Source of the DNA: Nocardioides aurantiacus
GTDB lineage: Bacteria; Actinomycetota; Actinomycetes; Propionibacteriales; Nocardioidaceae
Direction: 5' to 3'
Length of the DNA stretch: 64,000 nucleotides
Assembly (NCBI RefSeq): GCF_003752505.1
Contig: NZ_RKHO01000001.1
Coordinates: 3,534,001 to 3,598,000, forward strand
Below, in pieces: positions 1 to 64,000 of the stretch (position 1 is its first letter; every line of letters starts with the position of its first letter). The notes beneath the pieces were generated by a model. The model did no database searches. It had not been told where the DNA came from and was given only the letters and a program-made list of their open reading frames with translations. The translations under genes were made by a program, and so were the position numbers.

Positions 1-1
1 G

Positions 2-241
2 GACTCGGATGCGTCGCTGGCCCAGGTCGCCAAGGACTTCGGCATCTCGCCGTCGTGCCTGAAGCGCTGGGTCACGATCGATGACAAGAAGTCTGCCCGC
101 CCATCCTCAGCCGGCCGAGCGCCCGTGGAGTCCGACGCGCTGCGCGAAGCGAACAAGCGAATCAGGCTCCTCGAGCAAGAGAACGAGGTTCTGCGCCGCG
201 CCGCTGCGTATCTCTCTCAGGCCAACCTGCCGGGAAAATGA
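2..241 (+). CDS. IS3-family transposase OrfA, 5' end cut by window edge
   Basis: This is the helix-turn-helix subunit of an IS3-type transposase, which binds the element ends and works with OrfB. The readable part contains an HTH (VAKDFGISPSCLKRW) followed by a leucine-zipper-like stretch (ALREANKRIRLLEQENEVLR), the usual OrfA layout. The start lies left of the window. The stop TGA at 239-241 overlaps the OrfB ATG at 238-240 in an ATGA arrangement. OrfB is in the -1 frame and a run of four A (235-238) sits at the junction, so either translational coupling or a -1 frameshift could produce OrfB or an OrfAB fusion. Confidence 0.85.
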   Translation, partial: DSDASLAQVAKDFGISPSCLKRWVTIDDKKSARPSSAGRAPVESDALREANKRIRLLEQENEVLRRAAAYLSQANLPGK

Positions 242-1140
242 TGTACCCGCTCGTCCGCGAGCTGGCCGCCGATGGGGTCCCCGTCGCGGTGACGTGCCGG
301 GTGCTGAAGATCGCTCGCCAGCCCTACTACCGCTGGCTGGTCAATCCGGTCACCGATGCCGAGCTGACCGCGGCCTACCGGGCGAACGCGTTGTTCGACG
401 CCCACCGCGACGACCCCGAGTTCGGCTACCGGTTCCTCCTCGACGAAGCCCGCGGCGCAGGTGAGCCGATGGCCGAGCGGACCGCGTGGCGGATCTGCTC
501 CGACCTCGGTTGGTGGTCGGCGTTCGGGAAGAAGCGCGGCAGGAACGGGAAGAAGCCGGGCCCGCCGGTGCACGACGACCGCTGCGCCGTGGTCGACGAC
601 CAAGGCAGGATCCGCCACGAGTTCACCGCCACCGGCCCGAACGAGCTGTGGCTGGCCGACATCACCGAGCACTGGACCGGGGAGGGCAAGCTCTACGTCT
701 GCGCGATCAAGGACGTCTGCTCCAACCGCATCGTCGGCTACTCGATCGACTCACGGATGAAGTCCCGGCTCGCGGTCGCTGCGCTGAACGACGCAGTCGC
801 TCGCCGCGGCAAGGTGGCCGGTTGTGTCCTGCACACCGACCGAGGATCGCAATTTCGAAGCCGCAAGTTCGTCCACGCGCTCAACCGCCACGACATGGTC
901 GGCTCGATGGGCCGCGTCGGCGCAGCCGGCGACAACGCAGCCATGGAGAGCTTCTTCTCGCTGCTGCAGAAGAACGTCCTCGACCGCCACCCCTGGGCCA
1001 CCCGTGAAGAGCTGAGGATCGCGATCGTCAGGTGGATCGAGAGGACCTACCACCGGCGCCGGAGACAGGCTGCTCTCGGGCGATTGACCCCGGTCGAATA
1101 CGAGCTGATCATGACTCCAACCGCCACCCAGGCGGCCTAA
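238..1140 (+). CDS. IS3-family transposase OrfB (DDE integrase core)
   Basis: This is the catalytic transposase subunit, a 300-residue rve/DDE recombinase that cuts and joins the element ends. The catalytic residues are visible: Asp141 in WLADITEHW, Asp201 in HTDRGSQF and Glu237 in DNAAMESFF. The second Asp and the Glu are 35 residues apart, the IS3-family spacing. An HTH_21-like segment (EFGYRFLLDE) comes before the core. Length is typical and no internal stop is seen, so the protein looks intact. The terminal inverted repeats could not be defined because the left end is outside the window. Confidence 0.93.
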   Translation: MMYPLVRELAADGVPVAVTCRVLKIARQPYYRWLVNPVTDAELTAAYRANALFDAHRDDPEFGYRFLLDEARGAGEPMAERTAWRICSDLGWWSAFGKKRGRNGKKPGPPVHDDRCAVVDDQGRIRHEFTATGPNELWLADITEHWTGEGKLYVCAIKDVCSNRIVGYSIDSRMKSRLAVAALNDAVARRGKVAGCVLHTDRGSQFRSRKFVHALNRHDMVGSMGRVGAAGDNAAMESFFSLLQKNVLDRHPWATREELRIAIVRWIERTYHRRRRQAALGRLTPVEYELIMTPTATQAA

Positions 1141-1617
1141 CCAAAACTGTCACCCGTTCGTGCAGCAGACCCGACCTCGGGGAGGCTGGTGACGCTTGGG
1201 CCCATGTTCCGGCTCTGCTTGGTTGTGGACATCTCGCCCTCCTAGGGCGGTTGGTGCCCGACCTGACTTGTGTGGCGGGCCGCGGCACGGAACGCGTTAC
1301 TGCGCTCGCAACTAACCGTTCGCGCGAAGAGAAAGGAGACAACCCGCTCCTACGGGAAGGCACGAGGGCTGTCCAGGCGGGGCCAAGGATGCGAAGACGT
1401 CAGGTCAGACACCTCGTGTCACCGAACAGGTCGCGCGCCCCTAGGGCCGTCCTGCGCGAGATCGACTGGTCATGTTGTCGGGCTGAACGCGACAAGACGG
1501 GACTAGACCGCCCGAGACCATCCGTCGAATCACATGGGAGTTAGGCCGCCAGACGTGGTTCCCTCAGGGCCGCAAGGCTCGAGGCCCTGCGTCTGAGACA
1601 TGAATTTCGGGGGATCA
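1141..1617. other. Intergenic region right of IS3 element
   Basis: No convincing gene is present. It should contain the right inverted repeat of the IS3 element just after 1140, but this cannot be placed without the left end. A small hairpin (CAGGGCC at 1565-1571 pairing with GGCCCTG at 1583-1589) lies just before the next gene. Confidence 0.5.
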
Positions 1618-2232
1618 ATGTCAGAACACGTGCTTGCGCGGCGATGGGTTCAGGCGCTGTGCGTAGGCCTGGCAGCCACAGTCGCGACGGGAACCGTCAC
1701 GGTGATCAGTCCGGCTGTTGCACATGCAGACACCATCACCGTTGCGAGTGTGGCTGACCCAACCGGCGACGTCAGGCTGCTAGCTCGGAAGGGACTGACA
1801 CGCGCTGAGAGGAAGTCGATCGACCTGAGGAAGGTCACTCTCAGACGGGTTGATGACAAGGCCCGGTTCACGTTCGCTATCCGCGACTTGATGCGCACAA
1901 GGAAGTTTGACCAGATGCTCTTCGTGTCGTGGAACGAGAGCCCCGACACCCCCGACCCGTGGATGGGGTCTCTATCGCTGGGGGTCAACAGCAAGTACGC
2001 GTCGGCTTCGTACTCGAGTCCGGACGGCGAGCGGTTCGAGAACTGCACTCCGCCTATCGTTCTCCGACCCCTGCGTAACGAGATCGAGGTAACTGTTCCT
2101 TGGCGGTGTGTACCTGAGGGCCCCTTGAAGATCAAGGTCACCACCATGACCGGCCGCTATCGCAGCGATGAAGCGCCCTACTCTCGTGACGCCGTGGCGT
2201 TCCCAGGCTGGCCGACCGTTCTGCCGATCTGA
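1618..2232 (+). CDS. Secreted protein of unknown function
   Basis: The function is not recognised. From ATG 1618 the protein is 204 residues with a Sec signal peptide: a basic n-region (ARRW), a hydrophobic core and an AxA-type cleavage site at AVAHA. The mature part opens with DPTGDV, followed by alternating hydrophobic/polar segments that suggest a beta-sandwich. Comparable DPxGDV proteins are common as exported orphans in actinobacteria. An upstream ATG at 1600 is in frame, but GGGGG at 1609-1613 is well spaced for 1618. The gene stands alone between an IS element and a scrambled region, so it is probably accessory. Confidence 0.75.
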   Translation: MSEHVLARRWVQALCVGLAATVATGTVTVISPAVAHADTITVASVADPTGDVRLLARKGLTRAERKSIDLRKVTLRRVDDKARFTFAIRDLMRTRKFDQMLFVSWNESPDTPDPWMGSLSLGVNSKYASASYSSPDGERFENCTPPIVLRPLRNEIEVTVPWRCVPEGPLKIKVTTMTGRYRSDEAPYSRDAVAFPGWPTVLPI

Positions 2233-2578
2233 TCCAGTCGAGTAGAGACGCATAAACAAGGCCCCGCTCTCACGCGGCTCGATGCGCACCACCGCTAGAT
2301 GGGGTGGCGGACTGCCCTTGGACACCTGCTTGCTGAGCCACGACGCGTGAGCTGGCAACGGCAGCGGAAAGTCTTCGTTGATTCGGGAAGGTGCAGGTCA
2401 GCCTCTGAATTCTGCTCACGCGATCTAGCAGTTGCACCCATAGCCAACAAAATCAGCACCCATCATTTCGCGCATCCGTTCCGCGAGCCTGGCCTAGGCA
2501 CTTCTCATGCTGATCTGACCTCCTGTTGGCGCCGGGTTCGGTGACGCTAGACCTGTCCCGTGTCAGGTTGGCACGGGT
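2233..2578. other. Intergenic region without recognisable features
   Basis: About 350 bases separate the secreted protein from the 5'-nucleotidase remnant. Neither strand holds a frame with a plausible ribosome binding site and protein-like composition, and no RNA gene was recognised. Confidence 0.5.
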
Positions 2579-2830
2579 TCAGGGACTTGCCTCGTTCGCG
2601 ACGCCGTACGGGATGTGGACCGCGACGACATCCTCAAGCGCCCCAGTGAGGTGGAGGTCCTGGTCGTCGAAGTAAATGTGTGGCTGCATGACCCGCAGTA
2701 CGCGCGCCTTTTCGATACCGCCGAGAAAGAACGCGTCGTCGACCCGCACGCCCCACTCCCGGAGGGAGTGCACCGCGCACTCGTGCGCGGAGGCGTTCCG
2801 CGCGGTGACCAGTGCGATACGAAGGCGTGG
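2579..2830 (-). pseudogene. 5'-nucleotidase C-terminal fragment
   Basis: The minus strand encodes about 84 residues resembling the C-terminal third of cytosolic 5'-nucleotidase I-type proteins (PF06189): RLRIALVTARN, LREWGVRVDDAFFLGG, a FDDQ segment and a closing HIPYGVANE. The similarity stops abruptly near 2830; upstream sequence in the same frame is low-quality. The matching N-terminal fragment lies at 4390-4518 on the same strand, directly after hsdR. The middle of the protein (roughly 170 residues by family length) is missing and replaced by foreign DNA. The gene would have hydrolysed nucleoside monophosphates and is now non-functional. Confidence 0.75.
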
Positions 2831-2970
2831 GGTGTAGTCGGGTTCATCCGACCGACGTGTGCGGCCCGTGCAACCGCGCGCGTGGAGCCGGACGCGACCG
2901 CGAGGACCACGGGACGGGAGCCCTCGAAGGGTCTCCGGGACCGAGGGGTAAGCCGCAGTGCCAATCACAC

Positions 2971-3186
2971 TTAGCCGACGAACCCAGCGAGCCAGTCCGC
3001 GACCCTCTCCTTGTAGATCGCCGTCACGGCAGCGAGGCCGAACAGAATGGCCGCAAAGTCGGACCCAAGCGATCGCAACGAAGAGTTCGGACCCATGAAC
3101 CAACCGACAATCATGAACAGCAGGCTCACGAAGCCGCCGATCGTGAGCGCGCCCACGGTGTAGTTCACGAACTCGAGAGGCTCCAT
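2971..3186 (-). CDS. Small membrane protein, unknown
   Basis: This frame encodes 71 residues with two predicted membrane segments (around residues 10-31 and 42-58), joined by a short polar loop (GPNSSLRSLGSD). The composition is clean and protein-like, unlike the other frames here. The ribosome binding site is weak. It lies in the DNA that replaced the middle of the 5'-nucleotidase, beside two other minus-strand orphan frames. Its function is unknown; it could be cargo of the invading element or a chance ORF. Confidence 0.45.
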   Translation of the reverse strand: MEPLEFVNYTVGALTIGGFVSLLFMIVGWFMGPNSSLRSLGSDFAAILFGLAAVTAIYKERVADWLAGFVG

Positions 3187-3243
3187 GGCACGGATGCTCT
3201 CACAAAGGCGGGAGGGATAATTGCAGGTGGTGCCTTGGCGCGC

Positions 3244-3504
3244 TCAGTCTCCGGGCCACTTGTCTTCGACCATGTCGACGTTACGCACGGAGCCGTACAT
3301 CCCTGGCGCCAGGACTTCGACAACCTCCCCTTCGAGGTAAAACAGGACGGCTCCACCGTCGACCTCGATCAAGTCGGCGAATCGCAGTTCCGAGTCAGCT
3401 TGGAAGCCTTGCGGGACTTCCATGCCTTTCGCTATCGCCTCATCGTGGGCGCGCTGTCGCGTGGACGCCCAGGTATTGCTGTATCGGATCAGGTACGGCA
3501 GCAT
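3244..3504 (-). CDS. Small hypothetical protein, possibly 5'-truncated
   Basis: This frame encodes 86 residues of balanced composition (for example RFADLIEVDGGAVLFYLEGEVVEVL), which looks like a genuine beta-rich protein tail. GAGG abuts the ATG, too close for good initiation, and the first terL-like repeat starts 13 bases upstream. It may therefore be the C-terminal part of a longer gene cut during rearrangement. No family was recognised. Confidence 0.45.
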   Translation of the reverse strand: MLPYLIRYSNTWASTRQRAHDEAIAKGMEVPQGFQADSELRFADLIEVDGGAVLFYLEGEVVEVLAPGMYGSVRNVDMVEDKWPGD

Positions 3505-3516
3505 CCTCGGACGATC

Positions 3517-3572
3517 TCATGAGGGCGGGCCCGAAGGCCGGCGTGGACGACTCGCCGCTCCCGTTTCGCCCG
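3517..3572 (+). repeat. 56-bp direct repeat, copy 1 (terL 5'-end-like)
   Basis: This 56-base segment matches 3948-4003 at 53 of 56 positions. Read from ATG 3519 it encodes MRAGPKAGVDDSPLPFRP, almost the same peptide as the start of the terL fragment at 3950, then diverges. It also contains an imperfect GC-rich inverted repeat around CGAA. It is best explained as a second copy of a terminase gene start. Confidence 0.8.
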
Positions 3573-3593
3573 TGGGATACGCCGCGACCCCGG

Positions 3594-3935
3594 TTATGCA
3601 AGGCGCGAGAGCAATCGGAGTACTTGCACGACCAGTTGCAGATTGGCTGCGAAGAAGGCCGTCAGGGCCGCAAAACGAAGCCACTGCCAACCGAGGACCG
3701 AGTTCTGCAGGTAGCGGCCGCGCGCAACGTCGTCCCTATCTTCGTCGTGTTGGTGGGTGAGAAACAGGCTGAAGTTTGTGAAAAGCCTCGGGACCTTGGC
3801 ATCGGGCCACCCGGATCTGCGGACATCGGCTTGGTACGCCCATGCACTGACCTGCGCTCCAGTTCCGAGCAGCGCGGCACCGGAGGCCACCCAAGCGAAT
3901 ACACCGAAAACGAAGTCGAGCAGCGCATTTGTCAC
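3594..3935 (-). CDS. Membrane protein, unknown
   Basis: This frame encodes 113 residues with a hydrophobic N-terminal segment (about residues 5-30), a polar middle containing a HQHDEDRDD acidic/His patch, and a C-terminal hydrophobic segment (WLRFAALTAFFAANLQLVVQVL). It starts at GTG 3935 with AAGG about 7 bases upstream. It lies between the two terL-like repeats, so it may be cargo inserted into or next to a terminase gene. No family was recognised. Confidence 0.5.
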   Translation of the reverse strand: MTNALLDFVFGVFAWVASGAALLGTGAQVSAWAYQADVRRSGWPDAKVPRLFTNFSLFLTHQHDEDRDDVARGRYLQNSVLGWQWLRFAALTAFFAANLQLVVQVLRLLSRLA

Positions 3936-3947
3936 GGCAGGACCTTG

Positions 3948-4003
3948 TCATGAGGGCCGGCCCGAAGGCCGGCGTGGACGGCTCGCCGCTCCCGTTTCGT
4001 CCG
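3948..4003 (+). repeat. 56-bp direct repeat, copy 2 (start of terL fragment)
   Basis: This is the second copy of the 56-base repeat (first at 3517-3572). It contains a perfect 7-bp hairpin, GCCGGCC-CGAA-GGCCGGC, at 3956-3973. Its frame from ATG 3950 continues straight into recognisable terminase sequence, so the repeat is probably the coding start of terL rather than a stand-alone element. Confidence 0.8.
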
Positions 4004-4390
4004 CGCTCCGTCGGTGCTGCTCGGTTCAGCAAGTTCTGCGAGTCGTTCATCGTCACGCCGAGGGGCACCGGTGCGCTGCAGCCGATGAAGATGCGGCCGC
4101 GGCAGCTCGACCTCGTCGGCTCCGTCCTCGACGCCAACCCTCGTCCGCGCACCGCGGGCTGGATGATGCCGCGCGGGCGGGGCCAGTCAACGCTGGTCGC
4201 CGCGCTCGGCCTTTACGACCTCATGCTCGGCGAGGAAGGCGCGTCGGTCGTGGTAGCTGAGGTCGACGAGCGGCAGGCCGGAATCGTGGTCAGGACGGCC
4301 GCGCGGATGGTGGAACTATCCGAGGACCTGTCGAGCCGCGTGCAGGTCTACAAGGACCGTCTGGCGGTGCCCGAGCGGGGCGCGTCGTTC
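3950..4390 (+). pseudogene. Phage terminase large subunit, N-terminal fragment
   Basis: About 147 residues resemble the N-terminal ATPase region of actinophage large terminases, the motor that packages DNA into proheads. Visible features are SVGAARFSKFCESFIVTP, LVGSVLDANPRPRTAGWMMPRG and a Walker A-like loop GRGQST, in which the usual Lys (GQGKST) is replaced by Gln. The similarity ends at about 4390, where the frame runs into antisense of the 5'-nucleotidase N-terminus and stops at 4441. The truncation, the lost Lys and the lack of other phage structural genes mark it as a remnant. Confidence 0.75.
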
Positions 4391-4518
4391 GTCTGCCTGC
4401 GGTACTCCCTGTACGCCATCTCGCCGTACTTGCGGAAGTAGGCGTCCGACTCGGTGAGGTCGAACAACGCGCTGGAAGCCACGCCGACGACGAGCCGGTT
4501 TTCTAGTTCGTATGCCAT
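4390..4518 (-). pseudogene. 5'-nucleotidase N-terminal fragment
   Basis: The start of a PF06189-type cytosolic 5'-nucleotidase: MAYELENRLVVGVASSALFDLTESDAYF with the family's conserved opening, ATG at 4518 and AAAGGAA about 8 bases upstream. It lies 25 bases after the hsdR stop on the same strand, so it was probably the last gene of the restriction operon. After about 43 residues the sequence switches to antisense of the terL fragment. The C-terminal remnant is at 2579-2830. Confidence 0.75.
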
Positions 4519-4543
4519 AGCCGTTCCTTTGTTCCCAGCAGCT

Positions 4544-7500
4544 CTACGCGACGGTGACGTCAGGGAGTGCCCGGTCGCGTACCTCGCTGAGGATGGTGAC
4601 GATGTCGTCGACCTGCTCCTCGTTGAAGATGCTGTCGGGGCCATGGGGTGCGCTGTCGGTGAACGGGGACTCGTAGAGGCGGGCCACCTCCATGACGCCG
4701 TTGGCGGTGAGGTGCTCCACGATCAGGTTGACGAAGCGGAGCTGGTTGGCCGTGAACGTCGTGTCGGTGAGGTAGCGGTCGAAGGCCTGGGTGGCAGCGG
4801 CGCGGTCCAGGCCCACCAGGGAGCGGACGAACAGTCCGAGGCCGTGGGCGTCCTCGCGGGCCTTGGCGAGGTCGGCCTCGGTGCCGGCGCCGGACTCGAG
4901 CAGCATCGCCTCCAGGGCGGTGAGGTCGTCCGGGGTCAGTTGCAGGTTGCGGCGCAGGCGTTGGAGGGCGAGGTGGTCCTCGTGGTCGCGGAGGTAGGCG
5001 CGGGCCTTGGCGCGGAAGCGTTCCCAGTTCGTGCCCGGGGTGACGCCGGGCAGCTCCACGATGGTGCCCTCGCCGAGCTCGTCGGCGAAGTTGGAGTAGA
5101 CGACGGCGCGCTTGGTCTTGTCCACGAACCGCACCAGGGCACGCACCCGGCGCCGTGCCAGCTCCAGCATCGGCAGGGTGACATCAACCCACCAGTCGTC
5201 CTCCGACAGGCTCTCCAGCAGCACTTCCTGGGCCTTGACCGAGGGGATCGCGGTCTGGCCGAGCAGGGCGGTGGCGATGTCCTGGACCTGCTTGCGCAAG
5301 CGCTCGAACAGGACCGCGTCGCTCTCCAGACGGGCGAGCTGGAGGCGCAGCAGGATGAGGTCGAACCGTTTGGCGTCCTCGTCGTCGTCGCGCTCGGTGG
5401 AGGGCAGCCCGGCCAGGTGGCGCGCGACGTCGCCCGCCTTCTCCGGTGGCATCTGCTGCCAGGCCTCCCACTCGGAGTAGGTCTCCACCCACTGCCGGGC
5501 GGGACGGACCAGGAAGTTGTCGGTGTTCATGCCGGCCACGACCTGGTGCAGCGACCAGGCGACGTCCACACGGAGGCCGCGCTCGGACCTCTCCCCCTCC
5601 CCGACCGCAGGGTCTTCTCCGGGCTCGGTCGGGGCGTCCTGGTCCAGCGCCGCGACCAGCCCGAGGCGGGTCTCGAAGAGCCGCTCACCCAAGGACTTCT
5701 GCAACGAGCCCTCGGTGCCGGGCAGGTCTTGGCCGAAGTACTCCAGGTTCTGGCAGAAGTCGAAGACGTAGAAGTTCTTCTTGTCATCCCCTGGGCCGAA
5801 CAGGTCCGGGCACAGTCGGGTGCCGCGGCCGATCATCTGCCAGAACTTGCTCTTGGCGCGCACTGGCTTGAAGAACACCAGGTTGAGCACCTCGGGGACG
5901 TCGATGCCGGTGTCGAGCATGTCCACGGAGATCGCGATGTGCGGGGCCTTGTCCTTGACCGAGAAGTCGTCGATCAGGGACTGGGCGTAGGTGACGCCGT
6001 GGGTGATGACGCGGGCGAAGTGGCCGGCGTGCTCGGGGTAGTTGAGGTCGAAGCGCTCCCGGATGAACTCGGCGTGCTTCTGGTTCTTGGCGAAAACGAT
6101 CGTCTTGCCCAGGCGGTCTCCCCCGGCGACCTTGAGCCCGTCAGTCATCAGTGTGGCCAGGACCTTGTCGACGGTGTCGGCGTTGAAGAGGAACTGGTTG
6201 AGCTCGGCGGCCGCAACCTCGTCGGGGACCTCGCCCTCCTCGTTCCACTCGGCCCTGTCCCAGTCGTCCTTCTCCTGCTCCGACAGCTCGTCGTAGCGGA
6301 TGCCCTGACGCATGAACTTCAATGGCACCGACACCCCCACCGGGGGCACGAGGTAGCCCTCGGCGACGGCCTCGTCCAGGCTGTAGGCGTCGGTGGGGAC
6401 GCCGTCCTCGAGGTTGAACAGCGTGTAGGTGTTGCGGTCGACCTCGTTCTTCGGGGTCGCGGTCAGGCCGACGAGCAGGGAGTCGAACCAGCCGAAGATG
6501 GCCTTGTACTTCTGGTAGACCGAGCGGTGGGCCTCGTCGATGACGACCAGGTCGAAGTAGCCCGGGCCGAACATCCGTGCGCCGCCGTCGGTGACGTTGA
6601 TCAGGTTCATCATTGTCGGATACGTCGAGACGTAGACCCGACCATCGGCGCTCTTCTCGGTCACCAGGTTGACCGTGGTCACGTTCGGTAGGTGCGCCTT
6701 GAACGCGCCGGCTGCCTGGTTGACCAGTGCGGTGCGGTCGGCGAGGAACAGCACCCGCTTGACCCACCCGGCGCGCATGAGCTGGTCGACGAGCGCGATC
6801 ACTACGCGGGTCTTGCCTGACCCGGTCGCCATCACCAGCAGGGCGTCGCGCTGCCGGGCAGACAGCGCCTCGCCGATCGTGCGGATGGCGCGGTGCTGGT
6901 AGTGGCGCTCGACGATGGTCTTGTCGATCACCGTGTCTGCCAGGGTCAACCGGGTGTTGCGCCGGGCGACCATCAGCTCGAGCTCGTCGCCGGCGAAGAA
7001 CCCTTCGACCTTGCGCGGCGGGTAGCCGGCGGCGTCGTCCCACAGCCAGGTCTCGTAGCCGTTGGTGTAGAGGATGACCGGCCGGCGGCCGGTCATGGTC
7101 TCTAGGCAGTCGGCGTACAGCTTGGCCTGCTGCTGCCCGATGCCGGGGTCCTTGGTGGTTCGCTTGGCCTCGATCACCGCCAGCGGCAGCCCGTCGGCCC
7201 CCCACAGGACGTAGTCGACGTACCCGAGCCCCTGAGCGTTGGGCATGCCGGTGACCTCGAACTCGCGGTCGCGGGCCTCGGTCAGGCGCCAGCCGGCCTC
7301 GCGGAGCAGCTCGTCGATGATGAGCTCGCGGGTCTGGGCCTCGGAGTAGTCGTGGGTGTCGGTCAGGGTGTTCGCGGCCTGGACGGCCTTGATCTCGGCG
7401 CGGAGCTCGGTGATCTCGGCGTCCTTGGCCGCACTGAGCTCGTCGCGCTCCTTGAGCGCCTTGGCGTGGGCTTCGTCCTGGTCGTGGAACTTCTTGGCCA

Positions 7501-7960
7501 GCGCCGCGACCTCGGCGCGGGTTAGTGGTGCGTTGCTGCCCGCGACCGTGGGGTCGAACACCGTCCCGGTGGGGACTGCGGCCGGGTCTGTGGAGTAGCG
7601 GAAAGCCGTCCACACCACGACGTGGTGCAGCTCGCGCAGCACGTCGACGGCTGCCCGGGGCGGGATTGGCTGGACGTAGTGCACGGCCCGGTTGCCGAGC
7701 TTGCGGATCAGGTTCAGCTTCGCCCCGATGCCGGAGCCGACCTTGTTGCGAAACGCCGCCTCGTTGATCCGGGCAGAGAGGTCGTCCTTGTAGGGCACCG
7801 GCAGCGCGTCGACGTCGTAGATCAGCCCTACCAGCTGCTCAGCGGCCCTGCGCGCGTAGATGCACGCGGTGCGCGGGTCCGAGGCCAAGTAGCCCTCAGC
7901 CCGCGCGCAGTCGGCGTAGGTCTGGGGCCACTCGGCCTTGATGAAGTCGAAGTTGGCCAC
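4544..7960 (-). CDS. hsdR: Type I restriction endonuclease R subunit
   Basis: This is the motor and nuclease subunit of a type I restriction-modification complex, which translocates and cuts DNA lacking the host methylation. The 1138 residues show, in order, an N-terminal DUF4145-like helical domain (about 1-125), a coiled coil (about 150-195), a PD-(D/E)xK nuclease (Asp249, Glu264-A-Lys266) and an SF2 helicase: Walker A ATGSGKT at 378-384, DEAH at 475-478, TATP near 501 and QMIGRGTR at 708-715. An EcoEI-like C-terminal region follows. It starts at GTG 7960, 9 bases after hsdS. All key motifs are present, so it looks functional. Confidence 0.95.
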   Translation of the reverse strand: MANFDFIKAEWPQTYADCARAEGYLASDPRTACIYARRAAEQLVGLIYDVDALPVPYKDDLSARINEAAFRNKVGSGIGAKLNLIRKLGNRAVHYVQPIPPRAAVDVLRELHHVVVWTAFRYSTDPAAVPTGTVFDPTVAGSNAPLTRAEVAALAKKFHDQDEAHAKALKERDELSAAKDAEITELRAEIKAVQAANTLTDTHDYSEAQTRELIIDELLREAGWRLTEARDREFEVTGMPNAQGLGYVDYVLWGADGLPLAVIEAKRTTKDPGIGQQQAKLYADCLETMTGRRPVILYTNGYETWLWDDAAGYPPRKVEGFFAGDELELMVARRNTRLTLADTVIDKTIVERHYQHRAIRTIGEALSARQRDALLVMATGSGKTRVVIALVDQLMRAGWVKRVLFLADRTALVNQAAGAFKAHLPNVTTVNLVTEKSADGRVYVSTYPTMMNLINVTDGGARMFGPGYFDLVVIDEAHRSVYQKYKAIFGWFDSLLVGLTATPKNEVDRNTYTLFNLEDGVPTDAYSLDEAVAEGYLVPPVGVSVPLKFMRQGIRYDELSEQEKDDWDRAEWNEEGEVPDEVAAAELNQFLFNADTVDKVLATLMTDGLKVAGGDRLGKTIVFAKNQKHAEFIRERFDLNYPEHAGHFARVITHGVTYAQSLIDDFSVKDKAPHIAISVDMLDTGIDVPEVLNLVFFKPVRAKSKFWQMIGRGTRLCPDLFGPGDDKKNFYVFDFCQNLEYFGQDLPGTEGSLQKSLGERLFETRLGLVAALDQDAPTEPGEDPAVGEGERSERGLRVDVAWSLHQVVAGMNTDNFLVRPARQWVETYSEWEAWQQMPPEKAGDVARHLAGLPSTERDDDEDAKRFDLILLRLQLARLESDAVLFERLRKQVQDIATALLGQTAIPSVKAQEVLLESLSEDDWWVDVTLPMLELARRRVRALVRFVDKTKRAVVYSNFADELGEGTIVELPGVTPGTNWERFRAKARAYLRDHEDHLALQRLRRNLQLTPDDLTALEAMLLESGAGTEADLAKAREDAHGLGLFVRSLVGLDRAAATQAFDRYLTDTTFTANQLRFVNLIVEHLTANGVMEVARLYESPFTDSAPHGPDSIFNEEQVDDIVTILSEVRDRALPDVTVA

Positions 7961-7969
7961 GCGGCACTC

Positions 7970-9088
7970 TTACCGTGTGTCTGTCGACGGCCGGGCAAGC
8001 ATCCGGGTTACTAGCGAGACTCGCAGCGCATCCAGCTCCGAAGCCTGCGTGCGTTGGTCACGAGAAAGGGCTGCCACAGCCTCGGCACGTCTCACGAACT
8101 CGTGCTGCACTTGCAGGTCTGGCAACTGCACAATCGCCTCCTGAAGGTATGGCAACTTGATGTACTTGATCACACCGCCAATGCTCTGGGCACGCAGTCG
8201 TTCGACGTAGAGATCCAGAAATGCGTGAAGAAATTTGGGTAGGGCCGCAGTCTCGTCGGCACTCTCAATCACGTATGTGCGCTGGTAGGCATTGAATTGG
8301 CCCTCGTAGTACTTGACGTTCAGGTCTCCATTCCCCGCTACCAGTATCGCCTTGCAGTCGAAGGCCGGCACGTCGATGCGCGACGGGCGACTGGCGCAGG
8401 TGAAGAAAGGAAACTCGCCATCTTCCACAGCAGCATTCGCGTCAAGCTTCCCGGTCCTGATCCGAACCAATGAGCCCAAGAGTGTGGGAGATGTCGGCAA
8501 CGAGCCCGCGGAGCCCGGGACTCGCGGGTCCCCGAACATCTCAAGAAAACAAGACTTCTTCAGGTCATCGAGGTGGGCGAGGGCGACGCTGCGCTTGAGG
8601 CAGAGTGAGTCGGTGTGGTCCAGGATTGTGGCGATGCGGCGCTGCTCGGCGAGAGGTGGGAGCGGCAGCTCGGACTGCTTGACGATGCGGTCCGAGACCG
8701 CTGGGTAGCTCGACCCGGTGGCCTTCCGGACCATGTCCACAATGAATCCCTCTGAACGCACCCAGTGGAACAAGTACCGGCCGTGGAGATCCCGTGTGGG
8801 CCTCAGCACGGTGAACCCCGTGGATGCCGTCGCGCCATCCAGATGTGGCGGGACAACGGCAACAGCATTCAGGTTCGGGCGCACGGTGGACACGAGGACA
8901 TCCCCGGCGGCAACAAGTTGGCGAGCTCGGCTCGGAGCCTCGGCCGAAGAGACACCCGCAGCGCCCGTGACCTCTTTGCGAGAATTATCAACGGCACCCA
9001 GATCGATGTAGTCGAAGGCGACGGGCTCGGTCGCTCTACTCGGATTCCAGGTCGACACCCGGGTAGTCACGTCCCCGATCCTCTTCAC
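7970..9088 (-). CDS. hsdS: Type I restriction-modification specificity subunit S
   Basis: This is the DNA-recognition subunit, which directs HsdM methylation and HsdR cleavage to a bipartite target. The 372 residues have two target-recognition domains. The first is followed by the conserved region LPPLAEQRRIATILDHTDSL and a long helix ending KSCFLEMFGDPR; the second TRD ends with IVQLPDLQVQHEFVRRAEAV. The GTG start at 9088 overlaps the hsdM stop by four bases (GTGA), implying translational coupling. The target sequence cannot be read from the gene. Confidence 0.93.
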   Translation of the reverse strand: MKRIGDVTTRVSTWNPSRATEPVAFDYIDLGAVDNSRKEVTGAAGVSSAEAPSRARQLVAAGDVLVSTVRPNLNAVAVVPPHLDGATASTGFTVLRPTRDLHGRYLFHWVRSEGFIVDMVRKATGSSYPAVSDRIVKQSELPLPPLAEQRRIATILDHTDSLCLKRSVALAHLDDLKKSCFLEMFGDPRVPGSAGSLPTSPTLLGSLVRIRTGKLDANAAVEDGEFPFFTCASRPSRIDVPAFDCKAILVAGNGDLNVKYYEGQFNAYQRTYVIESADETAALPKFLHAFLDLYVERLRAQSIGGVIKYIKLPYLQEAIVQLPDLQVQHEFVRRAEAVAALSRDQRTQASELDALRVSLVTRMLARPSTDTR

Positions 9089-10554
9089 GAAAGCAAAGCT
9101 CTCAGATCTGCGAGGCCGTGCTGGATCTCGGCTTCCAGATTTTCAAGGTCAGCGAGGATGTCGAGCGGCGCGCGGTGCTCGACCTCGTCATGGACGGCCT
9201 CCCTGTAGCGGTTCAAGGAGAGGTCGTAGCTCTGGGCGGCGATGTCGGCCTTCGGGACGAGGAACGACTGGTCAGTGCGCGCCCGGTCGCGCTCCGGCGA
9301 GCCTGGTTCTGACGCGCTCAACCCACGGGCCAGGACGTCGGGGAGGTCGTTGGCCTCGATGGGGTTGCGCTTGTCGTCGAGGCTGAAGCCGTCGGCGTGC
9401 ACGTCGTAGAACCAGACGTGGTCGGTGCCGCCGGAGTTCGTTTTGGTGAAGAACAGGATCGCGGTGGACACTCCGGCGTACGGCTTAAAGACCCCGGAAG
9501 GGAGCTTCACCACTGCTTCGAGCTTCTGGTCCTCGACCAGGATCCGGCGAAGATCCTTGTGCGCCTTGGACGAGCCGAACAGCACGCCGTCCGGAACGAT
9601 GACGGCTGCACGGCCGCCGGGCTTCAGCAGACGGAGGAAGAGTGCCAAGAAGAGGAGCTCCGTCTTCTTGGTCTTGACGACGCGCTGAAGGTCCTTCGAC
9701 GTGGACTCATTGTCCAAGCTCCCTGCGAAGGGCGGGTTCGCCAGAATCAGCGAGTAGCTCCCTTCCTCATCTGAGGCGCCCTCAGAGAGGGAGTCGCGGT
9801 AGCGGATGTCGGGCTGCTCCACGCCGTGGAGCAGCATGTTCATGCTGCCGATGCGGAGCATGGTCGAGTCGAAGTCGTAGCCGTGGAACATGCCGTGGTG
9901 GAAGTGCTCGCGCTGCTTCGCATCCGTCATCACGGAAGGGTGGTGCTCGCGCACGTACTCCGAGGCCGCGACCAAGAACCCAGATGTGCCTGCCGCCGGG
10001 TCGCAGACCTCGTCGGTCGGCTGCGGCGCCGTCATGTTGACCATCAGCTTGATGATGTGACGGGGGGTGCGGAACTGGCCGTTCTGGCCGGCCGAGGCGA
10101 TCTTGCTGAGCATGTACTCGTAGAGGTCACCGGTGGTGTCGCGGTTGTCCATCGGGATGTCGTCGAGCATGTCGACGACCCGGGACAGCAGCGCCGGGGT
10201 GGGGATGGTGAACCGGGCGTCCTTCATGTGCTCCGAGTAGGTCGACCCGTCCCCGCCCAGCGTGCGCAGGAGTGGAAAGACCCCCGCGCCGACGATCTTG
10301 AACATGACGCCGGGCTCGCGGCTCTTGAAACGGGACCAACGCAGCTCGTCCTGGCCCGGCTGGAAGAGGGGGCCCTCGACCGGCTGGCCGGTGCGGTTCG
10401 CCTTCTTCTCCGCAAGGGTCTGCAGGTCATCCAGTCTCCGGATGAACAGCAGGTAGGTGATCTGCTCAATGACCTCCAGGGGGTTCGCGATACCCCCGGA
10501 CCAAAAGGCGTCCCAGACGCGGTCAACCTTGTTCTTGAGGTCTCCGGTGATCAC
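9085..10554 (-). CDS. hsdM: Type I restriction-modification DNA methyltransferase M subunit
   Basis: This subunit transfers methyl from S-adenosylmethionine to adenine N6 at the target defined by HsdS. The 489 residues contain an N-terminal HsdM_N helical domain, the SAM-binding motif DPAAGTSG at 185-192 and the catalytic NPPF at 273-276, followed by the N6-MTase fold. It starts at GTG 10554 (GTGATCACC), with AGGG upstream. It is second in the minus-strand operon, 22 bases after the EcsC-like gene, and is coupled to hsdS by a GTGA overlap. Confidence 0.95.
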   Translation of the reverse strand: MITGDLKNKVDRVWDAFWSGGIANPLEVIEQITYLLFIRRLDDLQTLAEKKANRTGQPVEGPLFQPGQDELRWSRFKSREPGVMFKIVGAGVFPLLRTLGGDGSTYSEHMKDARFTIPTPALLSRVVDMLDDIPMDNRDTTGDLYEYMLSKIASAGQNGQFRTPRHIIKLMVNMTAPQPTDEVCDPAAGTSGFLVAASEYVREHHPSVMTDAKQREHFHHGMFHGYDFDSTMLRIGSMNMLLHGVEQPDIRYRDSLSEGASDEEGSYSLILANPPFAGSLDNESTSKDLQRVVKTKKTELLFLALFLRLLKPGGRAAVIVPDGVLFGSSKAHKDLRRILVEDQKLEAVVKLPSGVFKPYAGVSTAILFFTKTNSGGTDHVWFYDVHADGFSLDDKRNPIEANDLPDVLARGLSASEPGSPERDRARTDQSFLVPKADIAAQSYDLSLNRYREAVHDEVEHRAPLDILADLENLEAEIQHGLADLRALLS

Positions 10555-10576
10555 TCGGGCACCCTAAGCGGAGTCA

Positions 10577-11269
10577 TTACGCGATCTGCTGCGGATCCAC
10601 CGCGACTGTTTCCACGCTGATCCCGGTCTGTGGGAGGGGTCCGAACGCGGACCTGGTCGTACGAACGACCGCCCGCGACATGACAGCGTTGCCCGTCATA
10701 CCGATCGCGGCGCCGAGCCCAAACGGGACTGCCTTTCCGAGGACGAGGATGCCTTGCTTCGTCCCGTACTTGGTCACGAAATTCTTCCCGAGCACGCCGT
10801 TGATCTTGTAGATGACATCCATCGAGACTGCCTGTGTCAGCCGGCGGCCCCAATGCGACCCCGCTCTTCCTGCCGCCTTTTCTACTACGGCGACACCCCC
10901 GGGGCCGGCGAGGATTGTGAGCAGGAGGGCTTTGCGGCGGTCGATGTCTTCGACCTCGATGCCATGCACAGAGGCAACCGCCAAGACGTAGACAGCGCTC
11001 GCAGCCGTGAATGCCCCCGCGTCTGCCACGCCGGCAACCAAGCCTCCCGGGAGGCCGACGCCGGGTGCCGCTGCCACACCGCCGGCTGCAGCTCCCGTGG
11101 TCGAGACCAGCCCTGTGTAGGAACGCTCCAGAGCGGTGATGAGCTCTGCGGTGGTCATGTTCGAGCGACGAAGGTGCGCGGCGCGGATGAACCGCTCGAC
11201 CTCCGCCCCGGAGACGCTGACGGCAGAGTCGATACCTGCCATGACCATGTCGCGCGCCTTCGGTGCCAC
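10577..11269 (-). CDS. EcsC-like protein
   Basis: The 230 residues resemble EcsC-family proteins of unknown biochemical role. They show a Gly/Ala-rich membrane-like core (TTGAAAGGVAAAPGVGLPGG), a conserved VASVHGIEVEDIDRRKAL segment, a FVTKYGTKQG motif and a PFGLGAAIGMTGNAVMSRAVV hydrophobic stretch. It starts at GTG 11269 behind a strong GAGGAGGG site. It appears to be the first gene of the operon leading into hsdM-hsdS-hsdR, so it may be co-expressed with the restriction system. Whether it has a defence role is inference only. Confidence 0.7.
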   Translation of the reverse strand: MAPKARDMVMAGIDSAVSVSGAEVERFIRAAHLRRSNMTTAELITALERSYTGLVSTTGAAAGGVAAAPGVGLPGGLVAGVADAGAFTAASAVYVLAVASVHGIEVEDIDRRKALLLTILAGPGGVAVVEKAAGRAGSHWGRRLTQAVSMDVIYKINGVLGKNFVTKYGTKQGILVLGKAVPFGLGAAIGMTGNAVMSRAVVRTTRSAFGPLPQTGISVETVAVDPQQIA

Positions 11270-11460
11270 TTGCCCTCCTCGAGAACGTCCACTTTTGCGG
11301 ACAGTCCGGGAAGTGTCTCAGGGTTCCGGAGTGCGTTGCCCAGTTTCGGCTGGGCATCCCAACTCTGGCCCGCGTCGCACTTCGGCCGGAAGCCCCTGCG
11401 TTGCCACTCCGTCGCTCCGCTGGTTTCCATCGCGCGGGTACACGTTGCAGCGCGCGCCAA

Positions 11461-11487
11461 AGCCGCCCCGGCGGTGTCGGGGCGGCT
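11461..11487. terminator. GC-rich hairpin, possible terminator
   Basis: A perfect 10-bp stem (AGCCGCCCCG / CGGGGCGGCT) with a 7-base loop lies upstream of the EcsC operon. No T-run follows on either strand, so it may be a weak terminator or another secondary structure. Confidence 0.45.
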
Positions 11488-11513
11488 CTGGTCAAGAGGG
11501 CTGTCCTGGTGGT

Positions 11514-11547
11514 GATTCTGCGAAGTCTTCGCCTTGATTCTGCGAAG
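11514..11547 (+). repeat. 12-bp direct repeat pair beside tRNA-like remnant
   Basis: GATTCTGCGAAG occurs at 11514-11525 and again at 11536-11547; the first copy also forms the small palindrome GCGAAG-T-CTTCGC. Short direct repeats next to a tRNA-like 3' end resemble integrase arm sites, but no integrase gene lies in the window. Confidence 0.5.
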
Positions 11548-11552
11548 ACCCC

Positions 11553-11585
11553 CTGCTGGAGCTAGCGGGAATCGAACCCCGTCCC
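11553..11585 (-). other. Degenerate tRNA/tmRNA-like 3' end (possible att site)
   Basis: The minus strand reads GGACGGGGTTCGATTCCCGC and then TAGCTCCAGCA, closely resembling the T-arm, acceptor and CCA end of actinobacterial tmRNA (ssrA) or a tRNA. The T-stem has mismatches and no matching 5' half is found nearby, so this is not a complete gene. 3' ends of tRNA and tmRNA genes are common attachment sites. It may mark the edge of the restriction island. Confidence 0.5.
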
Positions 11586-11795
11586 AGCTGAGGATCGACC
11601 AAGCCGGTCGGCAGCCCCTACTGCCACGCGAACGTGGCACGAGGACACCAGGTGTCTGGCTCGGTGAACGAGAACGAAGCTGGCCCGGACGGGGGGCACC
11701 GCGACGCCCGTCTGCGATGATGTGTCCAGGTTCAGAGAACGGGGTTTTCCTGACGGTAGTCCCTACGAAAGTCCTGATTAAAGTCCTGATCCCCC

Positions 11796-11871
11796 GGGCC
11801 TCTAGCTCAATTGGCAGAGCAGCGGACTTTTAATCCGCGGGTTGTGGGTTCGAGTCCCACGGGGCCCACCA
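11796..11871 (+). tRNA. tRNA-Lys (TTT anticodon)
   Basis: Complete cloverleaf: acceptor GGGCCTC pairs with GGGGCCC, D-arm AGCTCAATTGGCAGAGC, anticodon stem GCGGA/TCCGC with loop CTTTTAA giving anticodon TTT, T-arm GTGGGTTCGAGTCCCAC, and an encoded CCA at 11869-11871. It lies at the boundary between the accessory region and core-like genes. Confidence 0.95.
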
Positions 11872-11911
11872 GTGCGGTGTGAAACCGCGCAAACCTGGGC
11901 AAGGTCCCCAC

Positions 11912-12169
11912 ATGGGGGACCGTGCCTACCTCGGCTTCGCGCCGGGACGACGACCGGCCGTCGACGTGCGCATCGGCACGCGGTGGCTCCCCGGAGAGCT
12001 GCGGTCCTGGATCCGTCGGGGAGAGAGCTGGTGGGCCCACGTGGACTACGTGCTCCCTGAGGACGGGGCGCACACCGCGACCGTGCTGGCCGCGTCGATC
12101 CGGTCCGCGGACCCGCGCGCGGAGCCGCCGGGGACGTCCGAGGACGGGTCGGACCGTCAGGAGGTCTGA
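11912..12169 (+). CDS. Small hypothetical protein
   Basis: 85 residues from ATG 11912 with AAGG about 7 bases upstream; an in-frame ATG at 11879 abuts the tRNA and is less likely. The sequence (GDRAYLGFAPGRRPAVDVRIGTRWLPGELRSW and WWAHVDYVLPEDGAHTATVLA) looks like a compact, beta-rich soluble protein. No family was recognised. Its 3' end overlaps the convergent DUF2510 gene by 13 bases. Confidence 0.6.
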   Translation: MGDRAYLGFAPGRRPAVDVRIGTRWLPGELRSWIRRGESWWAHVDYVLPEDGAHTATVLAASIRSADPRAEPPGTSEDGSDRQEV

Positions 12170-12354
12170 GCCGGTGGGGGCCGGTCCTCGCGCTGCGGGG
12201 GCACCGGCGGGTCGGCGGCCCGGCCGTCCCAGTCGGTCCAGGCCCGGCCGTCCCAGAAGCGGTGATCGAGCGGGCGGCTCGGGTGGCGGTACCACCCGAC
12301 AGCGAGCTCCTCGGCCGTCGTGCCATCCGGTGTGTCGTGCGTGTGGGGTCGCAT
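12157..12354 (-). CDS. DUF2510 domain small protein
   Basis: 65 residues with a clear DUF2510 signature: GWYRHPSRPLDHRFWDGRAWTDW, matching the family's GWYxDP...RYWDGxxWT pattern. In actinobacteria this short motif is usually fused to membrane proteins; here it stands alone with a Pro-rich tail. Its role is unknown. Start ATG 12354. Confidence 0.7.
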   Translation of the reverse strand: MRPHTHDTPDGTTAEELAVGWYRHPSRPLDHRFWDGRAWTDWDGRAADPPVPPQREDRPPPAQTS

Positions 12355-12447
12355 CGCCCCTCCCGGTCCTCTGGCGAGAAGGCGTCCCGACCGGGTCCGG
12401 GGCTGGCACGCCCCTCCAGTGGACCACGGCCACGGCCGGTGGGGAAG

Positions 12448-13149
12448 TCAGCCGGTGACGCGCACCTTCACCACGCTGGTCGGGTAGCGCACCCCGGCGT
12501 CGTGGTAGCGGTGGAAGCGACGGGTCAGGGCGGCGAGGTCGCCCGGCGACATCTTGATGCACCCCGCGGAGCGGTAGTCGTTGTACGCCGGCACCTCCCA
12601 GCGGCACCGCTGGTCGCCGCGCTCGTCCCGGCACTGGCCGTTGGTGACGGTCTGCTCGGAGTGGATGAACAGCGCCTGGCGCAGGGTGCCGTTGCGGCAG
12701 CGCTTGTTCTCGAGCTGGAAGACCCGGCCGTCGATGTAGTTGCCGTCACGCCGGTCCTGCTGCACGAACGAGTAGTCCCCGTGGGGCAGCCACCCCTCGT
12801 TGCGCACGCAGCCGTCGGTGCCGCGCGGTCCGGTCCCGGAGCCGGCGCGCCACGACACCTCCTCGGCGAGCTTCCAGCGGGCCTTCGCCCCGGCGCGGGT
12901 CCACGACCGCCACACGACACGCGAACGGAACGGACGGGCGTAGTTCTTGTCGAACACGATCACCGCCCGCCGTCGCTGCACCGAGGCGGCGGGCACCAGC
13001 ACCTGCCCGGGTACGACGCGCGGCTGCACCGCCGCGGTGCCGACGGTGGTCGAGCGCGGGGCCGCCTCGACCACGGAGGGGAGGGCGACGCCGGAGGCGG
13101 CGAGCGCGAGCACGGCGAGGAGCCGAGCCGCTCGGGGGAAGGAGCTCAT
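12448..13149 (-). CDS. Secreted L,D-transpeptidase-like (YkuD) protein
   Basis: Likely a peptidoglycan cross-linking enzyme or a relative. From ATG 13149 the protein is 233 residues with a signal peptide ending near VEAAP. The catalytic region carries ALFIHSEQ and SAGCIKMSPGDL, matching the YkuD pattern in which His and the Cys of S-x-G-C act in catalysis. Several extra Cys residues (GCVRN, NKRCRN, GQCRDE, QRCRWE) suggest disulfides after export. An in-frame TTG at 13167 would add six residues; neither start has a strong ribosome binding site. Confidence 0.75.
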   Translation of the reverse strand: MSSFPRAARLLAVLALAASGVALPSVVEAAPRSTTVGTAAVQPRVVPGQVLVPAASVQRRRAVIVFDKNYARPFRSRVVWRSWTRAGAKARWKLAEEVSWRAGSGTGPRGTDGCVRNEGWLPHGDYSFVQQDRRDGNYIDGRVFQLENKRCRNGTLRQALFIHSEQTVTNGQCRDERGDQRCRWEVPAYNDYRSAGCIKMSPGDLAALTRRFHRYHDAGVRYPTSVVKVRVTG

Positions 13150-13213
13150 CGGGGCAGTCAAGCCCAACCGGCGCCCGATCCCCCGCGGATCGGGCGCGAC
13201 ACGCCCGCGAGGG

Positions 13214-14680
13214 TCAGCTCGCGGCGCGGCCGCGGACGCCGGCGTCGGTGAGCCGCGCCTCCTCCAGCGCCTGCGCCTCGAGCTCGGCGCGACGCTGGTC
13301 GCTGCCGAACGAACCCGGCTCGCTGACCAGCTCGGTCGCCCCCTTGGGCAGGCGCTTGAGAGCCATCCGGGCGAAGATCTGCTGCTCGGTCGCGGTGCGC
13401 TGGGAGCGGTCGTTGGACAGGAACGTGACGGCCCAGTGGATGAGCGCGGTGAACTGGTTCTTGAAGCCGGTGAGGTAGATCAGGTGGACCCCGAGCCACA
13501 TCAGCCAGGCGATGAAGCCGCTGAGCTTGACCTTGCCGATCAGCGCGACGGCGTCGAAGCGCGAGATCGTGGCCATGCTGCCCTTGTCGAAGTACTTGAA
13601 GGGCTTCTGGGCGGGCTGGTCGGTGAGCCGGCCCTTGATCTCCTTCGCGGCGTACTTCGCCCCCTGGATCGCGACCTGCGCGACGCCGGGGAGGTTGTTG
13701 AGCGCGATCATGTCGCCGACCACGAACACCTCGGGGTAGCCCGGGAGGGTGAGGTCGGGGTTGACGCCGATGCGGCCGGCGCGGTCGAGCGAGGCGCCGG
13801 ACTGCTCGGCGAGCGTCGCGCCGATCGAGCTGGCCTGCACGCCGGCGGCCCAGATCTTGGTGACCGACTCGATGCGGCGCTTCTGGCCGCTCTTGTCCTG
13901 CACCTCGAGGCCGCGCTCGTCGACGTCGGTGACCATGGCGCCGAGCTGCACCTCGACACCGAGGTCCTCCAGCGCCTTCTTGCTCTTCTCGCCGAGCGTC
14001 GCGCCGAACGGCGGCAGCACCTGGCTGGCGGCGTCGACGAGGATGACGCGGGCGTCGCGGCTGTTGATGTGGCGGAAGTCCTTGCGCAGCGTCTTGCGCG
14101 ACAGCTCGGCGATCTGGCCGGCCATCTCGACGCCGGTGGGGCCGGCCCCGACCACGACGAAGGTCAGCAGGTGGTCGACGTCGTCGCCCTTGCCCGCCAT
14201 CACCTCGGCGAGCTCGAAGGCACCGAAGATGCGGCCACGCAGCTCCAGCGCGTCGTCGATGCTCTTCATGCCGGGGGCGAACTCGGCGAAGTGGTCGTTG
14301 CCGAAGTAGGACTGACCGGCACCGGCCGCGACGAGCAGCGAGTCGTAGGAGGTGACGGTGCGCCGGCCGAGCACGTGGTGGGTGACCGTGCGGGCGTCGA
14401 GGTCGATGTCGGTGACCTCGCCGAGGAGCACGGTCGCGTTGTCCTGGCCCGAGAGGACCTCACGCGTGGCCGGAGCGATCTCGCCCTCGGAGAGGATGCC
14501 GGTCGCCACCTGGTAGAGCAGCGGCTGGAACAGGTGGTGCGTCGTCTTGGCGATCATGGTGACGTCGACGTCGGCGCGTCGCAGCGCCTTGGTCCCGAAG
14601 AGCCCGCCGAAGCCGGAGCCGATGACGACGACCTGATGACGCCTGTTCGCAGTGGTGTTCACGTCAGCCATAACACCCAT
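13214..14680 (-). CDS. ndh: Type II NADH dehydrogenase (NDH-2)
   Basis: A single-subunit, non-proton-pumping NADH:quinone oxidoreductase. The 488 residues contain the N-terminal FAD-binding VIGSGFGGLFG, the family signature HHLFQPLLYQVATG, a second nucleotide fold (VVVGAGPTGVEMAGQIAEL) for NADH, and the FAD contact VFVVGDM. An amphipathic/hydrophobic C-terminal region (IAWLMWLGVHLIYLTGFKNQ) fits membrane anchoring. The start is ATG 14680 or the ATG three residues later. It runs divergently from mycothione reductase. Confidence 0.92.
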   Translation of the reverse strand: MGVMADVNTTANRRHQVVVIGSGFGGLFGTKALRRADVDVTMIAKTTHHLFQPLLYQVATGILSEGEIAPATREVLSGQDNATVLLGEVTDIDLDARTVTHHVLGRRTVTSYDSLLVAAGAGQSYFGNDHFAEFAPGMKSIDDALELRGRIFGAFELAEVMAGKGDDVDHLLTFVVVGAGPTGVEMAGQIAELSRKTLRKDFRHINSRDARVILVDAASQVLPPFGATLGEKSKKALEDLGVEVQLGAMVTDVDERGLEVQDKSGQKRRIESVTKIWAAGVQASSIGATLAEQSGASLDRAGRIGVNPDLTLPGYPEVFVVGDMIALNNLPGVAQVAIQGAKYAAKEIKGRLTDQPAQKPFKYFDKGSMATISRFDAVALIGKVKLSGFIAWLMWLGVHLIYLTGFKNQFTALIHWAVTFLSNDRSQRTATEQQIFARMALKRLPKGATELVSEPGSFGSDQRRAELEAQALEEARLTDAGVRGRAAS

Positions 14681-14768
14681 GTTCCCCCGATGCGTCCCCC
14701 TACCACCAATCCTGGCTGGTTGAGTGCATCACAACCCCCGGGTGGGACGGCTCGGGCACGATGGCGGG

Positions 14769-16133
14769 GTGACGCACTACGACCTCGCCGTCATCGGGAC
14801 GGGCTCGGGCAACTCCATCGTCGACCACCGGTTCTCCGGCTGGCGGGTGGCGATCTTCGAGGAGGCCAGGTTCGGCGGCACCTGCCTCAACGTGGGCTGC
14901 ATCCCGACCAAGATGTTCGTCTACCCCGCCGACCTCGCGCGGTCGGCGAGGCACGCGCCCGAGCTCGGCGTCGACACGGCGTACGACGGAGTGCGCTGGC
15001 GCGAGGTGCGCGACCGCATCTTCGGCCGCATCGACCCGATCGAGGCCGGCGGCCGCGACTACCGCCGCGGCCAGGAGGGCGTCGACGTCCACGAGTCGCA
15101 CGCCACCTTCGTCGACGACCACACCCTCGACACCGGCCGGGGCGAGCGGGTCACGGCCGACCGCGTCGTCATCGCCGCGGGCAGCCGCGTGCAGGTGGCC
15201 GACATCCCGGGGCTCGACGACGTGCCGTTCCACACCAGCGACACGGTGATGCGGCTCGAGGAGCTGCCCGCACGGATGGTCGTCGTGGGCGGGGGGTACG
15301 TCGCCGCGGAGCTCTCGCACGTCTTCAGCTCGCTCGGCACCCACGTCACCCAGGTGCAACGCGGCTCCCGGTTGCTGATGGCCCACGACCGCGAGATCTC
15401 GCTGGCCTTCACCGCCGCCGCCTCGCGGGCCTGGGACGTGCGGCTGGACCGCAGCCCGGCCAAGGTCGCCCGCCGCGGCGACGGCGTCGTGGTGACCTTC
15501 TCCGACGGCGAGGAGGTCGAGGCCGACGTGCTGCTGATGGCCACCGGCCGGGTGCCCAACTCCGACCGGCTCGGGCTGGAGCACACCGGCATCGAGGTCT
15601 CCGACGACGGCCTCGTCGTCGTGGACGAGCACCAGCGCACCACGGTCGAGGGCGTCTTCGCGCTGGGCGACGTCAGCAGCCCGCACGCGCTCAAGCACGT
15701 CGCCAACCACGACGCCAAGATCGTGCAGCACAACCTGCTGCACCCCGACGACCTGCGCCGCAACGACCTCGGCCCGGTGCCGAGCGCGGTGTTCACCTCG
15801 CCGCAGATCGCGAGCGTGGGACTCACCGAGGAGGCGGCCCGGGAGCAGGGGGTCGCCCACCGCGTGGTGAAGCAGGACTTCGCCGACGTGGCCTACGGGT
15901 GGGCGATGGAGAGCACCCCCGGCGAGGAGTTCCTCAAGCTCGTGGCGAGCGAGGACGGGGGCACGCTGCTCGGCGCCCACGTCATCGGCCCGCAGGCCAG
16001 CCTGCTGCTGCAGCCCCTCGTCCAGGCCATGAGCCTGGGGACCAGCCCGGCCGACCTCGCCCGCGGCCAGTACTGGATCCACCCGTCGCTGGCCGAGGTG
16101 GTCGAGAACGCCGTCCTCCAGCTGGTGGATTGA
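14769..16133 (+). CDS. mtr: Mycothione reductase
   Basis: Reduces mycothione disulfide to mycothiol with NADPH and FAD, maintaining the actinobacterial thiol pool. The 454 residues start at GTG 14769 (VTHYDLAVIGTGSGNS) behind GGCGGG. The redox disulfide is in GGTCLNVGCIPTK (Cys39, Cys44), followed by the NAD(P) fold VVGGGYVAAE, the FAD contact FALGDVS and a dimerisation domain with the catalytic HPSLAE segment. Lengths and motifs match the family and no defects are seen. Confidence 0.92.
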   Translation: MTHYDLAVIGTGSGNSIVDHRFSGWRVAIFEEARFGGTCLNVGCIPTKMFVYPADLARSARHAPELGVDTAYDGVRWREVRDRIFGRIDPIEAGGRDYRRGQEGVDVHESHATFVDDHTLDTGRGERVTADRVVIAAGSRVQVADIPGLDDVPFHTSDTVMRLEELPARMVVVGGGYVAAELSHVFSSLGTHVTQVQRGSRLLMAHDREISLAFTAAASRAWDVRLDRSPAKVARRGDGVVVTFSDGEEVEADVLLMATGRVPNSDRLGLEHTGIEVSDDGLVVVDEHQRTTVEGVFALGDVSSPHALKHVANHDAKIVQHNLLHPDDLRRNDLGPVPSAVFTSPQIASVGLTEEAAREQGVAHRVVKQDFADVAYGWAMESTPGEEFLKLVASEDGGTLLGAHVIGPQASLLLQPLVQAMSLGTSPADLARGQYWIHPSLAEVVENAVLQLVD

Positions 16134-16228
16134 TCCGAGACGCGGGCGTGCCGGTTCCCCTACGCTGACCCCCAGCGGACGGTCGCGACCAGGCGATCGT
16201 CCTCCACGCGCGTGGACGAAGGCGAGGG

Positions 16229-17182
16229 ATGGTGCCGCTGACCAAGCGATCACTCGTCCTTCCCGCGAGTCCTCCGTCGGTCAAGCTGGCGCGCTCGTGG
16301 GTCACACGCGTGCTCGCGGAGATCGGCCGCGACGACCTCGTCGAGTCGGCCGCGCTGGGCGTCTCCGAGCTGGTCACCAACGCGCTCATCCACTCCAAGC
16401 CGCCGCTGTCGGTGCGCATCCGCGGCACCGTCGACCACCCGCGCATCGAGGTCGTCGACTCCTCCCCCGTGCCGCCGCAGCGCTCGGAGATGTCGCCCGA
16501 GCCCGAGGACGTCGACGACCTCAACGTCACCACCTTCGGCCGCGGCCTCGACCTGGTCGCCATGATGTCGGCCCGCTGGGGCTCCGACCTCGCCCACGAC
16601 GGCAGCAGCAAGTCGGTGTGGTTCGAGCCGCAGGGCGACAGCGACGAGAGCGGCCGCACCGGCGAGATCTTCGACTTCGACCCCGACTTCGGGCTGGAGG
16701 ACAGCGCCGAGGGCGGCGACGAGCCGCAGCTGAGCATCCAGCTGCTCGGGCTGCCGCCCCGCCTGTTCAGCCTGCTGCGCACCTTCTACTACGAGACCCG
16801 GCGCGAGCTGCGGCTGCTCTCGCTCACCTCGCCCGAGGGCTACCCCCTGGCCCACGAGATGACGGCCGCCTACGTCCAGGCCGACCGTGAGCGCCGGGTC
16901 GTGGTCGGGATCTCCACCCTCGACCAGGCCATCGCCGACGGCCTGGAGACCGTCGACCTCGACTACCTCGTGCCGGCCACCGCGCCGGCCACCATGTCCC
17001 GGCTGCGCGACCTCTACGTCGAGATTTACCGCGAGTTCGCCGACGAGCACCTGCTCGCGCTGCGGCCGCCCGAGGTGATCGTGCAGCTCCAGAACTGGTA
17101 CTTCACCGAGTTCGAGCGCCAGGGCCGCGGCGACCCGCCGCTGCCGTGGGACGGCCCGACCACGGTCGCCACCACGGCGTGA
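16229..17182 (+). CDS. HATPase-domain protein (RsbW/anti-sigma kinase-like)
   Basis: 317 residues. The N-terminal half is a GHKL ATPase like RsbW-type anti-sigma kinases: N-box ELVTNALIHS and a GRGLDLV glycine box. The C-terminal half (FSLLRTFYYETRRELRLLSLTS onward) is an extra helical domain not assigned here. It may bind and phosphorylate a regulator, but no partner sigma or anti-anti-sigma gene is adjacent. Its stop overlaps the start of the first crcB gene (GTGA), so the three genes are likely co-translated. Start ATG 16229. Confidence 0.75.
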   Translation: MVPLTKRSLVLPASPPSVKLARSWVTRVLAEIGRDDLVESAALGVSELVTNALIHSKPPLSVRIRGTVDHPRIEVVDSSPVPPQRSEMSPEPEDVDDLNVTTFGRGLDLVAMMSARWGSDLAHDGSSKSVWFEPQGDSDESGRTGEIFDFDPDFGLEDSAEGGDEPQLSIQLLGLPPRLFSLLRTFYYETRRELRLLSLTSPEGYPLAHEMTAAYVQADRERRVVVGISTLDQAIADGLETVDLDYLVPATAPATMSRLRDLYVEIYREFADEHLLALRPPEVIVQLQNWYFTEFERQGRGDPPLPWDGPTTVATTA

Positions 17183-17574
17183 GCGGGTCCACCCGCCCCC
17201 CTGCCTCCCACCTGCTGGCCGCGGCGGTCGGCGGCGTCGTCGGGGCGCTGCTGCGGTGGGCGCTCACCCTCGCGTGGCCGGCCGCACCCGGCGAGCTGCC
17301 GTGGGTCGTGGTCGCCATCAACGTCGTCGGCAGCGGGCTACTGGCCGCCCTGCCCGCCCTGCCCGTCGTACGCCGCCGCGACTGGGTCGCCCCCCTGCTC
17401 GGCACCGGCGTCCTCGGCGGGTTCACCACGATGTCGGCCGCGTCGGTGGACACCGTGGTGCTCCTCGACGCCGGGAGGCCGGTCGCCGGGGCGGCGTACG
17501 TGCTGGGGACGCTGGTGGGCGCGCTGCTGACCGTCCTGCTCGTGCGCCGGGCCCTGGGCGGAACGGCGCGATGA
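17179..17574 (+). CDS. crcB: Fluoride ion channel CrcB/FluC, first copy
   Basis: A small membrane protein that exports fluoride as a dual-topology dimer. From GTG 17179 it is 131 residues with four membrane segments and the family marks GALLRW, INVVGSGLL and GTGVLGGFTTMS. The start overlaps the stop of the ATPase gene (GTGA), and its own stop overlaps the next crcB (ATGA). Tandem CrcB pairs in actinobacteria probably form heterodimers. No fluoride riboswitch was seen upstream. Confidence 0.88.
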   Translation: MSGSTRPPASHLLAAAVGGVVGALLRWALTLAWPAAPGELPWVVVAINVVGSGLLAALPALPVVRRRDWVAPLLGTGVLGGFTTMSAASVDTVVLLDAGRPVAGAAYVLGTLVGALLTVLLVRRALGGTAR

Positions 17575-17927
17575 CCGCCACCGCGGCGCTCCTGGTCGCC
17601 CTCGGGGCCGGGCTCGGCGCCCCCCTGCGGCTGCTCGCCGCGCACCGGTGGGACGGCCCCGGTGAGCGCCGGTGGCCGCACGGCACGCTGACCGTCAACC
17701 TGGTCGGCTCGCTGCTCCTCGGCCTGCTCGTCGGGGCGGCCGTGGACGGACACCTGCTGGCGCTGCTGGGCACGGGGTTCTGCGGCGCGCTGACGACCTA
17801 CTCCTCGTTCGCGGTGCAGGCCGTGACGCTCGGCGGCCGCCGCGGGACGGCGTACGCCGCGGCCACGGTGGGCGGCTGCCTGCTGCTGGCCACCCTGGGG
17901 CACGTGGCCGCCCGTGCCCTCTTCTAG
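17571..17927 (+). CDS. crcB: Fluoride ion channel CrcB/FluC, second copy
   Basis: The second subunit of the tandem pair, 118 residues with four membrane segments. Family residues include GAPLRLLAAH, TLTVNLVGSLLLG and GTGFCGALTTYSSFA, the last being closer to the canonical GFCGGLTTFSTF than in the first copy. The ATG overlaps the previous stop. Pairing with the first copy is inferred from the overlap. Confidence 0.9.
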   Translation: MTATAALLVALGAGLGAPLRLLAAHRWDGPGERRWPHGTLTVNLVGSLLLGLLVGAAVDGHLLALLGTGFCGALTTYSSFAVQAVTLGGRRGTAYAAATVGGCLLLATLGHVAARALF

Positions 17928-17937
17928 CGTGCTCCCC

Positions 17938-19425
17938 ATGTCCGGCTTCCTGCTCCGTCGCGCCCGTCTCGTGCCCGTCGGCCCCGGAGCCTCCGCCCCG
18001 CCGGGGCCGGTCGACGTGCGCGTCGTCGACGGCCGCGTCCGCGAGGTCGGCGAGTCCCTGCGCGCCGAGGGTCTGCCCGAGGTCGCCGCCGACGGCCGCT
18101 TCCTGGTGCCGGGGCTGTGGGACCAGCACGTCCACCTCGGCCAGTGGGCGCTCGCGGCCCAGCGGCTCGACCTCACCACGACGCGGTCGCGGCAGGAGGT
18201 CCTCGACCAGGTCGCCGAGCGGCTCGAGGCCGTGGCCGGGCTGCCGGTCGTCGGCTGGGGCCACCGGCCCGCCACCTGGTCCGAGCCGCCGACCACCGAG
18301 GTGCTCGACGAGCTCGCCGGCGACCGCGCCGTCGTGCTCATCGCCGGCGACGGCCACCACGCGTGGCTCAACCGGGTGGCGATGCGCGCGCTGTCGCTCG
18401 CCGAGCGCGAGGGGATGGTCAGCGAGGGCGAGTGGTTCGCGACGTACCCCCGCCTGGTGCGGCTCGTCGGCACCGACGGCACCAGCCCCGAGGCCTACCT
18501 GCACGTGATGCGCGAGGCGGCGGCCCGCGGCGTCACCGGCCTCGTCGACCTCGAGTTCGACCAGTCCTTCAGCGCCTGGCCCGCCCGCGTCGAGGCGGGG
18601 GCGGCGCTGCTGCGCGTCCGCGTCGGGGCGTACGTCGACACCCTCGACGAGTTCTCGGCCGCGGGCATGCAGACCGGCCAGCCGCTGCCCGAGTGCGGCG
18701 AGCTGGTCACCATGGGGCCGCTGAAGATCATCTCGGACGGCTCGCTGAACACCCGGACGGCCTGGTGCTGCCGGGAGTACGTCGGCGGCGGCCACGGCGC
18801 GGCCAACATCTCCGCCTCCGGGCTCCACTGGGCGCTCGACCACGCCCGCCGCAGCAACCTCGACGTGGCCGTGCACGCCATCGGCGACGCGGCCGTGTGG
18901 CAGGCGCTCGACGCCTTCGAGGCCACCGGCGTCCGCGGCTCGGTCGAGCACGCCCAGCTGGTGCGCCGCGAGGACTCGCGCCGGATGGCCCAGCTGGGGG
19001 TGCGTGCCAGCGTGCAGCCCGCCCACCTGATCGACGACCGGCTGCTCACCGAGACCATCTGGCCCGACCGGACCGAGCGCTGCTTCGCGCTGCGCTGGTT
19101 CGTCGACGACGGCGTCGAGGTGGTGCTGGGCAGCGACGCCCCGGTCGCCCCCCTCGACCCGTGGCTCGCGATCGCCGCCGCCGTGCACCGCGGCGAGCCC
19201 GACGAGGACGCCTGGCACCCCGAGCAGCACCTCACCGTGGCCGAGGCGCTCGCCGCCAGCACCGACGGTCGCGGCACGGTGGCGGTCGGCGACGCGGCCG
19301 ACCTGGCGCTGCTGGACACCGATCCGCTGCCCGGCGGCGACCCCGTCGAGCAGGCGAGGGTGCTGCGCGCCGTCCGCTCCGACGCCACGTGGGTGGCCGG
19401 GGACCTGGTCCACTCGTCGCTGTAG
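17938..19425 (+). CDS. Amidohydrolase family protein (YtcJ-like)
   Basis: A metal-dependent hydrolase of the amidohydrolase superfamily, with unknown substrate. The 495 residues show the metal-binding DQHVHLG motif, a central segment with MGPLKIISDGSLNTRT (lysine region), the His of AVHAIGD, EHAQLV, and the catalytic Asp in LGSDAPVAPLDPW, ending in the beta-sandwich GDAADLALLD. The pattern is that of the YtcJ/N-substituted formamide deformylase group. Start ATG 17938, ten bases after crcB2. Confidence 0.85.
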   Translation: MSGFLLRRARLVPVGPGASAPPGPVDVRVVDGRVREVGESLRAEGLPEVAADGRFLVPGLWDQHVHLGQWALAAQRLDLTTTRSRQEVLDQVAERLEAVAGLPVVGWGHRPATWSEPPTTEVLDELAGDRAVVLIAGDGHHAWLNRVAMRALSLAEREGMVSEGEWFATYPRLVRLVGTDGTSPEAYLHVMREAAARGVTGLVDLEFDQSFSAWPARVEAGAALLRVRVGAYVDTLDEFSAAGMQTGQPLPECGELVTMGPLKIISDGSLNTRTAWCCREYVGGGHGAANISASGLHWALDHARRSNLDVAVHAIGDAAVWQALDAFEATGVRGSVEHAQLVRREDSRRMAQLGVRASVQPAHLIDDRLLTETIWPDRTERCFALRWFVDDGVEVVLGSDAPVAPLDPWLAIAAAVHRGEPDEDAWHPEQHLTVAEALAASTDGRGTVAVGDAADLALLDTDPLPGGDPVEQARVLRAVRSDATWVAGDLVHSSL

Positions 19426-19434
19426 GACGGCTCC

Positions 19435-20637
19435 TCAGCCGGCGTCGTCGGGCGTCTGCGCCGCCCAGGCCTCCGGGTCGAGGGTGCCGAGGGCGACGGT
19501 GAGCTCGAGCACCGCCACGGGGTCGTCGAGACGCTCGCCGAGCACCTCCCGCACCTGGGTCATCCGGTAGCGCACCGTCTGGGCGTGCACGAACAGGTCC
19601 GCCGCCACGGCGTCGCGACGTCCCTGGTGGAGCAGCCACGAGCGCAGCGTCTCCACCAGCTTCTCGGCGCTGCCGGGCCGCAGCTCGCGCAGCGGGGCGA
19701 GCACCCGCGCCCGGAGGTCCTCGAGCGCGACGGGGTCGGCGCAGAGCACCAGCTCGGCCAGGTGGGCCTCGGAGTCCGGGCCCCGCCCCAGCTCGCGCAC
19801 GCGCACCGCGCGGGCCAGGGAGTCGCCCACCGCCGACCACGGGCGCGCCGGGCCGGCGACCGCCGAGCGGTGCTCCAGGGCGCGGAGCAGCGCACCGCGC
19901 CGGTGCTCGTGGACGTCGGGCACCAGCAGCACCGCGAGCCCCTCCTCGCCGTGCACCTCGACCGGCTCGGCCACCTGCAGCGTCTCCGGCGACAGCGAGG
20001 ACAGCACGGCGCGGGCCTGCGAGTCGGGCACCAGCACCGCCGTCAGCGTCTCCGGCACCGGCCACCCCGCCTCCTCGGCCGCCCGCTCGACCGCCTCGGC
20101 GTCCGCGCCGGCCAGCAGCTGCGCCGCCAGTCGCTCCAGCAGCCGCTGCCGCACCCGGCCGGTGGTCTCGCGCTCGTCGCCGTGCCCGGCGACGCTGGCG
20201 GCGGAGAGCTCGTCGATGTAGGCGAAGACCAGCTCGGCGAAGCGCCCGACGTTCTCCGCGTCCAGGCCCGCCGCCACCGCGGTCGTGGACATCTCGCGCC
20301 ACGCGACCCGCGCCCCGATCCGGTAGGCCGAGAGCAGCGCGTCGACCGACCGGCCGCTGCGTGCCTCGCCGCGACCCAGCTGGTAGGCCCCGTCGGCCGC
20401 CACCGCGGTCGGCGACTGCTCGGCACCCCGCGACCGCTCGGCCAGCGACAGGAAGCCGCCGAGCGCCAGCTCGACCGCGCCACGGATGGTCTCGCCCATG
20501 TGGCCGGTGAACGCCTCGGAGTAGCTCGGCACCTCGTCGGTGATGGCCGAGACGGTGCGGTCGGCGACCTGCGGGAGGGAGGCGCGCAGGTCGGTGACGG
20601 TGCGTCGGGTGAGGCGGAGGGTGCGCTGTCGGGCCAT
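19435..20637 (-). CDS. PucR/CdaR-type transcriptional regulator
   Basis: 400 residues from ATG 20637, preceded by GAGGAA. The C-terminal DNA-binding region (LRSWLLHQGRRDAVAADLFVHAQTVRYRMTQVREVLG) is the PucR HTH_30 type; the N-terminal part is a helical sensory region with a GGDEF-like middle. It is divergent from the ferredoxin reductase/desaturase pair, 85 bases away, and likely controls it, as is common for this arrangement in mycobacteria-related genomes. An inverted repeat candidate operator lies at 20641-20657. Confidence 0.85.
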   Translation of the reverse strand: MARQRTLRLTRRTVTDLRASLPQVADRTVSAITDEVPSYSEAFTGHMGETIRGAVELALGGFLSLAERSRGAEQSPTAVAADGAYQLGRGEARSGRSVDALLSAYRIGARVAWREMSTTAVAAGLDAENVGRFAELVFAYIDELSAASVAGHGDERETTGRVRQRLLERLAAQLLAGADAEAVERAAEEAGWPVPETLTAVLVPDSQARAVLSSLSPETLQVAEPVEVHGEEGLAVLLVPDVHEHRRGALLRALEHRSAVAGPARPWSAVGDSLARAVRVRELGRGPDSEAHLAELVLCADPVALEDLRARVLAPLRELRPGSAEKLVETLRSWLLHQGRRDAVAADLFVHAQTVRYRMTQVREVLGERLDDPVAVLELTVALGTLDPEAWAAQTPDDAG

Positions 20638-20640
20638 CTT

Positions 20641-20657
20641 TTGTTCCTCACGAACAA
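20641..20657. promoter_or_regulatory. Candidate operator (TTGTTC-N5-GAACAA)
   Basis: A perfect 6-bp inverted repeat with a 5-base spacer, just upstream of the regulator start. A second palindrome, CGTGACTCACG, lies at 20700-20710 near the reductase start. Either could bind the PucR-type protein; this is inference. Confidence 0.4.
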
Positions 20658-20722
20658 GACAGGGCGCTCGATTCACGCCACAGGCTCATGACTTTAACCC
20701 GTGACTCACGAAGAGTAGTGCC

Positions 20723-21862
20723 ATGGCCACCACCACTGCGTTCGTGCGACTCACCAGCCCGGGGACCCCCCGCTGGATGAGCTCGCTCAAGGACGGTGCC
20801 CGCAAGGTCGCCGAGCTGGCCGCGACCCCGCTGGTGCCCTCGGACTACCTCGACATCATCGACCCGCTGCGGCGCGGTGCCGACCTGCGCGGCCGGATCG
20901 AGTCGATCCACGCCGAGACCGCCGACGCGGCCACCATCGTGATCCGCCCCGGCGCCGACTGGGCCGGCCACGTGCCCGGCCAGTACGTCCGGATCGGCAT
21001 CGACGTCGACGGCGTCCGCCAGTGGCGCGCCTACTCCCTGACCCACGGCCCCCGCGCCGACGGCCGGATCTCGGTCACCGTCAAGTCCGTCCCCGAGGGC
21101 AAGGTCAGCAACCACCTCGTCCACGACGCCCGCGTCGGCACGCTCGTCCACCTCGAGCAGGCCGCCGGCGAGTTCGTGCTGCCCCCCGAGGGCGGCAAGT
21201 TCCTCTTCGTCACCGCCGGCTCGGGCATCACCCCGGTCATCGGGATGCTGCGCAACCTGTTCCCGGTCACCGACTCCGGCGCGGTCGCGCTGCCGCGGAG
21301 CGCGGCGTACGACATCACCGTCGTGCACGTCGCCCCCTCCGAGCCCGACTCGATCTTCCTGGCCAACCTGCGCGAGCTCGACCGCGCCGGCCTGATCACC
21401 CTCGTCGCGCGGTACGACGACACGCACGGCGTGCTCGACGTCGCCGACCTCGCCGAGCTGGTGCCCGACCTCGACGCCCGCGTCACCCTGGCCTGCGGCC
21501 CCGCCGGGCTGCTGGACGCCCTGGGCGCCCACCACGCCGACCGCGGCCTGGAGCTGCTCACCGAGCAGTTCCGCGTCGCCACCCTCGTCACCGGCGAGGG
21601 CGGCACCGTCAGCTTCGACAAGTCCGGCATCGCGCTCGAGGCCAGCGGCGACCGGCCGATCCTCGACCAGGCCGAGGACGCCGGCGTGCTGATGCCGAGC
21701 GGCTGCCGGATGGGCGTCTGCTTCGGCTGCGTGCTCCCGCTGCGCGAGGGCGTCGTCCGCGACCTGCGCAGCGGCGACATCACCACCGCCGTCGAGGGCG
21801 ACGGCGTCAACATCCAGACCTGCATCTCGGCCGCCGCCGGCCCCTGCCGCATCGACCACTGA
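20723..21862 (+). CDS. Ferredoxin reductase-type electron donor for desaturase
   Basis: Passes electrons from NAD(P)H through FAD and a [2Fe-2S] centre to the adjacent desaturase. The 379 residues have a FAD domain (RAYSLTHGP), an NAD domain (FVTAGSGITPVIGMLRNL) and a C-terminal plant-type [2Fe-2S] site, Cys in SGCRMGVCFGC plus QTC near the end. The layout matches the Rv3230c reductase that supports DesA3 in mycobacteria. It is transcribed with the desaturase 69 bases downstream. Confidence 0.88.
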   Translation: MATTTAFVRLTSPGTPRWMSSLKDGARKVAELAATPLVPSDYLDIIDPLRRGADLRGRIESIHAETADAATIVIRPGADWAGHVPGQYVRIGIDVDGVRQWRAYSLTHGPRADGRISVTVKSVPEGKVSNHLVHDARVGTLVHLEQAAGEFVLPPEGGKFLFVTAGSGITPVIGMLRNLFPVTDSGAVALPRSAAYDITVVHVAPSEPDSIFLANLRELDRAGLITLVARYDDTHGVLDVADLAELVPDLDARVTLACGPAGLLDALGAHHADRGLELLTEQFRVATLVTGEGGTVSFDKSGIALEASGDRPILDQAEDAGVLMPSGCRMGVCFGCVLPLREGVVRDLRSGDITTAVEGDGVNIQTCISAAAGPCRIDH

Positions 21863-21931
21863 CCACCTGGGCCCCGACGAGCCCGACCGACGTGACCCGC
21901 CCGACCTGATCACCACCCGAAGGAGATCACC

Positions 21932-23092
21932 ATGACCGTGCTCCAGAAGAAGACCACCGCCGAGAACCCGATCGCCCACCTCACGCCTGCGGACATCGAG
22001 CAGATCGGCCGTGAGCTCGACGCCATCCGCGCCGAGGTCGTCGCCGCCCGCGGCGAGAGCGACGCGGCGTACATCCGCAAGGTCATCGACGTGCAGCGCA
22101 AGCTCGAGCTCGGCTCGCGCGCCGTGCTGCTGTTCTCGCTGTTCCCGCCGGCGTGGATCGCCGGCACCGCCGGCCTGACGGTCGCCAAGATCCTCGAGAA
22201 CATGGAGATCGGCCACAACGTCATGCACGGCCAGTGGGACTGGATGCGCGACCCCAAGATCCACTCGACCACCTGGGAGTGGGACAACGCCTCCCCGGCC
22301 GAGCAGTGGAAGCACTCGCACAACGAGCTGCACCACACCTACACCAACGTCGTCGGCAAGGACAACGACCTCGGCTACGGCATCATGCGGGTCGACGAGG
22401 ACCAGAAGTGGGTGCCGTTCTACGTCGCGCAGCCGCTGTGGAACTTCATCAACGCGTGCTTCTTCGAGTACGGCATCGCGGCGTACGACCTGGAGCTGGG
22501 CAAGAACATCAAGCGCAAGCGCACCAAGACGCCCGAGTTCAAGGCCAAGCTGAGCCAGACGCTGCGCAAGATCCGCAAGCAGGCCACCAAGGACTACGTC
22601 GTCCACCCGCTGCTCTCGGGCCCCTCCGCGCTCAACACGCTGGCCGCCAACTTCGTGGCCAACCTGGGCCGCAACCTGTGGACCCACTCGGTCATCATGT
22701 GCGGGCACTTCCCCGAGGGCGTCTCCACCTTCGAGAAGAAGTCGATCGAGGGCGAGTCCAAGGGCGAGTGGTACGTCCGCCAGATGCTCGGCTCGGCCAA
22801 CATCACCGGCTCGCGCGCCATGCACATCGCCACCGGCAACCTGAGCTACCAGATCGAGCACCACCTCTTCCCCGACCTCCCGAGCAACCGCTACCAGGAG
22901 ATCGCACCCAAGGTGGAGGCGCTGTTCGAGCGCTACGGCCTGACCTACACCACCGGCTCGCTGCCCAAGCAGGTCGCCTCCGCGTGGCACAAGGTGATCC
23001 GGCTCTCGCTGCCCAACGACTTCCTGTCGCGCAAGGTCAACCCGACCCCGCTCCCCGCCCGGGACCGCTCGGAGACCACCGTCGCGGCCTGA
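21932..23092 (+). CDS. Acyl-CoA fatty acid desaturase (DesA3-like)
   Basis: A membrane di-iron desaturase that probably introduces a double bond into long-chain acyl-CoA. The 386 residues contain three histidine boxes: HNVMH at 95-99, HNELHH at 130-135 and QIEHH at 307-311, with hydrophobic segments between. RBS AAGGAGAT precedes ATG 21932. Next to its reductase and opposite a PucR-type regulator, it forms a self-contained desaturation unit. Confidence 0.92.
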   Translation: MTVLQKKTTAENPIAHLTPADIEQIGRELDAIRAEVVAARGESDAAYIRKVIDVQRKLELGSRAVLLFSLFPPAWIAGTAGLTVAKILENMEIGHNVMHGQWDWMRDPKIHSTTWEWDNASPAEQWKHSHNELHHTYTNVVGKDNDLGYGIMRVDEDQKWVPFYVAQPLWNFINACFFEYGIAAYDLELGKNIKRKRTKTPEFKAKLSQTLRKIRKQATKDYVVHPLLSGPSALNTLAANFVANLGRNLWTHSVIMCGHFPEGVSTFEKKSIEGESKGEWYVRQMLGSANITGSRAMHIATGNLSYQIEHHLFPDLPSNRYQEIAPKVEALFERYGLTYTTGSLPKQVASAWHKVIRLSLPNDFLSRKVNPTPLPARDRSETTVAA

Positions 23093-23098
23093 CCGACC

Positions 23099-23164
23099 GG
23101 ATAGTCCGAGACGTTTGGCACCCCCTGGGACTTCCCAGGGGGTGCTTTCCGTCTCGGACTATCC
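23099..23164. terminator. Nested long hairpin after desaturase
   Basis: A 15-bp perfect outer stem (23099-23113 with 23150-23164) encloses a 12-bp perfect inner stem (23118-23129 with 23134-23145) with loop ACTT, separated by symmetric TTTG/TTTC bulges. It begins seven bases after the desaturase stop and probably terminates that transcript. The bipartite form is unusual for a simple terminator. Confidence 0.7.
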
Positions 23165-23199
23165 CCATGCGGGCTTGGGGCACCACCGAGACTGGGGGC

Positions 23200-23550
23200 G
23201 TGCTGGAGACGACGGAGACCGATTTCGAGGAGCTGGTGGGAGAGGCGCTGGACGGCGTACCGCCCGAGCTGGCGAGACTGATGGACAACGTCGTGGTGCT
23301 CGTCGAGGACGAGCCGCCGGCCGAGGAGCCCGACCTGCTGGGCCTGTACGACGGGATCCCGCTGACCGAGCGCGACACGAGCTACACCTTCGCCCAGCCC
23401 GACCGGATCCTGGTCTTCCGCGGGCCGCTGACCCGGATGTGCGAGACGCCCGAGGAGCTCGTCGAGGAGGTGCGCATCACCGTGGTGCACGAGATCGCCC
23501 ACCACTTCGGCATCGACGACGACGCGCTCCACGAGCTCGGCTACGCCTGA
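23200..23550 (+). CDS. Zincin-like metallopeptidase family protein
   Basis: A small protein of the PF06262 minimal-zincin type, 116 residues from GTG 23200 (GGGGG just upstream). The zinc-binding HExxH is present in VVHEIAHHFGIDDDALHELGY near the C-terminus. The N-terminal part is acidic (FEELVGEALDGVPPELARLMDN), typical for the family. In-frame ATG 23167 would add eleven residues that overlap no ribosome binding site. Substrate unknown. Confidence 0.8.
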   Translation: MLETTETDFEELVGEALDGVPPELARLMDNVVVLVEDEPPAEEPDLLGLYDGIPLTERDTSYTFAQPDRILVFRGPLTRMCETPEELVEEVRITVVHEIAHHFGIDDDALHELGYA

Positions 23551-23634
23551 CCCCGCCTCCCTCCGCTGCCGCACCTCGCCGCCCCCCACCGGAGGCGTGT
23601 CCTAGACTCTGCGCGTCGTCCTCCGGGGCGGCAG

Positions 23635-23707
23635 GCCCCCATCGTCTAGTGGCCCAGGACCCCGCCCTTTCACGGCGGTAGCACGGGTTCGAATCCCGTT
23701 GGGGGTG
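23635..23707 (+). tRNA. tRNA-Glu (TTC anticodon)
   Basis: Acceptor GCCCCCA pairs with TGGGGGT, anticodon stem CCGCC/GGCGG with loop CTTTCAC giving TTC, and T-arm CGGGTTCGAATCCCG. No encoded CCA. Confidence 0.95.
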
Positions 23708-23810
23708 CCCCGTGCAAGCACGACGGCCGGATCTGGAGGCCGACGTCCTGGCAGACCCAGCACCGCCCGCAGCCCCGGCCCTCCTCCACGGCTCGCCGCT
23801 GGGGCCTTTG

Positions 23811-24791
23811 CTAGATGGGTCGACCGTTCACGAGGCTCGTCTCGATGTGATCGATGACCGCCGCGTCTATCGTCGGGTCGAACTTGCGGGCGAACAGCGC
23901 CGGAGTGCTGCGCAGCTGGGGCAGATCCGCAGTCCGCCACACATGTGGGTGTGAGCCCTCAGAGCGGCTCCAGTCGATCATCCTCATCGCACCCAGGTTC
24001 TCGGTCTCGGTACCTGCGGCAGGGAGCATGCTGCGGAAGGGTGAGTTCAGTGCGACCGTCTGCAGGAACAGCTCGTCCGGGCAGAAGGTCCACCTGAACA
24101 GCCGTCGGATTCGAGTCGTCTGGCTCATGACGTGAGTGGCGAGCTCCGCGGTGATACTGAACCACTGACTCCCGAACTGCAGCTCCCAGGGGTCCTTGGC
24201 CAACCGGTTGACGCCAAGCCTGGTCTGCGCCCGCATCAACGCCGAGGTGAGAGCCCGCCCTGGTCTGGAACGGACGTAGCGAACCGGCAGCAGCTCGTGC
24301 AGCACGTGGAAGAGGCGGGCCCGAAACATGACCTCGTCGACGTGGTGGTCCGGGGCGATCTCGATGTACTCGCGGCCCTCGCTACGCGCGAAGAAGGCAT
24401 GTATCTGCGACATCGGCTTGATGGGCAAGTCGGCGCCGGAGAGCAGATGGAAGTAGGAATACCCGCCCTTGGCGGTTGCGGAACGCAGCAACACCAGCTC
24501 GCAGGCCACCGTGCTCCATCCACCCCACCTCACCCGCAGGCGCGGGACGAGCACCAGCTCAGAGTGCCGTAGGACCGAGGCGGCTCGCGCGGGGTCGAAG
24601 TCCTCAGACCTGGCATCGACGTGGAGATACACGTCGTTGTCCTCGTGGTCGAGGAGTCGTAACAACCCCTCCAGCTGATCGAACTGATGGTGTGCCATCA
24701 CCAGGAATGCATGGCGCAACGACGACCTCCAGTCGGGCAGCTCCTGGGCGACAGAGGCTCGAACATACTGCGACTGCCGCCCGATCGTCAC
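23811..24791 (-). CDS. Core-2/I-branching-type glycosyltransferase
   Basis: 326 residues resembling the Branch family (PF02485), N-acetylglucosaminyl- or xylosyltransferases. Seen are AFLVMAHHQFDQLEGLLRLL, VYLHVDARS, VRWGGWSTV, FHLLSGADLPIKP and the WFSIT and CPDELFLQT segments, all in family order. It starts at GTG 24791 without a clear ribosome binding site. It is the only gene between tRNA-Glu and tRNA-Asp, and no other surface-polysaccharide genes are near, so it may have been acquired. Confidence 0.82.
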   Translation of the reverse strand: MTIGRQSQYVRASVAQELPDWRSSLRHAFLVMAHHQFDQLEGLLRLLDHEDNDVYLHVDARSEDFDPARAASVLRHSELVLVPRLRVRWGGWSTVACELVLLRSATAKGGYSYFHLLSGADLPIKPMSQIHAFFARSEGREYIEIAPDHHVDEVMFRARLFHVLHELLPVRYVRSRPGRALTSALMRAQTRLGVNRLAKDPWELQFGSQWFSITAELATHVMSQTTRIRRLFRWTFCPDELFLQTVALNSPFRSMLPAAGTETENLGAMRMIDWSRSEGSHPHVWRTADLPQLRSTPALFARKFDPTIDAAVIDHIETSLVNGRPI

Positions 24792-24887
24792 GGAACGACC
24801 ACGCTCAGGGAATGCAGGCGGGTGCCGATTTCAGCCTGGCCGTGGTCGTGCGTTAGCATTCCGTGGCTTCGCAAAACGAAGTCGCAA

Positions 24888-24964
24888 GGCCCCGTAGCGC
24901 AGTTGGTTAGCGCGCCGCCCTGTCACGGCGGAGGCCGCGGGTTCGAGTCCCGTCGGGGTCGCCA
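24888..24964 (+). tRNA. tRNA-Asp (GTC anticodon)
   Basis: Acceptor GGCCCCG pairs with CGGGGTC, D-arm AGCGCAGTTGGTTAGCGC, anticodon loop CTGTCAC giving GTC, T-arm CGCGGGTTCGAGTCCCGT, encoded CCA at 24962-24964. Confidence 0.95.
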
Positions 24965-24967
24965 CCA

Positions 24968-25004
24968 CCACGAGGGCGAGGTCACCATGACCTCGCCCTC
25001 GTGG
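24968..25004 (+). terminator. Terminator hairpin after tRNA-Asp
   Basis: A perfect 17-bp inverted repeat (24968-24984 with 24988-25004) and a 3-base loop lie four bases after the tRNA end. Confidence 0.75.
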
Positions 25005-25051
25005 CGTCTCCGGGCACGAGGACGAGCGGCCACATCGGGTACCGCACACGC

Positions 25052-25483
25052 ATGGCTACTGTCCAGCGCGTGATCACCGTGTCCCCCGAGAAGGTCTGGG
25101 AGGTGCTGGCCGACGGCTGGCTCTACCCCGTGTGGGTCGTGGGCGCCTCGCGGATGCGTGAGGTCGACGACACCTGGCCCGCCGTGGACGCGGAGCTCCA
25201 CCACTCCGTCGGCAGCTGGCCGCTGCTGCTGGACGACACCACGTCGGTGATCGCCTGCGAGGAGCCGCGCGAGCTGGTCCTGACCGCCCGTGGCTGGCCG
25301 ATGGGCGAGGCCCGCGTCACCCTCACGCTGGTGCCCGAGGGCTCCGGCACCCGCGTCACGATCGAGGAGGAGGCCGTCAGCGGCCCCGGCGCCCTGGTGC
25401 CCCGCCTCGTGGCCGACCCGGGGATCGCGTGGCGCAACACCGAGACGCTGCGTCGGCTCGCCTACCTCGCCGAGCGCCGATGA
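25052..25483 (+). CDS. SRPBCC-fold protein
   Basis: 143 residues of the START/SRPBCC superfamily, which bind hydrophobic ligands in a deep cavity: QRVITVSPEKVWEVLADGWLYPVWVVG at the start, a central LTLVPEGSGTRVTIEEEA strand pair and a long C-terminal helix (NTETLRRLAYLAE). Start ATG 25052. The stop overlaps the start of the next gene (ATGA), suggesting coupling to the FAD oxidoreductase. Confidence 0.82.
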   Translation: MATVQRVITVSPEKVWEVLADGWLYPVWVVGASRMREVDDTWPAVDAELHHSVGSWPLLLDDTTSVIACEEPRELVLTARGWPMGEARVTLTLVPEGSGTRVTIEEEAVSGPGALVPRLVADPGIAWRNTETLRRLAYLAERR

Positions 25484-27069
25484 CGACGTACGACGCGGTG
25501 GTGGTCGGCGCCGGCCCCAACGGGCTGGTCGCCGCCAACCTGCTCGCCGACGCCGGCTGGTCGGTCGTCGTGCTGGAGGCCCAGGACACCCTCGGTGGCG
25601 CCGTGCGCAGCGACCGCGAGCTGCACCCGGCCTTCGTGCAGGACACCTTCAGCGCGTTCTACCCGCTGGCCGCCGCGTCCCCGGTCGTGCGCGGGCTCGA
25701 CCTGGAGGAGCACGGGCTGCAGTGGGCCCACGCCCCGGCGGTGCTCGGCCACCTCTTCCCCGACGGCGAGTGGGCGCTGCAGACCCGCGACCGCGAGGCC
25801 ACCGCCGCACGCTTCGACGAGCAGCACCCCGGCGACGGCGAGGCGTGGCTGAGGCTGTGCGGCGAGTGGGACCGCGTCGGCCCCCACATCGTCGAGGCCC
25901 TGCTGAGCCCGTTCCCGCCCGTCCGCTCCGGGCTGCGGGGCCTGGCGTCCCTGCCCGGACCCGGTGGCGCCCGGCTGGTCGGCGACCTATTGCGCTCGGT
26001 CACCGGGCTCGGGGAGAGCCGCTTCGGCGGCCGCGCCCCCCGCACCCTGCTCGCGGGCAACGCCGGCCACGCCGACCTGCCGCTCACCGGCGTCGGCTCG
26101 GGCGTGTTCGCCCTGATGCTCACCATGACCGGCCAGGTCCACGGCTTCCCGGTGCCCGTCGGCGGCGCGGGCGCCCTCACGGCGGCGCTGGCCCGGCGGC
26201 TGGAGAAGAAGGGCGGCCGGGTCGAGCTCGGCACCCCCGTCACCGGCATCGAGCTGCGCGACGGCCGGGCCCGGACCGTGCGCACGGCCGGCGGGACGAC
26301 GTACGACGCGACGCGGGCCGTCGTGGCCAGCGTCGTCGCACCCCACCTGTACGCCGACCTGCTGCGCCCCCGCGACGTCTCGCGCCGCGTGCGCTGGGGG
26401 ATGAAGCGCTTCCAGCTCGACCCCTCGACCGTCAAGGTCGACTGGGCGCTGTCGGCGCCGGTGCCCTGGGCCACCGCCCCCGCGGCCGCTCCCGGGACCG
26501 TCCACGTGGCCGACTCCGTCGCCCAGATGGTCGAGGTGACCGAGCAGGTCGCCGCGGGCGTCGTACCGGCCGAGCCGTTCCTGCTGACCGGCCAGATGAC
26601 CACCAGCGACCCGACCCGCTCCCCCGCGGGCACCGAGTCGCTGTGGGCCTACACCCACGTGCCGCAGCCCGCGCAGCACCGCAGCGACGCCGCCGGCGAG
26701 CTCAGCGGCCGCTGGGACCACGACGACCTGGAGCGGTTCGGCGACCGGATCCAGGCCCGGCTGGAACGGTTAGCGCCCGGCTTCGGCAGCACCGTGCTCG
26801 CCCGCCGCGTGCTCGGGCCGCACGAGCTGGAGGCCCGCGACGGCAACCTCGTCGGCGGCGCGATCAACGGCGGCACCTCGCGGATCTCCCAGGAGCTGGT
26901 GCTGCGTCCGGTGCCCGGCCTGGGCCGCGCCGAGGCCGGTGTCCCCGGTCTCTACCTCGCCTCCGCCTCGGCCCACCCCGGCGGTGGCGTCCACGGCGCG
27001 CCCGGCGCCAACGCGGCCCGGGCGGCACTCGCGCACGACCGCACCCGCGGCTGGCGGCCGTTGCGCTGA
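25480..27069 (+). CDS. Phytoene desaturase-like FAD oxidoreductase
   Basis: 529 residues of the flavin amine oxidase/phytoene dehydrogenase type. The N-terminal dinucleotide fold is VVVGAGPNGLVAANLLADAG with a terminal Glu (VLEAQ) for FAD ribose. The C-terminal FAD contact region is GLYLASASAHPGGGVHGAPG. The substrate is unknown; similar actinobacterial proteins are annotated as NAD(P)/FAD-dependent oxidoreductases and lack carotenoid gene neighbours, as here. It overlaps the SRPBCC gene by four bases. Confidence 0.88.
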   Translation: MTTYDAVVVGAGPNGLVAANLLADAGWSVVVLEAQDTLGGAVRSDRELHPAFVQDTFSAFYPLAAASPVVRGLDLEEHGLQWAHAPAVLGHLFPDGEWALQTRDREATAARFDEQHPGDGEAWLRLCGEWDRVGPHIVEALLSPFPPVRSGLRGLASLPGPGGARLVGDLLRSVTGLGESRFGGRAPRTLLAGNAGHADLPLTGVGSGVFALMLTMTGQVHGFPVPVGGAGALTAALARRLEKKGGRVELGTPVTGIELRDGRARTVRTAGGTTYDATRAVVASVVAPHLYADLLRPRDVSRRVRWGMKRFQLDPSTVKVDWALSAPVPWATAPAAAPGTVHVADSVAQMVEVTEQVAAGVVPAEPFLLTGQMTTSDPTRSPAGTESLWAYTHVPQPAQHRSDAAGELSGRWDHDDLERFGDRIQARLERLAPGFGSTVLARRVLGPHELEARDGNLVGGAINGGTSRISQELVLRPVPGLGRAEAGVPGLYLASASAHPGGGVHGAPGANAARAALAHDRTRGWRPLR

Positions 27070-27167
27070 CGGGTGCGGGGGTCCTCCCGGACACGGTTTC
27101 GGGCGTCCCCGAGGTGTCCGGTACAGTTCCGTCTCGGTTCCTCCGGTCCGCCGCAGGAGCCTGGTGA

Positions 27168-27244
27168 GGGCAGGTAGCTCAGCTGGTACGAGCGTCCGCC
27201 TGAAAAGTGGAAGGTCGGCGGTTCGACCCCGCCCCTGCCCACCA
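27168..27244 (+). tRNA. tRNA-Phe (GAA anticodon)
   Basis: Acceptor GGGCAGG pairs with CCTGCCC, anticodon stem TCCGC/GTGGA (one G-T wobble) with loop CTGAAAA giving GAA, T-arm GGCGGTTCGACCCCGCC, encoded CCA at 27242-27244. Confidence 0.95.
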
Positions 27245-27249
27245 CCGAC

Positions 27250-27285
27250 GGAGCCCGCCGGTCAGTCCGCTGACCGGCGGGTTCC
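27250..27285. terminator. Hairpin shared by tRNA-Phe and MerR gene 3' ends
   Basis: A 16-bp stem with one G-T wobble (27250-27265 with 27270-27285) lies between tRNA-Phe and the convergent MerR gene and overlaps the last codons of the latter. It probably works in both directions. Confidence 0.65.
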
Positions 27286-28122
27286 GTGCGTCCGGCCCGA
27301 CCGGTCCGTCCCGCCCGTCCCGCCCGGGGCCACCCCGACACCGAAGACCGGCCACCCGATCTCGGTGCGCCACGCGGAGGCCTCGGGGGTGTCCCGCGGC
27401 CCGACGAGGTAGGTCTCGCGGATCGGGCCGGCCACGGCGAGCGCGTTGCGCACCAGCCAGCTCCCGACCTCGCCGTAGGTGACGTCGATGTCGTCGTGCG
27501 CGCCGACGTGGGTCGCGACGGCCAGCTCCACCCCGGGCAGCGTGACCGGGTGCACCCGGCCCCGTCGCGGGGCGTCCGTCGTCGGGAGGTGCACCAGCAC
27601 GTGCCCGGCGCCCTGCTCGAACAGCGCGTTGTCGTAGACGCCGCCCGGACGACCCGCCGGCTCGGGGACCACGGCGTCGAGCTCGGCCATCGCCCCGGCG
27701 TACCAGGTCAGGACGTCGTCGATCGCGACGTCGTCCTCGACCGCCGCGACCTCGGCCCCGGCGACCGCCCGCAGCTCCACGTGCACCGGTGCGGGCTCGG
27801 GCGCCAGCAGCCGACGCAGCGAGGTGACGGCGGCGCGGGTCCGGTCCAGCTCGGCCTCGAGACGCGCCAGGTGGTCGGCCACGAGGGTGGCGCGGGTGCC
27901 GGGGTCGGACGAGCCCAGGATGCGGCGTACGTCGGTCAGCGGGACGTCGAGCTGGCGGAGCCGGTGGATGACCTGCGCCGTCGGGATCTGCTCCACGCCG
28001 TAGTGGCGGTACCCGGTCGAGGCGTCCACGCTCGCGGGCACCAGGAGCTCGGTCTCGTGGTAGCGCCGCAGCGTGCGCACGCTGACGTGCGTCAGCCGGG
28101 AGAACTCCCCGATGGTCACCAT
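27262..28122 (-). CDS. MerR-family regulator with GyrI-like effector domain
   Basis: 286 residues in the BmrR-like arrangement. The N-terminal winged helix is TIGEFSRLTHVSVRTLRRYHETELL with the GYRHY segment, followed by a dimerisation helix (about residues 80-108) and a C-terminal GyrI-like ligand-binding domain ending with a WRTEIGWPVFGVGV strand. Such proteins sense hydrophobic compounds and activate promoters with overlong spacers. It is divergent from a SnoaL-like gene, with a perfect inverted repeat in between. Confidence 0.88.
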   Translation of the reverse strand: MVTIGEFSRLTHVSVRTLRRYHETELLVPASVDASTGYRHYGVEQIPTAQVIHRLRQLDVPLTDVRRILGSSDPGTRATLVADHLARLEAELDRTRAAVTSLRRLLAPEPAPVHVELRAVAGAEVAAVEDDVAIDDVLTWYAGAMAELDAVVPEPAGRPGGVYDNALFEQGAGHVLVHLPTTDAPRRGRVHPVTLPGVELAVATHVGAHDDIDVTYGEVGSWLVRNALAVAGPIRETYLVGPRDTPEASAWRTEIGWPVFGVGVAPGGTGGTDRSGRTHGTRRSAD

Positions 28123-28150
28123 GCCGGAAGTCTGCCCCCTCCCCCGGGGA

Positions 28151-28172
28151 GAGGGTCACGTCCTTGACCCTC
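28151..28172. promoter_or_regulatory. Candidate MerR operator
   Basis: GAGGGTCA-N6-TGACCCTC, a perfect 8-bp inverted repeat, lies between the divergent MerR and SnoaL genes. The TTGACC inside it resembles a -35 element for the rightward gene. Binding by the adjacent regulator is inferred. Confidence 0.6.
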
Positions 28173-28201
28173 CTCCGGACGGAGGCGGCAGCGTGTCCGC
28201 C

Positions 28202-28549
28202 ATGACCACCAGCATCGAGACCTTCGAGCTCCCCGCCACCGTCCGTGCCTTCCTGGCCGCCCACGCCGCCGGCGACAGCGACCTCGCGGCCCGGGCCTTC
28301 ACCGCCGACGCGGTCGTCACCGACGAGGGGCAGACCTACCGCGGCGCCGACGAGGTGCGGCGGTTCCTGGAGGAGGCCGGCTCCCAGTTCACCTACACGA
28401 CCGCGCTGGTGGGCGCCGAGCGCGTCGGGGAGACCCGCTGGGTCGCCGTGAACCGGCTCGAGGGCGATTTCCCCGGCGGCGTGGCCGAGCTGCGGTTCCG
28501 CTTCCGCCTGGTCGGCGACCTCGTGGCCGAGCTCAGCATCGGCCCCTGA
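28202..28549 (+). CDS. SnoaL/NTF2-like protein
   Basis: 115 residues of the nuclear-transport-factor-2-like fold: ATVRAFLAAHAAGDSDLAARAFTADAVVTDEGQTYRGADEVRRFL is the classic opening (helix pair then beta strand with the ring Asp residues). Members range from isomerases to ligand-binding proteins; no catalytic residue set points to one reaction. It starts at ATG 28202 and is likely controlled by the divergent MerR protein. Confidence 0.85.
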   Translation: MTTSIETFELPATVRAFLAAHAAGDSDLAARAFTADAVVTDEGQTYRGADEVRRFLEEAGSQFTYTTALVGAERVGETRWVAVNRLEGDFPGGVAELRFRFRLVGDLVAELSIGP

Positions 28550-28691
28550 CGCCGCCGCCGGCCGGTCTATCCCGCGGGCGCGCCGGGGTTGTCGTTGCCC
28601 GACGGACAGGCGGAGAGTCGGGTGGGCCATGACCGCCGGGGCGGCGTCGCGGTCCGGGTCCCTGACGTGGTCCCTCCCCCGAGGAGTCGCC

Positions 28692-29087
28692 ATGCTCGAC
28701 CAGGCCGAAGTCACCGCCAACATCCCCGCCGCCGACCTCGCGCGGGCCCGCGCGTTCTACGCGGACAAGCTCGGCGTCACCCCCGTCCAGGAGATGGCGG
28801 GCGTCGCGCTGCTCTACCGGACCGGGGCCGGGTCGGTGTTCACGATCTACCAGACCGAGCACGCCGGTCGGGCCGGCCACACCATCGCGCAGTGGCACGT
28901 CGCCGACGTCCCCGCCGCTGCCCGCGAGCTGGCGGCGAAGGGCGTGCGGTTCGACCACTTCGACGCCCCCGGGATGGAGTGGGACGGCGACGTCTCCTTC
29001 ACCGAGGGCATGGGGCACGCCGCGTGGTTCCGCGACAGCGAGGACAACGTGCTCTGCCTCGACAGCGGCGTGCCCGGGCTCGACTGA
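28692..29087 (+). CDS. VOC/glyoxalase-fold protein
   Basis: 131 residues with the vicinal oxygen chelate fold: VTANIPAADLARARAFYADKLGVTP, a mid strand FTIYQTEHAGRAGH and the closing FRDSEDNVLCLDSG. Members include glyoxalases, dioxygenases and antibiotic-binding proteins; the substrate is not evident. Start ATG 28692 has GAGGAG upstream. Confidence 0.85.
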   Translation: MLDQAEVTANIPAADLARARAFYADKLGVTPVQEMAGVALLYRTGAGSVFTIYQTEHAGRAGHTIAQWHVADVPAAARELAAKGVRFDHFDAPGMEWDGDVSFTEGMGHAAWFRDSEDNVLCLDSGVPGLD

Positions 29088-29091
29088 GGCC

Positions 29092-29799
29092 TCAGGGCTC
29101 CGGGGTGCGGACGAGCACGGCGTCGTGCTCGATCACCCGCAGGCTGGCGCGCTCGAAGGAGACGGGGTAGAGACCGGCGAGCGACCAGCCCGCCGCGGCG
29201 TACTCCTGCAGGTGCTCGGCCATCAGCGGCACGCCGTCGTAGATCGGCAGGCACGCCACCTCCGACAGCACCGCCACGACCGGCCCTCCCGCCCGCACCA
29301 GCCGGCCGGCGCCGCGGAAGGCGGCCAGGTCGAAGCCCTGCGTGTCGAGCTTGAGCAGCACCCGGGTGGCGTCGCCGGCGAGCTCGTCCCAGGCGGCGTC
29401 GAGACGGCGTACGGCGACCCGCTCCTCGCGCGTCCGCGACATCACGTCCTTCCACGACCGCCCGAACTCCGAGCTCTCGCGCAGCGACCCCAGCTCGGTC
29501 TCCTCGTCGACCGCGTGCAGCACCGCCTCGCCCTCGACGTCGCCCAGCGCCCACGGACGCACCTCCCAGGCGGGGTCGGTCGCGGCCAGCTCCTCGAGCC
29601 GGGCGCGAGGTGCGGCGGCGGGCTCGAGGGAGACCAGCCGGCCGGCGTACCCACCCTCGCGCAGGCCGCGCCCGAACTGGCCCCGGTTGGCCCCCACGTC
29701 GAGCACCAGGTCGACGTCGAGCGCGGTGATGAGCCACCGCAGGTGCGCGTCGCGCGCCTCCTCGCTGAGCTGCCGCTGGTGCACCAGGGGGTCGTCCAT
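29092..29799 (-). CDS. FkbM-family methyltransferase
   Basis: 235 residues from ATG 29799 (MDDPLVHQ). The SAM-binding motif is VLDVGANRGQFG, followed by SLEPAA and a LKLDTQGFD segment, all in the usual FkbM order. FkbM enzymes O-methylate sugars, polyketides or lipids. It ends four bases from the VOC gene stop in convergent orientation and heads nothing recognisable as a biosynthetic cluster. Confidence 0.82.
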   Translation of the reverse strand: MDDPLVHQRQLSEEARDAHLRWLITALDVDLVLDVGANRGQFGRGLREGGYAGRLVSLEPAAAPRARLEELAATDPAWEVRPWALGDVEGEAVLHAVDEETELGSLRESSEFGRSWKDVMSRTREERVAVRRLDAAWDELAGDATRVLLKLDTQGFDLAAFRGAGRLVRAGGPVVAVLSEVACLPIYDGVPLMAEHLQEYAAAGWSLAGLYPVSFERASLRVIEHDAVLVRTPEP

Positions 29800-29829
29800 G
29801 CCACGACCCAACCACGGGCGAGGGGGCCG

Positions 29830-30099
29830 CTACTCCTCGACGGTGAAGCCGACCAGGTCGGCGGGGTCGGTGTCCACGGTCGCGAGGTGGTGCACCCGGG
29901 CGCTGGGCGACCCGCGCCGCAGCCAGGTCAGCATGTCCTCGACCGGACCCTCGTCACCTTCGACGAGCGCGTGCACGGTGCCGTCGCTGCGGTTGCGGAC
30001 CCAGCCGGCGACGCCCAGCCGCTCCGCCTCGCGCGCGGCGTACGCCCGGAACGCGACGCCCTGCACCTTGCCGGTCACCAGCACCTCCACCGCACGCAT
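29830..30099 (-). CDS. Acylphosphatase
   Basis: Hydrolyses acyl phosphates such as carbamoyl phosphate or 1,3-bisphosphoglycerate. The 89 residues match family length with TGKVQGVAFRAYAAREA (catalytic Arg in GVxFR) and GWVRNRSDGTVHALVEG (catalytic Asn). Start ATG 30099 is divergent from the Fpg-like gene, 45 bases away. Confidence 0.9.
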   Translation of the reverse strand: MRAVEVLVTGKVQGVAFRAYAAREAERLGVAGWVRNRSDGTVHALVEGDEGPVEDMLTWLRRGSPSARVHHLATVDTDPADLVGFTVEE

Positions 30100-30144
30100 G
30101 CGTGCCAGGATGCCCGGTGGGGACCGGTCGGCACACTGGAGGGC

Positions 30145-30967
30145 GTGCCCGAGCTGCCCGAGGTCGAGTCCGCCCGCCAGGTCGTCGAGCGCGGGGCGCT
30201 CGACCGTCGCATCGTCGAGGTCGACGACCACGACACCTACGAGTGCCGCCCGCACGCGCCCGGCGAGATCGCCGCGGCGCTGCTCGACCGCCGGATCCGC
30301 TCGGTGCACCGGCGCGGCAAGCTGATGTGGTGCGAGACGACCGGGCGGCGCTCGCGGCAGGGGGACGGCCCCCTGCTGGGGCTGCACCTCGGGATGAGCG
30401 GCCGCATCCTCGTGGTCGGGCCCGACGACAGCCAGGTCGAGGGCGGCGACCAGGAGGGCACCGGGCCGGGCCGGGCCCCGCAAGGAGGAGTGGTACCGCT
30501 TCACGCTCACCTTCGACGACGGCGGCCGGCTGCGCCTGTTCGACAAGAGGCGGCTCGGCCGGGTGCGGCTCGACCCCGACCTCGACGCGCTCGGTCCCGA
30601 CGCCGGGGAGATCGGGCGCGAGGAGTTCCGCGAGCGCGTCGGCCGCGGCACGGCCCCGCTCAAGGCCCGGCTGCTCGACCAGTCGGTGCTGGCCGGCGTC
30701 GGGAACCTGCTCGCCGACGAGGTGCTGTGGCAGAGCCGGCTCGACCCGCGTCGCCCCGCGGGCGAGCTGTCCCCCGAGGAGCTCGACGACCTGCGTCGCG
30801 AGCTGCGCGCCGGCATCCGTCGCGCGATCCGGCTCGGCGGCGTCCACACCGGCGAGGTGGTCCCCCACCGGGGCGCCGGTCGGCACTGCCCGCGGTGCGG
30901 CGCCGAGATGACCCGGGCCACGGTCGGCAGCCGGACCACGTGGTGGTGCCCGGTCGAGCAGCACTGA
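30145..30967 (+). pseudogene. Fpg/Nei-family DNA glycosylase, frameshifted
   Basis: An 8-oxoguanine/oxidised-pyrimidine repair glycosylase in two frames. The first begins GTG 30145 (VPELPEVE, with the catalytic Pro-Glu) and continues to GRAPQ near 30480. The second resumes at KEEWYRFTLTFDDGGRLRLFDKRRLGR and ends with a zinc-finger-like CPRCGAEM...WWCPVEQH. The break is at a GGGCCGGGCCGGGCCCC stretch around 30466-30480; removing one C restores the frame. It is either a real frameshift or a sequencing error in a GC homopolymer. GGAGGG precedes the start. Confidence 0.85.
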
Positions 30968-31113
30968 CGACCCGGGCAAATCCCGGATTTCCCGGTAAAA
31001 CGGACATAGGAGACGCCAGGATGGATCTGGGTCCGCAGGAACGCGGGCCACGACACGCCGACTCGGGCAGGCGCACCACGCAGCAGACCGGCACCACACC
31101 ACCTGGAGGGGCG

Positions 31114-32058
31114 ATGAGCGGGCGAGACGACATCCACGCGGCGGTGCCCCCCTCCGTGCCCGAGCACCGCAACGTCTTCGTGCTCTCCGGCGGGGCGTCC
31201 CGCGGGGCGGTCCAGGTGGGGATGCTCGAGGTGCTCCTCGACGCCGGGATCGTGCCCCACGCCCTGGTCGGCACCTCCGTCGGCGCCCTCAACGCGGCCT
31301 TCCTCGCCACCAGCCCCACCCACGACCGCGTGCGGGAGCTGCGCGGCAAATGGCTGCAGCTGACCACCCGCGACATCTTCCCGGGCGGCACCCTCACCCG
31401 GGTGGGCCACCTGGTCCGTCAGCGGCCCTACCTGTTCTCCTCGGCGGCGCTGGCCCGGCTGATCGAGGACTGGAAGCCCGTCGACCGGCTCGAGGACCTG
31501 CCGGTCCCGGTGCGGGTCGTCACCACGCCGCTGGCCGGTGACGGCGCGGTCTACCACCGGCACGGCGACCTGGCCCAGCTGCTGCTGGCCTCCGCCGCCG
31601 TCCCCGCGGTCTTCGCGCCCGTCGACCTGCCGGCGAGCTGCGGCCACCCCGGGCTGCACGTCGACGGCGGCGTCGCCGACAACGTGCCCGTGGCCGGCGC
31701 GGCCGACCTGGCCCCGACCCGCGTGTTCGTGCTCGATGCCAGCGTCCCCGCCCGCCTCCCCCGAGGTCGTACGCCGATCGACGTGCTCGTCGCCAGCCTC
31801 GGCGTCGCCATCCGGGTGGGCGCCGCCCCCGACCTCGGTCCGTCGGTGGGCGTGCACCGGATGACCACCCCCGACCGGGGCGTGCGGATGACCGACTTCT
31901 CCGCGACCCGCGAGCACATCGCCGACGGTCGGACGGCCGCCAACCAGGCCGTGGAGGAGATGCTCCGGGTCGAGCAGGCCCAGCGTGCCGTCCAGGCGGC
32001 CCCCGTCCCCGCGCGCCGCGGCGTACGCCTGTGGGACCGGCGCGAGCGCGTCGCCTGA
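31114..32058 (+). CDS. Patatin-like phospholipase
   Basis: A Ser-Asp dyad lipid acyl hydrolase. The 314 residues contain the oxyanion loop LSGGASRGAVQVG, the nucleophile elbow GTSVG and the catalytic Asp in HVDGGVADNVP. The substrate is unknown. Start ATG 31114 has GGAGGGG upstream; a 146-base gap separates it from the glycosylase. Confidence 0.9.
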   Translation: MSGRDDIHAAVPPSVPEHRNVFVLSGGASRGAVQVGMLEVLLDAGIVPHALVGTSVGALNAAFLATSPTHDRVRELRGKWLQLTTRDIFPGGTLTRVGHLVRQRPYLFSSAALARLIEDWKPVDRLEDLPVPVRVVTTPLAGDGAVYHRHGDLAQLLLASAAVPAVFAPVDLPASCGHPGLHVDGGVADNVPVAGAADLAPTRVFVLDASVPARLPRGRTPIDVLVASLGVAIRVGAAPDLGPSVGVHRMTTPDRGVRMTDFSATREHIADGRTAANQAVEEMLRVEQAQRAVQAAPVPARRGVRLWDRRERVA

Positions 32059-32137
32059 GCGCTCGTCGCGTGCCGTCCTCAGGCTCGCATCAGGTCGCTC
32101 ACACGGCGTCCTCACACCCCCGGCCTACCGTGGACGC

Positions 32138-33109
32138 ATGCCCCTCGATCCCTCCCTCGACCGCGTCTGCGTGGTGCTCAACACCGCCTCCCGGCGGGGT
32201 GCCGACGCCGTCGAGGAGGTACGCCGCCTGCTCGCCGCCGCGGGCCTGGGCCACGCCCGGCTCGACGCCGTGCCGGTCGGCAGCGCCCTGGACGCGGCCC
32301 TCGACGCCGCGCTGGACACCGGCCCCGACCTGCTCGTCGTCGGGGGCGGCGACGGGTCGCTGAGCGCCGCGGCCGGCAAGGTCGCCGGCACCGGCACCAC
32401 CCTGGGCGTGCTGCCGCTCGGCACCGCCAACGACTTCGCCCGCACCTGCCAGATCCCCGGCGCGCTCGAGGAGGCGGTGCGCACGCTCAGCACCGGGAAG
32501 GTCGTCGACGTCGACCTGGGCCGGGCGCGCGCGTTCGGCCCCGGCACCGCCGCGGTCTCGCGCCCGTTCCTCAACGTCGCCTCGACGGGACTCTCGGTCG
32601 GCGTGACCGAGCGGCTCAGCGCGCGGCTCAAGCGACGGCTCGGGCCGCTCGCCTACCCCGTGGCCACGCTCTCGGCGTACCGCCACCACGAGCCGTTCTC
32701 GGTGCGTCTGGAGTTCCCCGACGGCGACCACCCGACGCTCGAGCTCGACGACCTGCTGCAGGTCGCGGTCGGCAACGGCCGCCACTACGGCGGTGGCAAC
32801 GCGGTCTCCCCCAGCGCCTCGGTCGACGACCACACCCTCGACCTCTACGCCATCACCCGCGGCCGGCTGCGCGACCACGTCTCGATCGCGCGGCTGCTCA
32901 AGGACGGCAGCTTCGTGGAGCACGACCGGGTCCACCACCTGCTGACCCGCCGGGTGCGGGTGCACACCTCGGTGCCGCAGCCGTTCAACCTCGATGGCGA
33001 GGTCGCCCTCGGCACGCCGGTGGACTTCCGGGTCGAGCGCGACGCGGTCCACGTCGTCGTCCCGCGGGCCAGCACCGCCGCGTCGTACGACGGGCAGCGC
33101 GCCGCCTGA
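32138..33109 (+). CDS. Diacylglycerol/lipid kinase family protein
   Basis: 323 residues of the DAGK catalytic fold. The ATP-binding loop is VVGGGDGSLSAAA, followed by GVLPLGTANDFARTC and the C-terminal QPFNLDGEVALGTPVDF, all characteristic of YegS/DgkB-type lipid kinases. It likely phosphorylates diacylglycerol or a related lipid. Start ATG 32138, 79 bases after the patatin-like gene, which may be in the same lipid-related transcript. Confidence 0.9.
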   Translation: MPLDPSLDRVCVVLNTASRRGADAVEEVRRLLAAAGLGHARLDAVPVGSALDAALDAALDTGPDLLVVGGGDGSLSAAAGKVAGTGTTLGVLPLGTANDFARTCQIPGALEEAVRTLSTGKVVDVDLGRARAFGPGTAAVSRPFLNVASTGLSVGVTERLSARLKRRLGPLAYPVATLSAYRHHEPFSVRLEFPDGDHPTLELDDLLQVAVGNGRHYGGGNAVSPSASVDDHTLDLYAITRGRLRDHVSIARLLKDGSFVEHDRVHHLLTRRVRVHTSVPQPFNLDGEVALGTPVDFRVERDAVHVVVPRASTAASYDGQRAA

Positions 33110-33127
33110 GGCGACGACCGCGCAGAC

Positions 33128-33170
33128 GCACCGCGGCCCCCGGACCAGCATGGTCCGGGGGCCGCGGTGC
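33128..33170. terminator. Bidirectional terminator hairpin
   Basis: A perfect 20-bp inverted repeat (33128-33147 with 33151-33170) with a 3-base loop lies between the convergent lipid kinase and LVIVD genes. Confidence 0.8.
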
Positions 33171-33183
33171 GCGCGGGTGCAGG

Positions 33184-34725
33184 TCAGCCGTCGAACGAGG
33201 TCTGGGCCTGCGGGTTGAGCTCGGTCATCCTCACCTTGCGGGCCGGGTCGGTGCGCTTGTCACGCAGCTCGAAGACGTCGAAGCCCTTCTGGATGTCGTT
33301 GGAGTAGATGTAGCCGTTGTAGTAGTACGACGACCACGAGCCGCCCAGCTGCAGCGCGGTGGCCGACAGCGGACCGCGGTCGAACCAGCCGATCTCGGTC
33401 GGCTTCGAGGAGTTCGTGAAGTCGAAGACCGAGGTGCCGCCCTGGTACCACGCCTGGACCATCACGTCCTTGCCCTCGACCGGGATCAGCGAGCCGTTGT
33501 GGGCCACGCAGTTCTCGGTGTCGGCCTGGGTGCGGGGCATCTTGTAGTAGCTCCTGAACTCCAGCTGGCCCGCGACGATGTCGTAGATGCCGTTGGCGCC
33601 CTTGGTCGACCCCACGGCCGGGTTGCAGGTCGGGCTGCCGCCGCCGCCGAGCTCGTCGGTGAAGACGACCTTGGTGCCGGCGTTGTTGAAGGTCGCGGAG
33701 TGCCAGAACGCGAAGTTGGTGGTGTCGCGCACCGTCTCGGTGACCTTCGGGTTCTCGCGGTCGGCGATGTCGAGCAGCACGCCGTCGCCCATGCAGGCGC
33801 CGGCGGCGACGTCCTTCGCGGGGTAGGTCGTGATGTCGTGGCAGCCGCTGGTGGTGCTGGACCCGTTGCTGCCCGGGTTGCCGCCCTCGGGGAAGAGGAC
33901 CGGCTCGTTGACGACCTTGGCGTCACGCGGCGCACCGGCCGGGATCTTCACGACGCTGATCTTGTCGTGGGCCGGCTGGCAGTCGGGGAAGTCCGCCCGC
34001 GGGGAGTAGGAGGAGACGTAGACGTAGACGGACCTGCCGTCCTTGCTCGGGGCGAGGGAGTTGGTGTGCGAGCCGCAGTCGGTCTCGATCGCCGAGACGT
34101 ACTCCGGTCGCGTGGGGTCGCTGATGTCGAAGATGCGCAGGCCCTCCCACGACGACTTCTCCGTCGCGGGCTGCGGCGTGCTGTCGGCGCACGAGGAGCT
34201 GCTGCGGCTGGAGTCGACGCTGAAGACCAGGATGTCGCCGGAGATCGAGACGTCGCCCTGGCCGCCGGGGCACAGGAACTGGGTCACGGCCCGGGGCTTC
34301 TTGGGGTTCTTGATGTCGAGGACCGTGAAGCCGTTGTAGTTGCCCGCGAAGGCGTAGTCCCCCTTGAAGGCCAGGTCGCTGTTGTAGGCCGAGGACTCGG
34401 CGAAGGCGCCCTGCTTGGGCACGTTGGCGACCAGCTTCATGTTCGTGCTGCTGGCGCTCTGGCCCGGCTGGAGCTGCCCCTGACTGGGGGCGACCTTGCG
34501 GAAGTCCTGACCGGGGAGGCAGCCGGCGGCGAAGTTGTCGCCGGCCTTGGCCAGCTTCTTCTTCTCGGCGTCGGTGCAGCGCGGGTCGGCCTGGCTGGCG
34601 GTGGCGGACTCTTCCTCGTGGGCCATGACCGGGCCCGCGGTGGCGAGCAGACCGAGGGCGGCGACGGAGGAGAGGAGCGCCGTTCGGCGCAGGGGCGTGC
34701 GGGCACGCCGTCGTTGGAGGTGCAT
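33184..34725 (-). CDS. Secreted LVIVD-repeat protein
   Basis: 513 residues with a signal peptide cleaved near VMAHEEE. The mature part shows LVIVD-type beta-propeller repeats (NGFTVLDIKNPKKP, GLRIFDISDPTRPEYVS, GVLLDIADRENPKVTE, SVFDFTNSSKPTEIGWF), suggesting a seven-bladed surface or extracellular propeller of unknown ligand. It is divergent from a DUF305 lipoprotein, a pairing often seen in actinobacteria. The 148-base gap holds promoters for both. Start ATG 34725. Confidence 0.88.
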   Translation of the reverse strand: MHLQRRRARTPLRRTALLSSVAALGLLATAGPVMAHEEESATASQADPRCTDAEKKKLAKAGDNFAAGCLPGQDFRKVAPSQGQLQPGQSASSTNMKLVANVPKQGAFAESSAYNSDLAFKGDYAFAGNYNGFTVLDIKNPKKPRAVTQFLCPGGQGDVSISGDILVFSVDSSRSSSSCADSTPQPATEKSSWEGLRIFDISDPTRPEYVSAIETDCGSHTNSLAPSKDGRSVYVYVSSYSPRADFPDCQPAHDKISVVKIPAGAPRDAKVVNEPVLFPEGGNPGSNGSSTTSGCHDITTYPAKDVAAGACMGDGVLLDIADRENPKVTETVRDTTNFAFWHSATFNNAGTKVVFTDELGGGGSPTCNPAVGSTKGANGIYDIVAGQLEFRSYYKMPRTQADTENCVAHNGSLIPVEGKDVMVQAWYQGGTSVFDFTNSSKPTEIGWFDRGPLSATALQLGGSWSSYYYNGYIYSNDIQKGFDVFELRDKRTDPARKVRMTELNPQAQTSFDG

Positions 34726-34873
34726 TCCCGAGAACCTTTCGTGACGGGCCGACGGGTTCTCCGTCGATACCGGTTCGTCGTACCCTGACCGTTCTGTCCT
34801 GTCCGTGTAAAGGTCCCGGCACCCTGTTTTGCGAGGGTTGTGCTGGATTCGTTACCGATCGAGGAGCCCCACC

Positions 34874-35584
34874 GTGTCCGTCTCGGGATGCACCCCCGCA
34901 CGCCGTACGCCGCGCCTCGCCGCGCTGGCGCTGCTCGGCACCCTGACCCTCTCGGCGTGCGGCGGCACCGACGCCGACCCCGCCGCGGAGGCCTCGCCGT
35001 CCGCCGGTCCCACCGCCTCCGACGGGCCGCGGGTGGTCCAGGGAGGTGAGCCCGGGGAGGACGCCCGCGAGGTCAGCGGCGACGACGCCGTCGCCCAGGA
35101 CGAGTGGTCCCACGACGACGTGATGTTCATGCAGATGATGGTTCCCCACCACGCGCAGGCGCTGCGGATGTCGGAGCTGGCGCCGGAGCGGGCGCAGGAC
35201 CCCCGGGTGCTGCGGCTGGCCGAGCGGATCGAGGCGGCCCAGGGGCCGGAGATCACGATGATGGCCGCGTGGCTCGACGAGCGCGCGCTCGAGGTGCCCA
35301 GCGCGAAGGACCCCATGGCGCTGGACCACGGCGAGCACGGCCACGCCTCGATGGAGGGCATGCTCACCGACGCGCAGATGGAGGCGTTGGCGAGGACGCG
35401 GGGGGCAGCCTTCGACGAGCTCTACGTCCGCTCGATGATCCGCCACCACGAGGGTGCGGTCGCGATGGCCGACGAGACCGCCGGCGAGGGCATCGACGCC
35501 CGGGTGGGCGAGCTCCGCGACGACGTCACCGCGTCGCAGTCGGCCGAGATCGCCCGGATGCAGGACCTCCTCGACGGCCGCTGA
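34874..35584 (+). CDS. DUF305 lipoprotein
   Basis: 236 residues from GTG 34874. The lipobox LTLSAC places the lipidated Cys at residue 29. The two DUF305 (ferritin-like) halves each carry a paired-His motif, MVPHHAQALRMSEL and MIRHHEGAVAMADE, that could bind metal. Related proteins have been linked to copper handling, but the role here is not shown. It probably acts with the divergent LVIVD protein. Confidence 0.88.
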   Translation: MSVSGCTPARRTPRLAALALLGTLTLSACGGTDADPAAEASPSAGPTASDGPRVVQGGEPGEDAREVSGDDAVAQDEWSHDDVMFMQMMVPHHAQALRMSELAPERAQDPRVLRLAERIEAAQGPEITMMAAWLDERALEVPSAKDPMALDHGEHGHASMEGMLTDAQMEALARTRGAAFDELYVRSMIRHHEGAVAMADETAGEGIDARVGELRDDVTASQSAEIARMQDLLDGR

Positions 35585-35623
35585 GGCCCCCGTCGCTCCG
35601 GCGCGACCGCCGTGGGACGTGCA

Positions 35624-35655
35624 CGAGGCTCCTCACCGGTCGGTGAGGAGCCTCG
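35624..35655. terminator. Terminator hairpin after DUF305 gene
   Basis: A perfect 15-bp stem (35624-35638 with 35641-35655) with a 2-base centre lies between the DUF305 stop and the convergent bldC gene. Confidence 0.75.
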
Positions 35656-35704
35656 GTCGGCGTCAGGTGGCGCGGTGCGAGCACACCGCGCGGCGGACGT
35701 CAGG

Positions 35705-35917
35705 TCAGTCGCGGGCGCCGCGCTGGGCCGGGATGGTGCCGCCCAGGAGCTCGGTGACCTCGGACTCGCGGTAGCGGCGGTGGCCGCCCAGCGTGCGGAT
35801 GGCGGACAGCTTGCCCGCCTTCGCCCACCGCGTGACCGTCTTCGGGTCCACGCGGAACATGGCGGCCACCTCAGCAGGAGTGAGGAGGGATTCGGTCTCA
35901 GTCGGTCGCGTTACCAC
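35705..35917 (-). CDS. bldC: BldC-like MerR-type DNA-binding protein
   Basis: 70 residues from GTG 35917, with AAGGGGAG five bases upstream; the frame extends further but without a ribosome binding site. The sequence LLTPAEVAAMFRVDPKTVTRWAKAGKLSAIRTLGGHRRYRESEV is nearly that of Streptomyces BldC, a single-HTH protein that binds AT-rich direct repeats and controls developmental timing. The neighbours DUF3073, purM and purF match the Streptomyces bldC locus. The role in this organism is probably general regulation. Confidence 0.92.
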   Translation of the reverse strand: MVTRPTETESLLTPAEVAAMFRVDPKTVTRWAKAGKLSAIRTLGGHRRYRESEVTELLGGTIPAQRGARD

Positions 35918-36240
35918 GGCGCTCCCCTTAATGCTTATGTCGAGCGACTTGCTCTGAGGAAAGGATGCCACCGCGGGGGGTCCCCCGAAACCTGATATGT
36001 CCGGATTCCGGGAAACCGGGGAAAATCGGCGAACGCCGTCTAGACCGGATCAGATCCACCCTTGCGTAGAGCCACGTATGGTGCATTCGCACCAAGGCGG
36101 ACATCCGTTACAAGTTGCCGCCCCCGCGCGGTGGTCCAGGGGCATGGTTCCGCTGCGGCCGCCCCCGGAGGTGCCGGTCGTCTCGGAGCACCCCCGCACC
36201 GCCGCCCCGCGGGCAGCCGCACGTCACGTGCCGAGCAGGA
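35918..36240. other. bldC upstream region
   Basis: This non-coding stretch between bldC and DUF3073 should hold the bldC promoter. It contains a CCGGATTCCGGGAAACCGGGG cluster near 36002-36022 and a CGGACATCCG element at 36098-36107 shared with two sites in the secretion locus. Confidence 0.5.
36098..36107. promoter_or_regulatory. CGGACATCCG element (1 of 3)
   Basis: A CGGA-N2-TCCG inverted repeat about 180 bases upstream of bldC, identical to elements at 56428-56437 and 61115-61124. Confidence 0.3.
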
Positions 36241-36441
36241 TCAGTCGCGTGAGGAGGGGCCGGAGTAGTCGGCCCACTTGTCGTACTCGTCGGGATCATC
36301 GACACGGTCGGTGTTCTCGGCCGGGGCCGAGTCACTCCCGTGGAGCTCCTGCGCCAGCGACGCGAAGTCCGTCTCGTGAGTGCGGTACTTCAGATCGCGA
36401 GCAACCTTGGTCTGCTTCGCCTTTGCACGGCCGCGCCCCAT
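36241..36441 (-). CDS. DUF3073 protein
   Basis: 66 residues from ATG 36441. MGRGRAKAKQTKVARDLKYRTHETDF is the strongly conserved DUF3073 opening, followed by an acidic C-terminal part (DDPDEYDKWADY). It is basic at one end and acidic at the other, and is almost always found after purM in actinobacteria, as here. Function unknown. Confidence 0.88.
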   Translation of the reverse strand: MGRGRAKAKQTKVARDLKYRTHETDFASLAQELHGSDSAPAENTDRVDDPDEYDKWADYSGPSSRD

Positions 36442-36581
36442 GGGTGGCCCCCTCGCACGTTTGGCCGGCGCTCGACGGCTGCCGGTCGGAGTCAACTGTT
36501 CGTGGGCTCAACCCTAGCCGCCCGATGGTCAGTCGTGCACATCGGGCGGGACACGCCGCTGCTGCGTGGGTGTGCGGGGGC

Positions 36582-37667
36582 TCAGCGGTGGTCGCCGCGC
36601 AGGCTCACCCGACCGCCGTCCTGCTCGCCCGCGGTGGCGACGGTGCCGGCCACCCAGGCCTCGATGCCGTGGCCCGCGAGCAGCGAGACCGCGCGGTCGG
36701 CGTCCTCGGGCGCGGTCAGCGAGACCATGCCGACACCGCAGTTCAGGGTGCGCTCCAGGTCCTCGCGGGCGACCCCGCCGGTGCGCGAGACCAGCTCGAA
36801 GACCGGCGGCAGCGACCACGTCGTGCGGTCCAGGGTCGCGCTCAGCTCCACCGGGAGCACCCGTTCGAGGTTGGCGGCCAGGCCACCCCCGGTGATGTGC
36901 GACATCGCGTGGGTCTCGGTGTCGCGGGCGAGGTCGAGGCAGGCCTTGGCGTAGATGCGGGTCGGCTCGAGGAGCTCCTCGCCGAGGGTGCGGCCGAGCT
37001 CGTCGACGTGCTCCTCCAGCGAGCGGCCGCCCTGGGTCAGCAGCACGTGACGCACCAGCGAGTAGCCGTTGGAGTGCAGCCCGCTCGAGGCCATCGCCAC
37101 CACGGCGTCACCGGGTCGGACACGGCCGGGACCCAGCAGCTGGGAGGCCTCGACGACGCCGGTGGTCGAGCCCGCGACGTCGTACTCGTCGGGACCGAGC
37201 AGGCCGGGGTGCTCCGCGGTCTCGCCGCCGATGAGCGCGCAGCCGGCGGCCACGCAGGCCTCGGCGATGCCCTTGACGATGGCGGCGATCCGCTCCGGGA
37301 CCACCCGTCCGGTGGCGATGTAGTCGGTGAGGAACAACGGCTCGGCACCGCACACGACCAGGTCGTCGACGAGCATGCCGACGAGGTCGAAGCCGATGGT
37401 GTCGTGCTTGTCGAGCGCCTGCGCGATGGCGACCTTGGTGCCCACGCCGTCGGCCGAGCTGGCCAGCAGCGGCCGGTCGTAGGCCTTGAGCGCGCTCGCG
37501 TCGAAGAGCCCGGCGAAGCCGCCGATGCCGCCGATCATCTCGGGGCGGCGGGCCTGCTCGACCCAGACCTTCATCAGCTCGACGGCGCGGTCGCCGGCCT
37601 CGATGGAGACGCCTGCCGACTCGTAGGTCGCCCCGGTGGCGGGTGCGGGACCGGTGCCGGCGCTCAC
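36582..37667 (-). CDS. purM: Phosphoribosylformylglycinamidine cyclo-ligase
   Basis: Converts FGAM to aminoimidazole ribonucleotide with ATP, step five of purine synthesis. The 361 residues start at GTG 37667, overlapping the purF stop (GTGA). Typical segments: SSADGVGTKVAIA, GMLVDDLVVCGAEPLFLTDY, CALIGGETAEHPG, MASSGLHSNGYSLVR and MSHITGGGLAANLERVLP. Nothing is missing. Cotranscribed with purF. Confidence 0.95.
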   Translation of the reverse strand: MSAGTGPAPATGATYESAGVSIEAGDRAVELMKVWVEQARRPEMIGGIGGFAGLFDASALKAYDRPLLASSADGVGTKVAIAQALDKHDTIGFDLVGMLVDDLVVCGAEPLFLTDYIATGRVVPERIAAIVKGIAEACVAAGCALIGGETAEHPGLLGPDEYDVAGSTTGVVEASQLLGPGRVRPGDAVVAMASSGLHSNGYSLVRHVLLTQGGRSLEEHVDELGRTLGEELLEPTRIYAKACLDLARDTETHAMSHITGGGLAANLERVLPVELSATLDRTTWSLPPVFELVSRTGGVAREDLERTLNCGVGMVSLTAPEDADRAVSLLAGHGIEAWVAGTVATAGEQDGGRVSLRGDHR

Positions 37668-39226
37668 GGGCGCTCCAGGGCGTCGGGCGCCCCGCCCCCG
37701 GTCAGCGAGGTCGCCAACCCGTCGGCGTCGAGCAGGGGGGCCATCTCGAGCAGGTGCTTGCCGAGGTTCTCCGGCTCGGGCAGCTTGACCGGGTAGACGC
37801 CGTCGAAGCAGGCGCGGCACAGGTCGTCCTTGGGCACCGTGGTCGCCTCGACCAGCCGGTCGAGCTCGATGTAGCCCAGCGAGTCGGCGCCGATGGAGGA
37901 GCAGATCTCCTCGGAGGTGAGACCGTTGGCGATCAGCTCGGCGCGGGTGGCGAAGTCGATGCCGTAGAAGCACGGCCACTTCACCGGCGGGCTCGCGATC
38001 CGGACGTGCACCTCGCGGGCGCCGGCCTCGCGGAGCATCCGCACCAGCGCGCGCTGGGTGTTGCCGCGCACGATCGAGTCGTCGACGACGACCAGGCGCT
38101 TGCCCTCGATCACGTCGCGCAGCGGGTTGAGCTTGAGCCGGATGCCGAGCTGACGGATGGTCTGGCTGGGCTGGATGAACGTGCGCCCGACGTAGGAGTT
38201 CTTCACCAGGCCGGTGCCGTAGGGGATGCCGCTGGCCTCGGCGTACCCGATGGCGGCCGGCGTGCCGGACTCCGGCACCGGGATCACCAGGTCGGCCTCC
38301 GCCGGGAAGTCCTGCGCCAGCCGGCGGCCGATCTCGACGCGCACGCTGTGGATCCGCTGGCCCGAGATCAGGGTGTCGGGGCGGGCGAGGTAGACGAACT
38401 CGAACAGGCAGCCCTTGGGGGCGGCGGCGGCGAAGCGGCGGGTCCGCAGGCCCTGCTCGTCCACGGCGACCATCTCGCCGGGCTCGATCTCGCGGATGTA
38501 GGAGGCGCCGACGATGTCGAGCGCCGCGGTCTCGCTCGCCACGACCCAGCCGCGCTCGAGCCGACCGAGCACGAGGGGGCGGATCCCCTGGGGGTCGCGG
38601 GCGGCGTAGAGCGTGCCCTCGTCCATCCAGACGAACGAGTAGGCGCCCTTGATGAGCGGCAGCAGCTCGGCCGCGCGCTCCTCAAGGCTGGTGTCGGGGT
38701 GGTAGGCCAGCAGGGCGGTGACCAGCGAGGTGTCGTTGGTGGTCACCTCGAGCTTGCGGCCGCCGAGGTCGAGCTCGCCGCGGTCGTCCGGCAGCGCGTC
38801 CACCATCTCCTGCAGGTCGCGGGTGTTGGTGAGGTTGCCGTTGTGGGCCAGGGCGATCGAGCCGTGCTCGGTCGGACGGAAGGTCGGCTGCGCGTTGTGC
38901 CAGGTGCTGGCCCCGGTCGTGGAGTAGCGCGAGTGGCCGACCGCCAGGTGGCCCTTGAGCGCCTCCAGCGTGGACTCGTCGAAGACCTGCGAGACCAGGC
39001 CCATGTCCTTGTAGACCAGGATCTGGCGGCTGTTGCTGACCGCGATGCCGGCCGACTCCTGGCCGCGGTGCTGCAGCGCGTAGAGACCGAAGTAGGTCAG
39101 CTTGGCGACGTCCTCCCCCGGAGCCCAGACACCGAAGACGCCACAGGCGTCCTGTGGTCCGCGTTCGTGGGGGTCGAGGTCGTGAGTCAGACGACCGTCG
39201 CCGGGACGGCTGGAGGGGCTGGCCAC
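37664..39226 (-). CDS. purF: Amidophosphoribosyltransferase
   Basis: Commits PRPP to purine synthesis by transferring glutamine amide nitrogen. From GTG 39226 the protein is 520 residues. The N-terminal nucleophile Cys is in DACGVFGVWAPG, exposed after propeptide removal. The PRPP loop is RLVVVDDSIVRGNT, and Fe-S cluster cysteines occur in KWPCFYG and DLCRACFDGVYP. A GTG at 39265 would extend the propeptide by 13 residues. Overlaps purM. Confidence 0.95.
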   Translation of the reverse strand: MASPSSRPGDGRLTHDLDPHERGPQDACGVFGVWAPGEDVAKLTYFGLYALQHRGQESAGIAVSNSRQILVYKDMGLVSQVFDESTLEALKGHLAVGHSRYSTTGASTWHNAQPTFRPTEHGSIALAHNGNLTNTRDLQEMVDALPDDRGELDLGGRKLEVTTNDTSLVTALLAYHPDTSLEERAAELLPLIKGAYSFVWMDEGTLYAARDPQGIRPLVLGRLERGWVVASETAALDIVGASYIREIEPGEMVAVDEQGLRTRRFAAAAPKGCLFEFVYLARPDTLISGQRIHSVRVEIGRRLAQDFPAEADLVIPVPESGTPAAIGYAEASGIPYGTGLVKNSYVGRTFIQPSQTIRQLGIRLKLNPLRDVIEGKRLVVVDDSIVRGNTQRALVRMLREAGAREVHVRIASPPVKWPCFYGIDFATRAELIANGLTSEEICSSIGADSLGYIELDRLVEATTVPKDDLCRACFDGVYPVKLPEPENLGKHLLEMAPLLDADGLATSLTGGGAPDALERP

Positions 39227-39307
39227 GGGCCCGAGTGTACGGCCCGGGACGGGCTCGCGTGACACGCGAGGTGGAGCAGGCCACGGAGGCCCGACGGAGC
39301 GGTCGGC

Positions 39308-40102
39308 CTAGGAGCCGGTGCGCGGCCAGATCCCCTCGCACGCCTCGAGCACCAGGCGCAGCGTCTCGGCGTCTGCGGCGACGACGAGCCCGGGAGAGTC
39401 CGAGCGTGCGGTGTAGGGGCTGCCGTCGCGGTGGGCCACCGCTCCCCCGGCCTCGCGGAGCATCAGCGAGCCGGGCAGGTGGTCCCAGGCGTTGGTGTGG
39501 CCGTAGAGGAGGTAGTCGGCCTCGCCCTCCATCAGCCGGGGGTAGTCGATGCCGCAGCACACCCACGAGCCGCGCAGCGCGGGGAGCCCGAGCGGCTGGC
39601 GTCCGCGGCGCGACCAGATCGAGGTCGCCCCACGAGGTCGCGCTCCGGCGGGCTCGCGGACGACCGGCACGCCGTTGCGGCGCGTGCCGGCCCCGCGCTC
39701 GGCCACCCAGGCCACCTGGTGCTCGGGCTGCCAGATCCAGCCGCGCACGGTCTCGCCGTCGACCACCTCGGAGACCATCACCGCGTGGTCGGGCGAGCCC
39801 TGGACGAAGTTCTTGGTGCCGTCGACCGGGTCGACGGTGAAGCCGTGGTCGGCCTCGCGGAACCGCTGCAGCAGGCCCTCGTCGGCGGCGTGGGCCTCCT
39901 CGCCCAGCACGACGGCATCGGGGTAGGCCTCGAGCAGGGCCGCGGTCAGCAGCTCCTCGGCCTCGCGGTCGGCGACCGTCACGAGGTCGCCGGGCTGCTT
40001 CTCGTCGATCTCGGACTCCGTGAGGGAGCGGAAGCGGGGCGTCACCACCTCGGCCGCCACCTGCTGGACGAGCGTCAGGACGGCGTCGGTGGTCAGAGGC
40101 AC
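39308..40102 (-). CDS. Inositol monophosphatase-family phosphatase
   Basis: 264 residues of the Li-sensitive Mg-dependent phosphatase family. Metal-binding motifs: LGEEAH, VDPVDGTKNF and WDHLPGSLMLREAGG. Members include inositol monophosphatase and the histidinol-phosphatase HisN; the substrate cannot be fixed from these motifs. Start ATG 40102, ten bases after the histidine kinase stop is read in the opposite sense of neighbours on the same strand. Confidence 0.88.
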   Translation of the reverse strand: MPLTTDAVLTLVQQVAAEVVTPRFRSLTESEIDEKQPGDLVTVADREAEELLTAALLEAYPDAVVLGEEAHAADEGLLQRFREADHGFTVDPVDGTKNFVQGSPDHAVMVSEVVDGETVRGWIWQPEHQVAWVAERGAGTRRNGVPVVREPAGARPRGATSIWSRRGRQPLGLPALRGSWVCCGIDYPRLMEGEADYLLYGHTNAWDHLPGSLMLREAGGAVAHRDGSPYTARSDSPGLVVAADAETLRLVLEACEGIWPRTGS

Positions 40103-40111
40103 CGCTCCAGG

Positions 40112-42244
40112 CTAGCGAGGGCCTCCGACGGCCTCGGCGTCAGCGGGCCCCGTGGTCGAGGTGGTCCGCGAGCCCGGGAACCAGCCGGGGGCGACCGGCA
40201 GGGTGAAGCTGAACACCGCCCCCTCGCCCAGGGTGCTCTCCACCCAGATCCGGCCGCCGTGCTGCTGCACGATCGAGCGGGTGATGGTGAGGCCGAGCCC
40301 GGTGCCGCCCCGGTCGGTGGCCTCCCCCGTGGTGACCTGGTGGAAGCGCTCGAAGACGTGCTCGAGCTGGTCGTCGGGCAGCCCCGGACCGTGGTCGCGG
40401 ACGGTGACCAGCACGGCGTCGCGCTCGGTGCGCACCTCGACCTCGACGGCACCGCCCTCGGGGGAGAACTTCACGGCGTTGCCAATCAGGTTGACCAGGG
40501 CCTGCTCGATCCGGTCGGCGTCGCCCCAGACCTGCGCCGGCCCCACCTCGCCGACCTCGATCCGCACGTGCGCCCCGGCGGCGAGCGGCTGCAGCGCGGT
40601 GACGGTGTCGTGCAGCACCCGCGCGAGCGGGATCCGGGAGCGCTGCAGCCGGAACTGACCGGTCGCGAGCTTCTCGGCGTCGATGATGTCGTCCACCAGC
40701 CGGCTCAGCCGCTCCACGCCACGGCTGGCGTTGGCGACCAGGCTGTGCCCGTCCGGGGTCAGCTCGCCCGCGTCGCCGTCGACGAACATCTCGAGCACGC
40801 CCCGCACCGAGGTCAGCGGCGTGCGCAGCTCGTGGCTGACGGTGGAGACGAACTGCCGCTTGACCTGCTCGACCGCGACGCGGGCGGAGACGTCGCGGAA
40901 GGCGATCACCACGCCCCCGTGGTGGCCACCGTCGAGGTCGCCCGCCCCGGACGGCTGCGGCGTCGCGTGCAGCTCGACCGGCACCACCGACCCGTCGCGG
41001 TGGCGCAGCTCGGCGTCGACGCCGTCGACGACCGCGCCGAGGAGGGCACCGTCGAAGGGGCACTCGTGGCGCGGGGCGGTGCACAACGCCTCGCACGCGT
41101 CGCGGCCGACGAGCCCGGCGGGCGTCCGCCCGAGCAGCGTGCAGGCCGACGCGTTGGCGAAGGTGATCCGGCCCTGCGCGTCGGTGCTCACGATGCCGTC
41201 GCCGACGGTGTCGAGGATCGTGGCGTAGCGCTCGGTCCAGTCGCGCAGGTCCGTCGTGCGGTCGGCGACCTCGCGCTCGAGGCGCCAGTGGAACCGCCGG
41301 GCGTCGGAGGTCACCACGACGTGCCGCACCACGACCGAGAGGGCCACCACCGCGGCCAGCGCACGCTGCGGCCAGTGGTCGAGGCCGACCACGATGCCGG
41401 TCACCGCGGCGACGACGACCACGGCCTCGGGCACGGCCAGGACGACCCGGGAGACGCGGGAGCCGACCTCGACGGTGTCGGGACGGCGGCGCACCACCCG
41501 CTGCGCCGACAGGGCGAGCAGCGTGGTGCCGACGCCGACGGCCCAGCTGACGCCCGCGGGAGCGACGTACGCGTCCGGCGTGAGGGTGTACGCCGCAGCG
41601 CCGGCCAGCCACGCGACGAAGGACGCCGAGAGCAGGAACAGCTCGGGCCGGGGCGGGTAGACGTGGCGCCGGCTGACCTCGTAGGCCAGCCCCACCATCG
41701 CCAGCGCCGCCGCGGGGTAGGCCAGCGCGAACACCCGGTCGGCCCCGGAGGCGCCCTGGACCGCGCTGCCGACCAGCGAGACCGACATCAGCAGGCCGAC
41801 GCCCGCCACGAGGACCAGCACGTCGAGCCAGGCGCGGGCCGCCTGGCCGGTGCTCCACCGCGGACGCGGCAGCACCAGCAGCGCGGCCAGCACCAGCACC
41901 ATCGAGGTGCCCTGCAGCGGGTAGATGCCGGCGTTGATGCCGCGGCCCGGCAGCACCACGGCCGAGACGACCGTGACCACGTTGCCCGCCGCCCACAGCC
42001 CCGACGCCACGGCCAGCAGCCTCCAGGCCACCGACCAGCGCGCGCTCGTGACGCGGGCCGCGCGCAGGCACAGCACGGCGGCGGGCAGGCACAGCACGGC
42101 ACCGACGAGCTGGGCCGCGACCGCCACGGCGAGGCCGTCCGGGAGCAGCAGCGCGAGGAGACCGGCCACGGCGAGCAGCCCCACGGCGAGCAGCGTCGTA
42201 CGCCGCCCACCCGGGGTGCGGGCGGTCACGTCCTCACCTGGCAC
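40112..42244 (-). CDS. Membrane PAS sensor histidine kinase
   Basis: 710 residues. The N-terminal half has about nine membrane segments (residues 15-310), then a short coiled coil, a PAS domain (TILDTVGDGIVSTDAQGRITFANASACTLLG) with a CTAPRHECPF cysteine pair, a HisKA H-box (FVSTVSHELRTPLTSVRG), and a HATPase with N-box NLIGNAVKFSP, DHGPGLPD and GGTGLGLTI. No response regulator is adjacent, so it is orphan here. The start could be GTG 42244 or GTG 42226, the latter having AGGTGAGG upstream. Confidence 0.9.
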   Translation of the reverse strand: MPGEDVTARTPGGRRTTLLAVGLLAVAGLLALLLPDGLAVAVAAQLVGAVLCLPAAVLCLRAARVTSARWSVAWRLLAVASGLWAAGNVVTVVSAVVLPGRGINAGIYPLQGTSMVLVLAALLVLPRPRWSTGQAARAWLDVLVLVAGVGLLMSVSLVGSAVQGASGADRVFALAYPAAALAMVGLAYEVSRRHVYPPRPELFLLSASFVAWLAGAAAYTLTPDAYVAPAGVSWAVGVGTTLLALSAQRVVRRRPDTVEVGSRVSRVVLAVPEAVVVVAAVTGIVVGLDHWPQRALAAVVALSVVVRHVVVTSDARRFHWRLEREVADRTTDLRDWTERYATILDTVGDGIVSTDAQGRITFANASACTLLGRTPAGLVGRDACEALCTAPRHECPFDGALLGAVVDGVDAELRHRDGSVVPVELHATPQPSGAGDLDGGHHGGVVIAFRDVSARVAVEQVKRQFVSTVSHELRTPLTSVRGVLEMFVDGDAGELTPDGHSLVANASRGVERLSRLVDDIIDAEKLATGQFRLQRSRIPLARVLHDTVTALQPLAAGAHVRIEVGEVGPAQVWGDADRIEQALVNLIGNAVKFSPEGGAVEVEVRTERDAVLVTVRDHGPGLPDDQLEHVFERFHQVTTGEATDRGGTGLGLTITRSIVQQHGGRIWVESTLGEGAVFSFTLPVAPGWFPGSRTTSTTGPADAEAVGGPR

Positions 42245-42307
42245 CTCGGTCCACCTCCACGAGAGACCCGCGCGGACGAGGCGGGCGCCGCCACCCTAGT
42301 CGGCGGG

Positions 42308-43657
42308 TCAGCCCCCGGCGAGCAGGTCCAGCAGCCGCGTCTCGGCCAGGCAGACCCGCTCGAACTCGGCGAGGTGCAGTCCCTCGTCGATGCCGTGGGC
42401 CCGGGTGTCGGGGTCCTCGACGCCGGTCACCAGCACGCTGGCCTCGGGGAAGGACTCGAGGAACTCGGCGATGAAGGGGATCGAGCCGCCCACCCCCATG
42501 TCGACGGGTGCGGTGCCGTCCCAGGCCTCGGTGAAGGCCCGGCGCGCGGCGTCGTACGCCGGCCCGGTGGCGTCGATCCGGGTGGCCTCGCCGGTGTCGA
42601 CCAGGTCGACGGCCAGCTCGGCGCCCCACGGCACGTGGGTCTCGAGGTGGCGGCGCAGGCACGCCAGGGCGTTGGCGGTGGTGTCGCCGGGGGCCACCCG
42701 GAGCGAGATCTTCGCCCGCGCGACCGGGGTCAGGGTGTTGCTGGCGCCGTCCACCCTGGGGGCGTCGACACCGGTGACGGTGAGGGCGGGCCTGGTCCAC
42801 AGCCGCTCCACCGCCGAGCCGGTGCCGATCAGCTCGACACCGGGGTTGGCGCCGGACTCGGCGCGCAGCCGGTCGGCGGGGTACTCCACGTCGGCCGCGG
42901 GGCCGCTGTGCAGGCCCGCCACGGCGACGTCGCCGGCGTCGTCGTGCAGGCTCGCGAGCAGGCGCACCAGGGCCATCAGCGCGTCGGGCACCAGCCCGCC
43001 CCACATGCCCGAGTGCACGGCGTGGGTCAGGGTGCGGACGGTGACGTCGACCCGCACCAGGCCGCGGAGGCTGGTGGTGAGGGCGGGGACGCCGATGTCC
43101 CAGTTGCCGCTGTCGGCGATCACGATGACGTCGGCGCGCAGCGTGTCGGCGTGCTCGCGCAGCAGGTCCGGGAGGGTGTCGCTGCCGACCTCCTCCTCGC
43201 CCTCGACGAAGACCGTGACCCCGACGCCGAGGTCGTCGCCGAGCGCACGCACGGCGGCCAGGTGGGCCACGATGCCGGCCTTGTCGTCGGCCGAGCCGCG
43301 GGCGAAGAGGCGGCCGTCGCGCTCGGTCGGCTCGAAGGGCGGCGAGGTCCACTCGGCGTGGTCGTTCTCGGGCTGCACGTCGTGGTGGGCGTAGAGCAGC
43401 ACCGTGGGCCGCCCCTCCGGCGCGGGCTTGCGCGCGATCACCGCCGGGGCGCCGCCGTCCTCGCGGGCACTCACGATGGCGGTGTCCTCGAACCCCTCGC
43501 CCCGGAACAGCGCGGCCACCGCCTCGGCGCTGCGCTGCACCTCGGCGGCGCGGGCCGGGTCGGCGCTGACCGACTCGATCCGCACCAGGTCCTCCAGGTC
43601 CGACCGCAGGCGCGGCAGCTCGGCCTGCACCCGGGAACGCAGCTCCTCGATGTCCAT
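42308..43657 (-). CDS. M20-family dipeptidase
   Basis: A zinc-dependent amidohydrolase of the CNDP/PepV type. The 449 residues show metal ligands in YAHHDVQPE, GSADDKAGIVAHL, EGEEEVGSDTLP and the C-terminal VGGSIPFI. A dimerisation (lid) domain is inserted in the middle. Start ATG 43657. Likely cleaves dipeptides; the substrate is not known. Confidence 0.9.
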   Translation of the reverse strand: MDIEELRSRVQAELPRLRSDLEDLVRIESVSADPARAAEVQRSAEAVAALFRGEGFEDTAIVSAREDGGAPAVIARKPAPEGRPTVLLYAHHDVQPENDHAEWTSPPFEPTERDGRLFARGSADDKAGIVAHLAAVRALGDDLGVGVTVFVEGEEEVGSDTLPDLLREHADTLRADVIVIADSGNWDIGVPALTTSLRGLVRVDVTVRTLTHAVHSGMWGGLVPDALMALVRLLASLHDDAGDVAVAGLHSGPAADVEYPADRLRAESGANPGVELIGTGSAVERLWTRPALTVTGVDAPRVDGASNTLTPVARAKISLRVAPGDTTANALACLRRHLETHVPWGAELAVDLVDTGEATRIDATGPAYDAARRAFTEAWDGTAPVDMGVGGSIPFIAEFLESFPEASVLVTGVEDPDTRAHGIDEGLHLAEFERVCLAETRLLDLLAGG

Positions 43658-43695
43658 GCCGACCACCCTAGGAGCCCAGGAGGGAACCGGCCGCC

Positions 43696-44055
43696 CTACC
43701 CCAGCGGGAGGTACGGCGCGAGGTCGGCGCGCTCGCCGGAGGCCCGGACCCGGCCGGTGGCCAGCGCCTCGGGCCAGGTGGTGGTCGCGGTGGCCAGCGC
43801 GATCCAGGTGTCGGCGTCGAGCTCGACCACGGCGGGCGGGGTGCCGCGGGTGTGGCGCACGCCCGGGATCACCTGCGCGGCGGCGTACGGCGGGACCCGG
43901 ACCTCGACCGAGGCGCCGGGCGCGCGGTCGGCCAGCACCGCCAGGTAGTGCTTGACCAGCAGCTTGAGGTCGGCGCGGCCGTGCTCGCCCGCGGCGAGCC
44001 GGGCCCGGGCGTCGGCGACCGCGCCGGGGTCGGCGAGGCGGAGGTGGGCGGGCAC
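43696..44055 (-). CDS. Sterol-carrier (SCP-2-like) family protein
   Basis: 119 residues resembling the bacterial SCP ortholog family found near purF in actinobacteria: ADLKLLVKHYLAVLADRAPGASVEVRVPPYAAAQ and VELDADTWIALATATTTWPEALATGRVRASG. Such proteins probably bind hydrophobic ligands; the role is unknown. Start ATG 44055. Synteny with the purine genes supports the call. Confidence 0.82.
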   Translation of the reverse strand: MPAHLRLADPGAVADARARLAAGEHGRADLKLLVKHYLAVLADRAPGASVEVRVPPYAAAQVIPGVRHTRGTPPAVVELDADTWIALATATTTWPEALATGRVRASGERADLAPYLPLG

Positions 44056-44178
44056 GACCCCAGGCTAGCCAGCGCGTGAGCCCGAGGGGGCGGGGGCCGG
44101 TGAGGCCCCTCGGGCGTGGGTACGGATCGATATCGGCCGTCGCAGCCCTGCGCGGCCCCTCCCATCGGAAGGACATCC

Positions 44179-44724
44179 ATGTCCGAGCGCGACACCGTCA
44201 TCCGCAGCATGCACGACCTCGGCCTCGCCACCTGGTTCGGAGGCTCCCTGATGGGCGCCGTCGGCCTCAACGGTGCGACCGCCGAGGCGCACGACCCGCA
44301 GGAGCGCACCCGCCTGTCCTCGCTGGGCTGGAAGCGCTGGTCCCCCGTGGCCGCCGCGGCCATCGGCGTCCACGCCATCGGCGGCGCCGGCCTCATCGCC
44401 TCCAACAGCAACCGGGTCCGCCAGCAGGACGAGGCGGCCAACAACACGCTGGTCAAGCTCGGTCTCACCGTCGTGGCCGCCGGCCTGACGGCGTGGTCGG
44501 GTGCGCTGGGCCGCAAGGTCGAGCAGGAGCAGGACCAGGGCGCCGTCGGCGCCACCGAGCCCCATGCCGGCGCCTCCGAGGGCCTGAAGAAGGCCCAGCG
44601 TCAGCTCAAGATCACCCAGTGGGCGATCCCCGCCGTCACCGGCACCCTGATCGTCATGGGCGCCCAGCAGGGCGAGCAGCAGAAGCCCTCGCAGCAGCTG
44701 CGCACCCGCGTCGGCCTGGGCTGA
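44179..44724 (+). CDS. Conserved membrane protein, unknown
   Basis: 181 residues from ATG 44179 with GGAAGGA upstream. Several hydrophobic segments (LATWFGGSLMGAVGLNGA, AAAIGVHAIGGAGLIA, LGLTVVAAGLTAWSGALG, WAIPAVTGTLIVMGA) suggest four membrane spans. No family name is assigned, although the MHDLGLATWFGGSLMG pattern is frequent in actinobacteria. A 123-base region upstream is its likely promoter. Confidence 0.75.
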   Translation: MSERDTVIRSMHDLGLATWFGGSLMGAVGLNGATAEAHDPQERTRLSSLGWKRWSPVAAAAIGVHAIGGAGLIASNSNRVRQQDEAANNTLVKLGLTVVAAGLTAWSGALGRKVEQEQDQGAVGATEPHAGASEGLKKAQRQLKITQWAIPAVTGTLIVMGAQQGEQQKPSQQLRTRVGLG

Positions 44725-44736
44725 GCGCGACCGGCA

Positions 44737-44787
44737 CGGGACGTCGTGGGGGGTGGTCGCCCCGCGACCGCACCGCACGACGTCCCG
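44737..44787. terminator. Terminator structure between convergent genes
   Basis: A perfect 12-bp stem (44737-44748 with 44776-44787) encloses a second GC-rich helix (GGTCGC with GCGACC). It lies between the membrane protein stop and the convergent lipoprotein gene. Confidence 0.7.
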
Positions 44788-44805
44788 GACCGGGGGCGCC
44801 CCGGG

Positions 44806-45375
44806 TCAGGCCCCGAACTTGTCGACGAAGGCCTGCTTGATCGCGGCCCCCACCTCGCGGTCGCCCTCGATGCCGATGCCGTCCTTGGTCGACTCGTCGC
44901 TGACCAGGCGTGCGACCTCCTCCTGGTCGTCGCACAGGCCCGTGCTGGCGACGAAGGCCTCGTCGTCGGAGACGTCGAAGTCGACCGAGATGTCCTTGCC
45001 CTCGTCCTGGAGGCAGAGCTTGCGGTTCTTCTCGTCGAACTCGGCGATGGAGATGCCGTCGGGGAAGTCCGCCTGGCGGTTGAAGTCCTCGGCCGACGTC
45101 GCCTTCTCCACGGCTTCTTGCTGGGCGAACAGCGTGGTGACCAGCGCTGCGTAGTCCGCGGGGGTGGCGTCGGGCTCGGCAGGGGCCGAGGACTCCGCCG
45201 ACCCCGACCCCGAGGCGGAGTCGCCGGCCGAGCCCGTCGACTCCTCCGAGGAGCCGCAAGCGGTCAGGGTCAGGGCGAGCAGGATGCTCGGGACGGTGAC
45301 GAGCGCGCGCTTGGTGATGGTGGCCTCCCCAGGCTCAGGGACAGCCGGACACCACGGACGGCCCGGACCTGTCAC
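44806..45375 (-). CDS. Lipoprotein of unknown function
   Basis: A lipobox LTLTAC follows a hydrophobic signal, then a Ser/Gly/Glu-rich linker and a globular domain (NRQADFPDGISIAEFDEKNRKLCLQ and SVDFDVSDDEAFVASTGLC) with two Cys that may pair. The only standard in-frame start near is GTG 45375, which places an odd Pro-rich 20-residue extension before the signal. A strong GGGGAGG lies five bases before an ATC codon at 45318, from which the protein would begin ITKRALVTVPS, an ideal signal n-region. Function unknown. Confidence 0.75.
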   Translation of the reverse strand: MTGPGRPWCPAVPEPGEATITKRALVTVPSILLALTLTACGSSEESTGSAGDSASGSGSAESSAPAEPDATPADYAALVTTLFAQQEAVEKATSAEDFNRQADFPDGISIAEFDEKNRKLCLQDEGKDISVDFDVSDDEAFVASTGLCDDQEEVARLVSDESTKDGIGIEGDREVGAAIKQAFVDKFGA

Positions 45376-45429
45376 CGCCCACTGTGGCGGATGCCGCCTG
45401 ACCGCGCAGCAAAAAAGGCCTGACCGGGC

Positions 45430-47724
45430 TCAGCCCAGGGCGAGCGGCAGCGTCGCGACCCAGGCCTGGTGCAGCTCGTCCAGGGGCACGTCGAACGCGC
45501 CGGCCACCGACACGGTCGAGCCGCCCGTGGTCCCGATCGCCGTCACCGGGACGCCCGCCTCGCGGGCCGCCGCGACGAGGGCCTCCTCGTCGGCCGGGTC
45601 GACCGTGACGACCGCGCGGGCCGCCGACTCGCCGAACAGCGCGACGAAGACGTCCTCGTGGACGCCGCCGAGCGCGACCTCGACACCGACGTGGTGGCGC
45701 AGCGCGGACTCGACCAGCGTCTGCGCGAGACCGCCGTCGGAGACGTCGTGGGCCGAGGTGAGGAGCGCGGCCGAGCCGACCAGCACCTCGCTCAGCGCCC
45801 GCTCCGCGGCGAGGTCGACCCGCGGCGGCAGCCCCCCGAGATGGCCGTGGACGACGTGCGCCCACTCCGAGCCCGACAGCTCCTCGCGGCTCTCGCCCAG
45901 CAGCAGCACCCGGTCGCCCGCGCGGCCGAAACCGGTCGGGGTGCGCCGGGCCACGTCGTCGATGACGCCGAGGACGGCCACCACGGGGGTGGGCAGGATC
46001 GCGGTGTCGCCGGTCTGGTTGTAGAGGCTGACGTTGCCGCCCGTGACGGGCACGCCCAGCTCGAGGCAGGCGTCCTTGAGACCGCGGCAGGCCTCGGCCA
46101 GCTGCCACATCACGGCCGGGTCCTCGGGGGAGCCGAAGTTGAGGCAGTCCGAGATCGCGACCGGGGTGGCGCCGCCGGTGGAGACGTTGCGGTAGCTCTC
46201 GGCGAGGGCGAGCTGCGCCCCGGCGTACGGGTCGAGGCGGGCGAAGCGGCCGTTGCAGTCGGTCGAGAGCGCGACCCCGAGGCCGGTCTCGTCGTCGATG
46301 CGCACCATGCCGCTGTCGCTGGGCTGGGAGAGCACGGTGTTGCCGCGGACGTAGCGGTCGTACTGGTCGGTGATCCAGGACTTGTCGCACAGGTTGGGGC
46401 TGGCCACGAGCCGCAGCAGCGTCTCGCGCAGCTCCTCCGGCGTGGTCGGGCGGGGCAGCGCCTCGGCGCCGTCGGCCTGGAGCGCGTCCTGAGAGTCGGG
46501 GCGGGCGTAGGGCCGCTCGTAGACCGGGCCGTCGTGGGCGACGGTGCGGGGGTCGACGTCGACCACGGTCTGGCCGTGCCAGTCGATGACCAGCCGGCCC
46601 TCGCCGGTGACCTCGCCGACCACGGTCGCCTCGACGTCCCACTTCGCGCAGATCTCCAGGAAGCGCTCGACGTCGGCAGGCTCGACGACCGCCATCATCC
46701 GCTCCTGGCTCTCGCTCATCAGGATCTCCTCCGGCGCGAGCGAGGAGTCGCGCAGCGGCACCCGGTCGAGCTCGACGTGCATGCCGCCGTCGCCGGCCGC
46801 TGCGAGCTCGCTGGTGGCGCAGGAGATGCCGGCCGCGCCGAAGTCCTGGATGCCGGCGACGACGCCCGCGGCGAAGAGCTCGAGCGTGCACTCGATGAGC
46901 AGCTTCTCCATGAACGGGTCGCCGACCTGGACGGCGGGGCGCTTGGAGGGCTTGGTCGCGTCGAAGGTCTCCGAGGCCAGGATCGAGGCGCCGCCGATGC
47001 CGTCGCCGCCGGTGCGGGCGCCGTACAGCACGACCTGGTTGCCGGCGCCGGTCGCCTTGGCGAGGTGGAGGTCCTCGTGGCGCAGCACCCCGACGCAGAG
47101 CGCGTTGACCAAGGGGTTGCCGAGGTAGGTCGGGTCGAAGACCGCCTCGCCGCCGATGTTGGGCAGGCCCAGGCAGTTGCCGTAGCTCCCCACCCCGGAC
47201 ACGATCCCCGGAAGCACCCGGTGGGTGTCGGGCTCGTGGAGCGGCCCGAAGCGCAGCGGGTCCATCACCGCGACCGGGCGGGCGCCCATGGCGAGGATGT
47301 CGCGGACGATGCCGCCGACGCCGGTGGCGGCGCCCTGGTGCGGCTCGACGTAGGACGGGTGGTTGTGGCTCTCGACCTTGAAGGTGACGGCGTAGCCCTG
47401 GCCGATGTCGATGACGCCGGCGTTCTCGCCGATCCCGGCGAGCATCCGGCCCGCGCGGGTCTCCTGCGGGATCTCCGAGAACTGCTTGAGGTGCACCTTG
47501 GAGGACTTGTAGGAGCAGTGCTCGCTCCACATCACGGAGTACATCGCCAGCTCCGAGCTGGTCGGACGACGACCGAGGATCTCGCGGATCCGGGCGTACT
47601 CGTCGGCCGTCAGGCCCAGCGTCGACCAGGGCTGCTCGCGCTCCGGGTCGGCCGCGGCGACCGCCACGGTGTCCAGACCGGTCTCGTGAGGCGGGCGGGA
47701 CTCGGGCGAGGGGGTCTCGGGCAC
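45430..47724 (-). CDS. purL: FGAM synthase, PurL subunit
   Basis: The large subunit of formylglycinamidine synthase, converting FGAR to FGAM with glutamine-derived ammonia. 764 residues from GTG 47724, the small-PurL size that needs separate PurQ and PurS, both in this window. Family segments: [70 protein letters not shown] and [12 protein letters not shown]. It looks complete and functional. It is separated from purQ-purS by three surface-related genes. Confidence 0.95.
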
Positions 47725-47734
47725 GGGCGACAAT

Positions 47735-47950
47735 CTACCGAGGTCCGCGGTGGCGACCGGCCGCCGGTGCGTCCGCGGACGACCCGCCCTCGGACGCCTG
47801 GGCCTCGGCCAGCCGTTCGTGCAGCCGCGAGCGGACGTCGTCGGGCGAGAGCTGCGCCCGCTGGCGCTGGTCACGCGCGATGATGGCGCCGGTCGCGGCG
47901 ACGCCGCCCACCCCCGCCAGGCCCAGCAGCTTCCACCACGAGAACTTCAC
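47735..47950 (-). CDS. Small membrane protein upstream of purL
   Basis: 71 residues from GTG 47950, with GAGGAGG seven bases upstream. One membrane segment ([21 protein letters not shown]) is followed by a basic/amphipathic tail ([26 protein letters not shown]). The function is unknown. Its stop lies ten bases before the purL start, so it may share a transcript with purL. It runs divergently from the papain-like gene with only 15 bases between starts. Confidence 0.7.
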
Positions 47951-47965
47951 GGGAGGACCTCCTCG
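47951..47965. promoter_or_regulatory. Back-to-back Shine-Dalgarno palindrome
   Basis: The whole 15-base gap between two divergent start codons is GGGAGGACCTCCTCG. It gives GGGAGGA to the rightward ATG 47966 and GAGGAGG to the leftward GTG 47950. No room remains for promoters, so each promoter must lie inside the opposite gene. Confidence 0.7.
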
Positions 47966-48598
47966 ATGGACATCGGTACCGGCCTCAGTCTGGACGACGC
48001 GGTCGACCTCACCCGGACCGGGGACCTGTGGCTCTTCCGCGGCCGTTCGGCCGCCGACCAGGCGATCCGGGTGCTGACCAACGCGCCCGTCAACCACGTC
48101 GGGATGGCGGTCGTGCTCGACGACATGCCTGCGCTGATGTGGCACGCCGAGCTCGGCAAGGGGTTGCGCGACGTCTGGACGGGCAGCCACCAGCGCGGCG
48201 TGCAGCTGCACGACCTGCGCGAGGCGGTCGAGCAGTGGTGCGGCCGCTACGAGCAGCGGGCGTGGCTGCGCCAGCTCGACGCCCCGGTCACCCGGGCGCA
48301 GGAGGACGCCGTGCTCCGCACGATCTCCCAGCTCGACGGCACGCCGTTCCCGGCCACCGCCGCGCTGGCGGGGCGGTGGGCGCGGGGGCGCGTGCACCAC
48401 GACGCCGGGCTGGAGACGACGTACTGCGCCGAGGTCGTGGCCCGCACCTACACCGCGATGGGGCTGCTCGACCCGGACCGGCCGACCAACTACTACGACC
48501 CCGGCAACTTCTGGTCCGGCGACGGCCTGCAGCTGCTCGCCGGCGCCCGGCTCGGCGACGAGGTCCCGGTGCGGATGTCGTCGGATCCGCGCCGCTAA
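47966..48598 (+). CDS. Permuted papain-like (YiiX/NlpC superfamily) protein
   Basis: 210 residues with features of permuted NlpC/P60-like enzymes: an N-terminal strand GDLWLFRG, a His in NAPVNHVGMAVVL, and a later Cys in TTYCAEVVARTYTAMGLL, the circularly permuted His-then-Cys order. It has no signal peptide. Members hydrolyse amides or thioesters of lipids or peptides; the substrate is unknown. Start ATG 47966. Confidence 0.72.
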   Translation: MDIGTGLSLDDAVDLTRTGDLWLFRGRSAADQAIRVLTNAPVNHVGMAVVLDDMPALMWHAELGKGLRDVWTGSHQRGVQLHDLREAVEQWCGRYEQRAWLRQLDAPVTRAQEDAVLRTISQLDGTPFPATAALAGRWARGRVHHDAGLETTYCAEVVARTYTAMGLLDPDRPTNYYDPGNFWSGDGLQLLAGARLGDEVPVRMSSDPRR

Positions 48599-48686
48599 CT
48601 ACGTTCCTGTAATTCGGTCGAGCGTGTTACGGCTGTGAAGAATGTGATTAGGGTGACGCGGAATCCCGACATTCTTGGAGATAGTC

Positions 48687-50177
48687 ATGCGTCTGCCCGG
48701 CCCCTCGGCGACCGGCCGTCCGACCACGTCACGGCTCCGCGGCTGGGCGCGCCGCGCCTCGGCGGGGCTCCTGGTCGGAGCGCTCGCCGGTGGCCTGCTG
48801 GCGACCAGCCCCGCTCCGTCGTACGCCGCGAACCCGGTGACGCCCGGTGACTACACCGGCCTCGGGTTCGACCAGTGCGAGGCACCGAGCGAGACCGCCA
48901 TGCGGGCCTGGCGCCGGGCCTCGCCGTTCCGCGCGGCGGGCATCTACATCTCCGGCGCGTCACGGGCCTGCCAGCGCCAGGCCAACCTGACGCCCACGTG
49001 GGTGCGCAACCAGCTGGCCGACGGCTGGCACCTGATGCCGATCACGCTCGGTCCCCAGGCGTCCTGCTCGACCCGCTTCCCGCGCTACGGGCGGAGCATC
49101 GACCCGACGATCAACCCCAGCACCACCGGGACCTACGCCGCGGCCCGCGCGCAGGGCGCCGCCGAGGCCCGCAGCGCCGTGTCCCGCGCCGGCACGCTCG
49201 GCATCGTCAAGCGCAGCACGATCTTCTACGACCTCGAGGCCTTCGACACGACGTCCTCGACCGCCTGCACGCAGTCGGCGCTGTGGTTCATGGACGCGTG
49301 GACCCGCGAGCTGCACCGGCTCGGCTACGCCTCGGGCTACTACTCCAGTGCCGCGTCCGGCATCAAGCTGCTCGACGACGCCCGGGTCCGCTCGGGCAAC
49401 CCGATCCGGATGCCCGACCAGGTCTGGATCGCCGACTGGGACGGCCGCGCCACCACCTCCTCCCGGTGGGTCCGCAGCACCGGGTGGGCCGACCACGCCC
49501 GCGCCAAGCAGTTCCGCGGCGACCACCGCGAGACCTGGGGCGGGGTGAGCATCACCATCGACACCAACTACGTCGACCTCCGCACCCCGCGGATCCCGGG
49601 CGCGGTGAGCACGCCGGCGCCCAGCCCGACGCCGGCTCCGGCGCCGTCGCCCTCCCCCTCTCCCGAGCCGGTCCCGATGGGTCCCGCCCCGCGCCACACC
49701 GGCACCGACCTGGCCGACGCCCGGTGCTCCCCGTCGACGATCAGCCTCCCGGCGTACACCCGGACGGGGCCGTGGCGCACCCAGCACCTCGTCGCGCTGC
49801 AGTGCCTGCTCAAGCAGCGTCGGCTCTACCCGTACGCCGTCACCGGCACCTGGAACACCCCGACCACCACCGCGCTGCACGCCTTCCAGCGACGGGCCGG
49901 CCACCCGGTCCGGACCTGGGCGAGCCGCAGCGACTGGGTGAGCCTGCACGTCACCGGCACCAGCCGCCGCACGCTGCGCAGCGGCGCCACCGGCGTCGAC
50001 GTGATCCGGGTGCAGCGTGCCCTCAACGCGGCCACGAGCGCCGGCCTGGTGGTCACCGGTCGGTACGACGCCCGCACCGCCTCGGCCGTCGGCACCTACC
50101 AGCGCGCGGTCGGCGTCAACCCGAGCAAGGTGGTCTACGGCACCACCTGGACCGCGATGGAGAAGGGCCGGCTCTAG
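48687..50177 (+). CDS. Secreted DUF1906 glycoside hydrolase-like protein with peptidoglycan-binding domain
   Basis: 496 residues from ATG 48687 (GGAG upstream). A signal peptide ends near PSYAANP. A DUF1906 (Rv2525c-like, TIM-barrel) domain follows: [37 protein letters not shown] and [10 protein letters not shown] Pro/Ser/Ala-rich linker (about residues 310-335) leads to a C-terminal peptidoglycan-binding segment ([17 protein letters not shown] and [17 protein letters not shown]). It probably binds or cleaves cell-wall glycans outside the cell. Confidence 0.85.
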
Positions 50178-50845
50178 CGGGACGCGAGCGCGCCGAGCAC
50201 GCTGGTGAAGAAGCCGAGCCCGTCGGTGCCCGGACCGGTGAGGTCCTCGACGGCGTGCTCGGGGTGCGGCATCAGCCCGACGACGTTGCCCGCCTCGTTG
50301 GTGACCCCGGCGATGCCGCGCTGCGAGCCGTTGGGGTTCTCGCCCACGTAGCGGGCGACGACCCGGCCCTCGGCCTCGAGGGCGTCCAGGGTGTGCTCGT
50401 CGGCGACGAAGGAGCCCTCGCCGTTCTTCAGCACGATGGTGAGCTGCTGGCCCTCGGCGTACGCGGTGGTCCAGGCGGTGCCGGTGTTCTCCACGACGAC
50501 CCGCTGGTCGAGGCAGCCGAACTTGCGGTGGTCGTTGCGGATCAGCGCACCCGGCAGCAGGTGGGACTCGCAGAGGATCTGGAAGCCGTTGCAGATGCCG
50601 AGCACCGGCATCCCGCCCCGTGCCGCGTCGACGACCTCGGTCATCACCGGCGCGAACCGGGCGATGGCGCCGGCGCGGAGGTAGTCGCCGTAGGAGAACC
50701 CGCCCGGCAGCACGACCGCGTCGACCCCGGCGAGGTCGTGGTCGCCGTGCCACAGCGCGACCGGCTCGGCGCCGGCGATGCGGACCGCGCGCTGCGCGTC
50801 GACGTCGTCGAGCGAGCCGGGGAAGGTGACGACACCGACCCTCAC
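50174..50845 (-). CDS. purQ: FGAM synthase, PurQ glutaminase subunit
   Basis: Supplies ammonia from glutamine to PurL. 223 residues from GTG 50845. The class I glutaminase triad is visible: Cys in [11 protein letters not shown], and His/Glu in MPHPEHAVE. Opening [18 protein letters not shown] and [16 protein letters not shown] are typical. The start overlaps the purS stop (GTGA). Confidence 0.95.
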
Positions 50846-51087
50846 GGCAGCACCCGCACGTCGTAGTCCTCGATCACCGGGTTGGACAGCAGCGTCTGGG
50901 CCATCTGGTGGACCTCGGCGAGCACCGCCTCGCTGGCCTCGCCGTCGAGCTCGAGCTCGAACCGCTTGCCCTGGCGCACGTCGACCACCCCGCTGAAACC
51001 GAGCCGGGGCAGTGCCCCCTGCACCGCCTTGCCCTGGGGATCGAGGATCTCGGGCTTGGGCATGACGTCGACGACGACTCGGGCCAC
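50842..51087 (-). CDS. purS: FGAM synthase, PurS subunit
   Basis: The small subunit that bridges PurL and PurQ. 81 residues from GTG 51087, whose AAAGGA lies about eight bases upstream; an ATG at 51096 would overlap that site. The sequence [30 protein letters not shown] and [14 protein letters not shown] is characteristic. Coupled to purQ by a GTGA overlap. It lies 94 bases after the mycosin gene on the same strand. Confidence 0.93.
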
Positions 51088-51180
51088 GGGGCGCATCCTT
51101 TGCAGGCGGTGGGCGTACGGCGCGCCGAGTCTATCGGCGTGCGACCCCGACCTCGCGCCGCGTCCGGCTGGGGCCGCCGG

Positions 51181-52425
51181 TCAGTCGCGGCGGGCGCGGG
51201 CGACCAGGGGCCGGAGCACGAGCGCGAGGGCAGCCAGGCCGCCGCCCCCGATCAGCCACCAGAGCACCTCGCGACGCGCGGGGTCCAGCGGGTCGGTGCT
51301 GACCTCCATCGCACGCGCCCCGGTGGGTTCGCTCGCGACGGCCTCGACCTGCTCCTGTCCCGGCGCCGCCGGACCCGGTCGGCGCGTGTCGAGCGTCGCG
51401 GTCAGGGCCTCGTAGGGCCGGATGGCGCCCCAGCCCTGGCGATCGTCGCGCTGACCGGCGACGGGGCGCTGGGCGGTGGAGGCGATGCGGTAGCCGATCT
51501 GGGCCGCGCTCTCCTCGGGGAACCGCTGCTTGAGCTGCGCCGCGAGCGCGGACACGAACGGCGCCGCCCAGCTGGTCAGCGCCACCTCGCCCGTCTGGCA
51601 GTCGCCGTTGGCGTGGAACGCGACCAGGATGTTGGAGCCGGGTGCCGCCACGTCGACGTGCTCGCCGTGGACGGAGTAGTCGTCGACCACGCCCTGGACG
51701 TTGGTGGCGGCCACGCCGATCACGCCGCGACCGGCGGCCGGGAAGCGCTGCTCGGTGCGGGAGGTGCCGTCGGAATCGCCCGAGGAGGCGACCACGACGA
51801 CGTTGCGGCGTTCGGCCAGTGCCAGCGCCGACTTGATCTCCCCGAGCGAGATGTTCGTGCTGGGAGCGCTGAGCGAGACGTTGACGACGTCGGCGCCGTT
51901 CTCGACCGCCCACCGGATGCCGCGCGCGATGTTCGACCCGGTGAGCCCCGTGTCGCCGGGCTGCAGGTCCGTGTCGCGGGTGAACACGCGCACGGGCAGG
52001 ATCTGCACCTCCGGGGCCGCACCGATGAGACCCGACCTCTTCTCGGGCAGGGCCCGCGCCGCGATGATGCCGGCCACCGCCGTCCCGTGTCCGAGCACGT
52101 CGGTCCGGCCGGTCGGGTCGGGATCGCCCGCGACGAACGAGACTCCCGGGAGCACGACCCCGTCCGGGAAGTGGGCGTTGTCGTCGTTGACCCCGCTGTC
52201 GACGACCGCGACCTTGACGCCACGGCCTCGCGCGAGGGTCCATGCCTGACCGATCCCCAGACGCTGCAGCACGGGTGAGGCCCCTGGGAAGTACTGCGTC
52301 TTGCCGATCTCGCACTCGGCCGCGGACGCAGGCGTCGCCGTCGCCACCACCCCGAGCGGGGCGAGCGTGGCGAGCAGGACCGCGGCCAGCCCGGACCGCA
52401 GGCGGGTACGACGCCGCGACGCCAT
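51181..52425 (-). CDS. mycP: Mycosin-like S8 protease of type VII secretion (copy 1)
   Basis: A membrane-anchored subtilisin-like protease associated with ESX secretion. The 414 residues have a signal peptide (cleavage near ASAAE), the S8 triad Asp76 (VVDSGV), His113 (GHGTAVAG) and Ser285 (TSWAAPF), and a C-terminal transmembrane helix (WWLIGGGGLAALALVL). The oxyanion position usually Asn in a GN motif is Gly-Asp (VASSGDSDG), and the Ser motif lacks the usual Gly of GTS. It overlaps eccB by one base (TGATG). Confidence 0.88.
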   Translation of the reverse strand: MASRRRTRLRSGLAAVLLATLAPLGVVATATPASAAECEIGKTQYFPGASPVLQRLGIGQAWTLARGRGVKVAVVDSGVNDDNAHFPDGVVLPGVSFVAGDPDPTGRTDVLGHGTAVAGIIAARALPEKRSGLIGAAPEVQILPVRVFTRDTDLQPGDTGLTGSNIARGIRWAVENGADVVNVSLSAPSTNISLGEIKSALALAERRNVVVVASSGDSDGTSRTEQRFPAAGRGVIGVAATNVQGVVDDYSVHGEHVDVAAPGSNILVAFHANGDCQTGEVALTSWAAPFVSALAAQLKQRFPEESAAQIGYRIASTAQRPVAGQRDDRQGWGAIRPYEALTATLDTRRPGPAAPGQEQVEAVASEPTGARAMEVSTDPLDPARREVLWWLIGGGGLAALALVLRPLVARARRD

Positions 52426-53765
52426 CACGACTGGTCCGAGGCCACCGGCCGCTTCGCAGCGGCGGAGGAGCTGAGCTGCGGGCCGGGTGCGAAGAGGTCC
52501 ATCCACGCTGCCGGGACGGGTCGAGGGGTGTAGTCGGAGTAGCCGAGCGACGCCAGGCCGGCGCCGTCGGAGTTCTGGCCGACGACGTAGCTGGTGCCGG
52601 TGCCGTCGACCAGGTAGACCGGGCCGGCGTCGAGCACGTTGGCCGAGACACCTCGCACCACCGCTCCTGACCGCAGCGAGACGTTGCGCTCGAGCTCGGA
52701 CGTGGTCGCCAGGGCGTCGTCGCTGCGCGGCGCGGCCAGCTGCACGACCGGCGCCTCGTCCTCCGAGGCGTCCATGCGCACGCACGGCGTACCGGGCAGG
52801 TCGTACGGCGTGACCGCGTCCTCGGGCCAGTCGCTCGCGACGGCGTCGTTGCCGGGACGGGTGTCGAGGTCCTGGATGTCGGAGAAGTCCAGCTCGACGG
52901 GCTGACGTCGGGCGCTGTAGACGAGGTGAGCGAACTCCGTGGTCTGCAGCAGCGCCCCGTCGGCTCCGAGCACGAAGGTGCGACCGTCGACCTCGACGGG
53001 GGTGCCCACCTCGCTCAGGCCGGGCACGCCGGTGTCCACCCGGCGCCCCTCCCCTGCCAGCTGGGGCCCGGGCAGGGGGGTGCCCTCGGGCACCAGGTCG
53101 AGCCACAGTCCGGAGACGTCGACGGGCTCGACCCCGTCCAGCCCCAGGGACCGCAGCACGAGCTGGCCCTGGCTGTCGCCGGCGACCGGCAGGCGCCGCT
53201 CGCCCGCGACGAGGAACTGCTTGCCCTCGCTCTGCACCAGCAGGGCGGCGTCCGTCGCGGGCTGGGAGACCGGGTCGGTCGTCAGGCTCACCTTGATGCC
53301 GCCGCCGGTGTTGGTGCACGCGGTCCATCCCTGGTCCGACAGTGCGTCCGGGCTCGGCAGGACCTCGGGAGCCCCGTTGATACCGATGGTGGGCCCCGGC
53401 CTCTTGCCGGCGATCACGTCGTCGCCGATGGTGACGGGCTCCTTGCCCTCCTCGAGGAGGAGCCGGGCCGAGGTGATGTTGATGATCGGGTAGAGCGTGC
53501 CCTCGTAGGCGTAGAAGCGCGACCCGCTCTCCTTGCCGATGACCAGGCCGGCCTGGTCCCAGTTCTTCGGCGGCGGCTTCTGCAGGAAGCCGCTCACCGC
53601 GGCGCCGGCCACCACCATCACGGCCAGGACGATGCCGCCGATGATGGTCCGGCCGTAGCGCACCGGCTCGACCTCGCGGCCGCCGGGAGCCCCGCTCACG
53701 AAGGCGGTGACGAGACGACGGCGGTTGTAGCCGTGGGCCTCCACCAGGTCACGCTTGCTCGACAT
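52425..53765 (-). CDS. eccB: Type VII secretion protein EccB
   Basis: A core membrane component of the ESX channel. The 446 residues show a short cytosolic N-terminus with the family motif MSSKRDLVEAHGYNRRRLVTAFVSG, one membrane helix (about 42-60) and a large extracytoplasmic repeat domain with two Cys (WTACTNT and TPCVRMD) likely forming a disulfide. The stop overlaps the mycosin start. It follows the LPXTG protein gene, with a hairpin in the gap. Confidence 0.92.
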   Translation of the reverse strand: MSSKRDLVEAHGYNRRRLVTAFVSGAPGGREVEPVRYGRTIIGGIVLAVMVVAGAAVSGFLQKPPPKNWDQAGLVIGKESGSRFYAYEGTLYPIINITSARLLLEEGKEPVTIGDDVIAGKRPGPTIGINGAPEVLPSPDALSDQGWTACTNTGGGIKVSLTTDPVSQPATDAALLVQSEGKQFLVAGERRLPVAGDSQGQLVLRSLGLDGVEPVDVSGLWLDLVPEGTPLPGPQLAGEGRRVDTGVPGLSEVGTPVEVDGRTFVLGADGALLQTTEFAHLVYSARRQPVELDFSDIQDLDTRPGNDAVASDWPEDAVTPYDLPGTPCVRMDASEDEAPVVQLAAPRSDDALATTSELERNVSLRSGAVVRGVSANVLDAGPVYLVDGTGTSYVVGQNSDGAGLASLGYSDYTPRPVPAAWMDLFAPGPQLSSSAAAKRPVASDQS

Positions 53766-53817
53766 GGCGTCCCCGCCCTCCCCTCGGTCCGTTCGTCGCT
53801 GCAGGTGGTGCGCCGCG

Positions 53818-53851
53818 CGTGATGCCGGAGCCTCGCGGCTCCGGCATCACG
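53818..53851. terminator. Hairpin between LPXTG gene and eccB
   Basis: A perfect 15-bp stem (53818-53832 with 53837-53851) with loop TCGC. It may partly terminate transcription from the upstream genes or separate eccB-mycP from them. Confidence 0.65.
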
Positions 53852-53879
53852 ACGCGGTTGGTGCAGGTGGTGCGGGTCC

Positions 53880-54812
53880 TCAGGCGCCGACGAGGCGGTG
53901 ACGTCCGCGACGACCGGGCTTGACCAGCAGGCCGCCGGCGAGCAGCAGACCGACACCCACGAACAACAGCTGGCGGCTGTTCTCCGCCGCGCCGGTGGCC
54001 GGCAGGCCCTCGGTCGCGGACCCGGTCGAGGACCCGGTCGAGGTCGCCGCCGGCGCGGACTGGCAGATCACCGAGTCGCTGCAGGAGGTCACGGCCGCGG
54101 CCGCCTCGGACCCGGGGACGCTGCCCTCGGGCTGGGCCGAGACCGTTCCCAGCCCGGAGTTGTTGCCCCCGACAGATCCCGACACGGGACCGGTGCCGGG
54201 GCTCGTGCCGGGGCCCGTGCCGGGGCCCGTGCCGGGGCCCGTGCCGGGGCCGGGGTCCGTGCCCGGGTCGGTGCCGGGGTCCGTGCCCGGGTCGGTGCCG
54301 GGGTCCGTGCCCGGGTCCGTGCCCGGGTCCGTGCCGGGGTCGGTGCCCGGCTCGCCACAACCGGGAGCGTCGTCGTTGTAGTCGACGCCGTCACAGTCGT
54401 CGACCGGCGGGCACCCGTCCTGGTCGGGGAACAGCTCGCACGGCCCCAGGTCCTGGCAGCCCACGGCGGTGTCGAGGTCGATGCCGATACCCGGGCAGTC
54501 GTCGTCGGGCAGCTCGCCGCCCGGGGTCCCGCCGCCTCCACCGGGAGTGCCCTCACCGGGCGTGTCGATCGGCGGTCCGCTGCCCTCGTCCTGACCGGGG
54601 GGCAGGTCGAGGCCCTCGGCCACGGGGACGATGTCCTGGACGTTCGAGGCCTGCGTCTCCGGGGCCGTGTCCTCGGCCATGGAGGGCGCCGCGAAGGCGC
54701 CGGCGACGAGCCCGACGACCATCATGGTCACGGCCAGGGACTGACGGGCACGACGGGTGCGCCGCGGCCGCCGGGCGGGTGCCTGGACCCGCGTGGTGGA
54801 TCGATCGGTCAT
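53880..54812 (-). CDS. LPXTG-anchored surface protein with acidic repeats
   Basis: 310 residues with a signal peptide (after ASQSLAVTMMVVGLVAGAF-like hydrophobic core; cleavage near SMAED) and a C-terminal sorting signal: LPATG, a hydrophobic stretch (LLFVGVGLLLAGGLLV) and a KPGRRGRHR tail. The middle has Asp/Cys-rich segments (DDDCPGIGIDLD, DQDGCPPVDDCDGVDYNDD) that could bind calcium, then GTDP and GTGP tetrapeptide repeats forming a stalk. A sortase should attach it to peptidoglycan. Its place inside the ESX operon suggests a cell-wall role in secretion. RBS GGGGGAG. Confidence 0.82.
   Translation of the reverse strand: MTDRSTTRVQAPARRPRRTRRARQSLAVTMMVVGLVAGAFAAPSMAEDTAPETQASNVQDIVPVAEGLDLPPGQDEGSGPPIDTPGEGTPGGGGGTPGGELPDDDCPGIGIDLDTAVGCQDLGPCELFPDQDGCPPVDDCDGVDYNDDAPGCGEPGTDPGTDPGTDPGTDPGTDPGTDPGTDPGTDPGPGTGPGTGPGTGPGTSPGTGPVSGSVGGNNSGLGTVSAQPEGSVPGSEAAAAVTSCSDSVICQSAPAATSTGSSTGSATEGLPATGAAENSRQLLFVGVGLLLAGGLLVKPGRRGRHRLVGA
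54188..54351 (-). repeat. 12-bp tandem repeats coding GTDP/GTGP stalk
   Basis: An array of about twelve 12-base units (coding PGTD then PGTG/PGTS) within the LPXTG gene. Such arrays vary in copy number by slippage. Confidence 0.8.
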
Positions 54813-54919
54813 GTGTGGTTCTCCCCCGATGTGTGGTGCGAACAGAAGCAAAACGTGACGAACAGTAGGCGTGGGCCGCGGCTACGTCGACCCGGACGAC
54901 CCGGGTCTGGGACGGGCGC

Positions 54920-56287
54920 TCACGAGGTCACCGCCGCGACGACGCCGACCGCGATCACGACGAGCGGGATCATCGCGACCAGCGCGGTGAGCTCGGCGAC
55001 GTCACCCAGGCGTCCCCACCGCACCGAGGGCGGACGGGGCACCAGGGTGGTGACGAGCAGGACCACCGCGGTGACGGCGAGCACGACGGCCAGGACCGGG
55101 AGCCAGGAGCGCTGGAAGAGCACGATGCCGACGCACAGCGAGGCGAAGCCGGCGACGGCGCAGCCGAGGCCGGTGACGACCTCGGGCCCGACGCGGTACT
55201 GGCGGGTGCGCAGCAGCAGCACGACGCAGGCGCAGACCGCGACGAACGTGCCGGTGACGCCGAGGGAGACGGCCATCGGGGCGGTCAGCACCAGCAGCAG
55301 ACCGACGGTGGCGGTCACCGCCAGCAGCACCTCGTGGCCGATCCTGGCGTCGCGGCGCACGGCGCCGGCGTCGACGGGGAACGCCTCCGCGGTGAGCTGG
55401 GCGTGGTCCTGGGCCTGCGGGACGCGGGTGCTGGTCGAGGAGAGCGCGACCCACGGGACGGCGCTGCCGGCGAGCACCACCACGACGAGCAGGACGGTGT
55501 GCACCGCCTGGGCGTCCAGGGTGGTCGCGGCGACGATGCCGTTGGCCACACCGAGACCGGCGCTCACGGCCGCGGCGGGCACGAGGGCGGCACGGCGCTC
55601 GGTGAGGCCGAAGACGGCGACCAGGCTCACGGCCAGGGCAGCGCCGGCACCGACGGCGGCGGGGAGACCCAGCACCGGGCCGGCCGGGGCAGCGGTGACG
55701 CCGCCGACGGCGGCGAAGACGACGCCGGCCCAGGCGAGCATCACGGCCGTCTCGTGCTCGGCCCGCACGCGGGCCAGCACCACGGCGGCGACGACGAGCA
55801 CCAGGCCCGAGACCCCTGCGGCGGCACCGGCGACCACGTCGGGGCGCTGCAGTCCCAGGGCCAGGGCCCCGAGGCCGAGGACGAGGGCCGCCGCGCCCAG
55901 AGCCGTACGCCGCCCGGTGGCGGGGTCCCAGGGGCGCATGTCGGCCTCGACGGCGTCGGCCATCGCCTCGACCACGTCGTCGTAGACGCGGGGGGCGGGC
56001 TGGTCGACCCCGGCGGTCAGGGTCAGCACGCTGCCCGGGTCGACCCCCTGGGCGAACAGCCCGAGGTCGCCGTCGAGACGACGACCGTCGGCGGCGACGA
56101 GGTCGTAGCCGGCGTACACGGTCTCCGCGTCGAGCAGGTTGAGGGTCCGCGCGAGCTCGGGCACGAGCTCGGCGACCGGGAGCTGGCCCGGGAGCGCGAG
56201 GTCGTGGCGGCGCTCACCGACGACGACCGTCAGGCGCAGCAGCCCGCCACCCGCGACACCGCCCTCAGGCACGGCGACCTGCGTCAT
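54920..56287 (-). CDS. eccD: Type VII secretion membrane protein EccD
   Basis: The ESX channel-forming subunit. The 455 residues have an N-terminal ubiquitin-like domain (RLTVVVGERRHDLALPGQLPVAELVPELA to LTLTAGVDQ), a linker and about eleven hydrophobic helices from residue 125 on, the EccD architecture. Start ATG 56287. It lies downstream of the Gly-rich gene after a 203-base gap containing a CGGACATCCG element, so it may have its own promoter. Confidence 0.9.
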   Translation of the reverse strand: MTQVAVPEGGVAGGGLLRLTVVVGERRHDLALPGQLPVAELVPELARTLNLLDAETVYAGYDLVAADGRRLDGDLGLFAQGVDPGSVLTLTAGVDQPAPRVYDDVVEAMADAVEADMRPWDPATGRRTALGAAALVLGLGALALGLQRPDVVAGAAAGVSGLVLVVAAVVLARVRAEHETAVMLAWAGVVFAAVGGVTAAPAGPVLGLPAAVGAGAALAVSLVAVFGLTERRAALVPAAAVSAGLGVANGIVAATTLDAQAVHTVLLVVVVLAGSAVPWVALSSTSTRVPQAQDHAQLTAEAFPVDAGAVRRDARIGHEVLLAVTATVGLLLVLTAPMAVSLGVTGTFVAVCACVVLLLRTRQYRVGPEVVTGLGCAVAGFASLCVGIVLFQRSWLPVLAVVLAVTAVVLLVTTLVPRPPSVRWGRLGDVAELTALVAMIPLVVIAVGVVAAVTS

Positions 56288-56427
56288 GGAGCACCCCCGG
56301 GTCGATCTGGACTGGACGTCCCGCGCCAGGTGCGACGGACAGGTCGGACGAGGCGGCCGGGACGTGCTGACGATATCGGCACAAAGGGCCCCGGCTCACC
56401 GGAAGGCCCAAAGTCGGACGCCCCTGA

Positions 56428-56437
56428 CGGACATCCG
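56428..56437. promoter_or_regulatory. CGGACATCCG element (2 of 3)
   Basis: A CGGA-N2-TCCG inverted repeat in the gap upstream of eccD, identical to elements upstream of bldC (36098) and esxB-like (61115). Confidence 0.35.
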
Positions 56438-56490
56438 CCGCGACAGGACCGACCAGCGGTCCCGTCGCGGCGTACGACGCCTCGCAGCGC

Positions 56491-58071
56491 CTACTGGATC
56501 ACGTCGGGAGCGACGTCGTCGTCGTCGAGCCAGTCCTCGGCCATCACCATGGCCGTGCGCTTGTCCGCCTTCTCGTCCGCACCACGCTGGGTGCCGCGAC
56601 CGCCCTGCGCCGTGGAGCCCGGACCGGTGCCACCGGGACCGCTGCGCGCACCCGGACCGCCGTTGCGGCCTCCGGTCGCGCTGCTCCCGGGTGCCGCCTT
56701 GGCCCCCGCGGCTCCACCCGACCTGCCGGCCCCGCTGCCGCCCGCCGCCTTGGCGTTGCTGCCCGCGGCGGTGCTGCGACCACCGGCCTGCATGCCACCG
56801 CCCGCCGGTCGGCCCGCGGCTCCCGCGGACCGTCCAGCCGCGCTGCCGGCGCGAGCCCCGGCGCCACCACCGCGACCGCCCGCGGCACCGCCGCGCGCAC
56901 CCGCCTGCTGGCCGCCGGCCATGCCACCGCGACCGCCCGCGGCACCGCCGCGCGCACCCGCCTGCTGGCCGCCGGCCGTGCCACCGCGACCGCCGCCCGT
57001 CTGGCCGGCCCCGCCGGTGGTCCCTGCGCTGCGGCCGCCGAGGACGCCCTTGGACGCACCGGCGGACTTGCCGCCGATGGCGCCGCCCTTGGCCGAGGCA
57101 CCCGAGGTCCCGGCGCGTGCGGAGGCACCCGCCGCGCCCGCGGCACGACCTGCTCCGGCGCCGGCACCGCCCACCTTGCCGAGCAGCCCCTTGCCGCCAC
57201 CGAGCAGCGCGGCCGCGCCCCCCGCACCCATCGCACCGCCCGTGCCGCCACCGAGACCGGCACTGCCGCCGACGACCGAGCCGCCGCCAGCACCGCCACC
57301 GCCGGCGCCGCCCTCCGCGCCCGGGACGGTGCCACCGACGACGCCGTCGGCCGTGGCGCCGTCGTTGCCGACGCCCTGGACGTTGCCAGGCCTGATGGTG
57401 CCGCCGAGGACCGGGCGGCCGCCGAGCATGGCGGTGCCCACCGCGGTGCCGGCGAAGGTGCCGTTGGTGCTGGTCGAGTAGGGCCCGGTGCCACCGGAGC
57501 CCGGGGCGGAGTAGGAGCTGCCTCCACCGCCGGTGTAGGTGTCGTCGTGCGTCTCCTCGGGCACGTCGACGACCTTCTGGTCGAACGGCGCTGCGGTCCT
57601 CATCTCGCGGGTCGCCTCGGTGAAGCCGGCGTTCATCACCCGGAGGTACTCGCCCGCCTTGCGCTCACGCTCGGCCTTGCCTGCGGCACTGGCCTCGTCG
57701 GCAGCCTCGACCTGGCGGGGGGTCGCGCCGTCGCCCAGCGCGGAGCTCCCGGCCGGCGGCGTCGGCAGCGCCTGGTAGTTGGAGCGCGCCTCGGTCACGG
57801 TGCGCGCGGCGGTGCGGTAGGAGTCCGCCGCCAGGGCCATGCGGTCCGCCTGCACCTCGACGTTCTCGGCGAGCGTGCCGAAGGCAGTCGTCGCCGCCGC
57901 ACCGTCGTCCCCCGACGGCCACGCGGCCTGCAGCTGGGTCTGCTTGGTCCGGAGGCGCTCTGCGACCAGCCGCAGGTCCTCGGCCCCCTTGTCCCAGGCA
58001 CGGGCCTGTCGGCGCATCGCGCCCGGCTCGGCCTCCAGCGCCTTCATCAGCGCGGCTTCGTTGGGTCCCAT
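56491..58071 (-). CDS. Large WXG/PPE-like Gly-Ala-rich type VII substrate
   Basis: 526 residues. The N-terminal 175 residues are a WXG100/PPE-like helical domain: MRRQARAWDKGAEDLRLVAERL, Trp51 in AWPSGDDGA, and a second long helix pair. A long low-complexity Gly/Ala/Arg/Ser region follows (residues 200-490), including 19-residue repeats, then a conserved tail KRTAMVMAEDWLDDDDVAPDVIQ. It probably is exported or associates with the ESX system. It starts one base after the mycosin 2 stop. Confidence 0.8.
   Translation of the reverse strand: MGPNEAALMKALEAEPGAMRRQARAWDKGAEDLRLVAERLRTKQTQLQAAWPSGDDGAAATTAFGTLAENVEVQADRMALAADSYRTAARTVTEARSNYQALPTPPAGSSALGDGATPRQVEAADEASAAGKAERERKAGEYLRVMNAGFTEATREMRTAAPFDQKVVDVPEETHDDTYTGGGGSSYSAPGSGGTGPYSTSTNGTFAGTAVGTAMLGGRPVLGGTIRPGNVQGVGNDGATADGVVGGTVPGAEGGAGGGGAGGGSVVGGSAGLGGGTGGAMGAGGAAALLGGGKGLLGKVGGAGAGAGRAAGAAGASARAGTSGASAKGGAIGGKSAGASKGVLGGRSAGTTGGAGQTGGGRGGTAGGQQAGARGGAAGGRGGMAGGQQAGARGGAAGGRGGGAGARAGSAAGRSAGAAGRPAGGGMQAGGRSTAAGSNAKAAGGSGAGRSGGAAGAKAAPGSSATGGRNGGPGARSGPGGTGPGSTAQGGRGTQRGADEKADKRTAMVMAEDWLDDDDVAPDVIQ
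56867..56994 (-). repeat. 57-bp tandem repeats in Gly-rich gene
   Basis: Two 57-base units (56867-56923 and 56924-56980) differ at one position and are followed by 14 bases of a third. They encode AGGQQAGARGGAAGGRGG. Near-identity points to recent duplication. Confidence 0.85.
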
Positions 58072-58072
58072 C

Positions 58073-59512
58073 TCAGCTCCCCCTCGGTGCTGTGCGGTCG
58101 TCGGTCGGTTCGTGGTCTGCGTGGACGGCTGTGCCCGGCTCGGGGCGCGGGGGCGCCGTGGTGGGCCGGCGTCTGCGGGCCAGCACTGCCCCGGCGCCGA
58201 CGGCGGCGAGGAGCACGGCCCCGAGGGCCACGGCCCACCACGGGACCGCTCCCCCCTGGCCGGCCTGGTCGGTCTCGTCGGCGCCGCCGGCCTGCTGCGC
58301 GCTGTCCGAGGTGGCGCCGCTGTCCTCCGGACCGGCCGCCGCGTCGGCGGTGGCGTCCTCGCCCGAGGTGTCCTGGTCGTAGCTGCTGGCGGGGAACGCC
58401 TCGATGGCCTCGGCCGGTTTCATGAGCAGGGGGTTCTCGTCGGGGTAGCCGGCCGGGTCCACCTCGAGCGCGCGACGCAGGCTGAGGGTGCCGTAGCCCT
58501 GCACCTTGTCGTAGGCGAGGCCACCGTCGGCGCCCTTGCGGCCGGTGTGGTGCAGGACGCTCTGGATCAGCTGGTTGTTGGTGGCCTCGGGCCAGCGTTC
58601 CTTCAGCACGGCGAACGCGCCGGCCGTGATCGCCGAGGCGCCGGAGGTACCGGTGCGCGGCTCGGCGAGGACCCACGTCGAGTCCTGCCTGAAGGCACCC
58701 AGCGGGGTGTCGACCCCGGGGGCGGTCACGGTGAGCCAGTCGTTCTCGGGAAGTCCGTCGCCGTAGGGGTTCTTGGACCACACCGTGCCCTTGCTGGTCC
58801 CGGCCGCCACGGCGACGACCCCGGGGATCCCGGCCGGGAGCTCGAGGAGCTGCTCGTCGCGGGGAGTGCCGTCGGGGACCTCACCGCTGGAGGCCACGAC
58901 GACGGCTCCCGCGTCCAGGGCCCGGGCGACCGGCTCCTCGAGACCGCTGCCCACCCCGAGAGACATGTTGATGACGTCGGCACCCCACGCGATCGCCTTG
59001 TCCACCTGGCGGCCGATGAGGAGGCCGTCGCACTCGTAGCCGCCGTTCTGGGGGTTCTGGTCGTAGGAGTAGAAGCGCACCTCGGCGTCCGGCGCGACCC
59101 CGACGATGCCCTTGCCGCCCGCCCCCTGGCCCACGATGGCCGTGGTCATCGCGGTGCCGTGGCTGGCGAGCGGTCCCCGCCAGTACTTGATGGGCTTGTT
59201 GTCGAGGCAGTCGGTGCCCGTGCTGAGCTCGGCGCCCCGCAGGTCGGGCACGTAGGGGTCGAGCTGGATGTCGATGACGGCGACCTTGACGCCCTTGCCG
59301 GTGGCCTTCTCGTGGACGTCGCCCAGCCGCATGGCGTCGTACCACCACACCCCGGGTCGGGACTTCCGCGCCGCGGCAGCGACCTCCGAGCCGGTGTCGG
59401 TCGAGGTGCTGTCCCCCGCGGGCGCGGTCGCGCCCGAGGCCGGGGCCACCCCGCCCGTCAGCAGCAGCCCGGCGCCGAGCAGGCCGAGGGCTCGCGCCCC
59501 AGCGACGACCAT
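58073..59512 (-). CDS. Second mycosin-like S8 protease
   Basis: 479 residues from ATG 59512, overlapping the previous stop (TGATG). Signal sequence, triad Asp81 (AVIDIQLD), His118 (SHGTAMTTA) and Ser290 (GTSGASAITAG), and a C-terminal helix (VPWWAVALGAVLLAAVGAG) after an acidic linker. Two cysteines (DCLDNK and YECDG) may pair. Where subtilases have the oxyanion Asn, it reads ASSGEVPDG. The paralogue at 51181 shares the locus; a single mycosin per ESX system is usual. Confidence 0.85.
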   Translation of the reverse strand: MVVAGARALGLLGAGLLLTGGVAPASGATAPAGDSTSTDTGSEVAAAARKSRPGVWWYDAMRLGDVHEKATGKGVKVAVIDIQLDPYVPDLRGAELSTGTDCLDNKPIKYWRGPLASHGTAMTTAIVGQGAGGKGIVGVAPDAEVRFYSYDQNPQNGGYECDGLLIGRQVDKAIAWGADVINMSLGVGSGLEEPVARALDAGAVVVASSGEVPDGTPRDEQLLELPAGIPGVVAVAAGTSKGTVWSKNPYGDGLPENDWLTVTAPGVDTPLGAFRQDSTWVLAEPRTGTSGASAITAGAFAVLKERWPEATNNQLIQSVLHHTGRKGADGGLAYDKVQGYGTLSLRRALEVDPAGYPDENPLLMKPAEAIEAFPASSYDQDTSGEDATADAAAGPEDSGATSDSAQQAGGADETDQAGQGGAVPWWAVALGAVLLAAVGAGAVLARRRRPTTAPPRPEPGTAVHADHEPTDDRTAPRGS

Positions 59513-60180
59513 CAGAAGGATCCGCCCTCGCCCGGGGGCGGGCCCTGCGGCGCGGAACCCGGGGACGTGGGACCCGTGGTCGCAGGGCCGGTGGTCGCAG
59601 GGCCGGTGGTCGCAGGGCCGGCGCCCGACGGATCGGCCGGGGCCGACGGATCGGCACCGCCGGCCGCCCCGCCGGGGGACGCCTCGACACCGTCGGCCAC
59701 CTCTCCGGGCGACCCCTCGACGCCGTTGTCCATGGTCTCGGCGGCCGGGTGGTCCTCGTCGAGGTTCTCTTCGTAGACCTCCTGGCTCTGCAGGCCGGTG
59801 TGGTCGTCGTACTGGTCGTTGACGTTGCTCATCGCGGCAGCCGCAGCCTGCTCGTCGGCGCGGCGGGCCTCCATCGAGGTCATCGTGTCGGCGTTCGACT
59901 CGTCGACGGCGCGGTGGTTGGCGGCGTTGGACGCGAGCGCGTCGGCGAACTCCTCGAGGTCGGTGACGACGCCCATGAGGATCTCGGTGAACACCTGGTG
60001 AGCGGTGGCCTGGTGCTCGTGGAAGGCCAGGCCCGGGGGGATCCCCGCGAACGCGCCGGCGTCGAGGGTGGCGTTGGCGAACTCGCCCGCACCCTCCTGG
60101 GCCGCGCTCGCGATCTGGCTGCGCGTCTGCTGCGCGATCGCCTCGATCTCCTCGATGAGGATGTTGACCTCGCCGCTCAT
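59512..60180 (-). CDS. Candidate type VII secretion substrate
   Basis: 222 residues: an N-terminal helical region (MSGEVNILIEEIEAIAQQTRSQIASAAQEG) with a second long helix (FTEILMGVVTDLEEFADALASNAANHRAVDESNADTM), resembling EspC/WXG-type helical hairpins, and an acidic, Pro/Gly-rich tail with three GPATT repeats. It has no signal peptide and sits between the esx pair and mycosin 2. Substrate or chaperone status is inferred from context. Confidence 0.65.
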   Translation of the reverse strand: MSGEVNILIEEIEAIAQQTRSQIASAAQEGAGEFANATLDAGAFAGIPPGLAFHEHQATAHQVFTEILMGVVTDLEEFADALASNAANHRAVDESNADTMTSMEARRADEQAAAAAMSNVNDQYDDHTGLQSQEVYEENLDEDHPAAETMDNGVEGSPGEVADGVEASPGGAAGGADPSAPADPSGAGPATTGPATTGPATTGPTSPGSAPQGPPPGEGGSF

Positions 60181-60256
60181 GGCCTCGCTCCTGCCCTGCC
60201 GTGCTCGCGCATCGCGCTACCCCCTGGTCGTGCCACTCCGTCGGTGAAAACCTGCC

Positions 60257-60289
60257 GGGTGGGTCGGGCGACGTCCGCCCGACCCACCC
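60257..60289. terminator. Terminator hairpin after esx pair
   Basis: A perfect 14-bp stem (60257-60270 with 60276-60289) with a 5-base loop lies downstream of the esxA-like gene. It may make a short abundant esx transcript. Confidence 0.7.
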
Positions 60290-60321
60290 AGGTGGTGCAA
60301 GTGCTGCTGTGCTGCTGCGGC

Positions 60322-60615
60322 TCAGCCCCAGCGAGAGGCGTTGGCGCTCTCGGTGGACTGGTAGTCGCTGTTGGACTGCGTCACCGCGTTGCCGATGTCG
60401 GCGAGCAGCTGCTTCATGTCGGCCATGCCGGCGTCCCACTTGGCCTTGGCGGCCTGGTAGGACTCCGACGCCGAACCGGTCCAGTCGGCGCGCAGCGGCG
60501 CCAGCTCGGACTCGAGGGTGTCGAGACGACCCTCGATCTGGTTGGCCGATCCCATGATGTCGGCGGCGGCCGTGTCGAGGCCGCCGAAGTTGACCTTGAG
60601 CTCTCCTGCGTTCAT
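60322..60615 (-). CDS. WXG100-family protein (ESAT-6-like)
   Basis: 97 residues, the standard length for an ESX substrate. Two helices are separated by the WxG turn at Trp45-Thr-Gly47 (ADWTGSASESYQAAKAKWD). It probably forms a heterodimer with the adjacent WXG100 protein and is exported through the EccC motor. Start ATG 60615, 27 bases after the previous gene. Which paralogue carries the export signal is not clear. Confidence 0.9.
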   Translation of the reverse strand: MNAGELKVNFGGLDTAAADIMGSANQIEGRLDTLESELAPLRADWTGSASESYQAAKAKWDAGMADMKQLLADIGNAVTQSNSDYQSTESANASRWG

Positions 60616-60642
60616 GTCTCTGCTCCTGTGATCTGGTCTGGG

Positions 60643-60954
60643 TCAGCCGAGACGGCCGGACAGCTTGCTGAAGGTGGAGGACTGCTGCTCGTCGCTGGCG
60701 TTGTAGGTCTGCTCCGACGACTTCAGGTTGGCCTCGAACTCGTCGAGCGCCGAGGTGATCTTGCGGGCGCTCTCGTCCCAGCGCTGCATCGTCTGCTGGA
60801 ACGCGGACGAGCCGGATCCACGCCACTGGGCGCCGATGCTGGACAGCTTGCCCCGGAGCCCGGTCAGCTGCTGGTCGAGGTCACCCTTGGCGGACGCCAC
60901 CATCTGGGCCCCACGGTTGAGTGACTGATCTTGCTTGGTTACCTCGCCGGCCAT
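60643..60954 (-). CDS. WXG100-family protein (CFP-10-like)
   Basis: 103 residues with the WxG turn at Trp44-Arg-Gly46 (AQWRGSGSSAFQQTMQRWD), preceded by a helix with Gln-rich face. A C-terminal tail (NASDEQQSSTFSKL) resembles YxxxD/E-type export signals around YNASDE. It likely pairs with the ESAT-6-like partner. Start ATG 60954. The 214 bases upstream hold a probable promoter and a CGGACATCCG element. Confidence 0.9.
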   Translation of the reverse strand: MAGEVTKQDQSLNRGAQMVASAKGDLDQQLTGLRGKLSSIGAQWRGSGSSAFQQTMQRWDESARKITSALDEFEANLKSSEQTYNASDEQQSSTFSKLSGRLG

Positions 60955-61114
60955 GTCAGCCAGCCCCCTTTCGTTCGTCCCTCCGGGTATCCGAGCCCTT
61001 CCCGGCCCCGAATGCTGCGCACCCCCCGATGGAGCACGGTGGAACGGATCACAGCGAAGATATCCCTGCCGGGCACCGGCCAAACCAGAATCCTGCAATC
61101 GGTCCCAGCAATGG

Positions 61115-61124
61115 CGGACATCCG
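61115..61124. promoter_or_regulatory. CGGACATCCG element (3 of 3)
   Basis: A CGGA-N2-TCCG inverted repeat upstream of the WXG100 pair; the flanking TTGTCCGGGTT resembles the TTACAAGTT flank at the bldC copy. Confidence 0.35.
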
Positions 61125-61168
61125 ACTTGTCCGGGTTGGTGGGGAGGTGACCCACCGGTGTCGCCGGG

Positions 61169-62662
61169 TCAGCCGACCGAGGTCCTGACGAGGTCGAACA
61201 GGCCGGAGGCGAGCGGGACCAGCGCGAGGACGAAGACGCCCGTGAGCGTCTCCAGGATCTCCCCGACGCGCGCCCACCAGACCGAGCGCCACCCTCCCCC
61301 GAGCCGCACGGCGGCGAGGAGCACCGCGGGCGCGACGACCAGCGCGGCCGCGAAGGCGTACCAGAGCGCGTCGGGCCCCAGGTCGGTCGCCACGGCCGTG
61401 CCGGTGAGGGCGACGAGCCAGGCTGCGGTCAGGCCGAGGAGGGTGCGCAGGCCCAGCGACCGGAAGCTCCGGCTCACCAGCGCCAGCGAGGCGGCGCCGA
61501 GGAGCACCAGGGCGACACCGCCCCAGCGCGCCCACGACGTGGGGTCACCGCCCAGACCGAGCACCACGAACGGTCCGGTCACCGCGGCGGCGACGGCGCT
61601 CACCACGACACCGGTGCCGACGGTGCGCTGGCTGCGGCGCGCGACCTCGCGCACCATGCGGGGACGGACCTGGTTGCGCTTGCGGCCGCTGCGCGGCTGC
61701 TCGCGGGCCGACCACGCGGTGACCGCCAGTCGGTCGAGGTCGAGCAGGACGTCGTCGTCGACGTCGACGGCGAAGGCCGGGAGCACCCGGGTGGCCACGA
61801 CGGCGGCGCCGAAGCCCACGGCGGAGAGGGCCAGCGGGCTGGCACCGAGCAGCAGCCAGACCACCGCGGTGACGCAGACGATGCCGCCCGTGACCAGCCA
61901 CAGCCGCGCGAGGTGCTCGTCGGCTCCCTCGAGGCCGGTGCGGGCGAGCGCCGCGACCACCAGGGCCGCGAGCCCCCCGACGGCCAGCGCCAGGAGCAGC
62001 CCGCCGGCGTCCGGCGAGGCCGCCGCCACGAAGCCGGCCGCTCCGGCGAGGCCCGGCCCGGCGAGGAAGGACCAGTCGTCCTGGCGGACCCGGGGCGTGC
62101 CGGTGCGGAGGTCGGCGCCGGCATCGACCGCCTCGTCGTCCCCGGGACGGGGCGCGGCCACGAGCAGGGCGCCGACCAGGAGGACGGTGGCGGCGACGGG
62201 GCGCACCCAGAACGGGGCGTCGGCGGCGAAGGTCAGACCCGCCCCCACGGCGGCCGCGGCGAACCCCGCGACACCCGCCAGCACGAGCAGTGCCGCAGCG
62301 GTCCGACCAGCGGGGCGCTGGGAGCCGGGGGCGGCGACGTCGTCGCTCCCGCTCCCGCTCGCGGCGGAGACCGTGGCGGGAGCGGCATCGGCGGCGACGA
62401 GGAGGTCGCCCTGCTCCAGGACGTCCTCCAGCGTGGCGACCGGGTCGAGCTCACGGCCACCGGCGCGGGCCAGTCGCGGCGGGGAGGCGAGACCGAGCGT
62501 GTCGGCGTACTCCTGGGCGAGCGCGGCGACGTCGAGCCACATCGGGACCGCGACGTCGAGCCGTCCGGCGTCGCCCAGGATGCTCAGGCGCAGGGCCTGG
62601 TCGGCACCGTGCGTGGGGCGCACCGCCGGGGCCTCCCCCTCCGCCTCCGACTGCGTGGTCAT
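61169..62662 (-). CDS. Second EccD-like type VII membrane protein
   Basis: 497 residues from ATG 62662. An N-terminal ubiquitin-like domain (RLSILGDAGRLDVAVPMWLDVAALAQEYADTL to LEQGDLLVAA) is followed by a longer linker and about eleven membrane helices from residue 120. A cytosolic loop with basic residues (REQPRSGRKRNQVRPRMVREVARR) separates the helix bundle. It is divergent from eccC. Two EccD proteins in a single locus may form heterodimers; EccD normally acts as a dimer. Confidence 0.85.
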   Translation of the reverse strand: MTTQSEAEGEAPAVRPTHGADQALRLSILGDAGRLDVAVPMWLDVAALAQEYADTLGLASPPRLARAGGRELDPVATLEDVLEQGDLLVAADAAPATVSAASGSGSDDVAAPGSQRPAGRTAAALLVLAGVAGFAAAAVGAGLTFAADAPFWVRPVAATVLLVGALLVAAPRPGDDEAVDAGADLRTGTPRVRQDDWSFLAGPGLAGAAGFVAAASPDAGGLLLALAVGGLAALVVAALARTGLEGADEHLARLWLVTGGIVCVTAVVWLLLGASPLALSAVGFGAAVVATRVLPAFAVDVDDDVLLDLDRLAVTAWSAREQPRSGRKRNQVRPRMVREVARRSQRTVGTGVVVSAVAAAVTGPFVVLGLGGDPTSWARWGGVALVLLGAASLALVSRSFRSLGLRTLLGLTAAWLVALTGTAVATDLGPDALWYAFAAALVVAPAVLLAAVRLGGGWRSVWWARVGEILETLTGVFVLALVPLASGLFDLVRTSVG

Positions 62663-62904
62663 GCGAGCCCCCCGTGCCCTCTCGTGTGTGCGTGCCTGCT
62701 CGGCGACACCGTGCCCTACGGAGCCCGACGCGCGCCGGTGGACGGCCAGGGTTGGCGTGTGTCCGTCACGCATCGGCAGATGCGGATGTTCTGCCCATGG
62801 GGCCCCGAACAGGCACCTATCATCATGCCCCACGGGGGCAGTTGCGTACGCCGAAGTCGTCACCCCGTCCCGCCGACGACTCCACGACGCGTAGGGGTAG
62901 GGCC

Positions 62905-64000
62905 GTGACCGCCACTCTGGGATCCGATCGATCGCTCGACGTCCCGCAGATGCCCCGGGGCACGCTGCACCTCGAGCCGCCGCCGGAGCTGGAGCCCCAC
63001 GAGGGCGCCAGCGGCGCCCTGATGATGGCGCTGCCCATGCTCGGCAGCGTCGGCGCGATCGTCTTCGTGGCGGCCGGCCAGGCCGGCCCCACCCGCTACA
63101 TCGCCTCGGGCATGTTCCTCGTGGCCACGCTCGGCTTCGTCTTCGTCCAGATCGACCGGCAGCGCAAGCAGCGCAACAACAAGGTCTCGGGGGGCCGCCG
63201 CGAGTACCTCCGCTACCTCGCCGGCGTCCGGACCCAGGTGCGCGACGCCGCCGACCAGCAGCGCCGCAGCCTGACCTGGCGCTTCCCCGAGCCGACGGCA
63301 CTGCCGGCCCTGGCCGAGGAGCGGTCGCGGCTGTGGGAGCGCGGCAAGGACGACGAGGAGTTCCTGCAGGTCCGGTTCGGCGTCACCGCGCAGGCGCTGG
63401 CACTGGAGCTGGTCCCGCCGGAGTCCGCACCCATCGACCAGCTCGACCCCGTCTCGGCCTCGGCCCTGCACCGCCTGATCGCCGTGCACCGCGTCCAGCC
63501 CGACCTGCCCGCCGCGCTGCGTCTCGGCGCCTTCAGCCGCGTCGAGCTGACGGGCGACGCCGAGCAGGTACGCTCCCTCGCCCGCTCCCTGGTCGGCTCG
63601 GCCACCGCGGCGCACGCCCCGCAGGACCTGCTGGTGGCCGTGCTCGCCTCGCCGGACAACCTCGCGGCGTGGGACTGGGTGAAGTGGCTGCCCCACGCCC
63701 ACAGCCCGGAGCAGAACGACGCCCTCGGCCGCAGCCGGATGGTCAGCGACTCCCTCGAGGACGTCTTCTCGATGCTGCCCCCCGAGCTGCGCGACCGGCC
63801 CCGCTTCTCCGGCGAGGGCCGGGACTCGCTGCCCCACCTGCTGCTCGTGGTCGACGGCGGCGCGCTGCCCCCCGGCAACAACCTGCTGCCCGAGGAGGGA
63901 CTCGAGGGCATCACCGTGCTCGACCTGCCCGCCTCGTGGGGCGACCTGGAGGACCCGACCCGGCTGCGGCTCCACCTCGAGTCGGCCGTGCTGCCCGACG
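62905..64000 (+). CDS. eccC: Type VII secretion ATPase EccC, N-terminal part
   Basis: The FtsK/SpoIIIE-type motor of the ESX channel, cut by the window edge after 365 residues. From GTG 62905 it begins VTATLGSDRSL, then the family opening PRGTLHLEPPPELEPHEG, two membrane helices (about 35-52 and 60-78), and the stalk region (EERSRLWERGKDDEEFLQVRFG). The ATPase domains lie beyond the edge. A 242-base gap separates it from the divergent eccD-like gene; it should hold both promoters. Confidence 0.92.
   Translation, partial: MTATLGSDRSLDVPQMPRGTLHLEPPPELEPHEGASGALMMALPMLGSVGAIVFVAAGQAGPTRYIASGMFLVATLGFVFVQIDRQRKQRNNKVSGGRREYLRYLAGVRTQVRDAADQQRRSLTWRFPEPTALPALAEERSRLWERGKDDEEFLQVRFGVTAQALALELVPPESAPIDQLDPVSASALHRLIAVHRVQPDLPAALRLGAFSRVELTGDAEQVRSLARSLVGSATAAHAPQDLLVAVLASPDNLAAWDWVKWLPHAHSPEQNDALGRSRMVSDSLEDVFSMLPPELRDRPRFSGEGRDSLPHLLLVVDGGALPPGNNLLPEEGLEGITVLDLPASWGDLEDPTRLRLHLESAVLPD

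Follow-up and report, generated by a model that had tools for sequence, protein, structure and literature searches.

Why does a 5'-nucleotidase gene of Nocardioides aurantiacus lie in two pieces on one strand, and what is the DNA that separates them? The locus occupies positions 2579-4518 of the window, a stretch of 64,000 nt (contig NZ_RKHO01000001.1, positions 3,534,001 to 3,598,000) that was analysed as a whole. An earlier note, made from the letters alone, read it as a nucleotidase gene split by foreign DNA.

The broken nucleotidase gene and its surroundings

Both pieces lie on the minus strand and match PF06189 above the curated cut-off. The N-terminal remnant, comprising the first ~39 codons (4401-4518), covers profile positions 1-47 (3.4e-11), and the C-terminal remnant (2579 to about 2862) covers positions 220-302 (4.6e-32). 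Both also align to an intact gene of 311 aa in G020, a genome from another species of the genus, which served as the uninterrupted reference: window 2579-2857 is 81% identical in nucleotides to L003 2155-2433, with the local alignment running slightly beyond 2857, and window 4401-4518 is 86% identical to L003 1501-1618. Thus, the earlier view that the two fragments belong to one gene is upheld, as is the view that its middle is missing. Between the two pieces 536 bp of the reference are unmatched, with ~1.54 kb of foreign DNA instead, and profile positions ~47 to ~220 are absent, leaving an incomplete domain. Compared with PF06189 5'-nucleotidases in general, the pieces come from one such gene, but with ~536 bp of its middle gone; read from its sequence, it is a broken pseudogene rather than a functional member of the family. 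No further PF06189 copy was found in the same genome. Neither fragment was seen as an independent complete gene in relatives; intact, full-length PF06189 genes are present in 14 other genomes of a family sample of 285, one of which (G020) is among the 23 other genomes of the genus. In G020, upstream of the intact gene (L028/L003), there is a protein whose start resembles, by eye, those of TIR-like nucleotide-binding proteins. A stretch of ~94 bp on the 3' side of the nucleotidase stop (window 2371-2464) is 70% identical to the matching G020 site, including GGGTGCTGATTT.

At the right junction, terL and the nucleotidase have ~4 bp in common (CCTG; by eye); this boundary had been placed at about 4390 and is real, although it falls at 4400/4401, about 10 bp away. 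At the left junction (~2857-2866), ~5 bp are common to the HNH gene and the nucleotidase, again by eye. No transposase, att site or target duplication was seen at either breakpoint. The short common sequences, together with the lack of these features, are consistent with illegitimate recombination, by which ~536 bp of the nucleotidase would have been replaced. The terminase-bearing DNA in the gap and the absence of an insertion sequence (IS) at the breakpoints agree with the earlier reading of a combined deletion and insertion. A simple IS insertion is rejected on the same grounds, there being no target duplication and the IS3-like transposase lying more than 1.4 kb off. That transposase, which has an integrase core domain, is located at window 238-1140. 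In itself, a split nucleotidase is ordinary.

The locus is situated within a low-GC accessory region beside a tRNA-Lys gene (11796-11871). In G009, the nearest relative found, homology breaks off at window coordinate -4707 and is picked up again at 11794, immediately ahead of the tRNA gene; the flanks are the same and the interval, 5.3 kb long, has no DNA similarity, indicating that the site is variable. Adjoining the pseudogene, upstream of it, are minus-strand type I restriction genes: hsdR (4544-7960), hsdS (7970-9088) and, judging by position, probably hsdM (9085-10554). The nucleotidase does not appear to be a usual partner of hsdR. It was not seen beyond the end of hsdR in the three nearest hsdR relatives (G137, G193 and G050) or in G021, and in G248 and G284, which hold both genes, the two are not adjacent. 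In L080 and L081, which carry close hsdR relatives, three convergent ORFs downstream of hsdR have, by eye, the look of a recombinase-type mobility cassette.

The insert and its parent elements

The insert had been described as terL fragments accompanied by unrelated orphan ORFs. Instead, the sequence reads as a single collinear plus-strand piece that runs from the end of an HNH gene to the beginning of terL, since its 5' side matches an HNH 3' end, which the earlier note had missed, and its 3' side matches a terL start. The 3' end of the HNH endonuclease gene (~2857-2973; CGPCN...GKPQCQSHL), whose 5' part is lost, is 78% identical in nucleotides to L090 534-637; window 2856-2959 aligns inside the L090 HNH ORF, the gene that precedes terL in relatives, and the HNH family was assigned on the relatives L100 and L139. 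At the other end, one truncated terL (3950-4400), cut after ~150 of ~490 codons, matches phrog_9, the terminase large subunit (1e-15). Window 3951-4400 aligns with the start of ~490-codon terL genes, including two copies in G166 (79% DNA identity), and its Walker A motif has glutamine in place of lysine (GRGQST for GQGKST). The only other terL material is a 64-bp copy of the 5' end (3509-3572, plus strand; leader and 18 codons, translated as MRAGPKAGVDDSPLPFRP), which is 91% identical to 3940-4003. Thus, of the reported fragments, terL itself is present, as one truncated gene and a short repeat. No other terL of this kind was found in the same genome.

Three small ORFs are found on the minus strand between these ends: ORF71 (2971-3186), a small putative membrane protein whose codon-position GC is 0.56/0.43/0.83 and whose stop codon faces the leucine codon with which the HNH motif ends; ORF86 (3244-3504), whose start codon is 15 nt from the ATG of terL copy 1; and ORF113 (3594-3935), a putative membrane protein with a GTG start 15 nt from the ATG of terL copy 2. 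None of the three matched Pfam, PHROGs or PADLOC. ORF86 and ORF113 were not found in plasmids and viral contigs, nor ORF86 in genome contigs and family genomes, nor ORF113 in phages; two weak ORF113 matches in family genomes look like chance. The structure model of ORF113 is helical, of low confidence and too poor for a structure search. Calling them orphans was thus correct as regards database matches; it overlooked their place on the antisense strand upstream of terL, which is conserved in many relatives.

The elements to which such HNH-terL pairs belong are ~10 kb long, have the layout integrase-HNH-terL-portal-capsid, and sit mostly on contigs of 8-13 kb. Among the L139 ORFs scanned against PHROGs are an integrase, an HTH protein, a primase-like protein, HNH, a portal, a major head protein and a head-tail adaptor. 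An element on a Tsukamurella plasmid is annotated with the same gene set, without tail genes before the next integrase. An integrase of their own, HNH, large terminase, portal, capsid and connector are found in L139, L100 and the Tsukamurella element. No small terminase is named and no tail genes were seen among the scanned L139 ORFs or in the annotation of L212, and no helper phage has been identified. The closest terL match among 50,697 phage records is ~35% identical. Two genomes, G166 (L026, L027) and G371 (L182, L188), each contain two near-identical satellite-like terL copies. As the window holds only the part from the HNH 3' end to the truncated terL, it contains no complete element; the segment 2857-4400 is, in our judgement, probably a relic of a capsid-forming, satellite-like integrative element, a probability that applies jointly to the whole explanation given below.

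The antisense gene between HNH and terL

Dereplication of the terL relatives at 97% identity left 91 loci. These are related, so that the counts that follow are not phylogenetically independent. In about 25 of the 91, the HNH-terL interval holds a small antisense gene with coding-like codon-position GC, L026, L102, L103 and L207 having been left out because there the frame was read as the antisense of the HNH end. The distance from the antisense start to the terL start is exactly 15 nt in 15 loci (ORF113 of the window among them), 16-18 nt in 8, with single loci at 21 and 24 nt; L152, with a 15-nt gene that failed the codon-position GC filter, is extra to the 15. A slot gene is defined here as a minus-strand gene between HNH and terL that starts 15-24 nt from the terL start, a definition that takes in both ORF86 and ORF113, at 15 nt each. 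The median distance from HNH to terL is 141 nt without a slot gene and 414 nt with one. At the clearest loci (L089, L090, L092 and L097), the antisense stop lies opposite the leucine codon that closes the HNH motif GK.QSPL; at some other slot loci, the HNH gene ends and a short bridge frame starts in an RTGA overlap.

Slot proteins fall into several unrelated groups: family A, the helical family B, membrane proteins, a lipoprotein-like DUF4333 protein and singletons. Family A proteins are small and predicted to be all-beta; a six-stranded beta model (pLDDT 79) had no significant match in the PDB. ORF86 is tentatively assigned to this family, with which it has the motif GG(A)VL...APG in common. 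It matches the L100 antisense protein with a blastp E of 0.003, and the family-A HMM at E=0.014 (5.8 bits), under the inclusion threshold. The lipoprotein-like slot gene, at L203 2365-2721, matches DUF4333 (2.3e-07) and starts 16 nt from terL. Nearly all tested slot cargo is without a Pfam or PADLOC match, and none of it matched a known defence model in PADLOC. The comparison of relatives shows the HNH-terL space of the parent elements to be, as read from their sequences, a cassette slot for a small antisense gene.

The opposite strand at these loci is also constrained. Codon alignment between the antisense gene and a sense frame whose TGA overlaps the terL start (ATGA or GTGA) is found in 21 loci, counting both window cassettes, and in 21/21 this coupled frame has no stop across the antisense gene. 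In the window, the HNH reading frame (2812-3522, plus strand) is open across ORF71 and ORF86 to a TGA that overlaps the ATG of terL copy 1, and the copy-1 frame continues as a bridge (3519-3953, plus strand) that is open across ORF113 and ends in ATGA at terL copy 2. Six other loci are out of phase or have no overlap at the terL start, and all six show an interruption in the frame that leads to terL (Fisher P=3.4e-6, for related loci); some slot loci at 16 or 17 nt, or without ATGA, break the open-frame rule. The codons of 20 aligned slot genes tell the same story: among 1,643 codons there are no TTA, CTA or TCA, while 13% of codons in the other four-fold boxes end in A (P=4e-11). These three make up 1.1% of codons in leftward control genes of the same elements, a rate at which ~18 would be expected. 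Statistically, then, the coupled sense frame is kept free of stops.

A frame can be kept open for different reasons. One is that it only shields the late transcript from Rho-dependent termination, with no translational coupling between HNH and terL. The slot inserts roughly 200-350 nt of GC-rich RNA between the two genes, and translation would protect such RNA from Rho-dependent termination (polarity). The frame that is open, however, is the one that ends in the overlap with the terL start, an overlap that plain avoidance of polarity would not need, and where the overlap is absent the frame reaching terL is interrupted. We regard polarity avoidance by itself as an unlikely account.

A second alternative would make the antisense ORFs mere shadows: the only real gene would be the HNH or bridge sense frame, and the opposite strand would be open through high GC. 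With a real sense frame, the absence of TTA, CTA and TCA from the other strand is automatic; long codon-aligned antisense ORFs are frequent in GC-rich coding DNA; and in ORF113, GC is equal at codon positions 1 and 3. In most slot genes, however, GC is highest at position 3 of the antisense codons, and the start offset is exactly 15 nt across unrelated proteins. Slot genes are also present at loci with an interrupted sense frame (L152, L154, L167, L195, L197 and L203). Moreover, the antisense protein alignments beat the sense translations. In family B this holds for every pair; in family A it holds for most (the best pair reaches a z of 11.4 as antisense and 0.5 as sense), with a few giving no signal or the reverse. 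This protein similarity shows that the antisense strand holds the primary gene, and we give the shadow explanation little credence.

Proposed stacking of cassettes and a model for the slot

The order in the window is ORF71, ORF86, the 18 codons of terL copy 1, ORF113 and terL copy 2. From this anatomy we infer that the three ORFs represent two stacked slot cassettes. The second cassette would have come into an already occupied slot, immediately behind its terL start, turning the old terL 5' stub into a bridge frame that leads to the new terL; such an entry explains both the 64-bp repeat and the stacked ORFs. No terL 5' repeat was found in the other loci of the 91, so that the stacking model is drawn from one case. 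The first letters of the bridge are RTGARR at several other loci, which resembles a minimal terL stub and is only suggestive. Integron-like cassettes were considered and rejected: what is repeated is coding sequence from the terL 5' end, and inspection by eye showed no attC feature. That the insert is decayed prophage debris, with fragments stacked by chance rearrangement and small ORFs that have nothing to do with the slot, would suit the truncated terL with its altered Walker A, the lack of detectable homologues of ORF71 and ORF113, and a terL repeat unique to this locus, but it is improbable given that ORF86 and ORF113 both follow the 15-nt rule, that both sense frames end in ATGA, and that ORF71 stops at the HNH boundary, as in intact relatives.

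The arrangement suggests how the slot probably works. The coupled frame is likely to be kept open because translation of terL would depend on ribosomes coming from HNH or the bridge, or at least for continuity of the transcript. In the lysogen, while the late genes are off, the cargo gene would be transcribed from inside terL, and a running late operon would silence it. A promoter scan gave one weak antisense site inside terL, which is not interpretable. The weakest step is the function of the cargo, which might serve the lysogen as an accessory or anti-phage gene, perhaps for exclusion, as several of the proteins resemble membrane proteins or lipoproteins. The whole model (a relic left by illegitimate recombination, an antisense cassette slot, an open coupled frame, cargo for the lysogen, and stacking) is the explanation we consider probable. 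Its generalization is put forward with confidence only slightly above even: actinobacterial capsid-forming satellites would have a dedicated antisense slot for exchangeable, lysogeny-expressed cargo that avoids stops in the sense frame, new cargo entering at the terL start and leaving a bridge stub, and the cargo may form a reservoir of superinfection-exclusion or defence genes.

If true, this reading accounts for an otherwise odd split-gene locus. The slot would be a repeated natural experiment, in which unrelated genes in one place all adapt to an open opposite frame, and a precise, searchable place for satellite cargo of unknown function. No prior description of it was found in the open-licence papers searched, and the slot is apparently undescribed. 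It joins two known kinds of arrangement, the accessory hotspots of satellites and antisense overlapping genes.

The parent elements themselves are like the capsid-forming PICIs (cf-PICIs; summarised in PMC10690885) and the candidate mycobacterial PICIs, including phiRv1 and phiRv2 (PMC10654092), in their size of ~10 kb and in their integrase, HNH, large terminase, portal, capsid and head-tail connector, with no tail genes seen among the ORFs scanned in L139 or annotated in L212. They differ in that no small terminase was identified among those ORFs, and no account of an antisense slot between HNH and terL was found. The accessory or anti-phage hotspots of P2-like phages and P4-like satellites (PMC9122126) similarly consist of a fixed site between core genes with exchangeable, mostly unknown cargo. 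Unlike these, the slot belongs to another type of element and another position, holds just one small antisense gene, set at a constant distance from terL, and carries cargo that matches no known defence model. Finally, like antisense overlapping genes of bacteria (for example, PMC9927249), the slot has an open reading frame on each strand of the same DNA. It differs from them in that the overlap recurs at one position with unrelated genes, and in that codons placing a stop in the other frame are measurably avoided.
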